Under the pieces are notes generated by a model. That model did no database searches and was not told where the DNA came from. It saw only the letters and a program-made list of their open reading frames with translations. From Roseateles hydrophilus (lineage in GTDB: Bacteria; Pseudomonadota; Gammaproteobacteria; Burkholderiales; Burkholderiaceae_C), in assembly GCF_026712245.1 (NCBI RefSeq), contig NZ_JAPPUY010000001.1:372001-436000 (forward strand): DNA of 64,000 nucleotides. The letters are read 5' to 3'. Below are positions 1 to 64,000 of the stretch, piece after piece. Both the position numbers and the translations under genes were made by a program. The stretch's first letter is position 1. Each line of letters starts with the position of its first letter.

Positions 1-999
1 GCGCGGGTCGGCGACCTTGAAGATCGCGGCACCGGCGCCCGGCGGGTTGGACAGGTCCAGCCCGAGCGCGTTCTGTGCATTGATGCGCGTGCCTATCGTG
101 GCCGCCAGCTGGCCCAGCAGGTTGCGCGCGTCCTGCAGGTCGCGGTTCTGGAAGGCCAGCAGCGCCGTCATGGAGCCGCCAGTCAGCACGCTCTCGTCCA
201 GCGGGCGGGCGATGTTGCCTTCCTTCAGCGAGATCTGCGCGCGGGACGTGTCGTAGCTGTCGCCGGTGATCTGCAGCGTCGCCGCCTGGCTGCCCAGCAC
301 CAGCCGCTGGCCACCGCCGATGAAGACGCCCAGCGTGCCGTCATCGGCGGGCAGCGTGCTGACGGCCATGTACTCGCTGATCTGCGACACCAGCTGGTCG
401 CGCTTGTCCAGCAGGTCGTTGGGCTCGTGGCCCACGCCCTTGAGCTTGGCGATCTGGTCGTTGACCGCCGCGATTTGCTGCGCCAGGCCGTTGACCACCG
501 TGACCGAGGCGCGCAGGTCGCTGACGACACCGGCCTGCAGGTCCGTCAGCTGCTGGCCGGCGTTGGAGAAGCGCGTGGCCAGCTCGCTGGCCCGTCCCAG
601 CGCGACCTGGCGGGCCGAGGGGTCGCTGGGGCGGCTGGCCACGTCCACCATGGCGTTGAGGAACTGGCTGGCCGCGTAGCCCAGGCCTTCGGTGCCGGGG
701 GGGAACACCTTCTCCATGCGCGACAGCTGCTCGGCACGGGTCGCGTCGGCAGAGGCGGTGGCTTTGGCGCTGGCGGCCTCGCGGGTCAGGAACTGGTTGT
801 GGGCGCGCTCGACGGTGTCGATGTCCACGCCGCGGCCGAAGAAGCCGGCGCCGGTGTACTGGCCTTCCGATGTCGTCAACACCACCGACTGGCGCGAGTA
901 GCCCGCCGTGTTCGCGTTGGCGATGTTCTGGCCGACCGTCTGCAATGCCGCCTGGTTGGCGAACATCGCGCGGGCGCCGAGGGTGAGCAGGCCTGCCAT
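1..999 (-). CDS. flgK: Flagellar hook-associated protein FlgK (C-terminus cut by window edge)
   Basis: FlgK (HAP1) forms the junction between the hook and the filament outside the cell. The visible 333 codons begin with the classic axial-protein start: residues 13-33 contain FANQAALQTVGQNIANANTA followed by GYSRQ, the helical D0 motif shared by rod, hook and HAP proteins. The frame stays open to base 1, so the C-terminal D0 part lies outside the window. It is the last visible gene of flgI-flgJ-flgK, 13 bases after the flgJ stop. The start is the only ATG that places the D0 motif at the N-terminus. Identity is secure; only the 3' end is missing. Confidence 0.95.
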   Translation of the reverse strand, partial: MAGLLTLGARAMFANQAALQTVGQNIANANTAGYSRQSVVLTTSEGQYTGAGFFGRGVDIDTVERAHNQFLTREAASAKATASADATRAEQLSRMEKVFPPGTEGLGYAASQFLNAMVDVASRPSDPSARQVALGRASELATRFSNAGQQLTDLQAGVVSDLRASVTVVNGLAQQIAAVNDQIAKLKGVGHEPNDLLDKRDQLVSQISEYMAVSTLPADDGTLGVFIGGGQRLVLGSQAATLQITGDSYDTSRAQISLKEGNIARPLDESVLTGGSMTALLAFQNRDLQDARNLLGQLAATIGTRINAQNALGLDLSNPPGAGAAIFKVADPR

Positions 1000-1012
1000 G
1001 TCGTGCTAGTCC

Positions 1013-1885
1013 TTAGGCGAGGGTGCTCTGCACGCGTTGGGTGGTCTGGATGGTGCGGGCGATCTTCTCGGCGTAAGCCGGGTCGGTCGCGTAGCCGGCC
1101 TGCTGCAGGCCGCGGGCAAAGCCGGCGGCATTGCCGTTCTGTGCCTGCGCCACCACCTTGGCGTAGCGGTCGTTGCTGCTGAGCAGGCGGGCGTAGTCCT
1201 TGAAGGCCTCGTCGTAGCTGCCGTAGGCGCGGAACTTGGCCGTCACCTTGACGGCCTGGCCGTTGATGACCTCGGTGGTCTTCACGTCCACGGTCTTGCC
1301 CGTCCAGCCTGGCGTTGCCTTGATGCCGAAGATGTTGTGGCTCTTGCTGCCGTCGGCGCCGGTGATCTCGCGCCGGCCCCAGCCGCTCTCGTGGGCCGCC
1401 TGCGCCACCATGAAGCTGGCCGGGATGCCCGTGGCGGCCGAGGCGGCGCGGGCCGAGGCGTCGTGCTGCTGGATGAAGCTCTGCACGTGATTGGGAATGC
1501 CCTTGGTGGCCAGCGCAGGCAGCGCCTGGGCCAGCGTCGTCTGGCTGGCGCGGCGCACGGCCTCGGGGCTGAGGTCTTGCACGCCCATCTGGCGCTGCAG
1601 CTGGCGGGTGATGGCGTCGGACAGCCCGCCCGGCAGGCCGCTCATCTTGCCGGCGAACTGCGTGTCCAGCATCTCGGTGCCCAGCTGCGTGGCGCTGTTG
1701 TCCAGCATGCCGCTGGCCAGCGTGGAGGCACGCATGCTTTTCATCACCTCCTGCATGAACAGCGACTCGAACTGCCGCGCGGTCTCGCGGATGCTGGCCT
1801 TGGGGTCGCGCGAGGCCTGGGCCTTCAGGCTGTTGAGGCCGTCCAGACCCTGGCCGGCGATGGACTGGAACGACGGAGAAGCCAT
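1013..1885 (-). CDS. flgJ: Flagellar rod assembly protein / muramidase FlgJ
   Basis: FlgJ caps the growing rod in the periplasm and cuts peptidoglycan so that the rod can pass. The 290-residue protein has the rod-binding half first (residues about 30-100, with ARQFESLFMQEVMKSMRAST) and a glucosaminidase-type muramidase half after residue 140. The candidate catalytic Glu is residue 166 in AHESGWGRREI. This two-domain form is the usual one in beta- and gammaproteobacteria. The start ATG overlaps the flgI stop (ATGA), which implies translational coupling. A longer open frame continues upstream through flgI in another phase and was not used as the start. Confidence 0.95.
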   Translation of the reverse strand: MASPSFQSIAGQGLDGLNSLKAQASRDPKASIRETARQFESLFMQEVMKSMRASTLASGMLDNSATQLGTEMLDTQFAGKMSGLPGGLSDAITRQLQRQMGVQDLSPEAVRRASQTTLAQALPALATKGIPNHVQSFIQQHDASARAASAATGIPASFMVAQAAHESGWGRREITGADGSKSHNIFGIKATPGWTGKTVDVKTTEVINGQAVKVTAKFRAYGSYDEAFKDYARLLSSNDRYAKVVAQAQNGNAAGFARGLQQAGYATDPAYAEKIARTIQTTQRVQSTLA

Positions 1886-2985
1886 CAGATCACCTCGAGC
1901 TCCGCATTGAGGGCGCCTGCGCTCTTCATGGCCTGCAGGATGGCGACCAGATCCTGCGGGGTCGCGCCCAGCGCGCTCAGTGCTTTGACGACGTCCGACA
2001 GCCGCGCACTGGCGGGCAGCTGGATCAGGCTGCCGGGTTCCTGGCGGATGGCGATGTCGGCCTTCTCGGCCACCACGGTCTGCCCGCCCGACAAGGCGTT
2101 GGGTTGGCTGATGACGGGTGTGGAGCTGATGGTGACCGACAGGCTGCCGTGCGCAACGGCGCAAGCTGACAGCGTGACGGCCTGGTTCATGACGATGGAG
2201 CCGGTGCGGGCGTTGATCACCACGCGAGCGGCGGCCGGCGCCGTGTCCACCGGCAGGTTCTCCACATCGGCCAGAAAGGCCACGCGCTCGTCCGGCGCGG
2301 TGGGCGCCTTCACGCGCACGACGCGGCCGTCCAGCGCCTGCGCCACGCCGGCGCCCTTGAGCTTGTTGATGGCCTGGGCCACGGCACGGGCGGTGGCGAA
2401 GTCGCTGCTGTTGAGGTCGAACTGGATGTAGTCGCCCTGGGACAGCGGCGAGGGCACCGAGCGCTCCACCAGCGCACCGCCCGGGATGCGGCCGGCGCTG
2501 AGGTGGTTGATCTGCACCTTGGAGCCGCCCGCCGATGCACCCGCGCCGCCCACCACCAGGTTGCCCTGGGCAATGGCGTAGACCTGACCGTCCGCACCGC
2601 GCAGTGGCGTGGCGATCAGCGTGCCGCCGCGCAGGCTCTTGGCGTTGCCGATGGAGGAGACATTGATGTCCAGCGGCTGGCCTGGCTGTGCGAACGCCGG
2701 CAGCGACGTGGTCACCAGCACGGCGGCGATGTTGCGCGGCTGCATGGTCACGCCCTGGGGCAGCAGCACACCGAACTGCTGCAGCATGGCCGTCAGGCTC
2801 TGGCCCGTGAACGGCGCCTGCGTGGTCTGGTCGCCCGTGCCGTCCAGCCCCACCACCAGCCCATAGCCCGTCAACGGGTTGGAGCGCACCCCGGCCACCG
2901 ACGCCACCTCCTTGATGCGCGCGGCATGCGAGAAGGGCGTCAGCACGAGGCTGAGGCAGACGAGGAGGATGTTCAGGGTCTTCAC
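1885..2985 (-). CDS. flgI: Flagellar P-ring protein FlgI
   Basis: FlgI builds the P-ring, the periplasmic bushing of the flagellar basal body in the peptidoglycan layer. With a GTG start at 2985 the protein has 366 residues, the normal family length. It opens with a Sec signal peptide (KTLNILLVCLSLVLTPFSHA) followed by RIKEVASVAGVRSNPLTGYG, the conserved start of mature FlgI. An upstream in-frame ATG near 3108 would add 41 atypical residues and run into the divergent ytrA-like operator, so GTG is preferred although no strong ribosome site precedes it. The gene is the first of flgI-flgJ-flgK and is cut off from flgH by 9.5 kb of opposing genes, so it needs its own promoter in 2986-3116. Confidence 0.93.
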   Translation of the reverse strand: MKTLNILLVCLSLVLTPFSHAARIKEVASVAGVRSNPLTGYGLVVGLDGTGDQTTQAPFTGQSLTAMLQQFGVLLPQGVTMQPRNIAAVLVTTSLPAFAQPGQPLDINVSSIGNAKSLRGGTLIATPLRGADGQVYAIAQGNLVVGGAGASAGGSKVQINHLSAGRIPGGALVERSVPSPLSQGDYIQFDLNSSDFATARAVAQAINKLKGAGVAQALDGRVVRVKAPTAPDERVAFLADVENLPVDTAPAAARVVINARTGSIVMNQAVTLSACAVAHGSLSVTISSTPVISQPNALSGGQTVVAEKADIAIRQEPGSLIQLPASARLSDVVKALSALGATPQDLVAILQAMKSAGALNAELEVI

Positions 2986-3086
2986 TCGGCGAATTCTGAG
3001 CAGGCTTGAGCCCGCGAAGCCGTTGAATAAGGCTGCTGACGCCCGCCAATTTCGCGCCGGCCAGCGCGGCCCGGGTGTCTTGTGTT

Positions 3087-3108
3087 GTGTATTGTTTAAG
3101 TAATACAC
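3087..3108. promoter_or_regulatory. Predicted YtrA/GntR operator palindrome
   Basis: Arms GTGTATT (3087-3093) and AATACAC (3102-3108) form a perfect 7-bp inverted repeat around an 8-bp centre with a core TTAA, giving 18 of 22 symmetric positions. The site ends nine bases before the ATG of the ytrA-like regulator. GntR-family regulators bind such dyads and usually repress their own operon. A possible -10 (TACACT, 3104-3109) overlaps the right arm and a possible -35 (TTGTGT, 3080-3085) lies 18 bp upstream, so bound repressor would block RNA polymerase. Binding is inferred from position and symmetry only. Confidence 0.6.
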
Positions 3109-3116
3109 TAATACGC

Positions 3117-3518
3117 ATGCCGGACGCCCCGTTCAGTTTCGACATCCAGCCCCAGCTGGCCACGCCCATCTATCGCCAGGTGGTGGAGCAGGTGCAGCGG
3201 CTGGTGGCGGGCGGCCAGCTCAAGCCGGGCGATGACCTGCCCAGCGTGCGCGCCGTGGCTGAGCGCCATGCCATCAACCCGATGACCGTCAGCAAGGCCT
3301 ACAGCCTGCTGGAGGCCGAGGGCCTGCTGGCGCGGCGCCGCGGCGTGGGCATGGTGGTGGCCGAGGGGGTGCGGCCTGCGGGTGACGACCGCATGGCCCT
3401 GTTGCAGCCTGCCCTGCTGGCGCTGGCGCGGCAGGCCCGGCAACTGGGCATCACGCCCGACCAGGCGCTGGACGCGCTGGCGCAGGCTTTCCACTCCAAC
3501 GACCAGGACAACGCATGA
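3117..3518 (+). CDS. GntR-family transcriptional regulator, YtrA subfamily
   Basis: Short GntR regulator of 133 residues. The winged helix-turn-helix is at about residues 15-85 (TPIYRQVVEQVQRLVAGGQL, then LPSVRAVAERHAINPMTVSK, ending with a wing at RRRGVGMVV). It is followed only by a helical tail of about 45 residues, which is the YtrA layout: a small dimerisation region with no ligand-binding domain. YtrA-type genes typically sit first in an operon with ABC transporters and repress it until cell-envelope stress occurs. That is the context here, because the next gene overlaps by four bases (ATGA). The ATG lies about 7-8 bases after a putative -10, so the mRNA may be leaderless; no ribosome site is visible. 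Confidence 0.88.
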   Translation: MPDAPFSFDIQPQLATPIYRQVVEQVQRLVAGGQLKPGDDLPSVRAVAERHAINPMTVSKAYSLLEAEGLLARRRGVGMVVAEGVRPAGDDRMALLQPALLALARQARQLGITPDQALDALAQAFHSNDQDNA

Positions 3519-4357
3519 CTTTCTCAATCGACGCGCGGCAACTCGGCGTGCGCGCAAAGGACGACGGCTGGAGCGCGGCACGCCCGCGGCTGCTCGGTCC
3601 GCTGGACCTGTCGGTGCCCGAAGGCGCGGTGGTTGGCGTGGTGGGGCGCAACGGCGCTGGCAAGAGCACATTGATGCGTTGCCTGCTGGGCTTGCAGACA
3701 CCCGATGAAGGCGAGTCCCGCTTGCTGGGGGAGCCCAGCCTGGCGCTGACCGACGCGGTGCGCGAGCGCCTGGGCTACGCCGCCCAGACGCCCGACCTGT
3801 TCCCGCGCCTGACGGGCCACGAGCACCTGGCGGAGATGGCCGCTGTCTACCCCGGCGTGCACCTGCCCGACGCGCTGGCGCTGGCGGTGCGGCTGGACCT
3901 GCCGCTGGGCCGGCGGGCCGATGCGCTGTCGCTGGGCGACCAGCAGAAGCTGGCCGTCGTGCTGGCGCTGGCGCATGACCCGGACCTGCTGTTCCTGGAT
4001 GAGCCGGTGGCCAGCCTGGACCCGATCTCGCGCCGTGATTTCATGCGCGCGCTGTTCGCGCTGCGCCGCAAGCCTGCGCCGCGCACGGTGCTGGTGTCCA
4101 GCCATCTGCTGAGCGACCTGGAGCGGGTCGTCAGCCATGTGCTGTTTCTGCGCGAAGGGCGGGTGCAGCTGTTCATCGAGTGGGACGAGGCCGTCGAGCA
4201 TCTGCGCTGCATCCCGGCGCGCGAGCCCGACTCCGCCGGCCTGCACTGGAGCGCGGCGCAGGGCGGGCAGTTGCTGGTGGATGTGCGGCAGCATCCGCAG
4301 GCTGCGGGGCTGGCCGGCCTGGGCATGGAAGATCTGTTGGAGGTGTTGAACACATGA
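3515..4357 (+). CDS. ABC transporter ATP-binding protein of the YtrA-linked system
   Basis: A 280-residue ABC ATPase. Visible motifs are Walker A GRNGAGKST (residues 44-52), Q-loop Gln91, a variant signature LSLGD (138-142) in place of LSGGQ, Walker B LLFLDEP (158-164), a D-loop SLDP and the switch His197 in VLVSSHLL. A C-terminal extension of about 75 residues follows the nucleotide-binding domain, as in ABC-2-type exporters. It overlaps the regulator gene upstream by four bases and the membrane-protein gene downstream by four bases, so the unit is probably translated as one operon. The substrate cannot be read from the sequence; export linked to envelope stress or bacitracin-like drugs is only an analogy with Bacillus ytr. 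Confidence 0.9.
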   Translation: MTFSIDARQLGVRAKDDGWSAARPRLLGPLDLSVPEGAVVGVVGRNGAGKSTLMRCLLGLQTPDEGESRLLGEPSLALTDAVRERLGYAAQTPDLFPRLTGHEHLAEMAAVYPGVHLPDALALAVRLDLPLGRRADALSLGDQQKLAVVLALAHDPDLLFLDEPVASLDPISRRDFMRALFALRRKPAPRTVLVSSHLLSDLERVVSHVLFLREGRVQLFIEWDEAVEHLRCIPAREPDSAGLHWSAAQGGQLLVDVRQHPQAAGLAGLGMEDLLEVLNT

Positions 4358-5703
4358 TCGCCCTTGCCACCACCACGCCAGGCGGCGAACCGCAGGCCTT
4401 CGGGCTGCCGCTGCTGACCCGCCTGCTGCCCGGCCTAGTCAGTGCCGTGGCGTTGCTGCCGGCCTCGCTGGCGCTGCAATTCCACGGCGCCGCGAGCATG
4501 CTGCTGCCGCTACTGATCGTGCAGGGCACGCTGCTGGCCCTGGGTGCGGGCCTGCTGGCCGTGGCGGCGCACGATTGCCTGTCCCACTGGGAGAGCCGGG
4601 CTGCACCGCTGGCGGCGCGCGACCGTGTGCGCGTCGGCCTGCTGGGCGATGTCTGGCGCATGGGCGCCATCGCGGCAGCCGGGCCGTTGGCCCTGGCCCT
4701 CGTGCTGGCCTGGCGGGGCGACGGCTGGGCGGCGGTGTTCAGCGCGTTGACGGTGCTCGTCGCATGTCTGTTCATCGGCCTGGCCGTCGCGCTGAGCTGG
4801 CATGGTCGTGCGCCGCGCGTGCTGCTGGCGCCGGCGGGGTTGTTGCTGCTCGGGCTGTTGGGGGCGTTGCCGCATGAAGGCGCGCTCGGCAGCGGCTGGG
4901 AGCTGGCCCCTGTGGCTGCTACTGCTGCGCTGCTGTGGCGCTGGTTGAGTTCGCCTCGGGCGCTTGCCGCGCTGGCGCCGCAGCTGCCATGGCCCCGGCC
5001 CATCGCCTGGCTGCGCCGAACCACGGCCTACCAGGGCTGGCGCATGAGCATCGGCCCGGAGTCGATAGCGCCGGTGCGTCAGGGCAGCCACGGATATCGC
5101 TTCTGGATGATGTTGCTGCCGCTGCTGTGGCTGCCGCAGCTGATGGGTCAGGCCGAGCGCCTGCGCTGGTTCAGCTGGGGTCATGCATTTGACGGCGCTT
5201 ACGGTGGCGCCATCTACGGCGGGTGCATGCTGCTGATCACCACTGCCGCAGCCAGTTGCTACGTGGCGCCGCCGCTGCACTGGCGCCTGCGGCTGGCGCC
5301 GGGCGGCATGAGCCCGCAGCGCTGGGCACGGCGCATGGTGCTGGGCTCCATGGCAGCCACGCTGGTGCTGTTCACGGTGGCGCTGGCATTGGTCGTGCTG
5401 TTCCGTGCCAGCGGCAGTGCGCACTTGAGTGCCGGCACCTGGCTGTCGCTGATGGGCGACGCGCTGCTTGGCAGCAGCTTTCTGCGCTGGCAGCTGGGCC
5501 GGCGCTCCACGGTGTGGGCGCGCAGCCTCGCAGTGCTGGCGGTGCCGGTGCTGCCGGCGCTGCTGCTGTATGGCCTGCTCTGGCTGGGCGTCACGCCGCA
5601 GCGCGGCGCCCTGTGGCTGGCGCTGCAACTTGCGCTGACCGTGCCGATGACACTGGCGGCCGTGCGCGCATGGGGCCGGCGCGATCTCAACCAGGTGGCC
5701 TGA
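4354..5703 (+). CDS. Multi-pass membrane protein, putative ABC permease (paralogue 1)
   Basis: A protein of 449 residues that is mostly hydrophobic, with many Leu/Ala/Val-rich segments suggesting roughly ten or more membrane helices. I do not recognise a named family. It starts at an ATG overlapping the ATPase stop (ATGA), the usual coupling between an ABC ATPase and its permease. A block near residues 308-330 (LAPGGMSPQRWARRMVLGSM) recurs in the next gene, so the two are paralogues. The role as membrane half of the YtrA-linked transporter is inferred from position and topology. No periplasmic binding protein is encoded nearby, which fits an exporter or a sensor better than an importer. Confidence 0.75.
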   Translation: MIALATTTPGGEPQAFGLPLLTRLLPGLVSAVALLPASLALQFHGAASMLLPLLIVQGTLLALGAGLLAVAAHDCLSHWESRAAPLAARDRVRVGLLGDVWRMGAIAAAGPLALALVLAWRGDGWAAVFSALTVLVACLFIGLAVALSWHGRAPRVLLAPAGLLLLGLLGALPHEGALGSGWELAPVAATAALLWRWLSSPRALAALAPQLPWPRPIAWLRRTTAYQGWRMSIGPESIAPVRQGSHGYRFWMMLLPLLWLPQLMGQAERLRWFSWGHAFDGAYGGAIYGGCMLLITTAAASCYVAPPLHWRLRLAPGGMSPQRWARRMVLGSMAATLVLFTVALALVVLFRASGSAHLSAGTWLSLMGDALLGSSFLRWQLGRRSTVWARSLAVLAVPVLPALLLYGLLWLGVTPQRGALWLALQLALTVPMTLAAVRAWGRRDLNQVA

Positions 5704-5707
5704 ACCT

Positions 5708-7045
5708 ATGGTGCCGTCCCTGACCCTGAGACGCGGCCTGTTCTTCGAGGACGGCCCCACCGCCATCGGCCTGCTCGGGCCGGGCCTCATCAGCCTGCTG
5801 GCCCTGGGCACGGCCTTGATGGCTTCCGGTGTTCATCAGACGGTGTTGAGCGCCTTCGTCGGGCTGCAGGCCACGCTGCTGGCGCTGGCTGCCGCCATGT
5901 TGACGTCCGCGGCGACGATGTGGACCGCGAACTGGCAGGGCCGCGTGGCGCCAACGCGCGCAGTGGTGCATGTGCGGCAACGGCTGTGGCGGCAGTTGGC
6001 CGTCAGCGCTGGCCTCGGCGTGTGCGGTCCGCTGGCACTGGCCTTCCATGCCGAGGTGTCCACGTCGTATTCGCTCGCCCGCATGCCGCAGATGCTGCTG
6101 GCCGTGCTGGCCTTGCTGCTGGCGGCGCAGGCGCTGGGCGGCTGGTGCGGGCTGGCCTGGCGTGGCAGGGCGGGCCGCTGGGTGCTGCTCGGCTGGGTCG
6201 CGCTGGTGCTGGCCTTGAGCGCGCAGCGGGCTTTGCGGGAGTGGCTGCTGGCCTGGCCGGCGTTGTCGATGCTGACCTTGCTGCTGCTGTCGCTGGGCTG
6301 GTGGGTGCTGAGGCAGCGGCTGGTGCAGCACCGCCAGCGCTGGGCCGGTGTGCCGGCGACCGGTGCGGCCAAGGCCGCATTCCAGCCGGCGCAGGTCTGG
6401 CAGCCCTTGCCTTTCGATGGCGAGGAGGCGCAGGGCCAGGGCGGGCGTTTTTCCGAGATGCCTGCTTGGCGCCGGTTGGTCCTGTTTCTACTTTGGGTTT
6501 TGGCTGTGACGGCGTGGCGGCACCAGGCTTGGGAGAGCCAGGTGCAGGGTGTCGGCCTGGCGACCTACGCCGGCTGGATGGCCATGCTGACGGGGCTGGC
6601 TGGTTGCGCGCTGGTCCATCCGGCCGCGCACTGGCGGCGCCGGCTGGCGCCCGGTGGGCTCACGCCGCTGCAGTGGGCCCGGCGCATGGTGCTGCGCAGC
6701 CTGGCCGGCGGCCTGTTGGCGCTGGCGGTGTTGGTGGGCGTGGCGGCGTTCAGTACGTCCGTCCAGGGGCGCTGGGCCGTGCTGGGCACCGGGGCCACGG
6801 TGTTGGGCGACCTGTGCCTGGCCTTCACGCTGGTGGCCTGGGTGCGCGCGCGGCGCAACGACTTTGTCGGCTTGTTGCTCGCCGTTGTCCTGATGTTCGG
6901 CGCTGTGTTCATGCTCACGACGGCTGCAGCCGCCATCGGCCTGCCGCTGGTGCGCGGGGCCGGCTGGCTCGCCGTGGAACTGGCACTCGCCGCCGTGCTG
7001 GGCGCGGCGTCAGTGCGGCGGTGGGCCGCTCGCAACGGGCTCTGA
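5708..7045 (+). CDS. Multi-pass membrane protein, putative ABC permease (paralogue 2)
   Basis: A protein of 445 residues with the same hydrophobic, multi-helix character as the preceding gene and the same conserved loop (LAPGGLTPLQWARRMVLRSL, near residue 315). The two proteins are close in length, and the gene starts four bases after the preceding stop. One ATPase with two related membrane subunits suggests a heterodimeric permease, presumably produced by tandem duplication and divergence. The gene closes the ytrA-like operon; the following amidohydrolase has its own good ribosome site after a 36-base gap. No family name can be given from the sequence alone. Confidence 0.75.
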   Translation: MVPSLTLRRGLFFEDGPTAIGLLGPGLISLLALGTALMASGVHQTVLSAFVGLQATLLALAAAMLTSAATMWTANWQGRVAPTRAVVHVRQRLWRQLAVSAGLGVCGPLALAFHAEVSTSYSLARMPQMLLAVLALLLAAQALGGWCGLAWRGRAGRWVLLGWVALVLALSAQRALREWLLAWPALSMLTLLLLSLGWWVLRQRLVQHRQRWAGVPATGAAKAAFQPAQVWQPLPFDGEEAQGQGGRFSEMPAWRRLVLFLLWVLAVTAWRHQAWESQVQGVGLATYAGWMAMLTGLAGCALVHPAAHWRRRLAPGGLTPLQWARRMVLRSLAGGLLALAVLVGVAAFSTSVQGRWAVLGTGATVLGDLCLAFTLVAWVRARRNDFVGLLLAVVLMFGAVFMLTTAAAAIGLPLVRGAGWLAVELALAAVLGAASVRRWAARNGL

Positions 7046-7081
7046 GGCCATACTGCCCTCATCCGCCTCGGAGGCTCGCAG

Positions 7082-8338
7082 ATGTCCCTGACCACCGCCA
7101 TCGATGCCGCCGCTGCGGCCCTGCAAGACCAGGTGATCGCCTGGCGCCGTGACTTGCACCAGCACCCCGAGCTGGGCAACCGCGAGTTCCGCACGGCGGC
7201 GCTGGTGGCCGAGCACCTGCGCAGCCTGGGCTTTGACGAGGTGCGTACGGGCGTGGCGCACACGGGCGTGGTCGGGCTGCTCAAGGGCGGCCTGCCCGGC
7301 GGGGTGGTGGCACTGCGGGCCGACATGGACGGCCTGCCCGTCACCGAGGCGGTGGACCTGCCATTCGCGTCCAAGGCGCGTGCGGTGTGGAACGGCGAGG
7401 AGGTGGGCGTCATGCATGCCTGCGGGCATGACTGCCACGTGGCCATCCTGATGGGCGTGGCCAGCATCCTGGCGGGGCTGCGCGAGCAGATCGCCGGCAG
7501 CGTGAAGTTCATCTTCCAGCCCGCCGAGGAGATGCCGCCGGAGGGCGAGGAGGGCGGGGCGGCGCTGATGATCCAGGAGGGCGCGCTGGAGAAGCCCACG
7601 CCGAGCGCCATCTTCGGCCTGCACGTGACGTCCCGGCAGCCGGCCGGCGTCATTGGTTACCGGCCAGGGCCCACGATGGCCAGCTCCGACAAGCTCAAGA
7701 TCACCGTGCAGGGCAAGCAGACGCACGGGGCGGCGCCCTGGCTGGGGGTGGACCCCATCGTCACGTCGGCGCAGATTGTGCTGGGCCTGCAGACCGTCGT
7801 CAGCCGCACGCTGGACCTCAACCGCGAGCCGGCGGTGGTGACCATCGGCGCCATCAATGGCGGTGTGCGCGAGAACATCATCCCGGAGACGGTGGAGATG
7901 CGCGGCACCATCCGCAGCTTCGACGAGGGCATGCGGGACGATATCCACGCGCGCGTCACGGAGCTGGCCGAGGGCATCGCGGCGGCGTCGCGGGCGAGTT
8001 GTCAGGTGTGCATCACCAAGAACTACCCCGTCACGCGCAACGACCCGGCGCTGACCGAGGCCATGCTGCCCACGCTCACGCGCGTGGCCCACAGCGGCCC
8101 GCGGCCCATGGGTATCGAGCTGGTGCCCAAGGTGACGGGGGCGGAGGACTTCTCCTTCTTCCAGCGGCTGATCCCGGGGCTGTTCTTCTTCGTCGGCGTC
8201 ACGCCCCCGGAGATCGACCCGCGCCAGGCGCACGCCAACCACTCGCCGCGCTTCATCGTCGATGAGCGCGGGCTGGAGGTGGGCGTGCGGGCGCTGGCGC
8301 ACCTGGCGGTGGATTACTTGGCGCAGCGCGCAGGCTGA
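7082..8338 (+). CDS. M20-family metallo-amidohydrolase (hippurate hydrolase / amino-acyl hydrolase type)
   Basis: A cytoplasmic metallopeptidase-fold amidohydrolase of 418 residues that would remove an acyl group from an N-acylated amino acid or similar substrate. Visible M20D features are WRRDLHQHPEL (21-31), ADMDGLPV (80-87), the metal-binding Cys114 and His116 in MHACGHDCH, the acid pair Glu149-Glu150 in FQPAEE, and a C-terminal KVTGAEDFSFF with late His ligands. There is no signal peptide. A strong GGAGG lies 11 bases before the ATG. Substrate choice (hippurate, N-acetyl amino acid, peptide-derived amide) cannot be decided. It sits between the ABC operon and the phosphatase genes without overlap. 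Confidence 0.88.
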   Translation: MSLTTAIDAAAAALQDQVIAWRRDLHQHPELGNREFRTAALVAEHLRSLGFDEVRTGVAHTGVVGLLKGGLPGGVVALRADMDGLPVTEAVDLPFASKARAVWNGEEVGVMHACGHDCHVAILMGVASILAGLREQIAGSVKFIFQPAEEMPPEGEEGGAALMIQEGALEKPTPSAIFGLHVTSRQPAGVIGYRPGPTMASSDKLKITVQGKQTHGAAPWLGVDPIVTSAQIVLGLQTVVSRTLDLNREPAVVTIGAINGGVRENIIPETVEMRGTIRSFDEGMRDDIHARVTELAEGIAAASRASCQVCITKNYPVTRNDPALTEAMLPTLTRVAHSGPRPMGIELVPKVTGAEDFSFFQRLIPGLFFFVGVTPPEIDPRQAHANHSPRFIVDERGLEVGVRALAHLAVDYLAQRAG

Positions 8339-8583
8339 GCGGGCACCCCCGGTGAGTCACCGGCTGCGCCTGCGCGCGGCGCGGGAGCGTTGACGCGCCT
8401 TTTGGCGCTCGCGCGGGGATGCAAGGCGGCGGCCTGAGCTGAAAGAGCCACGGTGCGGCGGGATGCCGCCTTCAGCCAGTCACGCCGCGCCGCGACGATG
8501 GCAGCGCCTCTCCGGACTTGCGTCAGGGCCACCCGGCCCTTCGAAGTCCGCGCCCCATTGCCTCTCCGACGGAGCACGCCCCC

Positions 8584-10494
8584 ATGACCACGATGGCCTT
8601 GAAATTGACCGCCCTGGCTGCTGCCAGCCTGCTCTCGCTGGGAGCGTCAGCGGCTTGCGTGCCTGGCGGCGGCAGCGGCACGGTCACGCTCGGCAACACC
8701 GCCACCACCGTGCCTGACCGCGTGCTGGCCGATTGCAGCACGGTGGATGGTCGCATCGCCGATGAGCAGGCCTGGGGCAGCCAGGCAGCCTTCCTGGCCC
8801 ATGTGTCCAGCGTGACGCTGGCGCTGCAGCAGCAGGGCGCGTTGAGCGCGGCCGAACGAGTGCGCCTGCTCACCGCGGCGCGCAGCAGCAATATCGGGGC
8901 GCAGCTGACCGTCAAGCTGATCGCCATCAACGACTTCCACGGCAACATCAAGCCCTTCGAGGGCAGCAGCAGCAACCCCGGCGTGGCGCGCCTGGCCACG
9001 CGCATCAAGGCGCTGAAGGCGGCCAACCCACTGCACGCGGTGGTCTCCGCCGGTGACCTGATCGGTGCCAGCCCGCTGACCTCGGCGCTGTTCAAGGACG
9101 AGCCCACCATCGAGGCGATGAACCGCATCGGCATCGATTTCAATGCGGTCGGCAACCACGAGTTCGATGAGGGGCGCGCCGAGCTGCTGCGCATGAAGCA
9201 CGGCGGCAATCACCCCAGCGATCCGTACTCTGGCCTGGGCCTGCCGGTGGACAAGCGCGCCGATGGTCAGTTTGCGGGCGCCAAGTTCGACTTTCTCGCC
9301 GCCAATGTGACCGATGCCGCCACGGGCCGGACGCTGTTCCCGGCGTACGGCGTGAAGGACTTTCTCGGCACCAAGGTGGCGTTCGTCGGCATGACGCTGG
9401 AGGGCACGCCCAGCATCGTGTCCCCTGCCGGTGTGGCCGGCCTGAGCTTTGCGGACGAGGCGGACACCGTCAACGCGCTGATCCCGCAGCTGGAGGCCGA
9501 GGGCATCAAGAGCGTCGTGGTGCTGATCCACGAGGGCGGATCGGCCGTCAACGGCACCGGTGGCTGCCCCAGCATCTCGGGGGCCATCGTCGGCATCGTC
9601 AACCGCCTGGACCCGCGGGTTGATCTGGTCATCTCCGGCCACACGCACCAGGCCTACAACTGCATGGTCGCCAAGCGCGACGGCAGCCTCGTTCGGGTGA
9701 CGTCCTCGGGCCAGTACGCGCGCAACCTGGGTGACATCGATCTCACCCTCAACACCAGCACCAAGGACGTGGTGAGCACCAGCGCCACCATCCTGAACAC
9801 GGGCACCACCAGCACCGCCGAGGATCCCGCGTTGACCGACCTGGTGGCCCACTACAGCAACCTGTCGGTGGGCCCGGCGTCTCGCGTGATCGGCAAGATC
9901 ACGGCGGCCATCAGCCGCAGCAGCAACGCGGCCGGCGAATCGGCCCTCGGTGATGTCATTGCCGATGCCCAGCTGGCTGCAACGCGCTCGGCCAGCACCG
10001 GCCAGGCCGTGGTGGCGTTCATGAACCCGGGCGGCATCCGCGCCGACCTGCCGTTCAACGCGGGCGGGCTGGTGACCTACGGCAACGCCTTCACCGTCCA
10101 GCCCTTCGGCAACAGTCTGGTGACCATGACGGTCTCAGGCGCTCAGATCAAGACGCTGCTGGAGAGCCAGTTCGCCAACTGCCTCGGCCAGACTGGCTTC
10201 GACCGCATCCTGCAGGTCTCGGCCGGCTTCAGCTACAGCTGGAGCGCCAGTGCCGCCTGTGGCGCCAAGGTCAGCAACATTGCGATCAACGGCATGCCGG
10301 TCGACCCGCTGGCCAGCTACCGCATCACCGTCAACAGCTTCCTGGCCGATGGCGGGGACGCCTTCGCCGTGTTGACCCAAGGCAGCCAGCGCCTGGGCGG
10401 CGAGGTGGACACGGACGCCTTCGAGAAGTACCTGCAGGCCAACCCCAGCGGCGTCGCCCCGGGCCCGATGAACCGCATCACCCGCACCAACTGA
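8584..10494 (+). CDS. Secreted 5'-nucleotidase / 2',3'-cyclic phosphodiesterase family protein
   Basis: A 636-residue exported metallophosphatase that would strip phosphate from extracellular nucleotides. The ATG at 8584 follows GGAG and gives a clean signal peptide ending ASA before residue 24. The catalytic domain has all five metal motifs: NDFHGN (116-121), SAGDLIG (155-161), GNHEFDEG (190-197), a loop with VVVLIHEGG, and ISGHTHQAYN. The C-terminal 5'-nucleotidase domain carries MNPGGIRADLPFNAGGLVTY and the substrate-stacking YGNAFTVQPFGN block. About 90 residues between signal peptide and catalytic domain, with several Cys, are unassigned. It is followed by a PEP-CTERM protein and a second exported phosphoesterase, pointing to scavenging of organic phosphate. 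Confidence 0.92.
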   Translation: MTTMALKLTALAAASLLSLGASAACVPGGGSGTVTLGNTATTVPDRVLADCSTVDGRIADEQAWGSQAAFLAHVSSVTLALQQQGALSAAERVRLLTAARSSNIGAQLTVKLIAINDFHGNIKPFEGSSSNPGVARLATRIKALKAANPLHAVVSAGDLIGASPLTSALFKDEPTIEAMNRIGIDFNAVGNHEFDEGRAELLRMKHGGNHPSDPYSGLGLPVDKRADGQFAGAKFDFLAANVTDAATGRTLFPAYGVKDFLGTKVAFVGMTLEGTPSIVSPAGVAGLSFADEADTVNALIPQLEAEGIKSVVVLIHEGGSAVNGTGGCPSISGAIVGIVNRLDPRVDLVISGHTHQAYNCMVAKRDGSLVRVTSSGQYARNLGDIDLTLNTSTKDVVSTSATILNTGTTSTAEDPALTDLVAHYSNLSVGPASRVIGKITAAISRSSNAAGESALGDVIADAQLAATRSASTGQAVVAFMNPGGIRADLPFNAGGLVTYGNAFTVQPFGNSLVTMTVSGAQIKTLLESQFANCLGQTGFDRILQVSAGFSYSWSASAACGAKVSNIAINGMPVDPLASYRITVNSFLADGGDAFAVLTQGSQRLGGEVDTDAFEKYLQANPSGVAPGPMNRITRTN

Positions 10495-10528
10495 CCCCCC
10501 GCGTTTCTCTCAATTCCGGAGCTCTTCC

Positions 10529-11344
10529 ATGCACATCCTCAAGCCTCTGCTGGGCGCTGCCCTGCTGGCTCTGTCCGCCGCCGGCGCGCAGGCCGCGAAC
10601 CTGCAACTGCTCAGCGCGTCGACCTCAGGCAGCAACCAGACCGTGGTGAGCACCCAGGCCGGCGAGAGCATCGTCTTCACCGGCAACGCGGACGACTTGT
10701 CGGGGCTGACCGAGGTGCTGGCCTTTGGTGCCGGCAACTTTGCCGGGTCGCCCGCCCCGGTCAACGGTGCGGGCATCAGCAACGAATGGTTCCGCATGGC
10801 CACACTGGACGCGAGCGGCGCGGTCACGCGTTTCCAGGCCACGGGCAGCTCGGCGCTGAACGTCTACGGCCCGCTGGACCTGGGCGGCCTCACCGAATCC
10901 GCTGACATCGGCCTGAGCGCCGACCTGCTGGTGGCGTCCGACGGCGAGGCCGTCGGCACCGCCGTCACGGTGCGGCTGCAACTGAGCGCCGAGTCGCTGT
11001 TCTCTGCGACGGTGGCGGGGTCGACCGACACGCCCACCTTCAACCTGCTCGTGCTGGATGCCGCGAACACGCCGCTGGCCAGCTACAACGGCCTGACGCT
11101 GAACGGCCGTGACACGCTGGACCTCAGCTTCAGCAGCGCGGTCGGGCAGACGCTGTCGTTTTCGCTGAGCTACGCGAATGTGCTGGACGTGGCGCCAGGT
11201 GTTCTTGGCCTGCCCAACAGCGCTGAGTCCAGCGCGCTGCTGCAGGGCTCCCTGACGGTCACCGCCGTGCCGGAGCCGCACAGCCTGGCCCTGCTGCTGG
11301 CTGGCCTGGGCGTGGTGGGCGCTGTGGCGCGCCGCCGTCGCTGA
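10529..11344 (+). CDS. PEP-CTERM sorting domain protein
   Basis: A 271-residue exported protein. It has an N-terminal signal peptide (MHILKPLLGAALLALSAAGAQA) and a C-terminal sorting signal in the last 25 residues: the VPEP motif at 247-250, a hydrophobic helix and a terminal ARRRR cluster. This is the substrate signature for exosortase/archaeosortase-type enzymes, which are linked to extracellular polysaccharide in Burkholderiales. The middle is a Ser/Thr/Ala-rich, probably beta-rich domain of no recognised family. It lies 34 bases after the 5'-nucleotidase and 41 bases before the metallophosphoesterase and may be co-transcribed. No exosortase gene is in the window. Confidence 0.88.
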   Translation: MHILKPLLGAALLALSAAGAQAANLQLLSASTSGSNQTVVSTQAGESIVFTGNADDLSGLTEVLAFGAGNFAGSPAPVNGAGISNEWFRMATLDASGAVTRFQATGSSALNVYGPLDLGGLTESADIGLSADLLVASDGEAVGTAVTVRLQLSAESLFSATVAGSTDTPTFNLLVLDAANTPLASYNGLTLNGRDTLDLSFSSAVGQTLSFSLSYANVLDVAPGVLGLPNSAESSALLQGSLTVTAVPEPHSLALLLAGLGVVGAVARRRR

Positions 11345-11385
11345 CCACGGCTCGCCCTCTGTCAACCAACCAAGGAGTGCAGACC

Positions 11386-12414
11386 ATGCTGAAACCCCAA
11401 GCCCTGCGCGCGGCCCTGGCCGTTGCCCTGCTGGCGCTGAGCGCCCACAGCCCCGCCCAAGCCCCTGCGGCAGCCCCGTACTTCCGCGCCGGCGTGTCCT
11501 TTGCGCTGCTGGGTGATGTGCCTTATGGCGTGAGCGAAGAGCCGAAGTTCGACCGCGTCATCGCCGACATCAACGCCTCCCGCAATGTGCGCTTCGTGCT
11601 GCACACCGGCGATGTGAAGCAGGGGAGTGAGCGTTGTGACGATGCCGTTTTCATCAAGCGCTTCAACCAGTACCAGAAGTTCGACGACGCCTTCATCGTG
11701 ACGCCCGGCGACAACGACTGGACCGACTGTCATCGCACGAACAATGGCGGCTACCTGCCCACCGAGCGGCTGGCCAAGTTCCGCGAGATCTTCTACCCCG
11801 CCATCGGCCGCAGCACAGGCAAGCAGCCGATCAGCCTGCTGTCGCAGGCGGCGGCCCCGGGTCATGCGGCCCACAGCCCCTACGTCGAGAACACCCTGTG
11901 GCAGTTCGCCGGCGCCACCATGGCTACCGTGCATGTGGTGGGCAGCGCCAACAACCTGGCGCCCTGGAACCAGTTGCCCGGCGGCGACCGCCCGGGCGAG
12001 CGCCAGGCAGAATTCAACGCCCGCTTGGCGGCCAGCCTGGCCTGGATCGACGAGGTGTTCAACCGGGCGTCGGCGTCGCAGAGTGCTGGTGTGATGATCG
12101 CCATGCAGGCCAACCCGGCACTCGAGGCGGCGGCGGGCAGCAGCGCGCGGCTGGGCTTCGATGAGGTGATCGCCAAGATCACGGCGCGCAGCATCGCCTT
12201 CGGCAAGCCGGTGCTGCTGGCTCATGGCGACAGCCACTACTTCCGGGTCGACAAGCCGCTGGTGAACGCCGGTGTGTCGCTGGAGAACCTCACGCGGGTG
12301 GAAAACTTCGGCTCGCCCAACGTCCACTGGGTGGAGGTGTTTGTCGACGCGCGCGACCCCAACGTGTTCAGCGTCGTGCCACGCATCGTGCCCGGCAACG
12401 TCGTGCCACGCTGA
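11386..12414 (+). CDS. Secreted calcineurin-like metallophosphoesterase
   Basis: A 342-residue protein with a signal peptide ending near AHSPAQA. Motifs expected of the metallophosphoesterase fold are present: LLGDVPYG near residue 44, HTGDVKQG, PGDNDWTDC and the late HGDSHYFRVD. GDN replaces the commoner GNH motif, as in several exported phosphoesterase subfamilies. The start is set by AAGGAG at 11372-11377, eight bases before the ATG; an in-frame GTG three codons earlier overlaps this ribosome site and is unlikely. The gene converges on flgH, leaving 41 bases between stops and no clear terminator. The substrate is unknown; context suggests phosphate release. Confidence 0.85.
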   Translation: MLKPQALRAALAVALLALSAHSPAQAPAAAPYFRAGVSFALLGDVPYGVSEEPKFDRVIADINASRNVRFVLHTGDVKQGSERCDDAVFIKRFNQYQKFDDAFIVTPGDNDWTDCHRTNNGGYLPTERLAKFREIFYPAIGRSTGKQPISLLSQAAAPGHAAHSPYVENTLWQFAGATMATVHVVGSANNLAPWNQLPGGDRPGERQAEFNARLAASLAWIDEVFNRASASQSAGVMIAMQANPALEAAAGSSARLGFDEVIAKITARSIAFGKPVLLAHGDSHYFRVDKPLVNAGVSLENLTRVENFGSPNVHWVEVFVDARDPNVFSVVPRIVPGNVVPR

Positions 12415-12455
12415 CCCGGTGCGCCGAGCGCAGGCCAGGCTTGCCGCGCGGGCTG

Positions 12456-13130
12456 TCAGCTCGGCGCAATGTTCAGGAAGAAGCGCGACAGCCAGCCGAT
12501 GGCATGGGCGTCGGCCGTCGCGCCGCGGCCGCGCTGCTCGATGCGCACGTTGGCCACGGCCGTGGACGACACGGCGTTCCCCTGTCCGATGGAGCGCGGG
12601 TCCACCTGGCCGGAGAAGCGCAGCACGTCCACATTGCGGTTGACGCCGATCTGCTTCTCGCCGCTGATCATCAGGTGGCCGTTGGGCAGCACGCCGGTCA
12701 CGATGGCCGTGATGGCACCGGTGAATTCATTGGTGTTCTGGTTGCTGCCCTTGCCCTTGTTGTCGTTGGCCGAGGTGGCCTCGGCCGAGGCGCGGCCGAA
12801 GGAGTTGCCGGCCACCAGCGGCAGCGCGGTGACGCCGGCCGCCAACGTGCCGCTCTTGCTGAGCTCGCTGGTGCTGGTCTGCGAGGCCGACACGCGCTCG
12901 GTGATGTTGATGGTCAGCGTGTCGCCCACCAGCCGCGCGCGGTGGTCCTCGAACAGTGGCCGGTAGGCGGCGGCCTGGTAGATGGCGCCGTTGGCGGCGG
13001 CCGGCTGCGGCAGGTGCGGCAGGTTGACGACCGGCGTGTGGCTGAGCTCCACCTGCGGCGTGGGGTAGGGCGTGGCGCAGCCGGTGAGCAGGGCGGCGGC
13101 GAGGAGCAGCGGGGTGACGGCGTGCTTCAT
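12456..13130 (-). CDS. flgH: Flagellar L-ring lipoprotein FlgH
   Basis: FlgH forms the outer-membrane L-ring of the flagellar bushing. The ATG at 13130 gives 224 residues with a lipoprotein signal peptide and lipobox LLTGC (Cys18). The mature part contains DHRARLVGDTLTINITERVSAS and a C-terminal GEKQIGVNRNVDVLRFSGQVDPRSIG, both typical of FlgH. GAGG lies upstream of this start; an alternative ATG at 13154 would overlap flgG and bury the signal peptide. It is the last gene of flgBCDEFGH here. flgI, which normally follows directly, lies 9.5 kb further on behind genes of opposite strand. Confidence 0.95.
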   Translation of the reverse strand: MKHAVTPLLLAAALLTGCATPYPTPQVELSHTPVVNLPHLPQPAAANGAIYQAAAYRPLFEDHRARLVGDTLTINITERVSASQTSTSELSKSGTLAAGVTALPLVAGNSFGRASAEATSANDNKGKGSNQNTNEFTGAITAIVTGVLPNGHLMISGEKQIGVNRNVDVLRFSGQVDPRSIGQGNAVSSTAVANVRIEQRGRGATADAHAIGWLSRFFLNIAPS

Positions 13131-13140
13131 GGCGATGGCC

Positions 13141-13923
13141 TCAAATCTGCGCAAGCTTCTGCAGCATCTGGTCCGAGGTCTGCACGGCCTTGGAGTTCAG
13201 CTCATAGGCGCGTTGCGTCTGGATCATCTGCACCAGCTCCTCGACGACGTTGACGTTGGACGTCTCGACGAAACCCTGCTGCAGCGCGCCCAGGCCGTTG
13301 TTGTTGGGGGCGCCGGTGTTGGGCGTGCCACTGGAGGCGGTCTCGGTGAACAGGTTCTGCCCCTTGGGGTCCAGGCCGGCGGGGTTCACGAAGTTGGCCA
13401 ACTGCAGCTGTCCCACCGTCTGCGGCGCGGCCTGGCCGGGCAGCGTGACGCTGACGGTGCCGTCGTTGCCGATGGTGAGCGTCTGTGCGTTCTGCGGGAT
13501 CGTGATGCCGGGCAACACGGTGTAGCCGTTGCTGGTGACCATCTGGCCGTTGGCATTGAGCTGGAAGGCGCCGTCGCGCGTGTAGGCGGTGGTGCCGTCG
13601 GGCATCTGGATCTGGAAGAAGCCATCGCCCTTGATGGCCAGATCCAGGTTGTTGCTGGTCTGCTGCAGGTTGCCCTGCGTGTAGATGCGGGCGGTGGCCA
13701 CGGGGCGCACGCCCAGGCCCACCTGCAGGCCGGTGGGCAGCGTGGTCTGCTCGGTGCTGTTGGCGCCGGCCTGGCGCATGTTCTGGTAGATCAGGTCCTC
13801 GAACACCGCGTGCGAGCGCTTGTAGCCGTTGGTGGCGACGTTGGCGAGGTTGTGGGAGATGTTGTCCAGCTGGGTCTGCTGGGCCTCCATGCCGGTCTTG
13901 GCAATCCAGAGCGAGCGCATCAT
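13141..13923 (-). CDS. flgG: Flagellar distal rod protein FlgG
   Basis: FlgG is the main component of the distal rod that crosses the periplasm. The 260-residue product starts [20 protein letters not shown] followed by the axial motif [16 protein letters not shown] and ends with [20 protein letters not shown] and [17 protein letters not shown], the two D0 helices at the termini. Length is normal for the family. GGGGAG precedes the tandem ATG codons, so either Met may be used. It follows flgF by two bases and precedes flgH by ten, so coupling is likely. Confidence 0.97.
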
Positions 13924-13925
13924 GG

Positions 13926-14657
13926 TCAGGTACTCCCCAAAAGTTTGGCCGACTGCTGGCCCTGGGTCTGGGCGATCTGCATCAGCTTCATCTGCTGCTC
14001 GAACTGGCGGCCGGCGGCGATCATCGCCACCATGGTTTCGACGGCGCTGACGTTGGAGCCTTCCAGTGCACCGTCCTGCAGCCGCGCGGCGGGGTCGGCG
14101 GGCAGGTCGCCATCGGCGGCGCGGAACAGGCCGTCGTCGCCGCGCGTGAGTTGGGCCGTGGTCTCAGGCGTGACCAGCTTGAGCCGGCCCACGGTCGTGG
14201 GCCGCTGGCCGGGCTGCTTGGCGCTGATGGTGCCGTCGCTGCCGATGGACACCTCGCTGTTCTGCGGCACGTTGATGGGGCCGCCATCGCCCAGCACCTG
14301 CAGGCCGTTGCGCATCACCAGCAGGCCTTCGGCGTTGACGTCCAGTGAGCCGGCGCGGGTGTAGGCCTCGGTGCCGTCCAGCCCCTGCACGGCCAGCCAG
14401 GCGCGGCCCTGCATGGCCACGTCGAGATTGCGGCCGGTGGGCGTCAGCGCGCCGGGGGCGTCGTTGTAGCCGATGGTGGTTTCCAGTGCGAAGGCGCGCG
14501 TGGACGCGCCATCGCCACGCACCGGCACGGCGCGAAACGCCTGTAGCTCGGCGCGAAAGCCGTTCGTCGTGACGTTGGCGAGGTTGTGCGACAGCACGTC
14601 CTGCCGCTGCATGGCGGCTTTGGCGCCGGCCATCGACAGGTAAATCATCCGATCCAT
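13926..14657 (-). CDS. flgF: Flagellar proximal rod protein FlgF
   Basis: FlgF is a proximal rod subunit. The 243-residue protein begins [20 protein letters not shown] and has the axial-protein motif [20 protein letters not shown] near residue 23. The C-terminal end has the matching helix ([20 protein letters not shown]). GAGG sits eight bases before the first ATG; Met4 is a possible internal start. The gene lies between flgE (19-base gap) and flgG (2-base gap) in normal flg order. Confidence 0.96.
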
Positions 14658-14676
14658 GCTTCAGCCTCGCCCGCGC

Positions 14677-15975
14677 TCAGCGGAGATTGACGATGGTCTG
14701 CAGAACCTGGTCCTGCGTCTTGATGGTCTGCGCGCTGGCCTGGTAGGCGCGCTGCGCCGTGACCATGTTGACCAGCTCGGCCGTGATGTCCACGTTGCTC
14801 TCCTCCAGCGCGCCGGACTGCAGCGAGCCCATGTTGCCGTCGCCCGGCACGCCCACCACGGCGTCGCCGGAGTCCACGGTGCGGATCCACACGTTGCCGC
14901 CCATGGTCTGCAGGCCTTGTGGGTTGCGGAAGGAGGCCAGCTCCACCTGGCCGGCCGGCTTGCTCTGGCCGTTGGAATAGCGCGCCAGCACGACACCGTT
15001 GTTGGCGACCGTGATGCCGGTCAGCTGGCCCGGCGCGTAGCCGTCCTGCGTCAGGTTGGTCACGGCGAAGCTGCTGCCGTTCTCGGTGGCGCCGGTCAGG
15101 TCGAGCTGGATGCCGTCGATGGCCAGCGTCGCGTTGCCGCGGGCGCTGAAGCCGGCCGGCACGTTCATCGTGATGGGCGCCGCCGGGCTGGTGGGCGAGC
15201 CGCCGGTGGGCGGGAAGGTGATGGTGGTGAACGGCGCCGTCAGCAGATTCGGGTTGTTCGCATCAGGGGCAGTTTCGGCGAAGGGTGTGCCGTTGGCCGT
15301 TGCGTAGACGTTCCAGGTGTCGCTGCCGTCGGCGGCGGTGGACGCCTTCTGGAAGTAGAACGTGATGGCGACGTCCTGGCCCTTGGCGTCGTACACCGTC
15401 ATCGACGTCGCGTTGTTGTAGGTGGTGCTGTCGGTCAGGTCCATGCCTGCGCCGCTGGCCGGGGCGGTGATGGCCAGCCGGGAATCCAGGTTGAACTCCA
15501 TGTCGACCTCGGAGGTCACCGCCGGCGGGATGCCGCCGGTGGGCAGCTGCAGCGGCGTGGCCGTGCCCGGCTGGATGACGCCGGCGCCATTGGCGGGATA
15601 GCCCATCAGCTTGAGGCCATCGTTGTTGACGATGTAGCCGTCCTTGCTGACCTTGAACTGCCCGTTGCGGGTGTAGCGCGTCGGGTTCACCTCATCAGTC
15701 ACCTGGAAGAAGCCGCCGCCGTTGATGGCCAGGTCCATCGGGTTCTCGGTGGTCGAGATGTTGCCCTGCGTGAACTGCTGGGCGACCGTGGACAGCGTGG
15801 TGCCGATGCCGATCTGGTTCTGGCCCGCGCCGTTCAGCGCGGCGGCATACACATCGGCGAACTCCGCGCGAGAACCCTTGGAGCCATAGGTGCCGGAGTT
15901 GGCGATGTTGTTGCCGATGACGTCCAGGTTCTTGGAGGCGGCGTTGAGCCCGGAGAGGCCTTGCTGGAAGCTCAT
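14677..15975 (-). CDS. flgE: Flagellar hook protein FlgE
   Basis: FlgE polymerises outside the cell into the curved hook that links rod and filament. The 432-residue product starts MSFQQGLSGLNAASKNLDVI with the axial motif GNNIANSGTYGSKGSRAEF and ends with ESNVDITAELVNMVTAQRAY and a Gln-rich helix. The long Gly/Ser/Thr-rich middle makes up the surface-exposed hook domains that vary between species. It is preceded by flgD, its assembly scaffold, with a 42-base gap. Confidence 0.96.
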   Translation of the reverse strand: MSFQQGLSGLNAASKNLDVIGNNIANSGTYGSKGSRAEFADVYAAALNGAGQNQIGIGTTLSTVAQQFTQGNISTTENPMDLAINGGGFFQVTDEVNPTRYTRNGQFKVSKDGYIVNNDGLKLMGYPANGAGVIQPGTATPLQLPTGGIPPAVTSEVDMEFNLDSRLAITAPASGAGMDLTDSTTYNNATSMTVYDAKGQDVAITFYFQKASTAADGSDTWNVYATANGTPFAETAPDANNPNLLTAPFTTITFPPTGGSPTSPAAPITMNVPAGFSARGNATLAIDGIQLDLTGATENGSSFAVTNLTQDGYAPGQLTGITVANNGVVLARYSNGQSKPAGQVELASFRNPQGLQTMGGNVWIRTVDSGDAVVGVPGDGNMGSLQSGALEESNVDITAELVNMVTAQRAYQASAQTIKTQDQVLQTIVNLR

Positions 15976-16017
15976 GGGGGAGTCCTTGCTGTCGTGCGGT
16001 GGGCGTGAAGGGGGCGG

Positions 16018-16659
16018 TCAGTTCACGGCCGAGACGGACGCGTAGTCCACCGGGCCGAGGCGATCGAGGTTGAGCTTGAGGCTGCCGCCCTCGCTGTAGA
16101 CGGCATTGACCTTGTCGTAGGCGTAGGTGGTGGCGGTCACGGCGGCCGTGCCGTTGGTGGCGGTGATGCGGTACTTCACCTCGCTGCCTTCGGCCACCTT
16201 GGTGCCGGCGGCCCACGAGAAGGTCTGGCGGCCCGAGCCCTGCGCGCCCAGCTGCACCGTGTCGATGACGGCGCCGGCCCCGTTGAGGATCTCCAGCTTC
16301 ACGTTCTTGGCCGCGCCATCCAGCTCGTAGCTGCCCTCGGCCGCGCCGCTGACCACCTGGATCTTGTCGCTGGGCACGCTGACCTCGCGGCCCACCAGCG
16401 AGATGGACTGCAGCGCCTGCATCTGGCCCAGCTGCGAGCCCAGGCTCTTGATGCTGGTGTCCAGCGTGGACAGGCTGGTGACCTGCTGGATCTGTGCCAT
16501 CTGGCTCGTCACCTGCGCGTTGTCCATCGGGTTCAGCGGGTCCTGGTTGTTCATCTGCGCGACCAGCAGCTTCAGGAAGCGGTCCTGCGTGTCGGCAGCG
16601 TTCTTGGCCGAGGTCGACGTGGTCTGCGTGCCGCTGCCGTTGAGGGCGGTGATGTCCAT
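16018..16659 (-). CDS. flgD: Flagellar hook assembly scaffolding protein FlgD
   Basis: FlgD caps the growing hook and is removed when the hook is complete. The 213-residue protein contains the N-terminal family motif FLKLLVAQMNNQDPLNPMDN (residues about 29-48) followed by a helix rich in Gln/Ser, then a C-terminal beta-rich FLG/tudor-type region with EVKYRITATNGTAAVTATTY. The Ala/Ser/Thr-rich leader before residue 28 is disordered, as usual. Placement between flgC and flgE confirms the call. Confidence 0.95.
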   Translation of the reverse strand: MDITALNGSGTQTTSTSAKNAADTQDRFLKLLVAQMNNQDPLNPMDNAQVTSQMAQIQQVTSLSTLDTSIKSLGSQLGQMQALQSISLVGREVSVPSDKIQVVSGAAEGSYELDGAAKNVKLEILNGAGAVIDTVQLGAQGSGRQTFSWAAGTKVAEGSEVKYRITATNGTAAVTATTYAYDKVNAVYSEGGSLKLNLDRLGPVDYASVSAVN

Positions 16660-16675
16660 GGCGATTCCTCAGTGC

Positions 16676-17092
16676 TCAGGACTGGCCGAGCTGCAGCGTC
16701 TTGAGCAGCAGGCTCTTGGCCGTGCTCATGACTTCGATGTTGTTCTGGTACGAGCGCGACGCCGAGATCATGTTGACCATCTCTTCCACCGGGTTCACGT
16801 TGGAGTAGGTCACGTAGCCCTCGGCGTCGGCCTGTGGGTGCTTGGGGTCCAGCACGCGGCGGCCCGGCGTCTGGTCCTCGGTGATGTTGGTCACGCGCAC
16901 ACCGGCGCTGCCGCTGTCGTTGCCAGCGCCCATCAGCGCCGTCTGGAACACCACCTGGCGCGCCTTGTAGGCCTGGCCGTCCGGGCCCGCCACGGTGTCG
17001 GCGTTGGCCAGGTTGCTGGCCACGACGTTGAGCCGCTGGCTTTGCGCGCTGACCGCGCTGCCGGAGACGTTGAAGATCTGGAACATCGACAT
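16676..17092 (-). CDS. flgC: Flagellar proximal rod protein FlgC
   Basis: FlgC is a proximal rod subunit of 138 residues, the usual length. The start MSMFQIFNVSGSAVSAQSQR leads into LNVVASNLANADTVAG, and the C-terminus has the diagnostic VNPVEEMVNMISASRSYQNN and IEVMSTAKSLLLKTLQLGQ. It lies 17 bases after flgB and 16 bases before flgD. Confidence 0.97.
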   Translation of the reverse strand: MSMFQIFNVSGSAVSAQSQRLNVVASNLANADTVAGPDGQAYKARQVVFQTALMGAGNDSGSAGVRVTNITEDQTPGRRVLDPKHPQADAEGYVTYSNVNPVEEMVNMISASRSYQNNIEVMSTAKSLLLKTLQLGQS

Positions 17093-17109
17093 GGCGGCCT
17101 ACTCCTCGG

Positions 17110-17523
17110 TCAACCTTGGGTGTGGGACTTCATCGAGTCCAGCGTCGTGCGCACCGAGCCGTTGATGAAGCGCAGCGTCGCCTCGTACTTCACGGCGTTG
17201 TCGGCAAAGCTGGCACGCTCGCGGTCCATGTCCACGCCGTTGCTGTCTAGGCTGGTTTGCGACTGCAGCGCGTACTCCTTGCCGCTCTCGCCCCGGGCGC
17301 CGGCCAGCGGCGCGATGTGGCCGCGCTGCGTCGTGGCCAGTGCGCCCGCCGTGGCGATCTCCCCAGTGGCTTCGCGCAAAGCCTTGGCGAAGTCGATCTC
17401 TCGAGCCTGGTAGCCCGGCGTGTCGGCGTTGGCGATGTTGCTGGCGAGCAGGCGCTGCCGCTCCGCCCGCAGCGTGAGCGCCTGGGTCTGGAAATTCAGC
17501 GTGTCGGTCAGTCGGTTCAACAT
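17110..17523 (-). CDS. flgB: Flagellar proximal rod protein FlgB
   Basis: FlgB is the rod subunit at the base of the flagellar axis and the first gene of the flg operon. Starting at 17523 (MLNRLTDTLNFQTQALTLRA) it has 137 residues, as expected. The motif LASNIANADTPGYQAREIDF is the FlgB version of the axial helix. GAGG precedes this ATG; an upstream ATG at 17553 would add ten non-conserved residues. The operon diverges from flgA across a 144-base spacer. Confidence 0.96.
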   Translation of the reverse strand: MLNRLTDTLNFQTQALTLRAERQRLLASNIANADTPGYQAREIDFAKALREATGEIATAGALATTQRGHIAPLAGARGESGKEYALQSQTSLDSNGVDMDRERASFADNAVKYEATLRFINGSVRTTLDSMKSHTQG

Positions 17524-17667
17524 CGGGAGCCTCGTCCGAGGGCGGGCCGGCATGGCCCTTGGCGCAAATTGTCTGAACCGGCCCCGAAAACATGAGCGGG
17601 ATTAACGGGGGCAAAGCCGCTCAATTCCGGCCTCGTGGCGGCGGCTGCGCTGCCTAGAGTGGCGGCC
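17524..17667. promoter_or_regulatory. Divergent flgB / flgA control region
   Basis: This 144-base spacer must hold the promoters for both flgBCDEFGH (minus) and flgA (plus). It contains a less GC-rich patch around CGCAAATTGTCTGAA and GGCAAAGCCGCTCAATTCC, but I see no convincing sigma-28, sigma-54 or sigma-70 pair. In relatives early flagellar genes depend on FlhDC, whose sites are too degenerate to call by eye. The regulatory role is inferred from gene orientation. Confidence 0.45.
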
Positions 17668-18366
17668 ATGCTGCGTCTCATGGCGTCCCTGTCGTGCCTC
17701 TTGCTGGCCGGGCTGAATGCCCAGGCCCAGGCCGTGCTCGACCCGGCCCTGGTCGAGCGGGTGCGCCATCTGGCCGAGACGGCCGCCCGCGCCACGGCGC
17801 CGCCCGGCACCCGCGTGGTGGTGGAAACCGGCCAGCTGGATGCCCGGCTGCGCCTGGCGCCCTGCCGGCAGGTGCAGCCCTACCTGCCGGCCGGCGTGGC
17901 CGCCTGGGGGCGCAGCCGCATCGGCCTGCGCTGCACCGACGGCACGGCCCGCTGGAACGTGACGCTGCCGGTTCGCGTGGCCGTCTATGGGCGCGCCGTC
18001 GTGGCCGGCGCCGCGCTGCCGGCAGGTGTCGTGCTGACTCAAGAACATCTGGCGCTGGCCGATATCGACGTCGCAGCCGAGCCTGGCGCCGTGTTCACCG
18101 ACCCGGCGCAGCTGCTTGGGCGCACGCTGGCCCGTCCGCTGGCTGCGGCCGAGGCGGTGCGCGCCCCGACGCTCAAGGCCCGTCAGTGGTTTGCGGCGGG
18201 CGAGACCGTCAAGGTGCTGGCGCTGGGGCCAGGCTTTGCCGTGGCCAGCGAGGCGCAGGCGCTGTCGGCCGGCATCGAAGGGCAGGACGTGCGGGTGCGC
18301 TTTGAGAGCGGCCGGGTGGCCAGCGGGCGCGCGGTGGGCGACCGCCAGGTGGAGTTGCCGCTGTGA
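17668..18366 (+). CDS. flgA: Flagella basal body P-ring formation chaperone FlgA
   Basis: FlgA is a periplasmic chaperone for P-ring (FlgI) assembly. The 232-residue protein has a signal peptide (LRLMASLSCLLLAGLNAQAQ) and a C-terminal SAF-like domain: RVAVYGRAVVAGAALPAGVV, then LLGRTLARPLAAAEAVR and a final ASGRAVGDRQVELPL. The start at 17668 places the signal peptide at the N-terminus; an ATG four codons later is possible. It is divergent from flgB, the usual arrangement, and is followed by flgM after 139 bases. Confidence 0.93.
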   Translation: MLRLMASLSCLLLAGLNAQAQAVLDPALVERVRHLAETAARATAPPGTRVVVETGQLDARLRLAPCRQVQPYLPAGVAAWGRSRIGLRCTDGTARWNVTLPVRVAVYGRAVVAGAALPAGVVLTQEHLALADIDVAAEPGAVFTDPAQLLGRTLARPLAAAEAVRAPTLKARQWFAAGETVKVLALGPGFAVASEAQALSAGIEGQDVRVRFESGRVASGRAVGDRQVELPL

Positions 18367-18418
18367 GCATTGCGCCACGAACGGCCCGAAAAGGCCCTAA
18401 AAACCTGACAGTTCCCGC

Positions 18419-18445
18419 TCAAGTCGCAGCGCGAAGTGCCGATAC
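18419..18445 (+). promoter_or_regulatory. Sigma-28 (FliA) promoter of flgM-flgN
   Basis: TCAAGT at 18419-18424 and GCCGATAC at 18438-18445, separated by 13 bases, match the FliA consensus known from Pseudomonas and enterics (TCAAG, then about 12-13 bases, then GCCGATA). The -10 element is exact over seven positions. The promoter lies 61 bases upstream of the flgM ATG, where class III control of the anti-sigma factor is expected. Confidence 0.8.
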
Positions 18446-18505
18446 AGGTGGAAACTCACTCGTATTGCCCCGCGGCGAGGCCCGCCTCGCGACCTGGAGA
18501 AGCCC

Positions 18506-18841
18506 ATGAAGATCGGTAACAGCCCCGAAGGCAGTGTTGCTCCGGCCAAGGCCGAGCAGCGGTCTGCTGCGCGCAAGCCGGAGGCCACCGGGACGACGGA
18601 AGGCGCTCGCCCGGCCGCCAGCGCACCGGCGCCCAGCACACAGGTCGCCATCTCCAGCGCGGCCAAGTTGGCCGCCAGTGCCAGCACCAGCACCGAGGAC
18701 GGCAGTTTCGACGCCGCCAAGGTGCAGCGCATCGCCCAGGCCATTACCGAGGGCAAGTTCACGATCAATGCCCAGGCCATCGCGGACAAACTAGTCTCGA
18801 ATGCGCAAGAATTGCTGGACAGCCGCGCCAACAAGCACTGA
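18506..18841 (+). CDS. flgM: Anti-sigma-28 factor FlgM
   Basis: FlgM binds and inhibits FliA (sigma-28) until the hook is complete and is then exported through the flagellar channel. The 111-residue protein has an unstructured Ala/Ser/Pro-rich first half and the conserved sigma-binding C-terminal half (FDAAKVQRIAQAITEGKFTI, then NAQAIADKLVSNAQELL). GGAG lies nine bases before the ATG. A sigma-28 promoter upstream implies feedback control. flgN begins four bases after its stop. Confidence 0.93.
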   Translation: MKIGNSPEGSVAPAKAEQRSAARKPEATGTTEGARPAASAPAPSTQVAISSAAKLAASASTSTEDGSFDAAKVQRIAQAITEGKFTINAQAIADKLVSNAQELLDSRANKH

Positions 18842-18845
18842 ACCC

Positions 18846-19235
18846 ATGACCGCCATCGCCTCGCCCACCCCCCTCAGCGCCGAGCTGGAAGCGCCGCTGC
18901 TGGCCGTCGAGTCCGCGCTGAACCAGCTGGGCGACGCGCTGGCCCGCCGCGATGCGGCTGCCATCGAGCAGCATGCGGCCGAGTTGCACCAGCACCTGGC
19001 CCGTGCCGTGCAGAGCTTCAGCGAAGCCGCACGCAGCGGCGGTGTGCCGGCGGCGCTGCGCAACCGGCTGGTGCGCGCCGGCGGCTTGCTGGCCGCGCAG
19101 CGCGAGAGCCTGGCGCGCGGCAACGCGTCGCTCGACCGTGCGCTGGACGTGCTGATTCCCAGCGAGCCCACGGGCCTGTATGGCGCGGGCGGCAAGGCGG
19201 AGCGCCGCAGCCTGGGTGGCAGCTACACCGCCTGA
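18846..19235 (+). CDS. flgN: Flagellar export chaperone FlgN
   Basis: A 129-residue helical protein that as FlgN would chaperone the hook-associated proteins FlgK and FlgL in the cytoplasm. Similarity is diffuse, as usual: long Ala/Leu/Gln-rich amphipathic helices (LLAVESALNQLGDALARRDA, then AAELHQHLARAVQSF) and a Gly-rich tail ending LYGAGGKAERRSLGGSYTA. The position directly behind flgM and shared sigma-28 control support the call more than any motif. The start is the ATG four bases after the flgM stop. Confidence 0.85.
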   Translation: MTAIASPTPLSAELEAPLLAVESALNQLGDALARRDAAAIEQHAAELHQHLARAVQSFSEAARSGGVPAALRNRLVRAGGLLAAQRESLARGNASLDRALDVLIPSEPTGLYGAGGKAERRSLGGSYTA

Positions 19236-19254
19236 CGCCTTCCGCGCCCGCTGC

Positions 19255-19276
19255 AAAGCCACCTTCGGGTGGCTTT
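19255..19276. terminator. Bidirectional terminator between flgN and the DUF1841 gene
   Basis: A perfect 9-bp stem AAAGCCACC / GGTGGCTTT closes on a TTCG tetraloop (19264-19267). It lies between two converging genes and has A runs on the left and T runs on the right, so it can end transcription from both sides. Confidence 0.85.
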
Positions 19277-19283
19277 GTCGTTC

Positions 19284-19715
19284 CTAGCGCGTCGCAGCCT
19301 GCCGCACCTTGTCCAGGTAGGCGTGGCCGTCCGGGGGCAGGCCGCTGCGCTGCGAGGCCCAGATCATCTCGCCCAGTGCGTCCATCGCCACGTGGTGCGC
19401 CTCATGGCGCGAGTTGCGCTTGGCGCTCAGCAGGTCGATGGCCTGGCGGATGCCGGAGGGCTGGTCGATGGCGTGCTGCTCCGTGATGGTCAGGTGCATG
19501 GACAGGTGCAGGAAGGGGTTGGTACGGCCTTCCTCCACCGTGTAGACCTTCTCCAGCGCGGCGGCTTCGTCCGCGAGCTCGTCGTGGTACTCGGGGTGCT
19601 CGGCGATCCAGTCGGCCGCCAGCGCTTCCATCGGGATCAGCGGCAGGCTATCGCGCCACTTGCGGTAGGTGGCGCAGAAGAATCGGCGGACTTCGAGCTG
19701 GGACGGGGCAAACAT
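19284..19715 (-). CDS. DUF1841 family protein
   Basis: A 143-residue protein of the DUF1841 family found mainly in beta- and gammaproteobacteria. Typical features are the start MFAPSQLEVRRFFCATYRKW, the phrase NPFLHLSMHLTITEQHAIDQ and the His-rich RHEAHHVAMDALGEMIW. Several conserved His and Glu residues could bind metal, but function is unknown. It is the last gene of the kefF-kefC-sir2 row, 21 bases after the sirtuin stop, and ends at the shared terminator. Confidence 0.85.
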   Translation of the reverse strand: MFAPSQLEVRRFFCATYRKWRDSLPLIPMEALAADWIAEHPEYHDELADEAAALEKVYTVEEGRTNPFLHLSMHLTITEQHAIDQPSGIRQAIDLLSAKRNSRHEAHHVAMDALGEMIWASQRSGLPPDGHAYLDKVRQAATR

Positions 19716-19736
19716 GCAGCGATTGTCGCCGCCGCC

Positions 19737-20564
19737 TCAATCCAGCCGCCGCGCCAGGGCTTGCAGGGCCTGCAGTGCGCCGCCGGCCAGGCCCACGCCA
19801 AAGGCCGGCGCCACTGCCGGCTCGCGCAGGTTGATGCGCACGATCTGCCCGCCATGCGCGGCGACCAGCAACTGGCTGAAGTGCCGCACCGACGGCACTG
19901 CCGTGCCGGCGCCGATCTCGACGATGACCGGGCGGTTCACGCGACCCAGCCAGTCCGACAGCCGCCGGGCCTGGGCCTCGTGCCGGTCCGGCAGCCAGCC
20001 GTCGTCGCCGAACATCAGCACGTTGGGTCGCGCCAGTGCGCCGCAGCCGGGGCAGGTGGGCAGGTCGCCGCGCCAGCGGCAGGCGTCTTCGTCGATGTCG
20101 GGCGCCAGCGCGTCCGCCGGCCAGGGCGACTGGCCGCAGCCATGCAGGCACTGCAGCCAGTGCAGCGAGCCGTGGCATTCGTGCAGCAGCTGGTCGCTGA
20201 AGCCGGCGCGCTGGAACTGGCCGTCGACATTGCTGGTGAACACGGCGCCGCCAAGCAGCGTCTGCGCGGCCCAGCGCTGCAGCAGCCCGAAGCCGGCGTG
20301 CGGCACCGTGCGCCGGTACAGCGCCAGGCGGTGCCCGTAGAAGCCCCAGGCCAGGTGCGGGTCGCGCATGAAGCTGCGCGGCGAGGCCATGCTCATGAAG
20401 TCCAGCCCCGCGCGGCCCAGCGCGGGGTAGGCTCGCCAGAAGCCCTCGTTGCCGCGGAAGTCCGGCAAGCCGGAGTCCACACCCATGCCGGCGCCGGCGG
20501 CCACGACGAGGGCGTCGGCCTGCGCGATCAGGTCAGCGGCGTGGTCCAGGTCGGCGTCGTTCAT
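19737..20564 (-). CDS. SIR2-family NAD-dependent deacylase-like protein (sirtuin variant)
   Basis: A 275-residue SIR2-fold protein. Seen: GAGMGVDSGLPDFRG (25-39, normally GAGxSxxSGIPDFRG), TSNVDGQF in place of TQNIDxLH, ECHGSL carrying the catalytic His, a CxxxC...CPGC zinc motif and RPNVLMFGD, the FGE-type loop. NAD binding and the catalytic His look intact, but the first motif lacks the usual Ser and the TQN motif is altered, so substrate or activity may differ from classic CobB-like deacetylases. The start ATG overlaps the kefC-like stop (ATGA), tying it to the potassium-efflux genes. Use of NAD or an NAD-derived ligand is inferred from the family. Confidence 0.85.
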   Translation of the reverse strand: MNDADLDHAADLIAQADALVVAAGAGMGVDSGLPDFRGNEGFWRAYPALGRAGLDFMSMASPRSFMRDPHLAWGFYGHRLALYRRTVPHAGFGLLQRWAAQTLLGGAVFTSNVDGQFQRAGFSDQLLHECHGSLHWLQCLHGCGQSPWPADALAPDIDEDACRWRGDLPTCPGCGALARPNVLMFGDDGWLPDRHEAQARRLSDWLGRVNRPVIVEIGAGTAVPSVRHFSQLLVAAHGGQIVRINLREPAVAPAFGVGLAGGALQALQALARRLD

Positions 20565-22402
20565 GGGGGCGTGCCGGCGTCCCAGCCGCCGCGCTGCGCC
20601 TGGCGGTGGGCTTCGTCGGCCTCGCGTTCGGCGGCCATCTGCTGCTCGAACTGCTGGCGGCCCAGCTTGGCGGCAGCGATCAGCGCGTTCTCGTCTCCCT
20701 GCAGCGGCAGCATGCGGTGCAGCACCTCGATGTTGTGGCGGCGAAAGCGCATCGCCTGGCGCCGTGCGGCGTGTGGCTCCATGCCCGTCAGCTCCAGCAC
20801 GCTGCGGGCGCTCATCAGTGCGGCATCGAAGGTCTCGCGCTCGATGTGGCCCACGCCAGCGGCCTGCAGCTGGTGGTAGTGCTGCACATTGCGGGCGCGC
20901 GCCACCACGGTCAGTTGCGGGAAATGCTCGCGCGCCAGCTCGGCGATGGCGACGCTCTGGGCGATGTCGTCGATGGCGATGACGAGGATGCGCGCGCTCG
21001 CCGCACCCGCCGTGCGCAGCATGTCCAGGCGCGTCGCGTCACCGTAGTACACCGTCCAGCCGAAGCGGCGCAGGCTCTCGATGGCCTCGGAGTCGTGGTC
21101 CAGTACCGTGGCCTCCAGGCCGCTGGCGCGCAACATGCGGGCCACGACCTGACCGTAGCGGCCACTGCCGGCAATGATGATGGGCGAGGGCGGTGGTGGC
21201 GTTTCGGCGCGGGCGCCTTTCAGGCCGCGGCGCGCGAGCTTCTGGGACATCAGCCGGTCGCCGCCCGTCAGCAGCAGCGGCGTCAACGCCAGCGACAGCG
21301 CCACGGCCGCCACCAGCGCGGAGTTCTGGGCCGCGTCGATCATGCCTTCGCCGCGCGCGAGCTGGAACACGACGAAGCCGAACTCCCCGCCCTGGGCCAG
21401 CAGGATGACGAAGGCCGGGCGCTCCACCAGCGGGATCTTCATGGCCTTGGCCATCAGCGCGAGCACGACGATCTTGCAGGCCAGCAGGGCGGCCACCAGC
21501 GCCGCGACGACGCCCGGCTGGGCCGCGACGGCCTTCAGGTCCAGCCCCATGCCGACGGCGATGAAGAACAGGCCCAGCAGCAGGCCCTTGAAGGGCTCCA
21601 GGTCGGTCTCCAGCTCGCGGCGGTATTCGCTTTCTGCCAGCAGCACGCCGGCCAGGAAGGCGCCCAGCGCCATCGACAGCCCGACCGCCAGCATCAGCGC
21701 GGCCGTGCCCATGACCAGCAGCAGCGCGGCGGCCGTGAAGATCTCGGGCGTCTTGCTGTGCGCGATCCAGCGCAGCGCCGGGCGCAGCAACAGCCGGCCG
21801 CCGAAGATGATGACGACGATGGCGCCCACAGCCTTGGCGGCGGCGAGCCAGGTCTGACCGTCGCCATCGTCCGCAGCGCCGCCCACGGCCAGGATGGGCA
21901 CCAGCGCCAGCACGGGAATCGCAGCAATGTCCTGCAGCAGCGCGACGGACAGGATGCTCTCGCCCGCCGTCGTGCGGCCCAGGTTGCGCTCGGCCAGCAC
22001 CGCCAGCGCCACGGCCGTGGACGACATGGCCAGCCCCAGGCTGACCACCACGGTCAGTCGCCACGGGTAACCCAGCGCCAGGCCCACGGCGGTCAGCGCT
22101 GCCGCGCAGCCCAGCAGCTGTACGCTGCCCCAGCCAAAGATGGGCCGCCGCATGGCCCACAGCCGCTTGGGTTCCAGCTCCAGACCGACGAGGAACAGCA
22201 TCAGCACCACGCCCAGTTCGGCTACTTCGGGGATGGCGCTGGCGTTGGGCACCAGGCCCAGCACCTGCGGGCCGATCAGCAGGCCCGCGACCAAGTAGCC
22301 CAGGATGGACCCGAGCCGTAGCCAGCGCGCCAGCGGCACGGCCAGAACGGCGGCGGCCAGAAAGACCAGCGGCAGTTGCAGCCAGGCGCCGTGGTGGTTC
22401 AT
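20561..22402 (-). CDS. kefC: CPA2-family potassium/proton antiporter with RCK domain (KefB/KefC type)
   Basis: An inner-membrane cation/proton antiporter of 613 residues. Residues 1-385 are hydrophobic with about 12-13 helices, including GYLVAGLLIGPQVLGL, ELGVVLMLFLVGLELEP, the exchanger core SVALLQDIAAIPVLAL (Gln-Asp at 157-158) and ILLAQGGEFGFVVFQL. A Rossmann RCK_N domain follows at about 405-530, starting IIIAGSGRYGQVV (G412-G417) with the acidic DHD that binds nucleotide. The start at 22402 overlaps kefF (ATGA). In KefC systems glutathione adducts open K+ efflux to acidify the cell against electrophiles. KefB and KefC cannot be separated safely; the kefF neighbour favours KefC. Confidence 0.88.
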   Translation of the reverse strand: MNHHGAWLQLPLVFLAAAVLAVPLARWLRLGSILGYLVAGLLIGPQVLGLVPNASAIPEVAELGVVLMLFLVGLELEPKRLWAMRRPIFGWGSVQLLGCAAALTAVGLALGYPWRLTVVVSLGLAMSSTAVALAVLAERNLGRTTAGESILSVALLQDIAAIPVLALVPILAVGGAADDGDGQTWLAAAKAVGAIVVIIFGGRLLLRPALRWIAHSKTPEIFTAAALLLVMGTAALMLAVGLSMALGAFLAGVLLAESEYRRELETDLEPFKGLLLGLFFIAVGMGLDLKAVAAQPGVVAALVAALLACKIVVLALMAKAMKIPLVERPAFVILLAQGGEFGFVVFQLARGEGMIDAAQNSALVAAVALSLALTPLLLTGGDRLMSQKLARRGLKGARAETPPPPSPIIIAGSGRYGQVVARMLRASGLEATVLDHDSEAIESLRRFGWTVYYGDATRLDMLRTAGAASARILVIAIDDIAQSVAIAELAREHFPQLTVVARARNVQHYHQLQAAGVGHIERETFDAALMSARSVLELTGMEPHAARRQAMRFRRHNIEVLHRMLPLQGDENALIAAAKLGRQQFEQQMAAEREADEAHRQAQRGGWDAGTPP

Positions 22403-23052
22403 GCCGTGCCTCCGTCCAGGGATGAGAACAGCGGCGGGCGTTCGTCCAGTGCAACGGCCTCCTCGTCGCCCGCGCCCGGATCGGTCACGCGCTCGCACCA
22501 GTCCGGGAATCGCTGCAGCCGCTGCACGAACAGGTCGGCATGGGCCTGGACCTGCGCCGGCGTCGCACGGTGCGCGGCATGCAGGACCTGCGGGGGCAGC
22601 CAGGTCATGCCGCAGGTGTGGACCGACTGGCGATAGGGCAGCAGGAAGTCTTCGATGGGGTGATGGTTGTGGCCGCCGGGCGCGTAGGCTTCGGCGCCGC
22701 CGCCGGTGGAGGTCACCAGCCAGAAGTCCTTGCCGTGCAGCGCGGTGCCGCCAGGGCCATAGGCCCAGCCCAGGCGCGGCACCTCGTCCAGCCATAGCTT
22801 CTGCAGCGCCGGCATGCTGTACCAGTAGATCGGGTGCAGCATCACCACCAGCCGCGCGGCCTGCAGGGACTGCTGCTCGGCGGGGACGTCGATGTGGAAG
22901 TCCGGGTAGAGGCGGTAGAGGTCGCGCAGCTCGACGCGGTCAGCCGCGGGCGACGCGCGCAGCGCCTGCAGCAGCGTGCGCGTGACGTGGGAGCGCGCCA
23001 GGTCGGGGTGGGCGGCGAGGACGAGGATGTCGCGTAAGGGTCGGTCGGCCAT
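22399..23052 (-). CDS. kefF: KefF-like NAD(P)H:quinone oxidoreductase, ancillary to the Kef antiporter
   Basis: A 217-residue flavodoxin-fold oxidoreductase. Typical residues are ILVLAAHPDLARSHVTRTLL near the N-terminus, the LHPIYWYSMPALQKLWLDEV block for flavin binding, and WLVTSTGGGAEAYAPGGHN. In E. coli, KefF binds KefC and is required for full efflux activity while reducing quinones. The four-base overlap with the antiporter gene supports the same pairing. It is the first gene of the operon; the short spacer to the divergent MaoC gene (45 bases) must hold the promoter. Confidence 0.88.
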   Translation of the reverse strand: MADRPLRDILVLAAHPDLARSHVTRTLLQALRASPAADRVELRDLYRLYPDFHIDVPAEQQSLQAARLVVMLHPIYWYSMPALQKLWLDEVPRLGWAYGPGGTALHGKDFWLVTSTGGGAEAYAPGGHNHHPIEDFLLPYRQSVHTCGMTWLPPQVLHAAHRATPAQVQAHADLFVQRLQRFPDWCERVTDPGAGDEEAVALDERPPLFSSLDGGTA

Positions 23053-23097
23053 GGCCGGCTAGGGTAACTTCTCCGGCACGACAGCCTCTTCACTCCC

Positions 23098-23553
23098 ATG
23101 CGCATCTTCGACACCCTGGCCGACCTGCAGGCCCTCATCGGCCAGCCCCTGGGCCACAGCGACTGGATCAGCGTCGACCAGCCGCGCGTCAACGGCTTCG
23201 CCGAGGCCACCGAGGACCGGCAGTGGATCCACGTCGACCCCGAGCGCGCCAAGGCCGGCCCGTTCGGCGGTCCGATCGCGCATGGCTTTCTGACGTTGTC
23301 GCTGATCCCGTACTTCTTCGAGACCGGCTTCGCCGTGCGCGAGACGCGCATGGTCGTCAACTACGGGCTGAACAAGGTGCGCTTCACGGCGCCCGTGCCC
23401 GTGGGCAGCCGGCTGCGCGCAGCCTTCCGGCTGCTGGCCATGGACGAGGTGGCGGGCGGCGCGATGCAGCTGACCGTGGAAGTGGCCATCGAGGCCGAGG
23501 GCGTGGCCAAGCCGGTCTGCATCGCAGAAAGCCTGGCAAGACACTACCGCTGA
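23098..23553 (+). CDS. MaoC-family (R)-enoyl-CoA hydratase-like protein
   Basis: A 151-residue hot-dog-fold protein. The hydratase signature is present at residues about 37-66: FAEATEDRQWIHVDPERAKA, GPFGGPIAHGFLTLSL, with the catalytic Asp and His. Proteins of this NodN/MaoC type hydrate trans-2-enoyl-CoA to (R)-3-hydroxyacyl-CoA and can feed polyhydroxyalkanoate synthesis, but the exact substrate is unknown. It stands alone on the plus strand, divergent from kefF. Confidence 0.88.
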   Translation: MRIFDTLADLQALIGQPLGHSDWISVDQPRVNGFAEATEDRQWIHVDPERAKAGPFGGPIAHGFLTLSLIPYFFETGFAVRETRMVVNYGLNKVRFTAPVPVGSRLRAAFRLLAMDEVAGGAMQLTVEVAIEAEGVAKPVCIAESLARHYR

Positions 23554-23608
23554 GTTCGTGCTGAGCGGATAGCATCGCGGCCGTTTCCACGACCGCACTG
23601 CTTCCGCC

Positions 23609-24514
<906 letters not shown>

Positions 24515-24524
24515 GGCGCGCCCG

Positions 24525-25367
24525 TCAGGCGGGCGTGTAGGCCAGCCTGACGTAGATGGGCGCGAACGCCTCGGCCTGCGTGATCTCCAGCAGGCGCTCG
24601 CGCGCCAGCTCCAGCATCGCGATGAAGGTGACGACGAGCACAGCCTGGCCGCGTGAGACGTCGAACAGGTGCTCGAACTCGACGAAGCGCTGGCCCTGCA
24701 GCCGGCGCAGCACGATGCTCATGTGTTCACGCACCGACAGCTGCTCGCGGCTGATCTTGTGGTGCTGGTTGAGCTTGGCGCGCTTGAGGATGTCCAGCCA
24801 CGCTTCGCGCAGGTCGTCGGCATTCACGTCCGGGAACACCGGCGTCAGCGATTGCTCGATATGAACCTGCGCGCGCAGGAAATCGCGCCCCAGTTGAGGC
24901 AGGCGATCCAGCCGGGCGGCGGCCAGTTTCATCTGCTCGTACTCCAGCAGTCGGCGCACCAGCTCGGCGCGCGGGTCTTCCACTTCCTTGCCGTCCTCGC
25001 TCTTCTTGGGCGGCAGCAGCATGCGCGACTTGATCTCGATGAGCATCGCGGCCATCAGCAGGTATTCGCTGGCCAGCTCGAGGTTGTGCACGCGGATCTG
25101 CTCGACATAGCTCAGGTACTGGCGCGTCACGTCGGCCAGCGGGATGTCGAGGATGTTGAAGTTCTGCTTGCGGATCAGGTACAGCAGCAGGTCCAGCGGG
25201 CCCTGGAATGCCTCCAGGAAGACCTCCAGTGCATCCGGCGGGATGTAGAGGTCCAGTGGCATCTGGAACAGCGGCTCGCCGTACAGGCGCGCGACGGCCA
25301 CGGTATCTACGGCTTCCGGTAGATCCGATGAAATCTCGGGGGTGTCGTCCGTGGTGACCGTGGTCAT
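24525..25367 (-). CDS. scpA: Segregation and condensation protein A (ScpA)
   Basis: ScpA is the kleisin that bridges SMC heads in bacterial condensin. The 280-residue protein has the diagnostic N-terminal phrase EVFLEAFQGPLDLLLYLIRK near residue 48 and FNILDIPLADVTRQYLSYVE, then a helical middle and a winged-helix C-terminus with VLVVTFIAMLELARERLLEI. The first 40 residues are an acidic, variable leader; a later start is possible but none is clearly better. scpB is not adjacent. It follows the DUF3460 gene by 43 bases. Confidence 0.95.
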   Translation of the reverse strand: MTTVTTDDTPEISSDLPEAVDTVAVARLYGEPLFQMPLDLYIPPDALEVFLEAFQGPLDLLLYLIRKQNFNILDIPLADVTRQYLSYVEQIRVHNLELASEYLLMAAMLIEIKSRMLLPPKKSEDGKEVEDPRAELVRRLLEYEQMKLAAARLDRLPQLGRDFLRAQVHIEQSLTPVFPDVNADDLREAWLDILKRAKLNQHHKISREQLSVREHMSIVLRRLQGQRFVEFEHLFDVSRGQAVLVVTFIAMLELARERLLEITQAEAFAPIYVRLAYTPA

Positions 25368-25410
25368 CGGCGGGCCGTTTCAGCGCCCCAAGGGTGGGGC
25401 GTGAGGGACC

Positions 25411-25611
25411 TTATGCCTTGGTCTGGTAGACGTAGGGCTGCTGCGGCACGCGGGCTTCGTTGAAGTCGGCCTGGGCGGCGCGATCCTGCGCCTTGTCCCA
25501 CAGCAGGGCGCGGCCGGCGCGCTGTTCGGCTTCCAGCGTGGGGCGCTGGGCCTTCAGCTGCTCGATGAAGGACGTGACGTCGGACTTGTAGGGTTTCCAG
25601 AACAGCGGCAT
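25411..25611 (-). CDS. DUF3460 family small protein
   Basis: A 66-residue soluble protein beginning PLFWKPYKSDVTSFIEQLKA and ending PQQPYVYQTKA. This is the DUF3460 family of betaproteobacteria; its function is unknown. It sits between the YoaK-like gene and scpA on the same strand, a neighbourhood I recognise from other Burkholderiales. Confidence 0.85.
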   Translation of the reverse strand: MPLFWKPYKSDVTSFIEQLKAQRPTLEAEQRAGRALLWDKAQDRAAQADFNEARVPQQPYVYQTKA

Positions 25612-25640
25612 GGCGGAGCTTTCAAACGAATCACGGCATT

Positions 25641-26375
25641 TTATCGGCCGCGCGCGCGGGTCAGGTCGTCCAGCGCCGGCACGGCGCCCAGGAAGGCCAG
25701 CGCGCCCGCCAGCGGCAGTGTGGCCGCGTAGCCGATGGCCTTGAAGGCCCAGGCGCCCACCACGCCGCCCACCGCAAAGGCCAGCAGCAGGCCGCCCAGC
25801 AGCCGCAGCCGGGCGGTGTTGGCGGGCATGGGCGTGCCGCCCATGCCGTAGAGCGCACGGCCCAGCTCGATGCCCAGGTCGGTGACGATGCCGGTGACAT
25901 GCGTGGTGCGGATTTCAGCGCGCGAGACCTTGGTGATCAGCGCGTTCTGCAGCCCCATCGTGAAGCACAGCATGGACACCGTGGCCGGCACCAGCAGGCC
26001 TTGCAGGCTGGCCAGCCAGGCGCCCATGAGGCCGAAGGCCAGCAGGCAGGCAGCCTCCAGCAGCAAGGGCAGTGCGTAGATGCTGTGGGCCAGCCGCTGT
26101 CGGCCGAAGTTGACGAGCACGGCCGTCGTCGCGGCGCCGGCCAGGAAGAACAGCAGCGCGCCGACCGCCGTGACCCACACCTGGTGCTGCCCCAGCACCA
26201 GCGCATCGGCCGCGGCCGACACCAAACCGGTCATGTGTGACGTGTAGTGGTGCACGGCCAGGAAACCGCCTGCATTGGTGGCGCCGGCCACAAAGGCCAG
26301 CAGCCAGCCCAGGTGGGCGTTGCCCTCGGCCGTGCGCTCCACGGCGAGCAGGCGGCGGGCGTAGGCAACGTGCAT
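25641..26375 (-). CDS. YoaK-family (DUF1275) membrane protein
   Basis: A 244-residue inner-membrane protein of the DUF1275/YoaK family. Family features are LAFVAGATNAGGFLAVHHYT and SHMTGLVSAAADALVL near the N-terminus, followed by several hydrophobic helices and MLCFTMGLQNALITKVSRAE, then IRTTHVTGIVTDLGIELGRA. About six to seven membrane helices are likely. Function is unestablished. The start at 26375 (MHVAYARRLLAVERT) is preferred over an upstream ATG at 26498 that would overlap metG. Confidence 0.87.
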   Translation of the reverse strand: MHVAYARRLLAVERTAEGNAHLGWLLAFVAGATNAGGFLAVHHYTSHMTGLVSAAADALVLGQHQVWVTAVGALLFFLAGAATTAVLVNFGRQRLAHSIYALPLLLEAACLLAFGLMGAWLASLQGLLVPATVSMLCFTMGLQNALITKVSRAEIRTTHVTGIVTDLGIELGRALYGMGGTPMPANTARLRLLGGLLLAFAVGGVVGAWAFKAIGYAATLPLAGALAFLGAVPALDDLTRARGR

Positions 26376-26406
26376 GGCGAGCGGGTTGCCAGGACCCCGC
26401 GGGCGG

Positions 26407-28452
26407 TCAGCGGACCCGCATGCCGGGCTGGGCGCCGTCGTGGGGTTCGAGGACGAAGATGCCGGGTGTGGATTTCTCATCGGCATGGCTGGCAGCAAGG
26501 ACCATGCCCTCGCTGATGCCGAACTTCATCTTGCGCGGCGCCAGGTTGGCCACCAGCACGGTGAGCTTGCCTTCGAGGTCTTCCGGCTTGTAGGCGCTGC
26601 GGATGCCGCTGAAGACGTTGCGTGTGCGACCCTCCCCAGCGTCCAGCGTCAGGCGCAGCAGCTTGTCGGAGCCTTCCACCAGTTCGGCCTTCACGATCTT
26701 GGCGATGCGCAGGTCGACCTTGGCGAAGTCGTCGATCTTGATCTCGGGGGCGATGTCCTCGCCGCCGGGCACAACCTTGGGCGCCGCGGGCGCTTCGAAC
26801 AGCTGTTCGACCTTGGCCACGTCCACGCGCTGCATCAGGTGCTGATAGGCGCCGATCTGGTGGGCGCCGAGCGCGCGGGCGCTGTCGCTCCACTGCAGCG
26901 GCTCGACCTTCAGGAAGGCTTCCACCTGTGCGGCCAGGGCCGGCAGCACGGGCTTGAGGTAGATCGTCAGCAGCCGGAAGGCCTCGATGCAGACGCTGCA
27001 GACGTCGTGCAGTGCGGCGTCCATGCCCTCTTGCTTGGCCAGCTCCCAGGGCTTGTGGGCGTCGACGAACTCGTTGACCTTGTCGGCCAGCGCCATGGTC
27101 TCGCGCAGCGCCTTGCCGAACTCGCGCGTCTCGTAGAGCTCGGCGATCGCGCCTCTCTGTGCGCGCAGCGCGTCCAGCAGCGCGCGGCCTTCCACGCCAA
27201 GGTCGGCGCTCAGCCGGCCGTCAAAGCGCTTGGTCAGGAAGCCAGCGGCGCGCGATGCGATGTTGATGTACTTGCCGACCAGGTCGCTGTTGATGCGGGC
27301 GGCAAAGTCCTCGGGGTTGAAGTCGATGTCCTCGACGCGGGCATTGAGCTTGGCCGCGATGTAGTAGCGCAGCCACTCGGCGTTCAGGCCCAGGCTCAGG
27401 TATTTCAGCGGGTCCAGCCCGGTGCCGCGGCTCTTGCTCATCTTCTCGCCGCCGTTGACGGTCATGAAGCCGTGCACGAAGACGTGGTTGGGCGTCTTCC
27501 GGCCGCTGAAGTGCAGCATCGCCGGCCAGAACAGCGTGTGGAAGTACGTGATGTCCTTGCCGATGAAGTGGATCTGCTCGGTGGCGGGATCGTTCACGAA
27601 GGCGTCGAAGTCGCGGTCGGTCTTGGCGAAGTAGTTCTTCAGCGAGGCGAGGTAGCCGATGGGCGCATCCAGCCAGACGTAGAAGTACTTGCCCGGCGCG
27701 TCCGGGATCTCGATGCCGAAGTAGGGCGCGTCGCGGCTGATGTCCCAGTCCGACAGCTTGTTGTTGCCGTCCTCGTCGGTCTCGAACCACTCGCGGATCT
27801 TGTTCAGCACCTCGGGCTGCAGGCGGCCAGGCGTCTGCGTCCATTCGGTCAGGAAGTCCACGCAGCGCGGGTCGCTGAGCTTGAAAAAGTAGTGCTCGCT
27901 GCTCTTGAGCACCGGCGTGGCACCCGACAGCACCGAGTAGGGGTTCTTCAACTCGGTCGGTGCATAGACGGCGCCGCAGACCTCGCAGGAGTCGCCGTAC
28001 TGGTCCTTCGCGCCGCACTTGGGGCACTCGCCCTTGATGAAGCGGTCCGGCAGGAACATGGACTTCGCCGGGTCGAAGAACTGCTCGATGGTCTTGGTCG
28101 AGATCAGCTCGTTGTGGCGCAGCGAGAGGTAGACGGCCTTGGACAGCTCGTGGTTCTCCGGCCCGTCGGTCGAGTGCCAGTTGTCGAAGCTGATGTGAAA
28201 GCCGTCCAGGTACTGCTTGCGGCCGGCGGCGATGCCAGCGACGAACTCCTGCGGCGTCTTCCCGGCCTTCTCTGCCGAGATCATGATGGGCGCGCCGTGG
28301 GCGTCGTCCGCGCAGACGAAGTGCACCTCGTGGCCCGCCATGCGCTGGAAGCGCACCCAGGTGTCGGCCTGGGTGTACTCCATGATGTGGCCGATGTGGA
28401 AACCGGCGTTGGCGTAGGGCAGGGCGGTGGTGACGAAGAGCTGGCGGGGCAT
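26407..28452 (-). CDS. metG: Methionyl-tRNA synthetase
   Basis: MetG charges tRNA-Met with methionine in the cytoplasm. The 681-residue enzyme has the HIGH motif as HIGH (19-22) in [12 protein letters not shown], a zinc knuckle ([18 protein letters not shown]), the KMSKS loop ([10 protein letters not shown]) and a C-terminal dimerising tRNA-binding OB domain ([20 protein letters not shown]), as in the E. coli enzyme. It stands 42 bases after the short basic protein gene and 31 bases before the YoaK-like gene. Confidence 0.97.
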
Positions 28453-28494
28453 GGGCGCGGGGGCGGCTGGGCGGAACGAAGAAAACCGGCGATT

Positions 28495-28677
28495 TTAGGT
28501 TTGTGGCTCGGCGGGATCGGCAGGTGTGGCGGCGAGCTCGCCATCGGCCTGTGGCTCATCGGCGCTGCCAGACTCCTCGGGCTTGCCGTTGAGCTTGCGC
28601 TGGCGCTTCTCCTCGGCCTTGCGCTTCTTGGCCAGCTCACGCTGGCGCTTCTCGTAGCTGTAGTTCGGTGTGGCCAA
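28495..28677 (-). CDS. Small basic, lysine-rich protein with probable TTG start
   Basis: A 60-residue charged protein: ATPNYSYEKRQRELAKKRKA with EEKRQRKLNGKPEE, then an acidic tail. The N-terminal half is a strongly basic predicted helix. Similar short proteins are common in Burkholderiales genomes without known function. The TTG at 28675-28677 is favoured because AAGGAG lies six bases upstream and the conserved text begins there; an ATG at 28761 would add 28 residues of unrelated sequence and ignore this ribosome site. It precedes metG on the same strand. A nucleic-acid-binding role is only a guess from charge. Confidence 0.7.
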   Translation of the reverse strand: MATPNYSYEKRQRELAKKRKAEEKRQRKLNGKPEESGSADEPQADGELAATPADPAEPQT

Positions 28678-29267
28678 CGGGCTCTCCTTCGGGGTGTGGC
28701 CGCCCCAATGTAGCTTGCGTGGGCGCGGACCGTGGTTCCAAGTTGCAGTCGAAACCTCCAAGCAGCCTCAAGGATCATCGTTAAGTCACTGATTCGTAAT
28801 GTTTCTTCTGGCTATCCACCGAGTCTGTGGAAAACTTTGTGGAAAACCGCCTTTCGCGGCCGGAAATCCCTTGTGTGATGCGGGTTCGCTTAGGTTGCTC
28901 ATTTTTTGAGCAGGCGCGGTCGCTCTATATGAATCAATCACTTAGCGTCGATATTGGGGTGTGGCGTCCAGACGGCGTGACGTGGCGTCAAAAAGCTTGA
29001 CGATTGCCGGAAGTGGGGATAAGTCGGCGTCCGGTGGGCGGAGTTCACGAGTTGTGCGGGCGTTTGCGCGGCTTTTGTCCCCGCCTTCTGTGGACAAGTC
29101 TGTGGGTGGGCTGACGACAGCGACGCTAAGTGCTTGATCGGCCACACGCCGGCCTGGGCTGCCCGTTTTTGAGGCGCTGTCATCCGCAGTCCTGGGGTGA
29201 GTCCCCAAACGGTCGGCCTGGTGGTGGCGGCTAAACTCGCGGCCTTTTGAACGGGCGGCAGCGGGGC
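28678..29267. other. 590-bp divergent spacer with a cluster of DnaA-box-like 9-mers
   Basis: No convincing gene was seen here. The spacer is visibly less GC-rich than its surroundings. It carries TGTGGAAAA twice (28826-28834, 28838-28846), TGGGGATAA (29014-29022) and TGTGGACAA (29089-29097), each one mismatch from the DnaA box TGTGGATAA, plus CTATCCACC (28812-28820) with two mismatches. Imperfect inverted arms TAAGTCACTGATTC (28782-28795) and GAATCAATCACTTA (28931-28944) match at 11 of 14 positions. Promoters for the metG row and for minC must lie here. Whether DnaA binds is inference. Confidence 0.45.
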
Positions 29268-30092
29268 ATGGCGGAGATCACGAGGGAGAGCGGCGGGCGC
29301 GGCAAGAGCGCCGCACGCGCCGGGAGTTTCGAGCTGAAGTCGCGCCGCCTGAGCCTGCTGGGCCTGGTGCTGCACAGCGCCGACATGGCCGAGCTCGCTG
29401 CCGACTGGGCCGAGCGTGCCGGCCAGGGCGGCTTCGAGCATGAGCCCGTGGTCATCGACCTCAGCACGCTTGAACGGCCGGCGGCGGCAAGCGAGGGCCA
29501 GGCTGCGCTGGCGCTGGACGGTCCGGCGCCGGTGGACCTGCGGGCCATCGTCGACTTGCTGCGTGCCAGCCAGCTGCAACCGGTGGCCGTCGCCGGTGCG
29601 ACGCCGCAGGAGCTGGCGCTGGCGCATGAGCTGGGCCTGGCTGATGCGGCGGACGAGCCGGTGGCTGCCATTGCGCCGGCTGAGGTGCGCGAAGTCGTGC
29701 GCGAGGTGGTGCGCGAGATCACCGTCGAGAAGATCGTCGAAAAGCCCGCCGCCCCCGCTCCCACGATGGTGGTCGACAAGCCGCTGCGCTCCGGCCAGCG
29801 CGTGTACGCCAAGGGCGGTGACCTCGTCGTGCTGGCGCTCGTGAATCACGGCGCCGAAGTGATTGCTGATGGCAGCGTGCATGTGTACGCACCGCTGCGC
29901 GGCAAGGCCATCGCCGGTGCGCGCGGCGACTCGGCTGCGCGCATCTACGCCCACAGCCTGGAGGCGGAGCTGCTGTCCATCGCCGGCATCTATCGCACCG
30001 CGGAGAACCCCTTGCCGGCCGACGTGGCGGGCAAGCCGGCGCAGGTCTTGCTCGATGGCGAGAAGCTGCTGATGCAGCCGCTGACCTTCTGA
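29268..30092 (+). CDS. minC: Septum-site determining protein MinC
   Basis: MinC blocks FtsZ ring formation away from mid-cell, acting at the membrane together with MinD. The 274-residue protein has an N-terminal FtsZ-inhibiting domain ([20 protein letters not shown]), a linker rich in Val/Glu ([20 protein letters not shown]) and the C-terminal beta-helix domain ([20 protein letters not shown], then [20 protein letters not shown]). The ATG at 29268 is preferred over one seven codons earlier because the upstream residues are not conserved. minD follows after 34 bases. Confidence 0.95.
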
Positions 30093-30126
30093 ACCGAATC
30101 CAACTGAACCAACAGGAAAGCCCCAG

Positions 30127-30945
30127 ATGACCACCAAGATCGTCGTCGTCACCTCCGGCAAGGGCGGGGTCGGCAAGACCACCACCAGCGCGAGCTTTGC
30201 CACCGGCCTCGCCATGCGCGGCTTCAAGACCTGCGTCATCGACTTCGACGTGGGCCTGCGCAACCTCGACCTCATCATGGGCGTCGAGCGCCGCGTCGTG
30301 TACGACCTCATCAACGTGGTCAACGACGAGATCAAGCTGACCCAGGCGCTCATCAAGGACAAGCAGCTGGACAAGCTCTACATCCTGGCGGCCTCGCAGA
30401 CGCGCGACAAGGACGCGCTGAAGCAGGAAGGCGTGGAGCGCGTGCTGGAAGAGCTGAAGGCGATGGAGTTCGACTACATCGTCTGCGACTCGCCAGCCGG
30501 CATCGAAACCGGAGCGCTGATGGCCATGCACTACGCCGATGAGGCGCTGGTGGTGACCAACCCCGAGGTTTCGTCGGTGCGCGACAGCGACCGCATCCTG
30601 GGCATGCTGAGCAGCAAGACCAAGCGTGCCATCGAGGGCGGCGAGCCCGTGAAGGAGCACCTGCTCATCACGCGCTACAACCCCAACCGCGTCGAAGGCG
30701 GCCAGATGCTGAGCCTGGACGACATCCACGAGATCCTGCGCACGCCGCTGATCGGCGTGATCCCGGAGAGCGAAAGCGTGCTGCAGGCGTCCAACCAGGG
30801 CACGCCGGCCATCCACCTGCAGGGCACCGACGTGGCCGAGGCCTACAAGGACGTCGTCGCGCGCTTCCTGGGTGAAGAGAAACCCATGCGCTTCACCGAG
30901 GCCGTGAAGCAGAGCTGGTTCAAGCGCGTCTTCGGCGGCAAGTAA
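30127..30945 (+). CDS. minD: Septum-site determining ATPase MinD
   Basis: MinD is the membrane-cycling ATPase of the Min system; it recruits MinC and is displaced by MinE. The 272-residue protein shows the deviant Walker [12 protein letters not shown] (residues 10-20; Lys12 and Lys17), [20 protein letters not shown] and CDSPAGIE as Walker B. The C-terminal amphipathic helix ([14 protein letters not shown]) is the membrane anchor. A purine-rich AACAGGAAAG precedes the ATG. Order minC-minD-minE is standard. Confidence 0.98.
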
Positions 30946-30956
30946 GGAGGCCTGAC

Positions 30957-31214
30957 ATGGGATTCCTGAACTTCTTTCTCGGCGAGAAAAAGAGCTCGGC
31001 CAGCGTCGCCAAGGAGCGGCTGCAGCTCATCCTCGCGCACGAGCGCAATGGCCGCAGCGCCAGCCCCGACTACCTGCCGCAGCTGCAGCGCGAGCTCGTG
31101 GCCGTCATCAGCAAGTACGTGTCCATCAATCCGGGCGACATCAAGGTTCACATGGAGCGTCAGGGCGACCTGGAAGTGCTCGAGGTGAAGATCGAACTGC
31201 CTGAGGCGAAGTAG
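30957..31214 (+). CDS. minE: Cell division topological specificity factor MinE
   Basis: MinE stimulates the MinD ATPase and drives pole-to-pole oscillation. The 85-residue protein starts [20 protein letters not shown] (membrane-targeting helix), has the MinD-contact strand [12 protein letters not shown] and the C-terminal dimer domain ending [18 protein letters not shown] lies upstream of the ATG at 11 bases from minD. Confidence 0.97.
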
Positions 31215-31386
31215 GTCCCTCGCCCAGCCTTGCCTGGCGAAACGCCGGCAAGTCTGGTCGCTCTTGCAGACCGCGCCGCGGCAGACGCATGTCGCTCACC
31301 TGGTGCCATGTGTCTGGCCTCAGCCCCCGAGGGCGGCGGCGATGCTCATGGCATCAATCTGTTCGCACATCGCCCAACGGGCCGGC

Positions 31387-31413
31387 TTGGGGCGGCCCGG
31401 CGCTCGGCCCCAA
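31387..31413. terminator. Possible terminator between minE and the VF530 gene
   Basis: A 7-bp stem TTGGGGC / GCCCCAA with a 13-base loop lies just beyond the VF530 stop. It is GC-rich and flanked by short T/A pairs but has no long U run, so intrinsic termination is uncertain. The rest of 31215-31417 shows no gene. Confidence 0.35.
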
Positions 31414-31417
31414 ATGC

Positions 31418-31663
31418 TCAGCGCGCAGCGCGGGCCTGCTCGCGCAGCATGAAGAGATAAAGGCTCTCCACCTTCGCGCGCGCCCAGGGTGTCTTGCGTA
31501 GGAACTTGAGGCTGGACGCGACGCTGGGATCGATGCGAAAGCACTTGATCTCGATGCGCTGGCCCAGTTCGGCCCAGCCGAAATGCTCGACCAGCGCCGT
31601 CACGATGGCTTCCAGCGTCATGCCGTGCAGTGGGTCCTTGGACCTCGGGGGCGTGGTGTTCAT
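31418..31663 (-). CDS. VF530-family small DNA-binding protein
   Basis: An 81-residue protein of the VF530 type: DPLHGMTLEAIVTALVEHFG, then WAELGQRIEIKCFRIDPSVA, SSLKFLRKTPWAR. The family fold was solved as a small helical domain and is annotated as DNA-binding, but its target is unknown. The ATG overlaps the stop of the acyltransferase gene upstream (ATGA), so both are co-translated. Confidence 0.85.
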   Translation of the reverse strand: MNTTPPRSKDPLHGMTLEAIVTALVEHFGWAELGQRIEIKCFRIDPSVASSLKFLRKTPWARAKVESLYLFMLREQARAAR

Positions 31664-32250
31664 TCGTGGGTGAACTGGTCGGAGTTCTTGCCCTTGAACT
31701 GGGCGTAATACTGCTTGATGGCTGCCATGTCGGCTTCCACGTCGCCCGTGGGCGTGAACAGCGGTCCCAGCCCCACCAGCTTGCGCGAGTAGTCCATGTG
31801 CGCCATGACGATGGGCAGCTTGGCCGTGACGGCGATCCAGTAGAACCCCGTCTTCCAGTACACCGTCTTGCTGCGCGTGCCCTCGGGCGGCACGATCAGT
31901 TGCACCGGGCCGTCGGCGGCCACCAGTGCCTCGGCCGAGGCGGCCACGAGGTTGTTGGACTTGCTGCGGTCCACCGGGATGCCGCCCAGCCAGCGCATCA
32001 GCCCGCCGAACGGGAACTTGAAGATGGAGGCCTTGCCCATCCAGTACGGCGTCAGGCGCAACGCGAACGACGCGAACAGCGTGTAGGGCAGGTCCCAGTT
32101 GCTGGTGTGCGGCGCCGCGATGAAGACGCTCTTGCGCGCCTCGGGCGGCAGTTGGCCCTGGACAGTCCAGCCGGCCAGCCGGAGCCAGGCGACAGAGAGC
32201 CCGCGCAGCACGGTGCTGACGACGGGCGTGGTGAAGATGGTGCGATGCAT
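31660..32250 (-). CDS. 1-acyl-glycerol-3-phosphate acyltransferase-like protein (LPLAT family)
   Basis: A 196-residue PlsC-type acyltransferase, membrane-associated, that would transfer a fatty acyl group to a lysophospholipid or similar acceptor. The catalytic HTSNWD (the HxxxxD box) and the acceptor-binding VPPEGTRSK are clear, and GGIPVDRSKSNN is a third family block. The ATG at 32250 (MHRTIFTTPVV) is chosen; one at 32271 would extend into the repeat. A paralogue with the same HTSNWD box lies at 47652-48272. It is coupled to the VF530 gene by a four-base overlap. Confidence 0.87.
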   Translation of the reverse strand: MHRTIFTTPVVSTVLRGLSVAWLRLAGWTVQGQLPPEARKSVFIAAPHTSNWDLPYTLFASFALRLTPYWMGKASIFKFPFGGLMRWLGGIPVDRSKSNNLVAASAEALVAADGPVQLIVPPEGTRSKTVYWKTGFYWIAVTAKLPIVMAHMDYSRKLVGLGPLFTPTGDVEADMAAIKQYYAQFKGKNSDQFTHE

Positions 32251-32263
32251 GGCGCGATTGTCC

Positions 32264-32376
32264 CGTGTCACGCCACTGCCTCAAACTGAGGCAGCACAAG
32301 AAAACCCGTGTGCTGCCAAGCACTTGGCGCCTCCGCCCGCAGGGTGTGCACGGGGTTGTCCACAGGCGCTGTGGAT
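32264..32376. repeat. 113-bp palindromic repeat, copy 1
   Basis: First of two direct copies that align without gaps at 94 of 113 positions (about 83%). It contains two dyads: CTGCCTCA-AAC-TGAGGCAG (32276-32294) and TCCACAG-GCG-CTGTGGA (32359-32375). The second dyad embeds TTGTCCACA, one mismatch from a DnaA box. The copy lies between the acyltransferase start and the ferredoxin stop and does not read as a gene. Confidence 0.85.
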
Positions 32377-32388
32377 GGGGCGGCGGCG

Positions 32389-32501
32389 CGTGTCACGCAA
32401 CTGCCTCAATTCGAGGCAGAGCAGCAAAACCACAGTGCCATCAATCACTTGGCGCGTTCGCCCGCAGGGTGTACACGGGTTTGTCCACAGGCGCTGTGGA
32501 T
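32389..32501. repeat. 113-bp palindromic repeat, copy 2
   Basis: Second copy, 125 bp downstream of the first. Dyads are conserved as CTGCCTC-AATTC-GAGGCAG (32401-32419) and TCCACAG-GCG-CTGTGGA (32484-32500), while loop and linker bases differ. The pattern suggests selection for structure or protein binding rather than coding. The remaining bases up to the ferredoxin stop at 32539 show nothing else. Confidence 0.85.
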
Positions 32502-32538
32502 TGCCGATGCGGCTGCTGTGCGTGTACCGCTGCCTGCC

Positions 32539-32820
32539 TCAGGCTCCGACCTGCAGCGTCACATCGCTGCGGGGCTCGGCCACGCAGGGCAGCACCCAGC
32601 CTTCGGCCTTTTCCTCGGCCGACAGGCCCGGCCACGGGATGCGGTGCTCGACGCGACCCGCCGTGAGCAGCGAGATGCAGCTGCGGCAGGTGCCGTTGCG
32701 GCAGGACCAGGGCAGGGTGACACCGGCGGCCAGCGCGGCCAGCAGCACGGGCTGATCTGGCGCACAGTCGAAAATGAGGTCTTGCGGCGCTATCCGCACG
32801 CTGAATTTCTCCGATGACAT
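32539..32820 (-). CDS. 2Fe-2S ferredoxin-like protein
   Basis: A 93-residue plant-type ferredoxin fold. The cluster ligands are Cys40, Cys45, Cys48 (SCRNGTCRSC) and Cys79 (LPCVAEP), the C-x4-C-x2-C-x30-C spacing of the family. It would carry one electron in the cytoplasm; the partner is unknown. Its ATG (32818-32820) lies inside the first codons of the divergent metalloprotease gene, so the two 5' ends overlap by seven bases. The ribosome site is weak. Confidence 0.9.
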   Translation of the reverse strand: MSSEKFSVRIAPQDLIFDCAPDQPVLLAALAAGVTLPWSCRNGTCRSCISLLTAGRVEHRIPWPGLSAEEKAEGWVLPCVAEPRSDVTLQVGA

Positions 32821-33329
32821 CGCCCCATCTTGCCAGCCCCGCTACCCGTTACCTGGCGGGCTACCCGCCCGAGCTGATCGCCCAGGCCGAGGCCCTGCGT
32901 ACCGAGGGCCGCCTGGCGGACTACCTGCAGCGGCGCTTTCCGGAGCGCCACGAGGTGCGCAGCGACGGCGCCTTGTATGCCTACGTGAACGAGCTGAAGG
33001 CCCGCCACCTGCGCAATGCCGAGCCGCTGAACTTCGTTGGCTATGACGCCAAGCTGCGTGTGCTGCAGCACGCGTTGGGCACGCACACGCGCCGCACGCA
33101 GGTGCAGGGCGCCAAGCTGAAGATGCGCCGCGAGATCCGCGTGGCCACGCTGTTCAAGGACGCGCCGGCCGCGCTGCTGCGCATGATCGTCGTGCACGAG
33201 CTGGCCCACCTGCGCGAGCTGGATCACAACAAGGCCTTCTACCAGCTGTGCCGGCACATGGAGCCGGATTACTTCCAGCTCGAGTTCGACCTGCGGCTGT
33301 ACCTCATGAACCTGGAGAATCTGTCTTGA
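32814..33329 (+). CDS. YgjP-like (DUF45) zinc metalloprotease
   Basis: A 171-residue minigluzincin-like protein. The zinc motif HELAH (128-132) with His138 in [11 protein letters not shown] and the downstream [12 protein letters not shown] define the YgjP/M48-related family. There is no signal peptide, so it acts in the cytoplasm; natural substrates are unknown. Its start overlaps that of the divergent ferredoxin. The stop overlaps the dusC start (TTGA), so it leads the ygjP-dusC unit. Confidence 0.87.
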
Positions 33330-34279
33330 TCCTGTTGGCGCCCATGGAGGGGCTGCTCGACCACATCCTGCGCGACGTGCTGACGCGTGTCGGTGGCGTG
33401 GACCGCTGCGTGTCCGAGTTCATCCGCGTGACCGACCAGCTGCTGCCTGCCCGCGTGTTCACGCGCATCGTGCCGGAGCTGAAGCGCGGCGGGCGCACGG
33501 CGGCCGGCGTGCCGGTGCATCCGCAGCTGCTGGGCTCCGACGTGCACTGCCTGGCCGAGAACGCCGCGCGCCTGGCCGAGCTCAAGCCCGACGGCATCGA
33601 CCTCAACTTCGGCTGCCCGGCCAAGTGCGTGAACCGCCACCGGGGCGGCGCCGTGCTGCTGGACGAACCCGAGCTCATCCACGACATCGTCGCGGCCGTG
33701 CGCCGTGCGGTGCCGGCCGACATCATGGTGTCGGCCAAGATGCGCCTGGGCTATATGGACGACAGCCGCACGCTGGACGTGGCCCGTGCCATCCATGCCG
33801 CCGGTGGCAGCGAGATCGTCGTGCATGCCCGTACCAAGGCCGATGGCTACAAACCGCCCGCCTACTGGGAGCGCATCGCCGCCGTGCGCGAGGCCGTGCC
33901 GCTCACCGTCATCGCCAACGGCGAGATCTGGACCGTGGAGCACGCCGAACTGGCGCGCGAGCGCAGCGGCTGCGAGCACCTGATGCTGGGCCGCGGCATG
34001 GTGGCCGACCCCGGGTTGGCGCTGCGCGTCAGCGGCGCGCGGCACGCCGCGGTGCCCTGGGCCGAGCTGCTGCCGCTGATGCAGGACTTCTTCGCGCAGG
34101 TGCGTGCCACCGTCGCCCCGCGCCACCAGGGCGGGCGCCTCAAGCAGTGGCTGCATTACCTGCGGCGCGCCTACCCGGAGGCCGAGGCGGCCTATGCCGA
34201 ATTGCGCACCGTCAACGCGGCCGACGAACTGGCGCTGCGGCTGTTCGGTGCGGCCGCCGCGCCCCTCCAGCCCGCTTAG
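33326..34279 (+). CDS. dusC: tRNA-dihydrouridine(16) synthase DusC
   Basis: DusC reduces a uridine in the tRNA D-loop (U16) using FMN and NADPH. The 317-residue protein shows [19 protein letters not shown] (FMN site), the catalytic Cys97 in [34 protein letters not shown] and [15 protein letters not shown] at the start and the C-terminal arrangement fit the DusC subgroup. The start is a TTG (33326) overlapping the upstream stop, with GGAG about eight bases before; there is no ATG before the conserved N-terminus. Confidence 0.93.
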
Positions 34280-34289
34280 CATGCGGGCC

Positions 34290-36515
34290 ATGAAGATCCT
34301 CATGTCCTTGCTGGCCGCGGCCTGCGCCACGAGCGCCGCCCTGGCCCAGACCCCCGCCCTCACTCTCGAACGTCTCACTGCCGACCCACCGCTGGCCGGC
34401 CGCCTGCCGCGTCAGGCGGAGATCTCGCCCGGTGGCCAGTGGGTCAGCTTTCTGCGCCCGTCGCAGGCCGACAGCGAGGTGCTGGAGCTGTGGGCGCAGC
34501 CGGCTGCTGGCGGTGAGCCCCGCAAGCTGGTGGCCGCCGCAGACCTGTTGGGCGGCGCCGAGCAGAAGCTCTCCGAGGCCGAGAAGATGGCGCTGGAGCG
34601 CAAGCGCATCACGCAGCGCGGCATCACCGGCTACCAGTGGTGCGGTGGTGACGACAGCGCGCTGCTGTTTCCGCTGTCGGGTGACCTTTACCTGGTGCGT
34701 CTCACAGCGGGCGGCCCGCAGGCCCACAAGCTCGCGCTGCCGGCCGGTGCGCCCAAGCAGGATGCCCGCTGCGCGGCCGACGGCCAGCGCCTGGCCTATG
34801 TGCAGGGCGGCAACCTGTTCACCGTGTCGCTGGCTGCCGGCAGCGCGCCGCGCCAGCTGACGCGCGACGGCAGCGCCACGCTCTCCTGGGGCCTGGCCGA
34901 CTTCATCGCGGCCGAGGAGCTGTCACGCCAGCGCGGTTATTGGTGGAGCAAGGACGGCAAGTCGCTGCTGGCGCTGCGCGTGGACGAAGCCGGCGTGGCG
35001 CTCAAGACGCGGGCACAGATCTTTGCCGACCGCACTGCCATGACCGAGCAGCGCTACCCGGCGGCCGGTGCGGCCAATGCCCAGGTCCGCGCCTTCGTCA
35101 TCGACGCGGCCACCGGCCGGCAGCGTGCGCTGCCGCTGCCTGCGCAGGCCGAGTACATCGCGCGCGCCGGCTGGTTTGCCGACGGCACGCCCTGGCTGCA
35201 ATGGTTCACGCGCGACCAGACCCGCCTCACGCTGACCGAGTTCAAGCCGGCAGCCGGTGGTGCAATGGCCCCACGCGACATCACCGCCGAGATCGACCCC
35301 GCCTGGGTCGAGGTGCACGACGACCTCATCGAGACGCCGCGCGGGCTGTTGTGGTCCAGCGAGGCTTCGGGCCGGCGCCAGCTACTGCTGCTCGACCGCG
35401 CCAGTGGCGCACGCACGCCGCTCACGCAGATGACCGAGCCGGTGGACCATGCCGTGTGTGCCAGCGCCGACACGGTGGTGTTTGCGGCTGCTGGCGACCG
35501 CGGCCGCGCGCAGGAGCTCTACAGCCTGCCGCTGGCCGGCGGCCGCCCGCAGCCGCTGGCCGGCGCCGGCAACCGCCAGTGGCGCGATGCCAAGGCCGAT
35601 GCCGCGTGCAAACAGCTGCTGGTGATGCGCTCGGCCTGGGGCGAGCCGCCCCGGCTGGAGCTGCGCACGCTGGGCAGCGCCGATGCCATCGCGCTGCGGG
35701 GCGATGCGCCGTCGCCGCAGCTGCGCGACTACACCAACCTGCCGCTGGCGCTGGACCTCACCGCTGCCGACGGCCGCACGCCGCTGAACGCCTTCTTCTT
35801 CCCGGCGCAGGATGGTCGGCCCGGCAAGCACCCCGTCATCGTGATGGCTTACGGCGGCCCCGGTGCCGCCACGGTGAACTGGGGCTGGGGCCGCGACATG
35901 CCGCTGATCGCCTACTGGCAGCAGCGCGGCTACGGCGTCATGACGCTGGACACCCGCGGCATGCAGCACCGTGACCGCGACTTCACCCGCGCCCATCACC
36001 GTGCCTTCGGCAAGACCGAGCTGGCCGACCTGTTCGCGGCCGTGCGCCAGCTGCCGGGCCGCGTGCCGGGCGTGGACGCCGAGCGCATCGGCTTCTTCGG
36101 CTGGAGCTACGGCGGCTTCCTGGGCGCACGGGCCATGCTGGATGCGGACACGCCGTTCGCCGCCGCCGTGGCCGTGGCGCCGGTGACCGACTGGACGCTC
36201 TACGACACCGCCTACACCGAGCGTTATCTCGGCATGCCGGACGGTGGCAAGGCCGAGCCCTATGCCAGCGCCCACCTGCCGTCGCGCGCCGCGCTGCTGG
36301 CCAAGCCCTTGCTGCTGGTGCATGGCACGGCTGACGACAACGTGCTGTTCGACCACACGCTGCAACTCGTCGAGGCGCTGCAGAACGCCGGCAAGACCTT
36401 CGACCTGCAGATCTACCCCGGCAAGGCGCACGGCATCGCCGGGCGAGCGGCTCGCCTGCACCTCTATCGCACGATGGACGCCTTCTTCCAGCGCCACCTG
36501 GCGCCTGCGCGGTGA
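34290..36515 (+). CDS. Exported dipeptidyl peptidase IV-like serine peptidase (S9 family)
   Basis: A 741-residue peptidase with signal peptide MKILMSLLAAACATSAALA, so periplasmic or secreted. Residues about 30-480 form the beta-propeller (DPPIV N-terminal type, with repeated SPDG-like blades and the GLADFIAAEELSR acidic motif that holds the substrate amino group). The hydrolase domain has the nucleophile in GWSYGG, then the acid in GTADDNVLF and the His in GKAHGI. It would remove N-terminal dipeptides, often after Pro or Ala. An ATG three codons upstream (34281) is an equal choice. The stop overlaps the next start (GTGA). Confidence 0.92.
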   Translation: MKILMSLLAAACATSAALAQTPALTLERLTADPPLAGRLPRQAEISPGGQWVSFLRPSQADSEVLELWAQPAAGGEPRKLVAAADLLGGAEQKLSEAEKMALERKRITQRGITGYQWCGGDDSALLFPLSGDLYLVRLTAGGPQAHKLALPAGAPKQDARCAADGQRLAYVQGGNLFTVSLAAGSAPRQLTRDGSATLSWGLADFIAAEELSRQRGYWWSKDGKSLLALRVDEAGVALKTRAQIFADRTAMTEQRYPAAGAANAQVRAFVIDAATGRQRALPLPAQAEYIARAGWFADGTPWLQWFTRDQTRLTLTEFKPAAGGAMAPRDITAEIDPAWVEVHDDLIETPRGLLWSSEASGRRQLLLLDRASGARTPLTQMTEPVDHAVCASADTVVFAAAGDRGRAQELYSLPLAGGRPQPLAGAGNRQWRDAKADAACKQLLVMRSAWGEPPRLELRTLGSADAIALRGDAPSPQLRDYTNLPLALDLTAADGRTPLNAFFFPAQDGRPGKHPVIVMAYGGPGAATVNWGWGRDMPLIAYWQQRGYGVMTLDTRGMQHRDRDFTRAHHRAFGKTELADLFAAVRQLPGRVPGVDAERIGFFGWSYGGFLGARAMLDADTPFAAAVAVAPVTDWTLYDTAYTERYLGMPDGGKAEPYASAHLPSRAALLAKPLLLVHGTADDNVLFDHTLQLVEALQNAGKTFDLQIYPGKAHGIAGRAARLHLYRTMDAFFQRHLAPAR

Positions 36516-36856
36516 GCCTGGTCTATTCGACCGACTTCGGCCGGGCCTGCCCCGGCTGCGGCCAGCCCGTGGCGCAGTGCGCTTGCAAGGCCAAGGCACG
36601 GCCGGCGGGCGATGGCATCGTGCGCGTGCGCCGCGAGACGGCCGGCCGCAAGGGCAAGGGCGTGACTGCCGTGCTGGGGCTGCCGCTGGACGACGCGGCG
36701 CTGACGGCGCTGGCCAAGCAGCTCAAGGCGCTGTGCGGCAGCGGCGGCACGGCCAAGGATGGCGTCATCGAGATCCAGGGCGATCACCTGGAGAAGGTCG
36801 TCGCCTGGCTGCAGGCCCGGCCCGAGGGCTGGACCGTCAAGCGCGCGGGCGGCTGA
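36512..36856 (+). CDS. SUI1/eIF1-like translation factor (YciH family)
   Basis: A 114-residue protein with an N-terminal Cys-rich segment (RACPGCGQPVAQCACK) and a SUI1 domain (VRRETAGRKGKGVTAVLGL, then GSGGTAKDGVIEIQGDHLEK). It resembles bacterial YciH, which can affect start-codon selection on the 30S ribosome in vitro. The start is GTG overlapping the upstream stop. It closes the ygjP-dusC-peptidase run. Confidence 0.9.
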   Translation: MSLVYSTDFGRACPGCGQPVAQCACKAKARPAGDGIVRVRRETAGRKGKGVTAVLGLPLDDAALTALAKQLKALCGSGGTAKDGVIEIQGDHLEKVVAWLQARPEGWTVKRAGG

Positions 36857-36865
36857 AGTCGCTGC

Positions 36866-37387
36866 TCAGCGCGGCTGCTGCCTGGCGCGTTCGCGGGCGA
36901 GGAAGTTGGCCTGGTCGCGGTCGCGCTCGCGCTGCACGCGGGCGTCGCGCGTCTCCCACTCGCCACAGGCGAAGTAGGAGCCGCCGAACAGCCAGCTCAG
37001 CAGGCTGCTGTCGTCCAGCGCCCGGCCTTCGCCGCCCGTGCACAGCAGGGCCGCCTTGGAGTTGCTCTGGGCCGCCAGCGCGTCCTGCACCAGCATGGAC
37101 CGCGACAACAGCACGGTGGCCGGCATGGCGATGGCCAGCAGCAGCCCGCCGATGACCACCCCCTTGGCCCAGCCGGGCAGGCCGTCCTGCGCGGTCGGCG
37201 CCCCTTGAGCGCGCGGTCCCGAGGCCGGCCGGGGGCGCGCCGCCGCGATGGGCACACCCGCCTTGGGCGCCGGGCTGGCGGACGCGGGAGTACCGGTCAG
37301 CGTGCCGCCCTCCAGCACGCGGGCGCGGGCCGAGGTGGGGGGATCGATGGCTTGGGTGGGCGGGAAGGACTGCGTGACGGTGGGCAT
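36866..37387 (-). CDS. Uncharacterised single-pass membrane protein
   Basis: A 173-residue protein I do not recognise. Residues 1-70 are Pro/Ala/Thr-rich and probably disordered in the cytoplasm. One hydrophobic helix follows (GWAKGVVIGGLLLAIAMPAT), then a segment with two Cys (ALLCTGGEG, SYFACGEWE) and a charged C-terminal helix (RVQRERDRDQANFLARERAR). The ATG at 37387 gives this layout; a longer open frame upstream is antisense to dbpA and was rejected. It converges on the yciH-like gene and diverges from dbpA. Confidence 0.6.
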   Translation of the reverse strand: MPTVTQSFPPTQAIDPPTSARARVLEGGTLTGTPASASPAPKAGVPIAAARPRPASGPRAQGAPTAQDGLPGWAKGVVIGGLLLAIAMPATVLLSRSMLVQDALAAQSNSKAALLCTGGEGRALDDSSLLSWLFGGSYFACGEWETRDARVQRERDRDQANFLARERARQQPR

Positions 37388-37516
37388 GCTCGGAGCCAGA
37401 TGGTGCGCCGCAACAAATGCTAGGCAGGCGGTTTTTCGGCAGCAGTGACCAATTGCAAGCGTCCTGAACGCGCGGGCCTCCTGTGCGGAAGAAGTCACAG
37501 CCTCGACAATCCGGCG

Positions 37517-38917
37517 ATGAACGACATTGCCTTCTCCACATTGCCGCTGAGCCCTGCCATGCTGGCCAACCTCGACCAGCTGGGCTACGCGCAGATGACG
37601 CCCATCCAGGCCGCCAGCCTGCCGCTGGCCCTCGCGGGACGCGACGTCATCGGCGAGGCGCAGACCGGCTCCGGCAAGACGGCGGCCTTCGCGCTCGCGC
37701 TGCTGCACCGCCTGAAGGCCGACCTGCCGCGCGTGCAGGCGCTGGTGCTGGCACCCACGCGCGAGCTGGCCGACCAGGTCACGCAGGAGATCCGCCGTCT
37801 GGCGCGCGCGGCCGACAACATCAAGGTGCTGAGCCTGTGCGGCGGCAGCCCCATGAAGCCGCAGATCGAGAGCCTGTCCTTCGGCGCCCACATTGCCGTT
37901 GGCACGCCCGGCCGCCTCATCGACCACCTGGAGCGCGGCACGCTGGACCTGTCGGCGCTGAACACGCTGGTGCTGGACGAGGCCGACCGCATGCTGGACA
38001 TGGGGTTCCTGGACGACATCAAGGCCATCGCCAAGCGCGCACCGGCCAACCGCCAGACGCTGCTGTTCTCGGCCACCTTCCCCGACGGCGTGAAGGACAT
38101 CGCGCAGAAGTTCATGCGCGATCCGCAGACGGTGCAGGTGGCCGGCGCCACCAGCGCCGCCGCGTCCACCATCCGCCAGATCGCCTACGAGGTGACCGAG
38201 GCCCAGCGCCTGGACGCCGTGCCGCGCCTGCTGCGCGCCTTCCGGCCCGAGTCGACGATTGCCTTCTGCAACACCAAGCAGCAGTGCCGCGACCTGGAGC
38301 AGGTGCTGGCCGCGCAGGGCTTCATCGCGCTGGCGCTGCATGGCGACCTGGAGCAGCGCGACCGCGACCAGGTGCTGATCCAGTTCGCCAACCGCAGCGC
38401 CTCCGTGCTCGTGGCTACCGACGTGGCCGCCCGGGGCCTGGACATCGCCAACCTGGCCTGCGTCATCAACGTGGACATCAGCGCCGATGTGGAGCAGCAC
38501 GTGCACCGCATCGGCCGCACCGGCCGCGTAGGCGCTGAGGGGCTGGCGCTGAGCCTGGCCAGCCTGGACGAGATGGGCCGGGTCGGCCGCATCGAGCAGC
38601 TGCAGGGCGCCGAGTTCAAATGGCAGCCGCTGGACGGCGTGCAGGACGCACCCGGCGCCCCGCTGCTGCCGGCCATGGACACGCTGCAGATTCTCGGCGG
38701 CCGCAAGGAGAAGATCCGCCCCGGCGACATCCTGGGGGCGCTGACCGGTGAGGCGGGCTTCACGGCGGCGCAGATCGGCAAGATCAACGTCACCGACTTC
38801 CACAGTTACGTGGCCGTGCAGCGCAGCATCGCCGCTGAAGCGGTGCGCCGCCTGTCCGCCGGCAAGCTCAAGGGCCGCAAGGTCAAGGTGCGGCGCCTGG
38901 CCGACCTGCAGGACTGA
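37517..38917 (+). CDS. dbpA: ATP-dependent RNA helicase DbpA
   Basis: DbpA is a DEAD-box helicase that acts on 23S rRNA (hairpin 92) during large-subunit assembly. The 466-residue protein has the Q motif (LGYAQMTPIQAASLP), Walker A AQTGSGKT (48-55), PTRELA, VLDEADRMLDMGF, SATFP, and HRIGRTGR in the second RecA domain. After residue 390 comes the DbpA-type RNA-binding domain (LGGRKEKIRPGDILGALTGE), which separates it from RhlE and SrmB. It stands alone on the plus strand. Confidence 0.95.
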   Translation: MNDIAFSTLPLSPAMLANLDQLGYAQMTPIQAASLPLALAGRDVIGEAQTGSGKTAAFALALLHRLKADLPRVQALVLAPTRELADQVTQEIRRLARAADNIKVLSLCGGSPMKPQIESLSFGAHIAVGTPGRLIDHLERGTLDLSALNTLVLDEADRMLDMGFLDDIKAIAKRAPANRQTLLFSATFPDGVKDIAQKFMRDPQTVQVAGATSAAASTIRQIAYEVTEAQRLDAVPRLLRAFRPESTIAFCNTKQQCRDLEQVLAAQGFIALALHGDLEQRDRDQVLIQFANRSASVLVATDVAARGLDIANLACVINVDISADVEQHVHRIGRTGRVGAEGLALSLASLDEMGRVGRIEQLQGAEFKWQPLDGVQDAPGAPLLPAMDTLQILGGRKEKIRPGDILGALTGEAGFTAAQIGKINVTDFHSYVAVQRSIAAEAVRRLSAGKLKGRKVKVRRLADLQD

Positions 38918-38993
38918 CGGCCTGTTCGAGCGGCCGGCGCGCAAGACAGCACCCCCGTGGCGGGCTACAGTGGCTGCCAAGCGAGGCTGAACC

Positions 38994-39881
38994 ATGCCGC
39001 ATCGACGCTGTTGGCTGCTGGGACTGGGTGGGCTGCTGCTCGGGGCGGCCGTGCCGGCTCGCGCGCAGGCATTGACCATCACGCTGCGCGCGCCCGACAG
39101 CCCCACCGACCTGCGCAACGCCTACGTCCGCGACGCGGTGCAGCTGGCGCTGGACAAGACGCTGGCCACCGACGGGCCGTACCGGCTGCAGCTGTCCCGG
39201 CAGATGAACAAGCGGCGTGCGCTGCTGGAGGCGGCGCAGCAGGCGGCGCCGAATTTCCTCATCGCCACGGGCCCGGAGGCGGGCCGCGCGGCCGGCCTGG
39301 TGCCGGTGCTGTTCCCCATCCACCTGGGCGTGAACCGTTACCGCGTCTGCTTCGTGCACGCGGCGCGCCAGGCCCGGGTGCGCGAGGCCGACACGCTGGC
39401 CGAGGTGGCGCGGCTGCGCCATGTGCAGGGCCGGGGCTGGGCGGACGTGGACATCCTGCGCGCCAATGGCTTCACGGTCGAAGAGGTCAACACCTACGAG
39501 GCCCTGTTCCAGATGGTGGCGTTGGGCCGTGCGGACCTGTTCTGCCGCAGCGTGCTGGAGGTGGGCCAGGAGTGGCAGGCCCGCGCCGGGCTGCGCGGGC
39601 TGGCGTTGGATGACGGGCTGATGCTGGTCTACGACCTGCCGCAGTACCTCTACACCCACCCGGGCAATCAGGCGGTCATCGAGCGGCTTTCGCGTGGCCT
39701 GCGGCTGGCCCATGCCGATGGGTCGCTGCAAGCCCTGCTGCGCCAGCACCTGCAGCCGTCACTGGCCCTGCTGAACCTCGGGCAGCGGCGGCAGCTGGCG
39801 CTGACGCTGCCGTCGCCGTCCGTGGCGGAGATGGACGATCGGCCCTTTCAGCTCGACCTGTTGCGCCCGGTCTCGCGCTGA
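38994..39881 (+). CDS. Periplasmic solute-binding-like protein, orphan
   Basis: A 295-residue exported protein with a signal peptide (CWLLGLGGLLLGAAVPARAQ) and the general look of a type 2 periplasmic binding fold (VVNTYEALFQMVALGRADLF-like central segment at about 162-185). Such stand-alone proteins related to amino-acid ABC binding proteins are frequent in Burkholderiales. No permease or ATPase gene is adjacent, so transport is unproven and a sensory role is possible. Confidence 0.7.
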   Translation: MPHRRCWLLGLGGLLLGAAVPARAQALTITLRAPDSPTDLRNAYVRDAVQLALDKTLATDGPYRLQLSRQMNKRRALLEAAQQAAPNFLIATGPEAGRAAGLVPVLFPIHLGVNRYRVCFVHAARQARVREADTLAEVARLRHVQGRGWADVDILRANGFTVEEVNTYEALFQMVALGRADLFCRSVLEVGQEWQARAGLRGLALDDGLMLVYDLPQYLYTHPGNQAVIERLSRGLRLAHADGSLQALLRQHLQPSLALLNLGQRRQLALTLPSPSVAEMDDRPFQLDLLRPVSR

Positions 39882-39997
39882 TCCGTGACATCCGGCGCGC
39901 GCCCCGCCAGACGCGGGGGTGAGGGCGGCGGCCTGCGACCTTTGCACGCGCAAGTCGCGATGAGCGCACCTAGTCTGGAGGCAAGACGAGGTGCCCC

Positions 39998-40210
39998 ATG
40001 AACTCACGCCCCATGCCGTTGATGCTCGAGCACTACGAGCTGCGCTTTGAATCGCTGTTCCAGGCCGGGCGCGCGCTGGCCTTTCCGTGCGATGCGCAGG
40101 GCGGCGTGCTGCTGGATGCGCTCAGCGAGCAGGCGCGCCAGAACTACCTGTTCGCCCGGGCCGTGGTGGGGCGGGACTACGCCACGCCCATCGTGCTGCG
40201 CCGGCGTTGA
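39998..40210 (+). CDS. Small uncharacterised protein
   Basis: A 70-residue soluble protein: LMLEHYELRFESLFQAGRAL, AFPCDAQGGVLLDALSEQAR, then QNYLFARAVVGRDYATPIVL and RRR. I recognise no domain. The text is conserved-looking and codon use is normal for the region. A GGAGG lies 19 bases upstream and a nearer GAGG lies eight bases before the ATG. It converges on glnS with 12 bases between stops. Confidence 0.65.
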   Translation: MNSRPMPLMLEHYELRFESLFQAGRALAFPCDAQGGVLLDALSEQARQNYLFARAVVGRDYATPIVLRRR

Positions 40211-40222
40211 GCCGGCGCCGAC

Positions 40223-41986
<1,764 letters not shown>

Positions 41987-42058
41987 CGGCGGGCTCTGGA
42001 AACGGACGCGGGCCGCGTGGCGGCCCGCAATGATGGCGGCGATTTTAAGGAGTGCCGG

Positions 42059-42847
42059 CTACTGCGGCTTGAAACGGCTCGCGTGCACGCGGCTGACCGT
42101 CAGCGTCTCCGGCCGGTTGCGCAGCGTCAGCAGCACCGTGCCGTTGTCCTGGCGCTGGGCGCGGGCCACGGCGTCGATGTGGACCACGGTGGAGCGGTGG
42201 ACCTGCCAGAAGCGCCCGGCGTCCAGCTGCGGCAGCAGCTCGCGCAGCGACAGGCGCACCCAGTAGTCGCGCTGCGCGGTCACGGCGCGCACGTACTTGT
42301 CGGCGGCCTCCAGGTAGACGATGTCCTCCACCGGCACCAGCTCAACCGCGTCGCCCACGGCGGCCTGCAGGTGGCGCATGCGCGGCGCGGGGGCGACGGC
42401 CTGGCTGAGCAGCTGGTGCAGCGAGGCCAGCGTCGCAGCACCGTGCTCGGGCTCGGCCAGCCGTGCCTGCAGGCGCTCGGCACAACGGGCGAGACGCTCG
42501 GGCGTGACGGGCTTGAGCAGGTAGTCCGCCGCTGCCGCGTCAAAGGCCTGCAGCGCGTACTGGTCGTAGGCCGTCACGAACACGAACAAGGGCAGGGCGC
42601 CACCGTCTGCCGGCCAGTCCTCGGTGATGGCCTGTGCGGCCTCGAGGCCGGTCATGCCGGGCATGCGGATGTCCAGGAAGCACACGCGCGGTCGGTGCTG
42701 CAGCGCCAGCTCGACGGCTGCCGTGCCGCTGCCGGCCTGGGCGATGACGCGCAGCGCCGGCCAGGCGCTGGCGAGCTCGGCGCGCAGGTTGTCGGCCAGC
42801 AGCGGCTCGTCTTCGGCGATCAGGGCGGTTGTGATGGTGTCGGTCAT
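42059..42847 (-). CDS. LytTR-family response regulator
   Basis: A 262-residue regulator. The receiver domain has the acidic pocket AEDEP (11-15), the phosphoacceptor Asp59 in CFLDIRMPGMTG, and Lys in YLLKPV. The C-terminal LytTR DNA-binding domain (about 160-262) contains VEDIVYLEAADKYVRAVTAQ, WVRLSLRELLPQL and FWQVHRSTVVHID. It overlaps the sensor kinase gene upstream by four bases, so the pair forms one two-component system. Its target genes are not visible. Confidence 0.93.
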   Translation of the reverse strand: MTDTITTALIAEDEPLLADNLRAELASAWPALRVIAQAGSGTAAVELALQHRPRVCFLDIRMPGMTGLEAAQAITEDWPADGGALPLFVFVTAYDQYALQAFDAAAADYLLKPVTPERLARCAERLQARLAEPEHGAATLASLHQLLSQAVAPAPRMRHLQAAVGDAVELVPVEDIVYLEAADKYVRAVTAQRDYWVRLSLRELLPQLDAGRFWQVHRSTVVHIDAVARAQRQDNGTVLLTLRNRPETLTVSRVHASRFKPQ

Positions 42848-43920
42848 GCAGGCAGCTCGATGCGGGCCAGGCTGCCGCCGCCGGCCTGCGGGGTCAGCTC
42901 GAAGCGGGCGGCGTCGCCGTAGCGCTGGGCCAGGCGCTCGCGCACCTGCGTGAGGCCGAAACCCGTGCCGGTGCCGGCCACCGGTGCTTGCGTGGCCAGC
43001 CCGGCGCCGTTGTCGGCCACCTCCAGTGTCAGCCGCCGGCCCCGCAGCGCGGCGGACACGCGCAGCTCGCCACCGTCCACATGCGGCTCCAGGCCGTGCT
43101 GGATGGCGTTCTCCACCAGCGGCTGCAGCAGCAGCGGCGGCACGCCCAGGCCGGCCAGCGCGGCCGGCAGGTCCAGCCTCACGCGCAGCCGCGCGCCCAT
43201 GCGCAGCTGCATCAGCGCGAGGTAGTCCGACAGGCGCTCGAACTCCTCGGCCAGCGTGTGCTCGGTGCTGCGGCTGGCCAGCAGCGTGGCGCGCAGGTAG
43301 TCGATCAGGCGGTCCAGCATCTGCTGGGCCTCGTCGGGCCGCAGCTTGATGAGCACGCGCAGATGGGCCAGCGTGTTGAACAGCATGTGCGGCTCCAGCT
43401 GGCTTTGCAGCAGCGTCAGCTGTGCCTCGGCCGCCTGGCGCTCGGCCTGGGCCTGCTGCAGCCGGGCGGCGTTGAGCTTGTAGACGGCGAAGAAGAACAT
43501 CGACGACAGCAGCGACACCAGCAGCGTGAACGCCAGCGACAACGCGAAGCGCCGGTCCGTCAGGTCCCAGGGCAGGGTCGAGCGATTGCCGCTCAGCGTG
43601 TCGGCCAGCCACTGGCCGCCGGTGAAGCCCATCACCGAGCCCAGCAGCACGCAGGGCATCATCCAGACCCAGCCCACCCACACCTTGCGCGGCGCGGTCG
43701 GCGCGCCGTGCCAGCGTTGCAGCAGCCACTCCACGCCCTGCAGCAGCAGCGCGATGCAGGCCGAGATCTGCACGCCGATCGAGAACGAGTACAGCATGCT
43801 CATGGCGAACTGGCCGCCACGGATCAGGTAGTTCAGCAGGCCGACGATGACGCAGATGGCCACCGTGCCGCCGATGTGGATGGCCCAGTCGTGGCGCTGG
43901 GGTGAGGGCGTCGTGCTCAT
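42844..43920 (-). CDS. LytS/AlgZ-type membrane sensor histidine kinase
   Basis: A 358-residue kinase. Four hydrophobic segments span about residues 15-155 (GGTVAICVIVGLLNYLI and others), followed by a coiled helix (LQQAQAERQAAEAQLTLLQS) and the phosphoacceptor block QLEPHMLFNTLAHL, the His_kinase type found in LytS/AlgZ. The ATPase has ENAIQHGLEP as N box and DNGAGLATQ plus GTGTGFGLTQVRERL as G boxes. The ATG at 43920 is used; one six codons upstream is possible. The signal sensed is unknown. Confidence 0.92.
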   Translation of the reverse strand: MSTTPSPQRHDWAIHIGGTVAICVIVGLLNYLIRGGQFAMSMLYSFSIGVQISACIALLLQGVEWLLQRWHGAPTAPRKVWVGWVWMMPCVLLGSVMGFTGGQWLADTLSGNRSTLPWDLTDRRFALSLAFTLLVSLLSSMFFFAVYKLNAARLQQAQAERQAAEAQLTLLQSQLEPHMLFNTLAHLRVLIKLRPDEAQQMLDRLIDYLRATLLASRSTEHTLAEEFERLSDYLALMQLRMGARLRVRLDLPAALAGLGVPPLLLQPLVENAIQHGLEPHVDGGELRVSAALRGRRLTLEVADNGAGLATQAPVAGTGTGFGLTQVRERLAQRYGDAARFELTPQAGGGSLARIELPA

Positions 43921-44000
43921 GCCCTCAGCATCGCGCAAGCGCGTGGCAGGCGCCGCAGGCCTGCGACGGCCGGGCGCCCCGCGCCGCGAACGGGCTGCAC

Positions 44001-45569
44001 TCAGCGCCGGCGGCCACCGCCGCCCAGGATGCTGCCCAGCACGCCACGGATGATCTCGCGCCCCACCGCCGTGCCGATGCTGCGCATGGCGGACTGCGCC
44101 GCCGCCTCGGCCAGCCCCGGGCGCCGTCCACCGCGCGGGCCGGTGCTGCCGAACAGCACATCCTTGAGTCCACCCATCAGGCCGCCGCCGTCGGCCTCAG
44201 CTGGCGCCGGGGGCTGGGCGTTGCCGTGGCTGCCGGTGCCGGTGCCCTTGAAGACGGCACCAGCTTCCGCCGCCATGCCGCCGCCGGCCGGCGCCGCGGC
44301 CTTGCCGGTGAGCTTCTCGTAGGCCGACTCGCGGTCCAGCGGCTTCTCGTAGACCCCGGCCACCAGAGAGTTGGCGATCAGGGCCTGCCGTTGTTGCGGC
44401 GTGATGGGGCCGATCTGGCTGCCCGGCGGCAGCACGTACACGCGCTCGGTGACGCTCGGGCGGCCCTTGTCGTCCAGCAGGCTTACGAGCGCCTCGCCCA
44501 CGCCCAGCTCGGTGATGGCGGCTGCGATGTCCAGCCCCGGCTTGGCGCGCATGGTCTCGGCCGCGCTCTTGACGGCCTTCTGGTCGCGCGGCGTGAAGGC
44601 GCGCAGCGCGTGCTGCACGCGGTTGCCCAACTGGCCCAGCACGGCGTCGGGGATGTCCAGCGGGTTCTGCGTCACGAAGTACACGCCCACGCCCTTGGAG
44701 CGCACCAGCCGCACCACCAGCTCGATGCGCTCCACCAGCGCATCCGGCGCGTCCTTGAACAGCAGGTGGGCCTCGTCGAAGAAGAACACCAGCTTCGGCT
44801 TGTCCAGGTCGCCCACCTCGGGCAGCGTCTCGAACAGCTCGGACAGCATCCACAGCAGGAAGGTCGCGTACAGCCGCGGCGCATTCATCAGCTTGTCGGC
44901 GGCCAGCACGTTGATGACGCCCAGGCCCGACTCGGTTTGCATGAAGTCGGCGATGTTGAGCATGGGCTCGCCGAAGAACTTGTCCCCGCCCTGGGCCTCG
45001 ATCTGCAGCAGGCCGCGCTGGATGGCGCCCACGCTGGCGGCCGACACGTTGCCGTACTGCGTCGTGAACTGGCTGGCGTTGTCGCCCACGTGCTGCAGCA
45101 TGGCGCGCAGGTCCTTCAGGTCCAGCAGCAGCAGGCCGTGGTCGTCGGCGATCTTGAACACCATCTGCAGCACGCCGGCCTGGGTCTCGTTCAGCGCCAG
45201 CATGCGGCTCAAGAGCAGTGGGCCCATGTCCGACACCGTGGCCCGCACCGGGTGCCCCTGTTCGCCGAACACGTCCCACAGCGTCGTGGGGCAGGCGATC
45301 TTGTCGGGCGGCGCAATGCCGCGCTCCTTCAGCACGGCGAGCAGCTTCTCGCTGGGGTTGCCGGCCTGACTGATGCCGGTGAGGTCACCCTTCACGTCGG
45401 CCATGAAGACGGGCACGCCGATCCTGGAAAAGTTCTCGGCCAGGGTCTGCAGGCTGATGGTCTTGCCGGTGCCCGTGGCGCCGGTGATGAGGCCGTGGCG
45501 ATTGGCCAGCGCGGGCAGCAGCAGGCACTCGATGTCGCCATGGCGGGCCAGCAGGATCGGGTCGGTCAT
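44001..45569 (-). CDS. HerA/YjgR-like DUF853 ATPase
   Basis: A 522-residue P-loop ATPase of the YjgR (DUF853, helicase HerA-like) family. Walker A is TGATGTGKT (29-37) and Walker B is [34 protein letters not shown] block with a sensor Gln and arginine-finger-like [10 protein letters not shown] is typical. The C-terminal 80 residues are Gly/Ala-rich and variable. Biological function is not established; relatives translocate on DNA. It diverges from yebC over 77 bases. Confidence 0.88.
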
Positions 45570-45646
45570 GGACGCTCCTCTAAAATCACGTTTCTGCTAA
45601 CGATAAATCAGGCCGCTGCACTGTCAGACGGCCGGGAGCCGAACTT

Positions 45647-46369
45647 ATGGCTGGTCATTCCAAATGGGCCAACATCCAACACCGCAAAGGCCGCCAGGAC
45701 GAGAAGCGCGGCAAGATCTGGACGCGCATCATCCGTGAGATCACGGTGGCGGCGCGCCAGGGCGGCCCCGACATCAAGGACAACCCTCGCCTGCGGCTCG
45801 CTGTCGACAAGGCGAAGGCGGCCAACATGCCGGCCGACCGCATCAAATACAACATCGACAAGGCCAGCGGCAACATCGATGGCCTGACGTACGAGGAAAT
45901 CCGCTACGAGGGCTATGGCATCGCCGGCGCGGCCATCATGATCGACACGATGACGGACAACCGCGTCCGCACCGTGGCCGAGGTGCGCCATGCCTTCAGC
46001 AAGTACGGCGGCAACATGGGCACGGACGGCTCGGTGGCCTTCCAGTTCAAGCATGTCGGCCAGCTGCTGTTCGCGCCCGGCACGTCGGAAGACAAGGTCA
46101 TGGAAGTGGCGCTGGATGCCGGCGCCGAGGACGTGATCACCGGTGACGATGGCGCCATCGAGGTGCTGACCTCGCCCGCCGAATACGAAGTCGTCAAGGC
46201 CGCGCTGGAAGCGGCGGGCCTGACGCCCGAGCTGGCTGAAGTGACGATGCGCCCAGAGAACACGATTGCGCTGACCGGCGAAGACGCCGAGCGCATGCAA
46301 AAACTGCTGGACGTCATCGAGGATCTCGACGACACCCAGGCGGTCTATCACAACGCGGAACTCGGCTGA
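45647..46369 (+). CDS. yebC: YebC/PmpR-family regulatory protein
   Basis: A 240-residue member of the YebC family, reported either as DNA-binding regulators or as factors that relieve ribosome stalling. The diagnostic start [20 protein letters not shown] is intact, followed by [20 protein letters not shown] and the [20 protein letters not shown] helix. GGGAG precedes the ATG. It leads the dense plus-strand run and shares one base with the purD start (TGATG). Confidence 0.95.
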
Positions 46370-47655
46370 TGAAAGTCCTTGTCATCGGCAACGGCGGCCG
46401 TGAGCACGCCCTGGCCTGGAAGCTGTTGCAGGGCGAGCGCGTCAGCCAGGTGTTCGTGGCGCCGGGCAATGGCGGCACGGCTCGCGACGCGCGCTTGCAC
46501 AACGTGGCCATTGCGCCCACCGACGTCAAGGCGCTGGCCGACTTCGCCGTGGAGCAGAAGATCGCGCTGACCGTCGTCGGCCCCGAGGCCGCGCTGGCGG
46601 TGGGTGTCGTCGACGAGTTCCGGGCGCGCGGCCTGCGCATCTTCGGCCCCACGCAGGCGGCCGCGCAGCTGGAGAGCTCCAAGGCCTTCGCCAAGGACTT
46701 CATGAAGCGTCACGGCATCCCGACGGCGGCCTACGAGACCTTCTCGGATGCCGCCGCCGCGCACGCCTACGTCGACGGCCGCGGCGCGCCCATCGTCATC
46801 AAGGCCGACGGCCTGGCGGCGGGCAAGGGCGTCGTCGTCGCGATGACGCTGGCCGAGGCGCACGAGGCCATCAGCTGGATCCTGGAAGACAACAAGCTCG
46901 GCGTCACGCACAACGCCGGTGGCGCGCGCGTCGTCATCGAGGACTTCCTGGCCGGCGAGGAGGCCAGCTTCATCGTCGTCTGCGACGGCAAGCATGTGGT
47001 GTCGCTGGCCACCAGCCAGGATCACAAGCGCCTGCTGGACGGCGACGCCGGCCCCAATACCGGCGGCATGGGCGCCTACTCGCCCGCGCCGGTCGTCACG
47101 CCCAACGTGCATGCCAAGGTCATGCACGAGATCATCCAGCCGACCATCGCCGGCATGGCCAAGGACGGGCATCCGTTCACCGGCTTCTTGTATGCCGGCC
47201 TGATGATCGACGAGCACGGCCAGCCGCGCACGGTGGAGTTCAACACCCGCATGGGCGACCCCGAGACGCAGCCCATCATGATGCGGCTCAAGAGCGACCT
47301 GTTCGAGCTGCTGATGCACGCCACCGACGGCACGCTGGACCAGGTCGAGCTGCAATGGGACCGCCGCGTGGCGCTGGGCGTGGTGCTCGCGGCCCAGGGC
47401 TATCCGCTGGACCCGCGCAAGGGCGATGCCATCACCGGCCTGCCGGCCGATCAGGCGGAGGCCATGGTCTTCCATGCCGGCACGGCGGAGCAGGACGGCA
47501 AGCTGGTGACCAGCGGTGGCCGCGTGCTGTGCGTGACGGCGCTGGGTGAATCGGCCCGCACGGCGGCGCAGGCAGCCTACGAGGTGGCGGCTGGCATCCA
47601 GTTCGCGGGCCGGCAGTACCGTTCCGACATCGGCCACCGCGCCATCAAGCGTTGA
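46369..47655 (+). CDS. purD: Phosphoribosylamine-glycine ligase (GAR synthetase)
   Basis: PurD joins glycine to phosphoribosylamine using ATP, the second step of purine synthesis. The 428-residue ATP-grasp enzyme shows [20 protein letters not shown] at the start, [40 protein letters not shown], and [18 protein letters not shown] with the metal-binding residues. Length is normal. The stop overlaps the next gene's TTG start. Confidence 0.97.
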
Positions 47656-48272
47656 CGCGTCATCCCGCCGTCCTTGCCGGGCCGTGGCTGCCGACCGGCT
47701 GCCACAGCCGGCTGGCGCGTGCGGTGCTGGGGCTGTTCGGCTGGACGGTGGACGTGCCCGGCCTGCCGGGCGAGCAGGGCGTGATCCTGGTCTATCCGCA
47801 CACGTCCAATTGGGACTTCGTCATCGGTGTGCTCGCCAAATGGGCGCTGGGCCTGCAGCTGCGCTTCTGGGGCAAGGACAGCCTGTTCAAGGTGCCGCTG
47901 CTGGGCCAGTGGGCGCGCTGGATCGGCGGCGTGGCGGTGGACCGCAGCAGCCCGCATGGGCTGGTTGGCGACACCGTGCGCCAGATGCGCGAGGCGGCCG
48001 GACGCGGTGAGCGCTTCTGGCTGGCGGCCGCGCCGGAGGGCACGCGCTCGCTGGCCACCGGCTGGCGCACGGGCGCTTACCAGGTCGCCGTGCAGGCTGG
48101 CGTGCCGGTGGGCCTGTGCTATTTCGATTTCCAGCAGCGGGTCGTGTGCCTGACCCGCTTTGTCACGCTGACGGGCGATGTCGACGCCGACTTCGCCGCC
48201 TTTGCCGAGTACCTTGGCCCACGTGTCGGCAAGCGCCCCGCGCTGGCCAGCCCCATCCGCCCCAGAACATGA
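47652..48272 (+). CDS. Lysophospholipid acyltransferase-like protein, second copy
   Basis: A 206-residue PlsC-type protein with HTSNWD as acyltransferase box, [29 protein letters not shown] and APEGTRS. It resembles the protein at 31660-32250 in size and in every block, so the two are paralogues. A TTG start overlapping the purD stop is the only in-frame start near the conserved N-terminus. The stop overlaps hemF (ATGA). The acceptor lipid is unknown. Confidence 0.85.
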
Positions 48273-49204
48273 ACTCACAAGCCGTTCGCGACTACCTGCT
48301 GGGCCTGCAGCAACGCATCGTCGACACGCTCGAGGGCGTTGACGGCAACGCCTTCCTGAGCGATGGCTGGACGCGCGAGCCTGGCGGCCGGTTGGAGGGT
48401 GACGGTCTGTCGCGCCTCATCGAAGGTGGTGCGGTGTTCGAACGCGGCGGCGTCAACTTCTCGCATGTGAAGGGTCGGGTCTTGCCGCCCTCGGCCACGC
48501 AGCACCGGCCCGAGCTGGCCGGGGCGCCGTTCGAGGCCATGGGCGTGTCGCTGGTGCTGCACCCGCACAACCCCTTCGTGCCGACGGTGCACATGAATGT
48601 GCGCATGTTCGCGGCACTGCCGGCGAACGGGCCGGCCGTCACCTGGTTCGGCGGTGGCATGGACCTGACGCCCTACTACGGCTACGAGCGCGACGCGCAG
48701 CACTTCCACCGCGTCTGCCGCGATGCGCTCAGCGCCCACGGCGAGGGCCTGCACCCGAAGTTCAAGGCCTGGTGCGACGAGTACTTTTTCCTGAAGCACC
48801 GCAACGAACCGCGCGGCGTGGGCGGCATCTTCTTTGATGACTTCGCCGACGGTGGCTTCGATCAAGGCTTTGCGCTGATCCGCTCGGTGGGCGACGCCTT
48901 CCTGGCGGCCTATGTGCCCATCGTCGAGCGTCGCCAGGGCTATGCCTATGGCGAGCGCGAGCGCGACTTCCAGGCCTACCGGCGCGGTCGCTACGTCGAG
49001 TTCAACCTCGTGTGGGACCGCGGGACGCTGTTCGGCCTGCAGTCCGGCGGGCGCACCGAGTCCATCCTGATGTCCATGCCGCCGCAGGTGAGCTGGCGCT
49101 ATGACTGGGCGCCCGAGCCGGGCACGCCCGAGGCGCGGCTGTACACGGACTTTCTGCGTCCCCGTGACTGGGCGGACGAGACGCCCACGGCGCTGTGGCT
49201 ATGA
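48269..49204 (+). CDS. hemF: Oxygen-dependent coproporphyrinogen III oxidase
   Basis: HemF decarboxylates coproporphyrinogen III to protoporphyrinogen IX with O2 in haem synthesis. The 311-residue protein has [13 protein letters not shown]-type N-terminal text, [30 protein letters not shown] and the signature [20 protein letters not shown]. It sits between two genes it overlaps by four bases each, so expression is coupled to purD and nadD rather than to other haem genes. Confidence 0.97.
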
Positions 49205-49788
49205 GGCTCGCGCTGTTCGGCGGCAGTTTCGACCCGCCTCACCTGGGCCACCTGGCCTTTGCTCGCTTCGCGCTGGAAGCCCTGGCGCCGCAGCGGTTGC
49301 TGTGGCTGCCTGCTGGCCGGCAGTGGCAGAAGCCCGACCAGGTCATGGCCGCTGGCGCGCACCGCGTGCAGATGCTGCGGCTGCTGATGGCGGGCGAGCC
49401 TCGCTTTGTCGTTGACGACCGCGAGCTGCACCGGCGCGGCCCGAGCTTCACGGCCGACACGCTGGGCGAGTTCAAGGCGGAGGCACCGGACGCCGAGCTG
49501 ATGTTCCTCATCGGCCAGGACCAGTACGCCCGCCTGCCCACCTGGTACCGTGCCGAGGCGGTGGCGCAACTCGCCACGCTGGTCGTCGTGCCGCGGGCGG
49601 GCGAGGCCGTCGTGACGCCGCCCGGCATGCCGCCGCATCGTCTGCAGGTGCTGTACCTGCCCGACACCCCAATTTCATCCACCGCCGTGCGCGACGCGAT
49701 CGTGCGTGGCGACGACATCTGCCCCTTGGTGGGCGCCGACGTGGCGAGCTATATTGACTCGCACCGTCTCTACGGGAAGAAGCCCTGA
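49201..49788 (+). CDS. nadD: Nicotinate-nucleotide adenylyltransferase
   Basis: NadD adenylates nicotinate mononucleotide in NAD synthesis. The 195-residue protein begins [20 protein letters not shown] with the nucleotidyltransferase HxGH (14-17), and has the C-terminal [10 protein letters not shown] motif. The start at 49201 overlaps the hemF stop; an ATG two codons earlier is less likely. rsfS follows directly, an arrangement widely conserved in bacteria. Confidence 0.95.
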
Positions 49789-50517
49789 ATGGACATCCGC
49801 AAGCTGCAACGGGCCATCGTCGATGGTCTCGAAGACGTCAAGGCTCAGAACATCGTCGTGTTCAACACTGAGCACCTCTCGCCGCTGTTCGAGCGCGTCA
49901 TCATTGCCTCCGGCACCAGCAACCGCCAGACCAAGGCGCTCGCCTCCAGCGTGCGTGAAGCGGTCAAGGGCGGTGGCATGCAGGTCATGCGCACCGAGGG
50001 CGAGGACAACGGTGAATGGATCATCGTGGACTGCGGCGCCGCCGTCGTGCACGTGATGCAACCGGCCATCCGCGACTACTACCGCCTGGAGGAAATCTGG
50101 GGCGGCAAGCCGGTCAAGCTCAAGGTCGCCAGCGGCGAGACCAAGCTCGTGAAGGCCTCAGAGGAGGTCGCACCGGCTGCCAAGACTGCTGCAAAAAAGG
50201 CGCCCGCCAAGAAGGCAGCCGCTCCGGCCAAGAAGGCCGCACCGGCCGCCAAGACCGTTGCCAAGAAGGCGCCCGCGAAGAAGACGCCGGCCCGCGTTGT
50301 CGACGCCAAGACGCCGGCCGCCAAGACCATCAAGGTCGGTGCCGCCAAGCCTGCCGCCAAGAAAACCGTCGCCAAGAAGGCCGCGGTGAAGACGACTGTG
50401 GGCGTGAAGAAGGCCGCGCCGGCCAAGACGGCAGCCAAGGCGGCCGTCAAGACCACCGCCAAGGCCGCGCCGGCCAAGAAGGTGGCCGCCAAGAAGGCGC
50501 CGGCCAAGAAGGGCTGA
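49789..50517 (+). CDS. rsfS: Ribosome silencing factor RsfS with histone-H1-like C-terminal tail
   Basis: RsfS (RsfA/Iojap) binds L14 and keeps ribosomal subunits apart in starved cells. Residues 1-115 are a normal RsfS domain: [68 protein letters not shown]. Most RsfS proteins end there. This one goes on to residue 242 with a Lys/Ala/Pro/Thr tail built of AAKK, APAKK and KTAAK units, similar to bacterial histone-H1-like proteins. The tail is in frame with no stop and runs to the rlmH overlap, so it is not a sequencing split. Binding of rRNA or DNA by the tail is inferred from charge. Confidence 0.93.
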
Positions 50518-50984
50518 TGCGGCTCTTTCTTGTCGCCGTGGGCCAGCGCCAGCCGGCCTGGGCAGACAGCGCCTACGAGGACTTCGCCAAGCGCTTCCCG
50601 CCCGAGCTCCGGCTGGAGCTCAAGGCCGTCAAGGCCGAGACGCGCGGCAGCAAAACGGCCGAGCAGCTGATGGCGGCCGAGGCGGCGCGCATCGAGGCCG
50701 CGTTGCCCAAAGGTGTGCGCCGCATCATCCTGGACGAGCGCGGCGAGCGCCGCACCTCCGTCCAACTGGCTGAGCGTTTGAAGCTGTGGATGGGCGAGGG
50801 CCGTGACGCTGCCCTCATCATCGGCGGCCCGGACGGCCTGCATCCCGACTTGAAGGCCACGGCTGACGAGACGCTGCGCCTGTCCGATCTGACGCTGCCG
50901 CATGCGTTCGCCCGCGTGCTGCTGGCCGAGGGCCTGTACCGAGCCTGGACCGTGACGACCGGCCATCCCTACCACCGCGAATGA
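50517..50984 (+). CDS. rlmH: 23S rRNA (pseudouridine-1915-N3)-methyltransferase RlmH
   Basis: RlmH is a SPOUT-class methyltransferase that modifies pseudouridine 1915 in helix 69 of 23S rRNA, acting on the assembled 70S ribosome. The 155-residue protein shows [47 protein letters not shown] (the cofactor knot) and a C-terminal [19 protein letters not shown]. It shares one base with rsfS (TGATG) and four with maf. Confidence 0.95.
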
Positions 50985-51586
50985 CCGCACCGCTGCTCTA
51001 CCTCGCCTCGCAAAGCCCGCGCCGCCGCCAGCTGCTGGATCAGCTGGGCGTGCGGCATGAACTGCTGCTGCCCGGTGCCGACGAGGACGCCGAGGCGTTG
51101 GAAGCGGTGCAGCCCGGCGAGCAGCCCGAGGCCTACTGCGCCCGCGTGACCGGGGCGAAGCTGGACGCCGCGCTGGCGCGCCGCGTCGCGCGCGGACTGC
51201 CGCCGGCGCCCATCTTGTGCGCCGACACGACGGTGGCCGTCGACGGCCTCATCCTCGGCAAGCCCGAGGACGAGGCCGACGCGTGCCGCATGCTGGCGCT
51301 GCTGTCCGGCCGGGGGCACCGCGTCATCACGGCGGTTGCCGTGGCGGATGGCACGCAGCGTGCGGCGATGCTGAACGTGTCGCGCGTCGAGTTCGCGCCG
51401 CTGACCGCTGCGCAGATCGCCCGCTACGTCGCCAGCCGCGAACCCTTCGGCAAGGCCGGCGCCTATGCCATCCAGAGCCAGGCGGCGGCCTGGATCGTGA
51501 ACATTGCCGGCAGCTACTCAGGCATCATGGGGTTGCCCCTCTTTGAGACCGCTTCCCTCTTGGAGAAATTCGGTTTCGAGTTCTGA
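50981..51586 (+). CDS. maf: Maf-family nucleotide pyrophosphatase
   Basis: A 201-residue Maf protein, a house-cleaning pyrophosphatase acting on non-canonical or pyrimidine NTPs. Seen: [16 protein letters not shown] at the start, [20 protein letters not shown] with the general-base Asp and metal site, and the [20 protein letters not shown] block. Text around the active site (QSQ) fits the YhdE (dTTP/UTP) subfamily, though this is not certain. It overlaps rlmH by four bases. Confidence 0.93.
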
Positions 51587-51634
51587 CGCCTGCGCGCATG
51601 CCCGCGCGCAACCGTCAGCATTCAAGGATGAGAG

Positions 51635-53119
<1,485 letters not shown>

Positions 53120-53187
53120 AAACCAGGCCGCGCCTGCGGCCTTGTCTGACGGTGTGGGCGCTGGCGTCTGCGGCAAAATCCGGCGCC

Positions 53188-54465
53188 ATGCTCGCAACAG
53201 TTTCCCGTCGCCGCGGTCTCGCGGCCCTCGCCGCGCTGGCCGCCAGCCCGGTGCTCGCCCAAGTCCGCATCGACATCGCCGGCGTCGGCGGCACGCGCAT
53301 CCCGGTCGCCATCGCTGACTTCCGCGATGAGTCCCGCTCGCCGCAGCCCATCGCGGCCATCATCCGTGCCGATCTGGAGCGCAGCGGCCTGTTCCGCAGC
53401 GTCGACGCGCCCGGGGCGTTGAGCGAGACCAGCGTGCCCGCCTATGCCGAATGGAAGGCCCGCCAGGCCGACGCGCTGGTCGCCGGCTCCGTCACCCGCC
53501 TCGCCGATGGCCGGCTGGACATCCGCTTCAAGCTCTGGGATGTGGTCAAGGGCGCCGAGATCATCGGCCAGGCCCAGGCGGTGCTGCCCGACGATGCGCG
53601 CCTGGCGGCGCACCGCATTGCCGATGTCGTGTACGAGAAGCTGACGGGCGAAAAGGGTGTGTTCGCCACGCGCATGGCCTATGTCACGAAGGCCGGGCGC
53701 CGCTACAGCCTGGTCATTGCCGACGCCGACGGTGAGGGCGCCAAGGCTGCGCTGAGCAGCCCCGAGGCCATCATCTCGCCCACCTGGGCGCCCAATGGCC
53801 GCGAGCTCGCCTATGTGTCGTTCGAAAGCGGCAAGGCCACGGTACGCATCCAGGACGTGCAAACCGGTACCCGCCGTGTGCTGGCCGACTTCAAGGGCAC
53901 GAACAGTGCGCCGGCCTGGTCGCCGGACGGCAACCAGCTGGTGCTGAGCCTGTCGCGCGAGGGCGGCACGCAGCTGTTCGTCATCAACCGTGACGGCTCG
54001 GGCCTGCGCCGCATCGCCCAGAGCAGCGCCATCGACACCGAGGCCTGCTTTGCGCCCGACGGCAGCAAGATCTACTTCGTCAGCGACCGCGGCGGCGGCC
54101 CGCAGATCTACCGCATGCCGGCGGGCGGCGGCGCCGCGGAGCGCGTCACCTTCAACGGCAACTACAACATCAGCCCGGCCATCAGCCCCGATGGCCGCAC
54201 GATGGCCTACATCACGCGTGCCGGCGGTGCGTTCCGCCTCTGCGTGATGGACCTGGCCACCGGCCAGTCGCAGCAGATCAGCGATGCGAATGACGATGAA
54301 AGCCCGTCCTTCGCTCCCAACAGCAAGCTCATCGTCTACGCCAGCCGCGCCGGCGGCAAGGAGGTGCTGATGACAACGACGCTGGACGGCAAGATCAAGA
54401 CGCCGCTGCTGGTGTCGCTGGCGGAGGTGCGTGAGCCCAGCTGGGGCTCTTTTGCGGCCCAGTAG
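53188..54465 (+). CDS. tolB: Tol-Pal system periplasmic protein TolB
   Basis: TolB links the inner-membrane TolQRA complex to Pal and stabilises the outer membrane during division. The 425-residue protein has a signal peptide (RRRGLAALAALAASPVLAQ), an N-terminal domain (IPVAIADFRDE, IIRADLERSGLFRSV) and a six-blade propeller (ELAYVSFESGKATVRIQDVQ, PAWSPDGNQLVLSLS and later SPDG repeats). The 68-base gap after rng contains no tolQ, tolR or tolA. pal follows after 97 bases. Confidence 0.95.
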   Translation: MLATVSRRRGLAALAALAASPVLAQVRIDIAGVGGTRIPVAIADFRDESRSPQPIAAIIRADLERSGLFRSVDAPGALSETSVPAYAEWKARQADALVAGSVTRLADGRLDIRFKLWDVVKGAEIIGQAQAVLPDDARLAAHRIADVVYEKLTGEKGVFATRMAYVTKAGRRYSLVIADADGEGAKAALSSPEAIISPTWAPNGRELAYVSFESGKATVRIQDVQTGTRRVLADFKGTNSAPAWSPDGNQLVLSLSREGGTQLFVINRDGSGLRRIAQSSAIDTEACFAPDGSKIYFVSDRGGGPQIYRMPAGGGAAERVTFNGNYNISPAISPDGRTMAYITRAGGAFRLCVMDLATGQSQQISDANDDESPSFAPNSKLIVYASRAGGKEVLMTTTLDGKIKTPLLVSLAEVREPSWGSFAAQ

Positions 54466-54562
54466 CCGGACCACCCGCACCTTTGTTGGACAATATCGCG
54501 CCGGCAACGTTGTCGGCTTTGCTGTTTCACCCTGCCCCCTGTCTGTTGTGGAGACCACTCGA

Positions 54563-55099
54563 ATGAAGCTGACCCGTTACGCGCTCACCCTGATTGCCGC
54601 TGCTGCCCTTGCTGGCTGCCAATCGACCGTCAAGCTGGATGAGCCGGCGCCGGTCAAGGACGTTGCGCCGACGCCTGCCCCCACGCCTGCCCCGCAAGGC
54701 AATGTCGCCCCGGTGCCCCAGTCCCAGGTCAAGACCCTGACGCTGGACGAGCAGCTGACGCAGCAAGTTCAGGGCAAGCGCGTCGTCTACTTCGACTTCG
54801 ACAGCGACGTCGTCAAGGAAGAGTACCGCCCGCTGGTCGACCTGCACGCCAAGCGCCTGAACAACAACAAGAAGCTGGCGCTGACGCTGGAAGGCCACAC
54901 CGACGAGCGCGGCGGCCGTGAGTACAACCTGGCTCTGGGTCAGCGCCGTGCTGAAGCCGTTGCCAAGTCGCTGACGCTGCTGGGCGTGGGTGGCACCCAG
55001 GTCGAGGCGGTCAGCTTCGGCAAGGAGCGCCCGGCCGTGCAAGGCAGCGGTGAAGAAGCCTGGGGCAAGAACCGTCGCGTCGAGCTCAAGGACAAGTGA
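54563..55099 (+). CDS. pal: Peptidoglycan-associated lipoprotein Pal
   Basis: Pal is an outer-membrane lipoprotein that grips peptidoglycan and binds TolB. The 178-residue precursor has a lipobox LAGC (Cys19), a Pro/Ala-rich linker at about 30-55 and a C-terminal OmpA-like domain: VVYFDFDSDVVKEEYRPLVD, LEGHTDERGGREYNLALGQR, and NRRVELKDK. GAG lies 12 bases before the ATG. Its stop shares one base with the cpoB start. Confidence 0.96.
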   Translation: MKLTRYALTLIAAAALAGCQSTVKLDEPAPVKDVAPTPAPTPAPQGNVAPVPQSQVKTLTLDEQLTQQVQGKRVVYFDFDSDVVKEEYRPLVDLHAKRLNNNKKLALTLEGHTDERGGREYNLALGQRRAEAVAKSLTLLGVGGTQVEAVSFGKERPAVQGSGEEAWGKNRRVELKDK

Positions 55100-55887
55100 T
55101 GCGTCTTTCGCGCCTGTTGCGCCCGACGCTTCTCGCTCTGGCCGCGGGCGCGGCCTTCATGCAGCCGGCCCAGGCCGGCTTGTTCGAGGATGACGAAGCC
55201 CGCAAGGCCATCCTCGAACTGCGCACCAAGATCCAGGCCAACGAGGACGCCGCCAAGCAGCGTGCCGAGCAGCTGAATGCGCTGGTGCAGGAGCAACTGC
55301 AGCCGCTGCGCCGCAGCATGCTGGACCTGAACAGCCAACTCGACGCGCTGCGCGCCGAGGTGGCCACACTGCGTGGTGCCAATGAGCGCCTGGCCCGCGA
55401 CTTGGCGGACACCCAGCGCAAGCTGACCGATCAGTCACAGGCCGTCGATGCGCGCCTGAAGCCGCTGGAGCCGCAGAAGGTCAACCTCGACGGCCGCGAG
55501 TTCCAGGTCAGTCCCGAGGAGCGTGGCCAGTACGACGCCGCCATCGGTCTTGTGCGACGTGGTGACTTCGCCGAGGCCGTGTCGGCGCTGAGTTCATTCC
55601 TCAAGCGCTACACCGCCAGCGGTTACACGGATTCCGTGCGCTTCTGGCTCGGCAATGCGCAGTACGGCAAGCGCGATTACAAGGACGCAATCGCGACCTT
55701 CCGCGCCTTCATCGCTGGCAACGCCGACCACCCGCGTGCGGCCGAGGCGCTGCTTGCTCTGGCCAACTGCCAGATCGAGCTGAAAGAGGTCAAGGCGGCA
55801 CGCCGCAGCCTGGAGGACCTCATCAAGGCCTATCCGGGCACCGAGGCCGCGCAGGCGGGCAAGGAACGCCTGGCGACGCTGAAGTGA
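55099..55887 (+). CDS. cpoB: Cell division coordinator CpoB (YbgF)
   Basis: CpoB is a periplasmic protein that couples PBP1B activity to Tol-Pal during constriction. The 262-residue protein has a signal peptide ending QPAQA, a coiled-coil trimerisation region at about 30-110 (AEQLNALVQEQLQPLRRSML, LDALRAEVATLRGANERLAR) and C-terminal TPR repeats (GQYDAAIGLVRRGDFAEAVS, RFWLGNAQYGKRDYKDAIAT). The ATG is inside the pal stop (TGATG); an in-frame GTG one codon earlier is possible. Confidence 0.94.
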   Translation: MRLSRLLRPTLLALAAGAAFMQPAQAGLFEDDEARKAILELRTKIQANEDAAKQRAEQLNALVQEQLQPLRRSMLDLNSQLDALRAEVATLRGANERLARDLADTQRKLTDQSQAVDARLKPLEPQKVNLDGREFQVSPEERGQYDAAIGLVRRGDFAEAVSALSSFLKRYTASGYTDSVRFWLGNAQYGKRDYKDAIATFRAFIAGNADHPRAAEALLALANCQIELKEVKAARRSLEDLIKAYPGTEAAQAGKERLATLK

Positions 55888-56693
55888 ACGCGCAGGATCG
55901 GGCGGTCGTCGCCGCTGACGACGCCGATCTGGAGCGTCGCTTCGGCGGCCTGCGCCGCCTTCACGGTGATGCCGCCTACGGCAGCCTGCGTACGGCAAGG
56001 TTCGCCGTCGTCGGGCTGGGCGGCGTCGGGTCCTGGGCCGTGGAGGCGCTGGCCCGCAGCGGTGTCGCCGAGCTGATCCTGATTGATCTGGATCAGGTCT
56101 CCGAATCCAACATCAACCGCCAGATCCAGGCCTTGGGGTCGACGGTCGGTATGGCCAAGGCCGAGGCGCTGCGTTTGCGTATCGCGGATATCCACCCAGG
56201 CTGTTCCGTGCACGTGATCGAGGAGTTCGTCGATGCGGACAACTGGCCGACGCTGCTGGGAGGCGCTGCGGTCGACGGCCTCATTGATTGCTGCGACCAA
56301 GTGCGCGCCAAGGCTGTGTTGGCGGACTGGGCGCGACAGCAGGAACTGCCCTTCGTGACCGTCGGCGCGGCGGGTGGCAAGCGCGAGCCGCACCGCGTGC
56401 AGCTGGATGATCTCAGCGCCACCACCCACGACCCGCTGCTGGCCTCGTTGCGTCAACGCCTGCGCAAGCAGCATGGCGCGCCGCGCCTGGGCACCATGGG
56501 CGTCGCTTGCGTGTACTCAAAGGAATCAGTGCATTTGCCGCAGCGGGCGGAAGGTGAGGCCTGCGAGGTGGACGGCAGCTTGAATTGCCACGGCTACGGT
56601 TCAAGCGTGACGGTCACGGCGACGTTTGGCTTGTGCGCTGCTGCCGAACTGCAGCGGCTTCACATCGCACGTGCGAGTCAGCCGAGGGCCTGA
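55884..56693 (+). CDS. tcdA: tRNA threonylcarbamoyladenosine dehydratase TcdA (ThiF/E1 family)
   Basis: TcdA cyclises t6A37 to ct6A in tRNAs that read ANN codons, using ATP. The 269-residue E1-like protein has the nucleotide loop VVGLGGVGSWAVEALARSGV (residues about 35-54), DLDQVSESNINRQIQALGST, DCCDQVRAKAVLADWARQ and a late NCHGYGSSVTVTATFG. The GTG start overlaps the cpoB stop. Two tRNA-Lys genes, whose products carry t6A, follow on the same strand; this link may be chance. Confidence 0.92.
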   Translation: MNAQDRAVVAADDADLERRFGGLRRLHGDAAYGSLRTARFAVVGLGGVGSWAVEALARSGVAELILIDLDQVSESNINRQIQALGSTVGMAKAEALRLRIADIHPGCSVHVIEEFVDADNWPTLLGGAAVDGLIDCCDQVRAKAVLADWARQQELPFVTVGAAGGKREPHRVQLDDLSATTHDPLLASLRQRLRKQHGAPRLGTMGVACVYSKESVHLPQRAEGEACEVDGSLNCHGYGSSVTVTATFGLCAAAELQRLHIARASQPRA

Positions 56694-56715
56694 GCAAAAA
56701 AGTTTCTGAAACGGC

Positions 56716-56745
56716 TTGCAAACCAGGCAGAAAGCTGGCTAGAAT
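56716..56745 (+). promoter_or_regulatory. Sigma-70-type promoter of tRNA-Lys(UUU)
   Basis: TTGCAA (56716-56721) and TAGAAT (56740-56745), 18 bases apart, lie 19 bases before the tRNA. Both hexamers match the consensus at four or five positions. Confidence 0.6.
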
Positions 56746-56764
56746 GCTAGGCTCTGCTTGACAC

Positions 56765-56840
56765 GGGATGTTAGCTCAGTCGGTAGAGCAGCGGACTTTT
56801 AATCCGTTGGTCGCAGGTTCGAATCCTGCACATCCCACCA
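56765..56840 (+). tRNA. tRNA-Lys (anticodon TTT)
   Basis: A complete 76-base tRNA including encoded CCA. The acceptor GGGATGT pairs with ACATCCC; the anticodon loop CTTTTAA carries TTT; the T-arm is GCAGGTTCGAATCCTGC. It reads AAA/AAG codons. It precedes a second tRNA-Lys by 70 bases. Confidence 0.98.
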
Positions 56841-56848
56841 AAATTTAG

Positions 56849-56875
56849 TTGGCGTGACAAAAATCATGCTACAAT
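56849..56875 (+). promoter_or_regulatory. Possible promoter of the second tRNA-Lys
   Basis: TACAAT (56870-56875) is a good -10; TTGGCG (56849-56854) is the nearest -35 but at a short 15-base spacing. The second tRNA may also be read through from the first. Confidence 0.4.
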
Positions 56876-56910
56876 AGCAGGCTCAGCAAAACACTAGTTA
56901 GGCTGATTCA

Positions 56911-56986
56911 GGGCTCTTAGCTCAGTTGGTAGAGCAGCGGACTCTTAATCCGTTGGTCGTAGGTTCGAATCCTACAGGGCCCACCA
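56911..56986 (+). tRNA. tRNA-Lys (anticodon CTT)
   Basis: A 76-base tRNA with encoded CCA. The acceptor GGGCTCT pairs with AGGGCCC (one G-T pair); the anticodon loop CTCTTAA carries CTT, reading AAG. The D-arm and anticodon stem are nearly identical to the first tRNA-Lys, suggesting duplication followed by change of the wobble base and acceptor. Confidence 0.98.
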
Positions 56987-56991
56987 AATTT

Positions 56992-57012
56992 GCTTGTCGC
57001 TCAGCGACAAGC
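56992..57012 (+). terminator. Perfect hairpin directly behind the tRNA-Lys pair
   Basis: GCTTGTCGC-TCA-GCGACAAGC forms a 9-bp stem with a three-base loop, six bases after the CCA end. It has no U run and more likely guides 3' processing or pausing ahead of the true terminator. Confidence 0.5.
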
Positions 57013-57014
57013 CC

Positions 57015-57051
57015 AAAACCCCTAGAGAACAAGCGCTCTAGGGGTTTTTTT
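57015..57051 (+). terminator. Strong intrinsic terminator of the tRNA-Lys unit
   Basis: Stem CCCCTAGAG (57019-57027) and CTCTAGGGG (57036-57044) with an eight-base loop, flanked by AAAA and followed by seven Ts. It is a textbook Rho-independent terminator. Confidence 0.92.
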
Positions 57052-57863
57052 ATTGCGCTCGCGCCGGCGAGGGGGGGCATTGTCTGAGCTTTGCCCAGCC
57101 GCTCATCCCAAGTCGAGCGAGCGCCTGCCCGCGCCGCAAGATCCGGCATGGGCGTCGTCGCGGCGGGCTCTGCGGCTCGCTAGACGGCCGTCGCCACTGC
57201 ACCCAAACCCAGCGTTGCGCTGAACGTACCGAGCAGGACAACGTCGCGCCGCTCGTTCCCGAGCCGCCAGGCTTGCAGCGTAACCACGGCGAGCGTGGCT
57301 GCGAGGACGATGAGCATCAGCGTGGAGGGCATGGTGGTGGCGATCCGATACGTTTAGTCAGGCTGCCGCCACGGCGAGGCAGGCGTGCTGCACAAAGCTG
57401 CAGGTGCGTGCCCGCCATTGAGGCAATGGCATCCGCCGTGACAACGCAGCGGACTATGTCCGTGTATGCGGTACGGGCCAATCAACGTTTGGTTGAGCGA
57501 CGCCTCTCATTTGCTGTGAACCGGGCGCCTGAGTTGCGAGCAAAGCAGACTTGACGGTGTGCTCGATAGAAGTGGCACCGCAGGCGACGCTTCGCCGGTC
57601 GAGCTCGAACGACGCCGTTCCCAACGGCTCACGGGTGTCTAAGAAACCCGGGGCGATTCAGAGCTGGCAGCGACCGAAGGGTATGCGTAGCACGACCTAC
57701 AGGCGAATCATCGGTGCCATCTTGGACTGCGAAGAAGCGCGGGAGGTGGCGCTAAGTTCCTACATGCACCGACATGCCATGGCGCTGGGGCTGAAGCTTT
57801 GATGTGCGGTTCTAGGCAGCAGAATTCTGTTGCCAGCAACAGCAAGTCGAGCCGGAAAGGAAA
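57052..57863. other. Spacer of degraded appearance downstream of the tRNA genes
   Basis: About 810 bases with clearly lower GC than the flanks. Apart from a 50-codon membrane-protein-like frame (57180-57332, minus) I see no recognisable gene. A plus-strand frame ending at 57802 (MRSTTYRRIIGAILDCEEAR near its end) reads like a fragment of a real protein, but has no clear start. A position just behind tRNA genes is a common landing site for integrating elements, so this may be a scar. No integrase or flanking repeat was found. Confidence 0.45.
57180..57332 (-). CDS. Putative small two-helix membrane protein
   Basis: A 50-residue frame: MPSTLMLIVLAATLAVVTLQ, AWRLGNERRD, then VVLLGTFSATLGLGAVATAV. 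Two hydrophobic helices are separated by a charged turn, a pattern unlikely in random sequence. No good ribosome site precedes the ATG and no family is recognised. It could be a real small protein or a remnant of a larger one. Confidence 0.4.
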   Translation of the reverse strand: MPSTLMLIVLAATLAVVTLQAWRLGNERRDVVLLGTFSATLGLGAVATAV

Positions 57864-57895
57864 AACGGGTTAGCGGCCTGAGCTGCTAACCCGTT
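57864..57895 (-). terminator. Intrinsic terminator of the merR-tRNA-Pro end of the translation operon
   Basis: A perfect 11-bp stem AACGGGTTAGC / GCTAACCCGTT with a ten-base loop. Read on the minus strand it is followed by a run of five Ts, 18 bases past the tRNA-Pro 3' end. Confidence 0.88.
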
Positions 57896-57913
57896 GATCT
57901 ACTTCAATAAAAA

Positions 57914-57991
<78 letters not shown>

Positions 57992-58023
57992 CTGAGCCAA
58001 TAAGTATAACGTAAATTTCGCCG

Positions 58024-58542
58024 TCAGATCAACAATGCCGTGCGAATCGCCAAAAGCTCTGCCCGAACTTGCTCCAGCGAAGTCAGGGGAGCGACCGGCT
58101 CAATGGGTAGCGTCAGTGTGGCCTCAGCTGCTTTCAGCGGACGGGTGGCGGGCGCCAATGGTCGAGCAGCGGCCGCTGCGATCAGCGCGGCGCCTGCATC
58201 GTCAGCATCGAGCTCATCGAGCATCTCGTCGTCGTGCTGTCGAGCGGCCTCAGCTTCTTCACGGAAGCTCTGCACCGTGGCCGCTGGCAGACCTTCGCTG
58301 AGCTGGTTGCGTGCGCCACTGATCGTGAACCCTTGGTCGTAGAGCAGGTCACGGATGCGGCGGATCAGCAGCACTTCGTGGTGCTGGTAATAGCGCCGAT
58401 TACCGCGTCGCTTCATGGGTTTGAGTTGGTTGAACTCCTGCTCCCAATAGCGAAGCACGTAGGGCTTCACGCCGCACAGCTCGCTCACCTCACCGATGGT
58501 GAAGTAGCGTTTGGCGGGGATGGCGGGAAGCGCCTTTTCCAT
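58024..58542 (-). CDS. MerR-family transcriptional regulator
   Basis: A 172-residue regulator with an N-terminal MerR winged helix (KRYFTIGEVSELCGVKPYVL, RYWEQEFNQLKPMKRRGNRR, YYQHHEVLLIRRIRDLL). The C-terminal half is Ala/Glu/Asp-rich and lacks the Cys pattern of metal-sensing MerR proteins. Genes of this type regularly follow ihfA; the effector is unknown. It lies 35 bases after ihfA. Confidence 0.9.
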   Translation of the reverse strand: MEKALPAIPAKRYFTIGEVSELCGVKPYVLRYWEQEFNQLKPMKRRGNRRYYQHHEVLLIRRIRDLLYDQGFTISGARNQLSEGLPAATVQSFREEAEAARQHDDEMLDELDADDAGAALIAAAAARPLAPATRPLKAAEATLTLPIEPVAPLTSLEQVRAELLAIRTALLI

Positions 58543-58577
58543 TGCAAATCAATAAGTTCGCGAAAGGGAAGCAGACT

Positions 58578-58946
58578 CTACTCGAAGTCTTCCGAGCCGG
58601 GCGCGTCGCCTTGCACCTGGCCCTTGAGTTTGTGGCTGGCGTGAAAGGTCACCACGTTGCGCGCCTTGATCGGGATGGACTCGCCGGTGCGCGGGTTACG
58701 GCCTGGGCGGGGCGCCTTGCGACGGATGTTGAAGTTGCCAAAGCCAGAGAGCTTCACGTCCTGGCCCTTGACGAGGCTGTCGTGCAGGATGTCGAAGAAG
58801 GCCTCGACCATGTCCTTGGACTCGCGCTTGTTCAGGCCCAACTTGTCGAAGAGCAACTCGGCAAGCTCCGCCTTGGTCAGCGTGGGCGTCTCAAGGCTGC
58901 CAATGACAACGGCAACCGGGTCCTTTTTGTCGTGGTGAGCGTCCAT
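58578..58946 (-). CDS. ihfA: Integration host factor subunit alpha
   Basis: IHF-alpha pairs with IHF-beta to bend DNA sharply at specific sites. The 122-residue protein has [20 protein letters not shown], the dimer core, and the DNA-binding beta arm [20 protein letters not shown] with the Pro wedge. The first 22 residues are an extension beyond the E. coli form, as seen in other Burkholderiales. It is 11 bases after pheT. Confidence 0.95.
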
Positions 58947-58957
58947 GAATCCTCCGA

Positions 58958-61399
58958 TCAGCCGCGCAGGCGCGCGCCAAGCTGCTGGGTCGTGGCAGCG
59001 ACGATGGCCGCGACGGCTGCATCGATGCGCTCGTCGGTGAGCGTGGCGTCGTCGTCCAGCAGTTCCAGGCGCACGGCCAGGCTGCGCTCGTCGGCCTGCA
59101 GGTCGGTGGTGGCACCGGCCGCGGGTTTGAAGACATCGAACAGTCGGGCCGAGCGCAGCAGGGCGCCGCCGGCAGACTGGATAGTGGCCATCAGCGCGTC
59201 GTGCGGGGTGCTGTCCTTGACCACCAGGGCCAGGTCGCGTTGCACGGCTTGCTGGCGCGGCAGCGGCTGGCCTTGCGGCAGCGTGCGGGTCAGCGCGGCG
59301 TCCAGATCCAGCTCGAACACCACCGGCGCACTGCCGCTGATGTCGTAGCCCTGCCGCCAGCGCGGGTGCAGTTCACCGACGAAGCCGACGGCCTGGCCGT
59401 TCAGGCTCACGAGGGCGCTGCGGCCTGGGTGCAGGGCTGGGTGCTCGGCGGCTTCGAAGGTCAGCGCCTGCGGCGCGAACAGGGATTCCAGATCGCCCTT
59501 CACGTCGAAGAAGTCGACGGCGCGGTCCTTCTGGCTCCACTGCTGCTGATCGGCCGGGCCCCAGGCCAGACCACCCAGACGCAGCGGCTGCTCGATGCCG
59601 GCGACGGCCAGCGGGCCGTTGGCCACCGCAGCGTCGCGCTTGAAGACGCGGCCCAGTTCGAACACGCGCACGCGCGTCGCACGGCGGGCCTGATTGTGGC
59701 GCAGCACCTGCACCAGGCTGCCGATCAGGCTGGTGCGCATCACCGACAGCGGGGCGGCGATGGGGTTGAGCAGCTGGATCGGGTCGGTGACGCCGGCCAG
59801 CTCGCGCTCCCAGCGTTCTTCGACGAAGCTGAAGTTGATGGTCTCGAAGTAGTCGCGTGCGGCTACGGCGCGGCGCAGCGCGTGCTTGGCTTGGCGCGAC
59901 TCCGAGCCGGTGCGGCCCACGATGGGCGCCAGCGGGGCCGTGGAGGGCAGCGTGGGGTAGCCCATCACGCGGATGACTTCCTCGATGAGGTCTTCCTCGA
60001 TGAGGAGGTCAAAGCGCCAGCTCGGCGGGGTCACGGTGATCACGCCGTCCGCCGCGGTGAACGGCAGGCCCAGGCGCGTGAACACCTGTTCGCAGTCGGC
60101 TTGCGTGACCGGCATGCCGATGACCTTGGCGGCGCGTGCAACGCGCAGCGCCACGGGTTGGCGCACTGGCACGTTGGGCGACTGGTCGTCCATCGGGCCG
60201 ACTTGCGTGTCGGGGGTGCCGCAGATGTCGAGGATGAGCTGCGTGATGCGCTCAATGTGCTCGACGGTGTGGGACGGGTCCACGCCGCGCTCGAAGCGGT
60301 GGCCGGCGTCGGTCGAGAAGTTGTAGCGGCGGCCGCGGCCCATGACGGCCTCGGGCCACCAGAAGGCGGCTTCGACGTAGACGTTCTTGGTGTCGTCGGA
60401 CACGGCCGTGTGGTCGCCGCCCATGATGCCGGCGAGGGACTCGACCTCGCGCGCGTCGGCAATGACGCCGACCTTTTCGTCCACGGTGATGGTGTTGCCG
60501 TTCAGCAGCTTGAGTTGTTCGCCGGCCTGGCCCCAGCGCACGATGAGCTCACCGCTGATCTTGTCCAGGTCGAAGATGTGCGACGGGCGGCCGTACTCGA
60601 ACATGACGTAGTTCGAGATGTCGACCAGCGCCGTGACCGAGCGCTGGCCGCAGCGCTCCAGGCGCTGGACCATCCAGGCGGGCGTCTTCGCGGTCGTGTT
60701 GATGCCCTTGACGATGCGACCGGAGAAACGGCCGCAGAGGTCGGTGGCTTCGATGCGCACGGGCAGCTTGGCATCCAGCGTCGGCGGGACGGCCGGGAAC
60801 TCGGCCTTCAGCAGCGGCGAACCGGTGAGCGCGGCCACTTCGCGTGCCACACCGAACACGCTCAGGCCGTGGCCCAGGTTGGGCGTGAGCTTGAGGGTGA
60901 ACAGCGTGTCGTCGAGAGCCAGATGCTTGCGGATGTCTTCGCCGACAGTGGCGTCAGCGGCCAGCTCCAGCAGGCCGCCGTGGTCTTCGCTGAGCTTGAG
61001 CTCGCGCGCCGAGCACAGCATGCCGAAGCTCTCCACGCCGCGCAGCTTGCCCACGCCGATCTTGAACGGCTTGCCGTCCGCACCCGGCGGCAGCTCGGCG
61101 CCGACCGTGGCCAGCGGCACCTTGATGCCCACGCGGGCGTTGGGCGCGCCGCAGACGATCTGCAGCGGCTCGCCGTTGTTGAACGCAGCGCCGGCGTTGA
61201 CCTTGCAAACGCGCAGCTTGTCGGCGTTGGGGTGCTGCTCGGCCTCCAGGATTTCGGCCACGACGATGCCGTGGAAGGGCGGGGCGACGGGGCGCAGCTC
61301 TTCCACTTCCATGCCGGACATGGTCAGCAGTTCGGCCAGTTGGGCGGTGGACAGCGGCGGATTGCAGAACTCGCGCAGCCAGGACTCGGGGAATTGCAT
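58958..61399 (-). CDS. pheT: Phenylalanyl-tRNA synthetase beta subunit
   Basis: PheT forms the alpha2-beta2 enzyme with PheS and supplies editing and tRNA binding. The 813-residue protein shows the N-terminal [20 protein letters not shown] and the EMAP-like tRNA-binding domain ([20 protein letters not shown]), B3/B4 editing core, B5 ([20 protein letters not shown]) and the C-terminal anticodon-binding domain ([20 protein letters not shown]). It begins 18 bases after pheS. Confidence 0.97.
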
Positions 61400-61417
61400 G
61401 GTCTTGTTCTTGTCGAA

Positions 61418-62461
61418 TTACTTGAACTGGGCGAGGAAACGCAGGTCGCCGTCGAAGAAGGCGCGCAGGTCGTTGACGCCGTAGCGCAGCATGGCCAGGC
61501 GGTCGATGCCGGAACCGAACGCGAAGCCGATGTAGCGCTCGGGGTCCAGGCCCATGTTGCGGATGACTTGCGGGTGCACCTGACCCGAGCCAGACACTTC
61601 CAGCCAGCGGCCCTTCAGCGGGCCGCTCTCGAACATGATGTCGATCTCGGCGCTGGGCTCGGTGAACGGGAAGTAGCTGGGGCGGAAGCGCAGCTGCAGC
61701 TGATCGGTCTCGAAGAAGGCAGTGATGAAGTTCAGGTAGACCGCCTTCAGGTCCTTGAACGAGATGTTCTCGCCCACCCACAGGCCTTCGACCTGGTGGA
61801 ACATGGGCGAGTGCGTGGCGTCGCTGTCCACGCGGTAGGTGCGGCCCGGCGCGATGACGCGGATCTCGGGCATGGTGTCCTGGCCGGCGTAGCGCTTGGC
61901 ATGGGCCTGCGCGTAGCGGATCTGCATCGGGCTGGTGTGCGGGCGCAGGTTGAGCCAGCTGCCGTTCTCGTCTTTCATGTCGACGTAGAACGTGTCCTGC
62001 ATCGAGCGGGCTGGGTGGTTCTCGGGGTTGTTGAGCGCCGAGAAGCTGTACCAGTCGGTCTCGATCTCGGGGCCGTCGGCCACGTCGAAACCCATCGACG
62101 AGAAGATGGCTTCGATGCGCTCCATGGCGCGGGTGATGGGGTGCAGGCCGCCGGTGCCGCGCTGGCGGCCGGGCAGGGTGACGTCCAGGGCTTCGGCCTT
62201 GAGTTGCTTCTCCAACTCGGCAGCGGCCAGCGCGTCACGACGGGCGGTGAGGGCGGCCTCGATGGCGACCTTGGTCTGGTTGATCTCGGCGCCGCGGGTC
62301 TTCTTTTCCTCGATGCTCAGGGCGCCCAGGCCCTTCATCAGTTCGGTCACACGGCCGGACTTGCCCAGGTAGCGCGCCTTGGCGTTCTCCAGTTCGGCGG
62401 GCGTGGGGGCGGCGGCAAAGTCGGCCTGTGCCGCTTGCAGCAAAGCGTCGAGATCAGACAT
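61418..62461 (-). CDS. pheS: Phenylalanyl-tRNA synthetase alpha subunit
   Basis: PheS is the catalytic class II subunit. The 347-residue protein has an N-terminal coiled coil ([20 protein letters not shown]), motif 2 ([20 protein letters not shown]), and motif 3 ([20 protein letters not shown]). Phe-pocket text FEVSGSGQ-like ([20 protein letters not shown]) is present. A hairpin lies just upstream in the rplT-pheS spacer. Confidence 0.97.
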
Positions 62462-62482
62462 TCGGGAATTCGGAATGAGAAA

Positions 62483-62506
62483 GGGCCGACCCTGGTGGGC
62501 CGGCCC
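62483..62506 (-). terminator. Stem-loop in the pheS leader, candidate attenuator
   Basis: Read on the minus strand, GGGCCGGCCC-ACCA-GGGTCGGCCC forms a ten-bp stem (one G-U pair) followed by TTTCT, 21 bases before the pheS ATG. It could lower transcription between the ribosomal-protein genes and pheST. No Phe-rich leader peptide is visible, so E. coli-type attenuation is unproven. Confidence 0.6.
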
Positions 62507-62548
62507 TCAAAAGTTGCGGGCTCCAGCTCGCGCCGGAGCAGTTCGCAA

Positions 62549-62905
62549 TCAGGCGAGCGCGGCCTTCACCTTGGCGAAGATGCTGGCGAAACCAGCCGGG
62601 TCGTTGACGGCCAGATCGGCGAGGACCTTGCGGTCGATCTCGATCTGGGCCTTCTTCAGACCCGCCACGAACTTGCTGTAGGACAGGCCCAGGCCACGCG
62701 AGGCGGCGTTGATACGGGCGATCCACAGCTGACGGAAGACGCGCTTCTTGGTGCGGCGGTCACGGTAGGCGTATTGGCCCGCCTTCATCACCGCCTGCTT
62801 GGCGATGCGGAAAACGTTCTTACGACGACCGCGGAAGCCCTTGGCCAGGGCCAGGACCTTCTTGTGACGGGCGCGAGCGGTAACACCACGTTTGACGCGA
62901 GGCAT
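62549..62905 (-). CDS. rplT: 50S ribosomal protein L20
   Basis: L20 is needed early in 50S assembly and in E. coli represses its own operon. The 118-residue protein starts [20 protein letters not shown] with [20 protein letters not shown] and ends [18 protein letters not shown]. It has the normal length and follows rpmI by 26 bases. Confidence 0.98.
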
Positions 62906-62931
62906 ATGTTTCTCCTTCTAGTCTTGGTGGA

Positions 62932-63135
62932 TTACAGGCCGGCGAAAGGCAACATTTGAGCCATGTGGCCCATGTTGGTTTCGTGCACGTTCACAGCGCC
63001 GCGCAGCTGACGCTTGTTCTTCGTGGTCTTCTTGGTCAGGATGTGGCGCTTGAACGCCTGACCGCGCTTGACGGTGCCACCCGGACGAACGCGAAAACGC
63101 TTCTTCGCGCTGCTCTTGGTCTTCATCTTGGGCAT
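62932..63135 (-). CDS. rpmI: 50S ribosomal protein L35
   Basis: L35 is a small basic large-subunit protein. The 67-residue product [40 protein letters not shown] is typical. It lies between infC and rplT in the universal order, with a strong stem-loop 78 bases upstream of its start. Confidence 0.98.
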
Positions 63136-63212
63136 GTGAATGCTCCTTTTAAGTGTGTCCCTGGGGCGATGCCGGTGAACCCGACATGCTTGTTGGCCTC
63201 AGGAGACTTGTG

Positions 63213-63240
63213 AACCGGCAGGCGACCAAACCTGCCGGTT
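63213..63240 (-). promoter_or_regulatory. Strong stem-loop in the infC-rpmI spacer
   Basis: A perfect ten-bp stem AACCGGCAGG / CCTGCCGGTT with an eight-base loop lies 15 bases past the infC stop. No U run follows, so it is not a simple terminator. In E. coli the same spacer takes part in L20 control of rpmI; a comparable role here is inference. Confidence 0.6.
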
Positions 63241-63254
63241 GAACTCTGTCGATC

Positions 63255-63800
63255 TCAGCGCTTCTTGGGCGCCAGGACCATGATCATCTGCCGACCTTCG
63301 AGCTTCGGCATGTTCTCGACCACCGCCACATCAGCCAGCTCGTCGCGAATCCGCTCCAGCAGGCGCATGCCGATGTCCTGGTGCGTGATTTCGCGGCCCC
63401 GGTAGCGCAGCGTGACCTTGCCCTTGTCACCGTCTTCAGCGATGAAGCGGCGCAAGTTGCGCATCTTGATCTGGTAGTCACCTTCGTCCGTGCCCGGGCG
63501 GAACTTGACTTCCTTGATCTCGATGATCTTTTGCTTGGCCTTGGCTTCAGCGGCGCGCTTTTGTTCCTGGTACTTGAACTTGCCGTAGTCCATCAGCCGG
63601 CAGACCGGCGGATTGGCGGTGGCAGAGATCTCGACCAGGTCCACGTCCAGGTCGCCCGCCATGCGCAGGGCTTCCTGGATGCTGACGATCCCGATGGGTT
63701 CATTCTCGGGGCCGTTCAGACGGACTTCGGGAGCCATGATTTCGCGGTTCAGGCGGTGCTTGCGCTCCGGAATCGCGCGACGGTCGGCAAACGTAGCGAT
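63255..63800 (-). CDS. infC: Translation initiation factor IF-3, probable AUC start
   Basis: IF-3 keeps 30S subunits free and checks start codons and initiator tRNA. The conserved N-terminus ([20 protein letters not shown]) lies upstream of the first ATG (63737) and begins at an ATC codon (63798-63800) preceded by AAAGG. This start gives 181 residues, the standard length, and mirrors the rare AUU start of E. coli infC, which allows IF-3 to limit its own synthesis. Further motifs are [20 protein letters not shown] and [20 protein letters not shown]. An ATG start would lose a conserved segment of 20 residues. Confidence 0.93.
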
Positions 63801-63818
63801 GGTGTGGACCTTTCAACA

Positions 63819-63839
63819 AGGCCCCAAGGCGAGGGGCCT
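63819..63839 (-). promoter_or_regulatory. Hairpin in the infC leader
   Basis: AGGCCCC-TCGCCTT-GGGGCCT on the minus strand forms a seven-bp stem that ends about 18 bases before the AUC codon, between thrS and infC. It is followed by TTGTT only, so it could act as a weak terminator, a processing site or a translational control element. Confidence 0.45.
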
Positions 63840-63871
63840 CAAACAAAACAAAGCGCGCCCGGACGGCTCTT

Positions 63872-64000
63872 TCAGACCTTGTTGGTGATGTCTGCGGAGA
63901 TCCTGTCGAGGAAGTCCTGCAGGGGCATCACGCCGAGATCCTGGTTGCCACGGGCGCGTACCGCAACGCTGCCATTCGCCTTTTCCTTGTCACCCACGAC
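63872..64000 (-). CDS. thrS: Threonyl-tRNA synthetase, C-terminal end (cut by window edge)
   Basis: The last 42 codons of a frame running in from the right edge: [40 protein letters not shown] and KV, then TGA. This matches the end of the ThrRS anticodon-binding domain (VGDKE and [12 protein letters not shown]). thrS directly upstream of infC is the conserved order. Confidence 0.92.

Follow-up and report, generated by a model that had tools for sequence, protein, structure and literature searches.

KefF and KefC constitute a glutathione-gated K+ efflux system. Canonical sirtuins of classes I to IV are recognized by the motifs GAG[IV]S and TQN[IV]D.LH together with a GTS loop, and the Y-x-x-R motif of class III (Y102 and R105 in SIRT5) serves negatively charged acyl groups. 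A published study divides sirtuins into SIR2, SIR2_2, and SirTM (PMC12700824), and the SirAAB proteins of acetic-acid bacteria are described in another as SIR2 and SIR2_2 proteins (PMC11820453). A further report characterizes class M sirtuins (SirTM) by the replacement of the catalytic HG with QG and by genetic linkage to a macrodomain (PMC4518038).

Here we describe a kef locus of Roseateles in a 64-kb window (the whole stretch of DNA that was analysed). The same two proteins as in the glutathione-gated system are encoded, both scoring above the NCBIfam equivalog cut-offs, but a sirtuin gene that overlaps kefC is added, an arrangement shared by 6 of the 20 Roseateles genomes. The analysis establishes the gene order, the patchy distribution, the motif set, and the structural and tree proximity; we consider the sirtuin likely to be an active NAD+-dependent lysine deacylase of a distinct subfamily, carried as an optional passenger of kefF-kefC.

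Organization of the gene cluster

The gene coordinates (Table 1) confirmed the layout given in the earlier note: kefF and kefC overlap by 4 bases, as do kefC and sir2, and 21 bases separate sir2 from the DUF1841 gene. Given that sir2 overlaps kefC, its translation is probably coupled to that of kefC, and the two are probably co-expressed. The DUF1841 gene is a neighbour, probably with a separate promoter. The hexamer GACAAT was located 11–13 bases upstream of the start of DUF1841 in all 18 copies examined, and the pattern GACAATN6ATG occurred 3 times in the window, compared with an expected 0.19.

Table 1 Features of the kef–sirtuin cluster (positions in the window)
Feature	Position	Strand	Description	Evidence
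kefF	22399..23052	−	217 aa, KefC ancillary protein of the oxidoreductase type	NCBIfam KefF equivalog, 252.5 bits (cut-off 210)
kefC	20561..22402	−	613 aa, K+/H+ antiporter with RCK (TrkA_N) domain, ATG at 22400-22402	NCBIfam KefC equivalog, 802.7 (cut-off 752)
sir2	19737..20564	−	275 aa, sirtuin of an unnamed class-M-like subfamily with catalytic His	Pfam SIR2, 66.7 bits (cut-off 24)
Catalytic His H131 codon (ECHGS)	20172..20174	−		Aligned to the HG/QG motif of solved sirtuins
GACAAT, −10-like hexamer	19722..19727	−	Predicted leaderless promoter of DUF1841	−12 to −7 from the DUF1841 ATG
DUF1841 gene	19284..19715	−	143 aa	Pfam DUF1841, 178.3 bits (cut-off 24)

Motifs and conservation of the sirtuin

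The kef-linked sirtuin is the single SIR2-family match in the source genome. Two deviant motifs had been pointed out previously, GAGMGVDSG and TSNVDGQF; both are present, and we found further departures from the canon: the GTS loop is replaced by GAGTAVPSVR, FGE reads FGD, and CxxC is CxxxC. The canonical motifs were seen in the alignment of Sir2Af1 and partly in that of Hst2. The deviant motifs are the mark of a large, unnamed sirtuin subfamily of bacteria and phages. Among 120 distinct sequences, the residues at odds with classes I to IV are G28 (120), S111 (119), F117 (119), and the GAG at positions 218–220 (120). The NAD-binding and catalytic positions are likewise conserved (GAG and N112 and D114, 120 each; H131, 119; R37, 118), as are the zinc ligands Cys139, Cys143, Cys171, and Cys174 (120, 118, 120, and 120, respectively), the one exception at H131 being an Arg in a degraded copy (L143). 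A Y-x-x-R motif, aligned with WYAWR of Sir2Af1, is also present (Y76 in 120 and R79 in 118 of the 120).

The deacylase machinery is present, comprising a Pfam SIR2 domain, the Rossmann NAD motif, the catalytic Asn, Asp, and His, and a Cys4 zinc site. In the proposed mechanism, NAD+ would sit in the Rossmann cleft (GAG...DFRG, N112, and D114), H131 would activate the ribose, and acyl-lysine, the predicted substrate, would occupy the groove that the MFGD and IN segments flank. Deacylation could be impaired by the Ser that replaces Gln in TQN and by the Gly that replaces Ser in GAGxS.

The best NCBIfam sirtuin model scored 133.9 bits, below its cut-off of 243, and the top family score of the libraries tried was 143.2 bits for the phage Sir2 family PHROG 2162. 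The motif set recurs in most of the viral copies read. The Roseateles gene is chromosomal and lies amid ordinary bacterial genes.

Relation to class M and class III sirtuins

To relate the subfamily to solved structures, we compared an AF2 model of the sirtuin (pLDDT of 95.8) with the use of VIA-align. The highest matches were 8rsn_B (Z of 26.2, rmsd of 2.9, 250 residues aligned) and 5a3a (Z of 25.3, rmsd of 3.2, 267 aligned), followed by 1ici_B (Z of 23.7). The class M structures 5a3a and 8rsn are those of SirTM of Streptococcus pyogenes and of fungal Mfs1, respectively. Both class M structures also headed the C-terminal profile search, with 48.6 and 47.8 bits against 41.8 for the best of the others. 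With the full-length profile, Sir2Af1 (94.5 bits) and SIRT5 (91.6) ranked above class M (8rsn, 89.5; 5a3a, 75.7), and Foldseek placed zebrafish SIRT5 first and 5a3a second. An unrooted tree of the C-terminal half of the protein, in which class M was represented by two partial sequences and class III by a single named reference, separated 21 canonical sirtuins (Sir2Af1, Hst2, and 19 other Burkholderiales sirtuins) from the subfamily, phage, and class M sequences with ultrafast bootstrap support of 100. The subfamily is thus nearest class M by the C-terminal half, the tree, and VIA-align, with full-length profiles and Foldseek slightly favouring class III; no close solved structure was found among the structure and profile matches.

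The subfamily resembles class III (SIRT5, CobB, and Sir2Af1) in its SIR2 fold, catalytic His, Cys4 zinc site, and Y-x-x-R motif (WGFYGHR in the Roseateles protein), but differs from it in having TSN for TQN, GAGMG for GAGVS, and GAGTAIP for the GTS loop, and Sir2Af1 falls across the fully supported split in the half-length alignment with its one named class III reference. Features common to class M are the GxGxxxP loop for the NAD pyrophosphate, the CxxxC zinc knuckle, and the F of [ST]N.D..F. In the loop, class M GVGx[NT]TP aligns with subfamily GAGTAIP, both Gly residues and the Pro (104 of 120 distinct sequences) being shared whereas the V, [NT], and T differ. Class M, however, has QG where the subfamily retains HG, as well as a linked macrodomain that the subfamily lacks. 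Of the 58 subfamily genomes found, 56 were searched for PF01661 macrodomains; 17 had one, the nearest being approximately 26 kb from the sirtuin gene (G306), and none was detected in the source genome.

These likenesses bear on the possibility that the sirtuin modifies a target protein as an ADP-ribosyltransferase like SirTM, an activity at which the earlier note had hinted. The hint was partly apt, in that both the C-terminal tree and VIA-align place the subfamily closest to the ADP-ribosylating class M, which has the loop, zinc knuckle, and F in common with the subfamily and lies on its side of the split. The catalytic His in 119 of 120 sequences and the distance or absence of macrodomain genes tell against it, and the class M report states that restoration of His in SpySirTM (Q137H) abolished activity (PMC4518038). 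Deacylation is therefore the better guess, and we regard ADP-ribosyltransferase activity as unlikely. The subfamily might represent the His-bearing stock from which the class M enzymes arose, a tentative proposal that we hold to be plausible but short of probable. According to this proposal, the NAD-pyrophosphate loop and zinc knuckle would have been altered first, and the replacement of His by Gln would then have turned deacylation into ADP-ribosylation. If so, deacylase and ADP-ribosyltransferase sirtuins would be bridged by a living intermediate in this subfamily, and study of one of its enzymes may reveal how the switch could have happened.

The sirtuin gene at the kef locus of Roseateles

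In the 20 genomes of the genus, kefC was found in all, DUF1841 in 19, and a SIR2 match in 7; kefF adjoins kefC at the window locus and at each of the other 19 loci of the genus that were read. The slot between kefC and DUF1841 contains the sirtuin gene in 6 genomes, is empty in 11 (DUF1841 being 17–163 nt after kefC), carries another insert in 2, and is unreadable in 1 (G460). The start of sir2 overlaps the stop of kefC by 4 bases in five of the six genomes with the pair and by 11 bases in the sixth. All six kef-linked sirtuins fall into a single clade (support of 0.975), with the seventh sirtuin of the genus (G454) placed elsewhere in the tree, and purifying selection acts on the six genes (dN/dS of 0.16–0.63 over 15 pairwise comparisons). 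Parsimony on a kefC/kefF/DUF1841 tree required six changes (Fitch), or one gain and six losses. The sirtuin gene probably entered the slot of the kefF-kefC operon once, and it would have been readily lost, as expected of a passenger and not of a conserved part of Kef. Six losses from one slot are many, and repeated gain via recombination within the genus is possible.

Retention of the overlap in all six paired genomes and purifying selection suggest that the sir2-kefC arrangement is more than chance, and co-expression with Kef could, contrary to a passenger role, have local value. A functional tie, in which the sirtuin senses or spends NAD+ on electrophile activation of KefC-KefF or deacylates either protein, would accord with these observations and with the single clade, which points to an old association in the genus. 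We nevertheless consider such a tie quite unlikely, given that kefC is present without a SIR2 match in 13 of the 20 genomes, that the same slot harbours a HipA-type gene in one genome (G445) and an unrelated gene in another (G457), and that kefF, kefC, and DUF1841 were not detected by tblastn beside the sirtuin gene at any of 39 loci or, in an overlapping set, any of 119 loci outside the genus. The latter set is that of 120 loci minus the sole kef-linked one, L147, which is from Roseateles saccharophilus and hence within the genus. The functional link put forward in the earlier note, which had suggested a survey of gene neighbourhoods, was thus not borne out, the orthologues at the loci examined outside the genus not being adjacent to kef genes.

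These counts are based on tblastn and not on neighbour clustering because both ORF callers were imperfect, one missing the sirtuin ORF at 5 of 40 loci from other genera and the other at 22 of 120 loci. A distant Na+/H+ antiporter gene approximately 0.9 kb from the sirtuin gene at one locus (L129; 26% identity, E of 6e-6) was judged incidental as a Kef link. The neighbour survey, which covered all but 2 (G386 and G326) of the 51 subfamily loci, yielded clade-level synteny only and no conserved partner, with UvrA-type and response-regulator genes in one group and valyl-tRNA synthetase and nucleotidyltransferase genes in another. On a Caballeronia plasmid, the sirtuin gene has a putative molybdenum-carrier gene as a neighbour, which was rejected as a partner because it recurred in only two of the loci searched.

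To read overlapping genes as a sign of shared function is tempting but poorly supported, and the presence/absence record removes that reading here. Given that the sirtuin is patchy in the genus and was not found beside kef genes at the sirtuin loci examined elsewhere, the more notable point is an unstudied, class-M-related subfamily, which is common, apparently uncharacterized, and placed between ordinary deacylases and the ADP-ribosylating class M. The titles and abstract openings of the open-access papers retrieved yielded neither a Kef-sirtuin link nor a sirtuin with such a motif set.

Occurrence in other bacteria, plasmids, and phages

Members of the subfamily occur in Proteobacteria, in part of the Actinomycetota, and in several lineages of phages, and the subfamily appears to have been widely transferred among bacteria and phages. 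Plasmid copies were found in 6 of 72,556 records, and named phages provided 4 records with weak matches only.

The four proteins of the cluster gave no match to PADLOC-DB defence models up to an E value of 0.1, on which ground a defence island was rejected, and no sensor or partner gene was seen at the locus, in agreement with the initial impression that a defence partner is lacking. It is very improbable that the sirtuin is an NADase that protects against phages or a host-takeover factor of phage origin, as might be imagined from the patchy, plasmid-borne distribution and from the viral members, given these results and the nature of the protein as a stand-alone enzyme with intact deacylase residues.

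Most of the IMG/VR copies read have the motifs GAG[MI]G[VI]DSG, TSN[VI]D, and E.GAG. Some of the members in viral contigs adjoin ribonucleotide reductase genes; at one viral locus (L245), the large gene beside the sirtuin gene encodes a terminase, not a reductase.

Gene cluster and the kefC–DUF1841 slot

The gene order kefF, kefC, sir2 and DUF1841 described in the earlier note, with its overlaps and spacing, was confirmed exactly by the gene coordinates: kefC shares 4 bases with kefF and another 4 with sir2, and 21 bases separate sir2 from DUF1841. The sir2 gene was the sole SIR2-family match in the genome, and none of the four encoded proteins (KefF, KefC, sirtuin, DUF1841) matched a PADLOC defence model.

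Positions of the cluster genes and of the element preceding DUF1841
Feature	Position	Strand	Basis
kefF	22399-23052	minus	above NCBIfam equivalog cut-off
kefC	20561-22402	minus	above NCBIfam equivalog cut-off
sir2	19737-20564	minus	above Pfam cut-off for SIR2
GACAAT hexamer	19722-19727	minus	before DUF1841 ATG, -10-like, predicted
DUF1841	19284-19715	minus	above Pfam cut-off for DUF1841

A kefF-kefC-[slot]-DUF1841 backbone, in which the slot is the gap between kefC and DUF1841, was common to the genus; kefC was found in all 20 Roseateles genomes searched, DUF1841 in 19 and a SIR2 gene in seven. The sirtuin lay directly 3' of kefC in six of these (the window's own genome G000, G448, G451, G452, G455 and G459); that of G454 was on a different contig from kefC, had 54% identity and fell in a separate clade of the sirtuin tree. 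The slot was empty in 11 genomes, with kefC-DUF1841 distances of 17-163 nt; in G445 it was occupied by a HipA-type gene and in G457 by an unrelated gene of 381 aa, and in G460, for which DUF1841 was not found, it was unreadable. In G448, DUF1841 was on another contig. Four genes lie between sirtuin and DUF1841 in G459, among them those of a kinase and an ECF sigma factor, and in G452 the intervening genes are kinase-like, unmatched and adenylosuccinate-synthetase-like. Given these differing contents, the kefC-DUF1841 gap is a variable spot. Across the whole kefC-DUF1841-flgN stretch, sirtuin, HipA-type, ECF sigma/kinase, PepSY/TonB-receptor or TetR genes were present according to genome, the variable loci being L087, L091, L103 and L105 for the kefC-DUF1841 gap and L088, L093 and L095 for the DUF1841-flgN gap.

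The six kef-linked sirtuins formed one clade (support 0.975), with the sirtuin of another genus as sister (0.935). The overlap between sir2 start and kefC stop was 4 bases long in five of the six genomes and 11 in the remaining one, and dN/dS values of 0.16-0.63 (15 pairs) indicated purifying selection. On the basis of the slot pattern, the conserved overlap, the single clade and the purifying selection, the kefC-sir2 arrangement is real and old in the lineage, yet dispensable. On the kefC/kefF/DUF1841 tree, several nodes of which are weak, the slot pattern required either six changes or one gain and six losses. In G384 (locus L099), a genome whose slot is empty, a 21-base stretch across the kefC stop agreed with the beginning of the sirtuin gene of G448 at 19/21 positions, compared with 13-15/21 for the other five kef-linked sirtuin starts; this stretch, though short, may be a deletion scar.

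The sequence GACAAT was present 11-13 bases 5' of the DUF1841 ATG in 18/18 copies examined (19 genomes have DUF1841), regardless of the upstream gene. GACAATN6ATG occurred three times in the window versus 0.19 expected, and GCGACAATN6ATG 11 times genome-wide versus 0 for the reversed control. The natural reading from sequence would be that positions -12 to -7 form a -10 element and that the transcript starts at the ATG, giving a leaderless DUF1841 message, the genome-wide sites being a predicted class of leaderless -10 promoters. With such a predicted promoter of its own for DUF1841, the 21-base spacing from sir2 says little about co-function.

Neighbourhoods outside the genus

The subfamily was present in 10/149 other genomes of the order sample and 41/298 of the family sample. 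The neighbour survey covered these 51 genomes except G386 and G326; the G326:C89 match was a fragment with an internal stop. In the loci of 39 of the 51 genomes (flanks of ~1.5 kb, some clipped by contig ends), none of kefC, kefF or DUF1841 was beside the sirtuin. A second set comprised 120 larger loci, 40 from sampled genomes and 80 from named contigs, the latter being the top-ranking 80 among 581 or more matching stretches, with some genomes repeated; in 117 of the loci, each flank of the sirtuin was 1 kb or longer. Only L147, from Roseateles saccharophilus, contained kefC and kefF, and the only other match was a distant antiporter (26% identity) in L129. Subfamily copies were also found on 6/72,556 plasmid records, and in the five that were read the neighbours were unrelated. 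The behaviour of the sirtuin gene is that of a mobile, stand-alone enzyme. The earlier note had linked the sirtuin to Kef and would have regarded the link as incidental if orthologues usually lay apart from kef genes; the survey outside the genus found no adjoining kef genes. As far as the comparative evidence goes, the link is incidental, and a role of the sirtuin in Kef is unlikely.

Loci L181, L194, L197 and L200 (Caballeronia, Paraburkholderia, Burkholderia) had a second sirtuin-like ORF no more than four called genes from the first. Actinobacterial copies in L202 (Prauserella) and L209 (Pseudonocardia), with 57-62% identity to the window protein, grouped (0.994) with copies from MAGs whose labels are Acidobacteria, delta proteobacterium and Myxococcota, which points either to long-range transfer or to mis-binned contigs.

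Subfamily motifs and relation to class M sirtuins

Motifs were counted in 120 distinct sequences (the window protein and those of the loci, two degraded copies included). The motif deviations that the earlier note had pointed out were present and proved to be traits of the subfamily: GAG and G28, N112, D114 and the GAG at 218-220 were found in 120/120, and S111 (which replaces the Gln of TQN), F117 and the catalytic His H131 in 119/120 each. In the Y-x-x-R motif, Y was present in 120/120 and R in 118/120. The degraded copies were L143, with part of the NAD motif missing and Arg in place of the catalytic His, and L144, with an altered NAD motif.

The window sirtuin scored 143.2 bits against PHROG 2162, a phage Sir2 family, and 133.9 bits against the top NCBIfam sirtuin model, under its cut-off of 243. 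Full-length profile scores were 94.5 bits for Sir2Af1, at most 91.6 for SIRT5, and 89.5 and 75.7 for the class M (SirTM, ADP-ribosylating) structures 8rsn and 5a3a; with the C-terminal half, the two class M structures came top (48.6 and 47.8 bits) versus 41.8 for Hst2. VIA-align of an AlphaFold2 model (pLDDT 95.8) also placed class M first, with 8rsn_B (Z 26.2, rmsd 2.9, 250 residues) and 5a3a (Z 25.3, rmsd 3.2, 267 residues) followed by the Sir2 homologue-NAD complex 1ici_B (Z 23.7) and SIRT5 (23.4); by Foldseek E-value, zebrafish SIRT5 ranked first and 5a3a second. A C-terminal tree was built from 59 sequences; it is unrooted, has long branches and is based on a half-length alignment in which two partial sequences represent class M. 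It separated 21 canonical sirtuins (Hst2, Sir2Af1 and 19 from Burkholderiales) from subfamily, phage and class M sequences with an ultrafast bootstrap of 100 and attached class M, at weak support (79), to a group of phage sirtuins. The window sirtuin is a member of a variant subfamily whose moderate interest lies in its position next to class M.

In the account of class M in PMC4518038, Gln is described as replacing the catalytic His of other sirtuins, and His put in place of this Gln in SpySirTM as abolishing ADP-ribosylation. The subfamily, in contrast to class M, has the catalytic His, and because this residue abolishes ADP-ribosylation in SpySirTM, it is predicted to be a lysine deacylase. 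In SIRT5 and CobB a Y-x-x-R motif goes with acidic acyl groups, and by analogy that of the subfamily hints at such groups. No linked macrodomain was found: of the 58 subfamily genomes, 56 were searched and 17 of these have a macrodomain, the nearest ~26 kb from the sirtuin, and a search of the window genome found no macrodomain gene.

Phage relatives

Vibrio phages with sirtuins among NAD and nucleotide genes are described in PMC5107563, and jumbo phages with SIR2 domains in PMC7824862. In IMG/VR, 20 contigs carried relatives; in L233 and L235 the motifs were unreadable in the frames used. Subfamily sirtuins were seen on L236-L240, L242, L243 and L246 (contigs of up to 322 kb), with no named PHROG among the few neighbours scanned, and a terminase adjoins the sirtuin in L245. 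Immediately 5' of the sirtuin in L244, L248 and L249, one or more genes matched ribonucleotide reductase PHROGs, and L247, L250 and L251 had the same gene lengths and order as L248. The viral-contig sirtuins adjoining ribonucleotide reductase genes carried the subfamily motif set.
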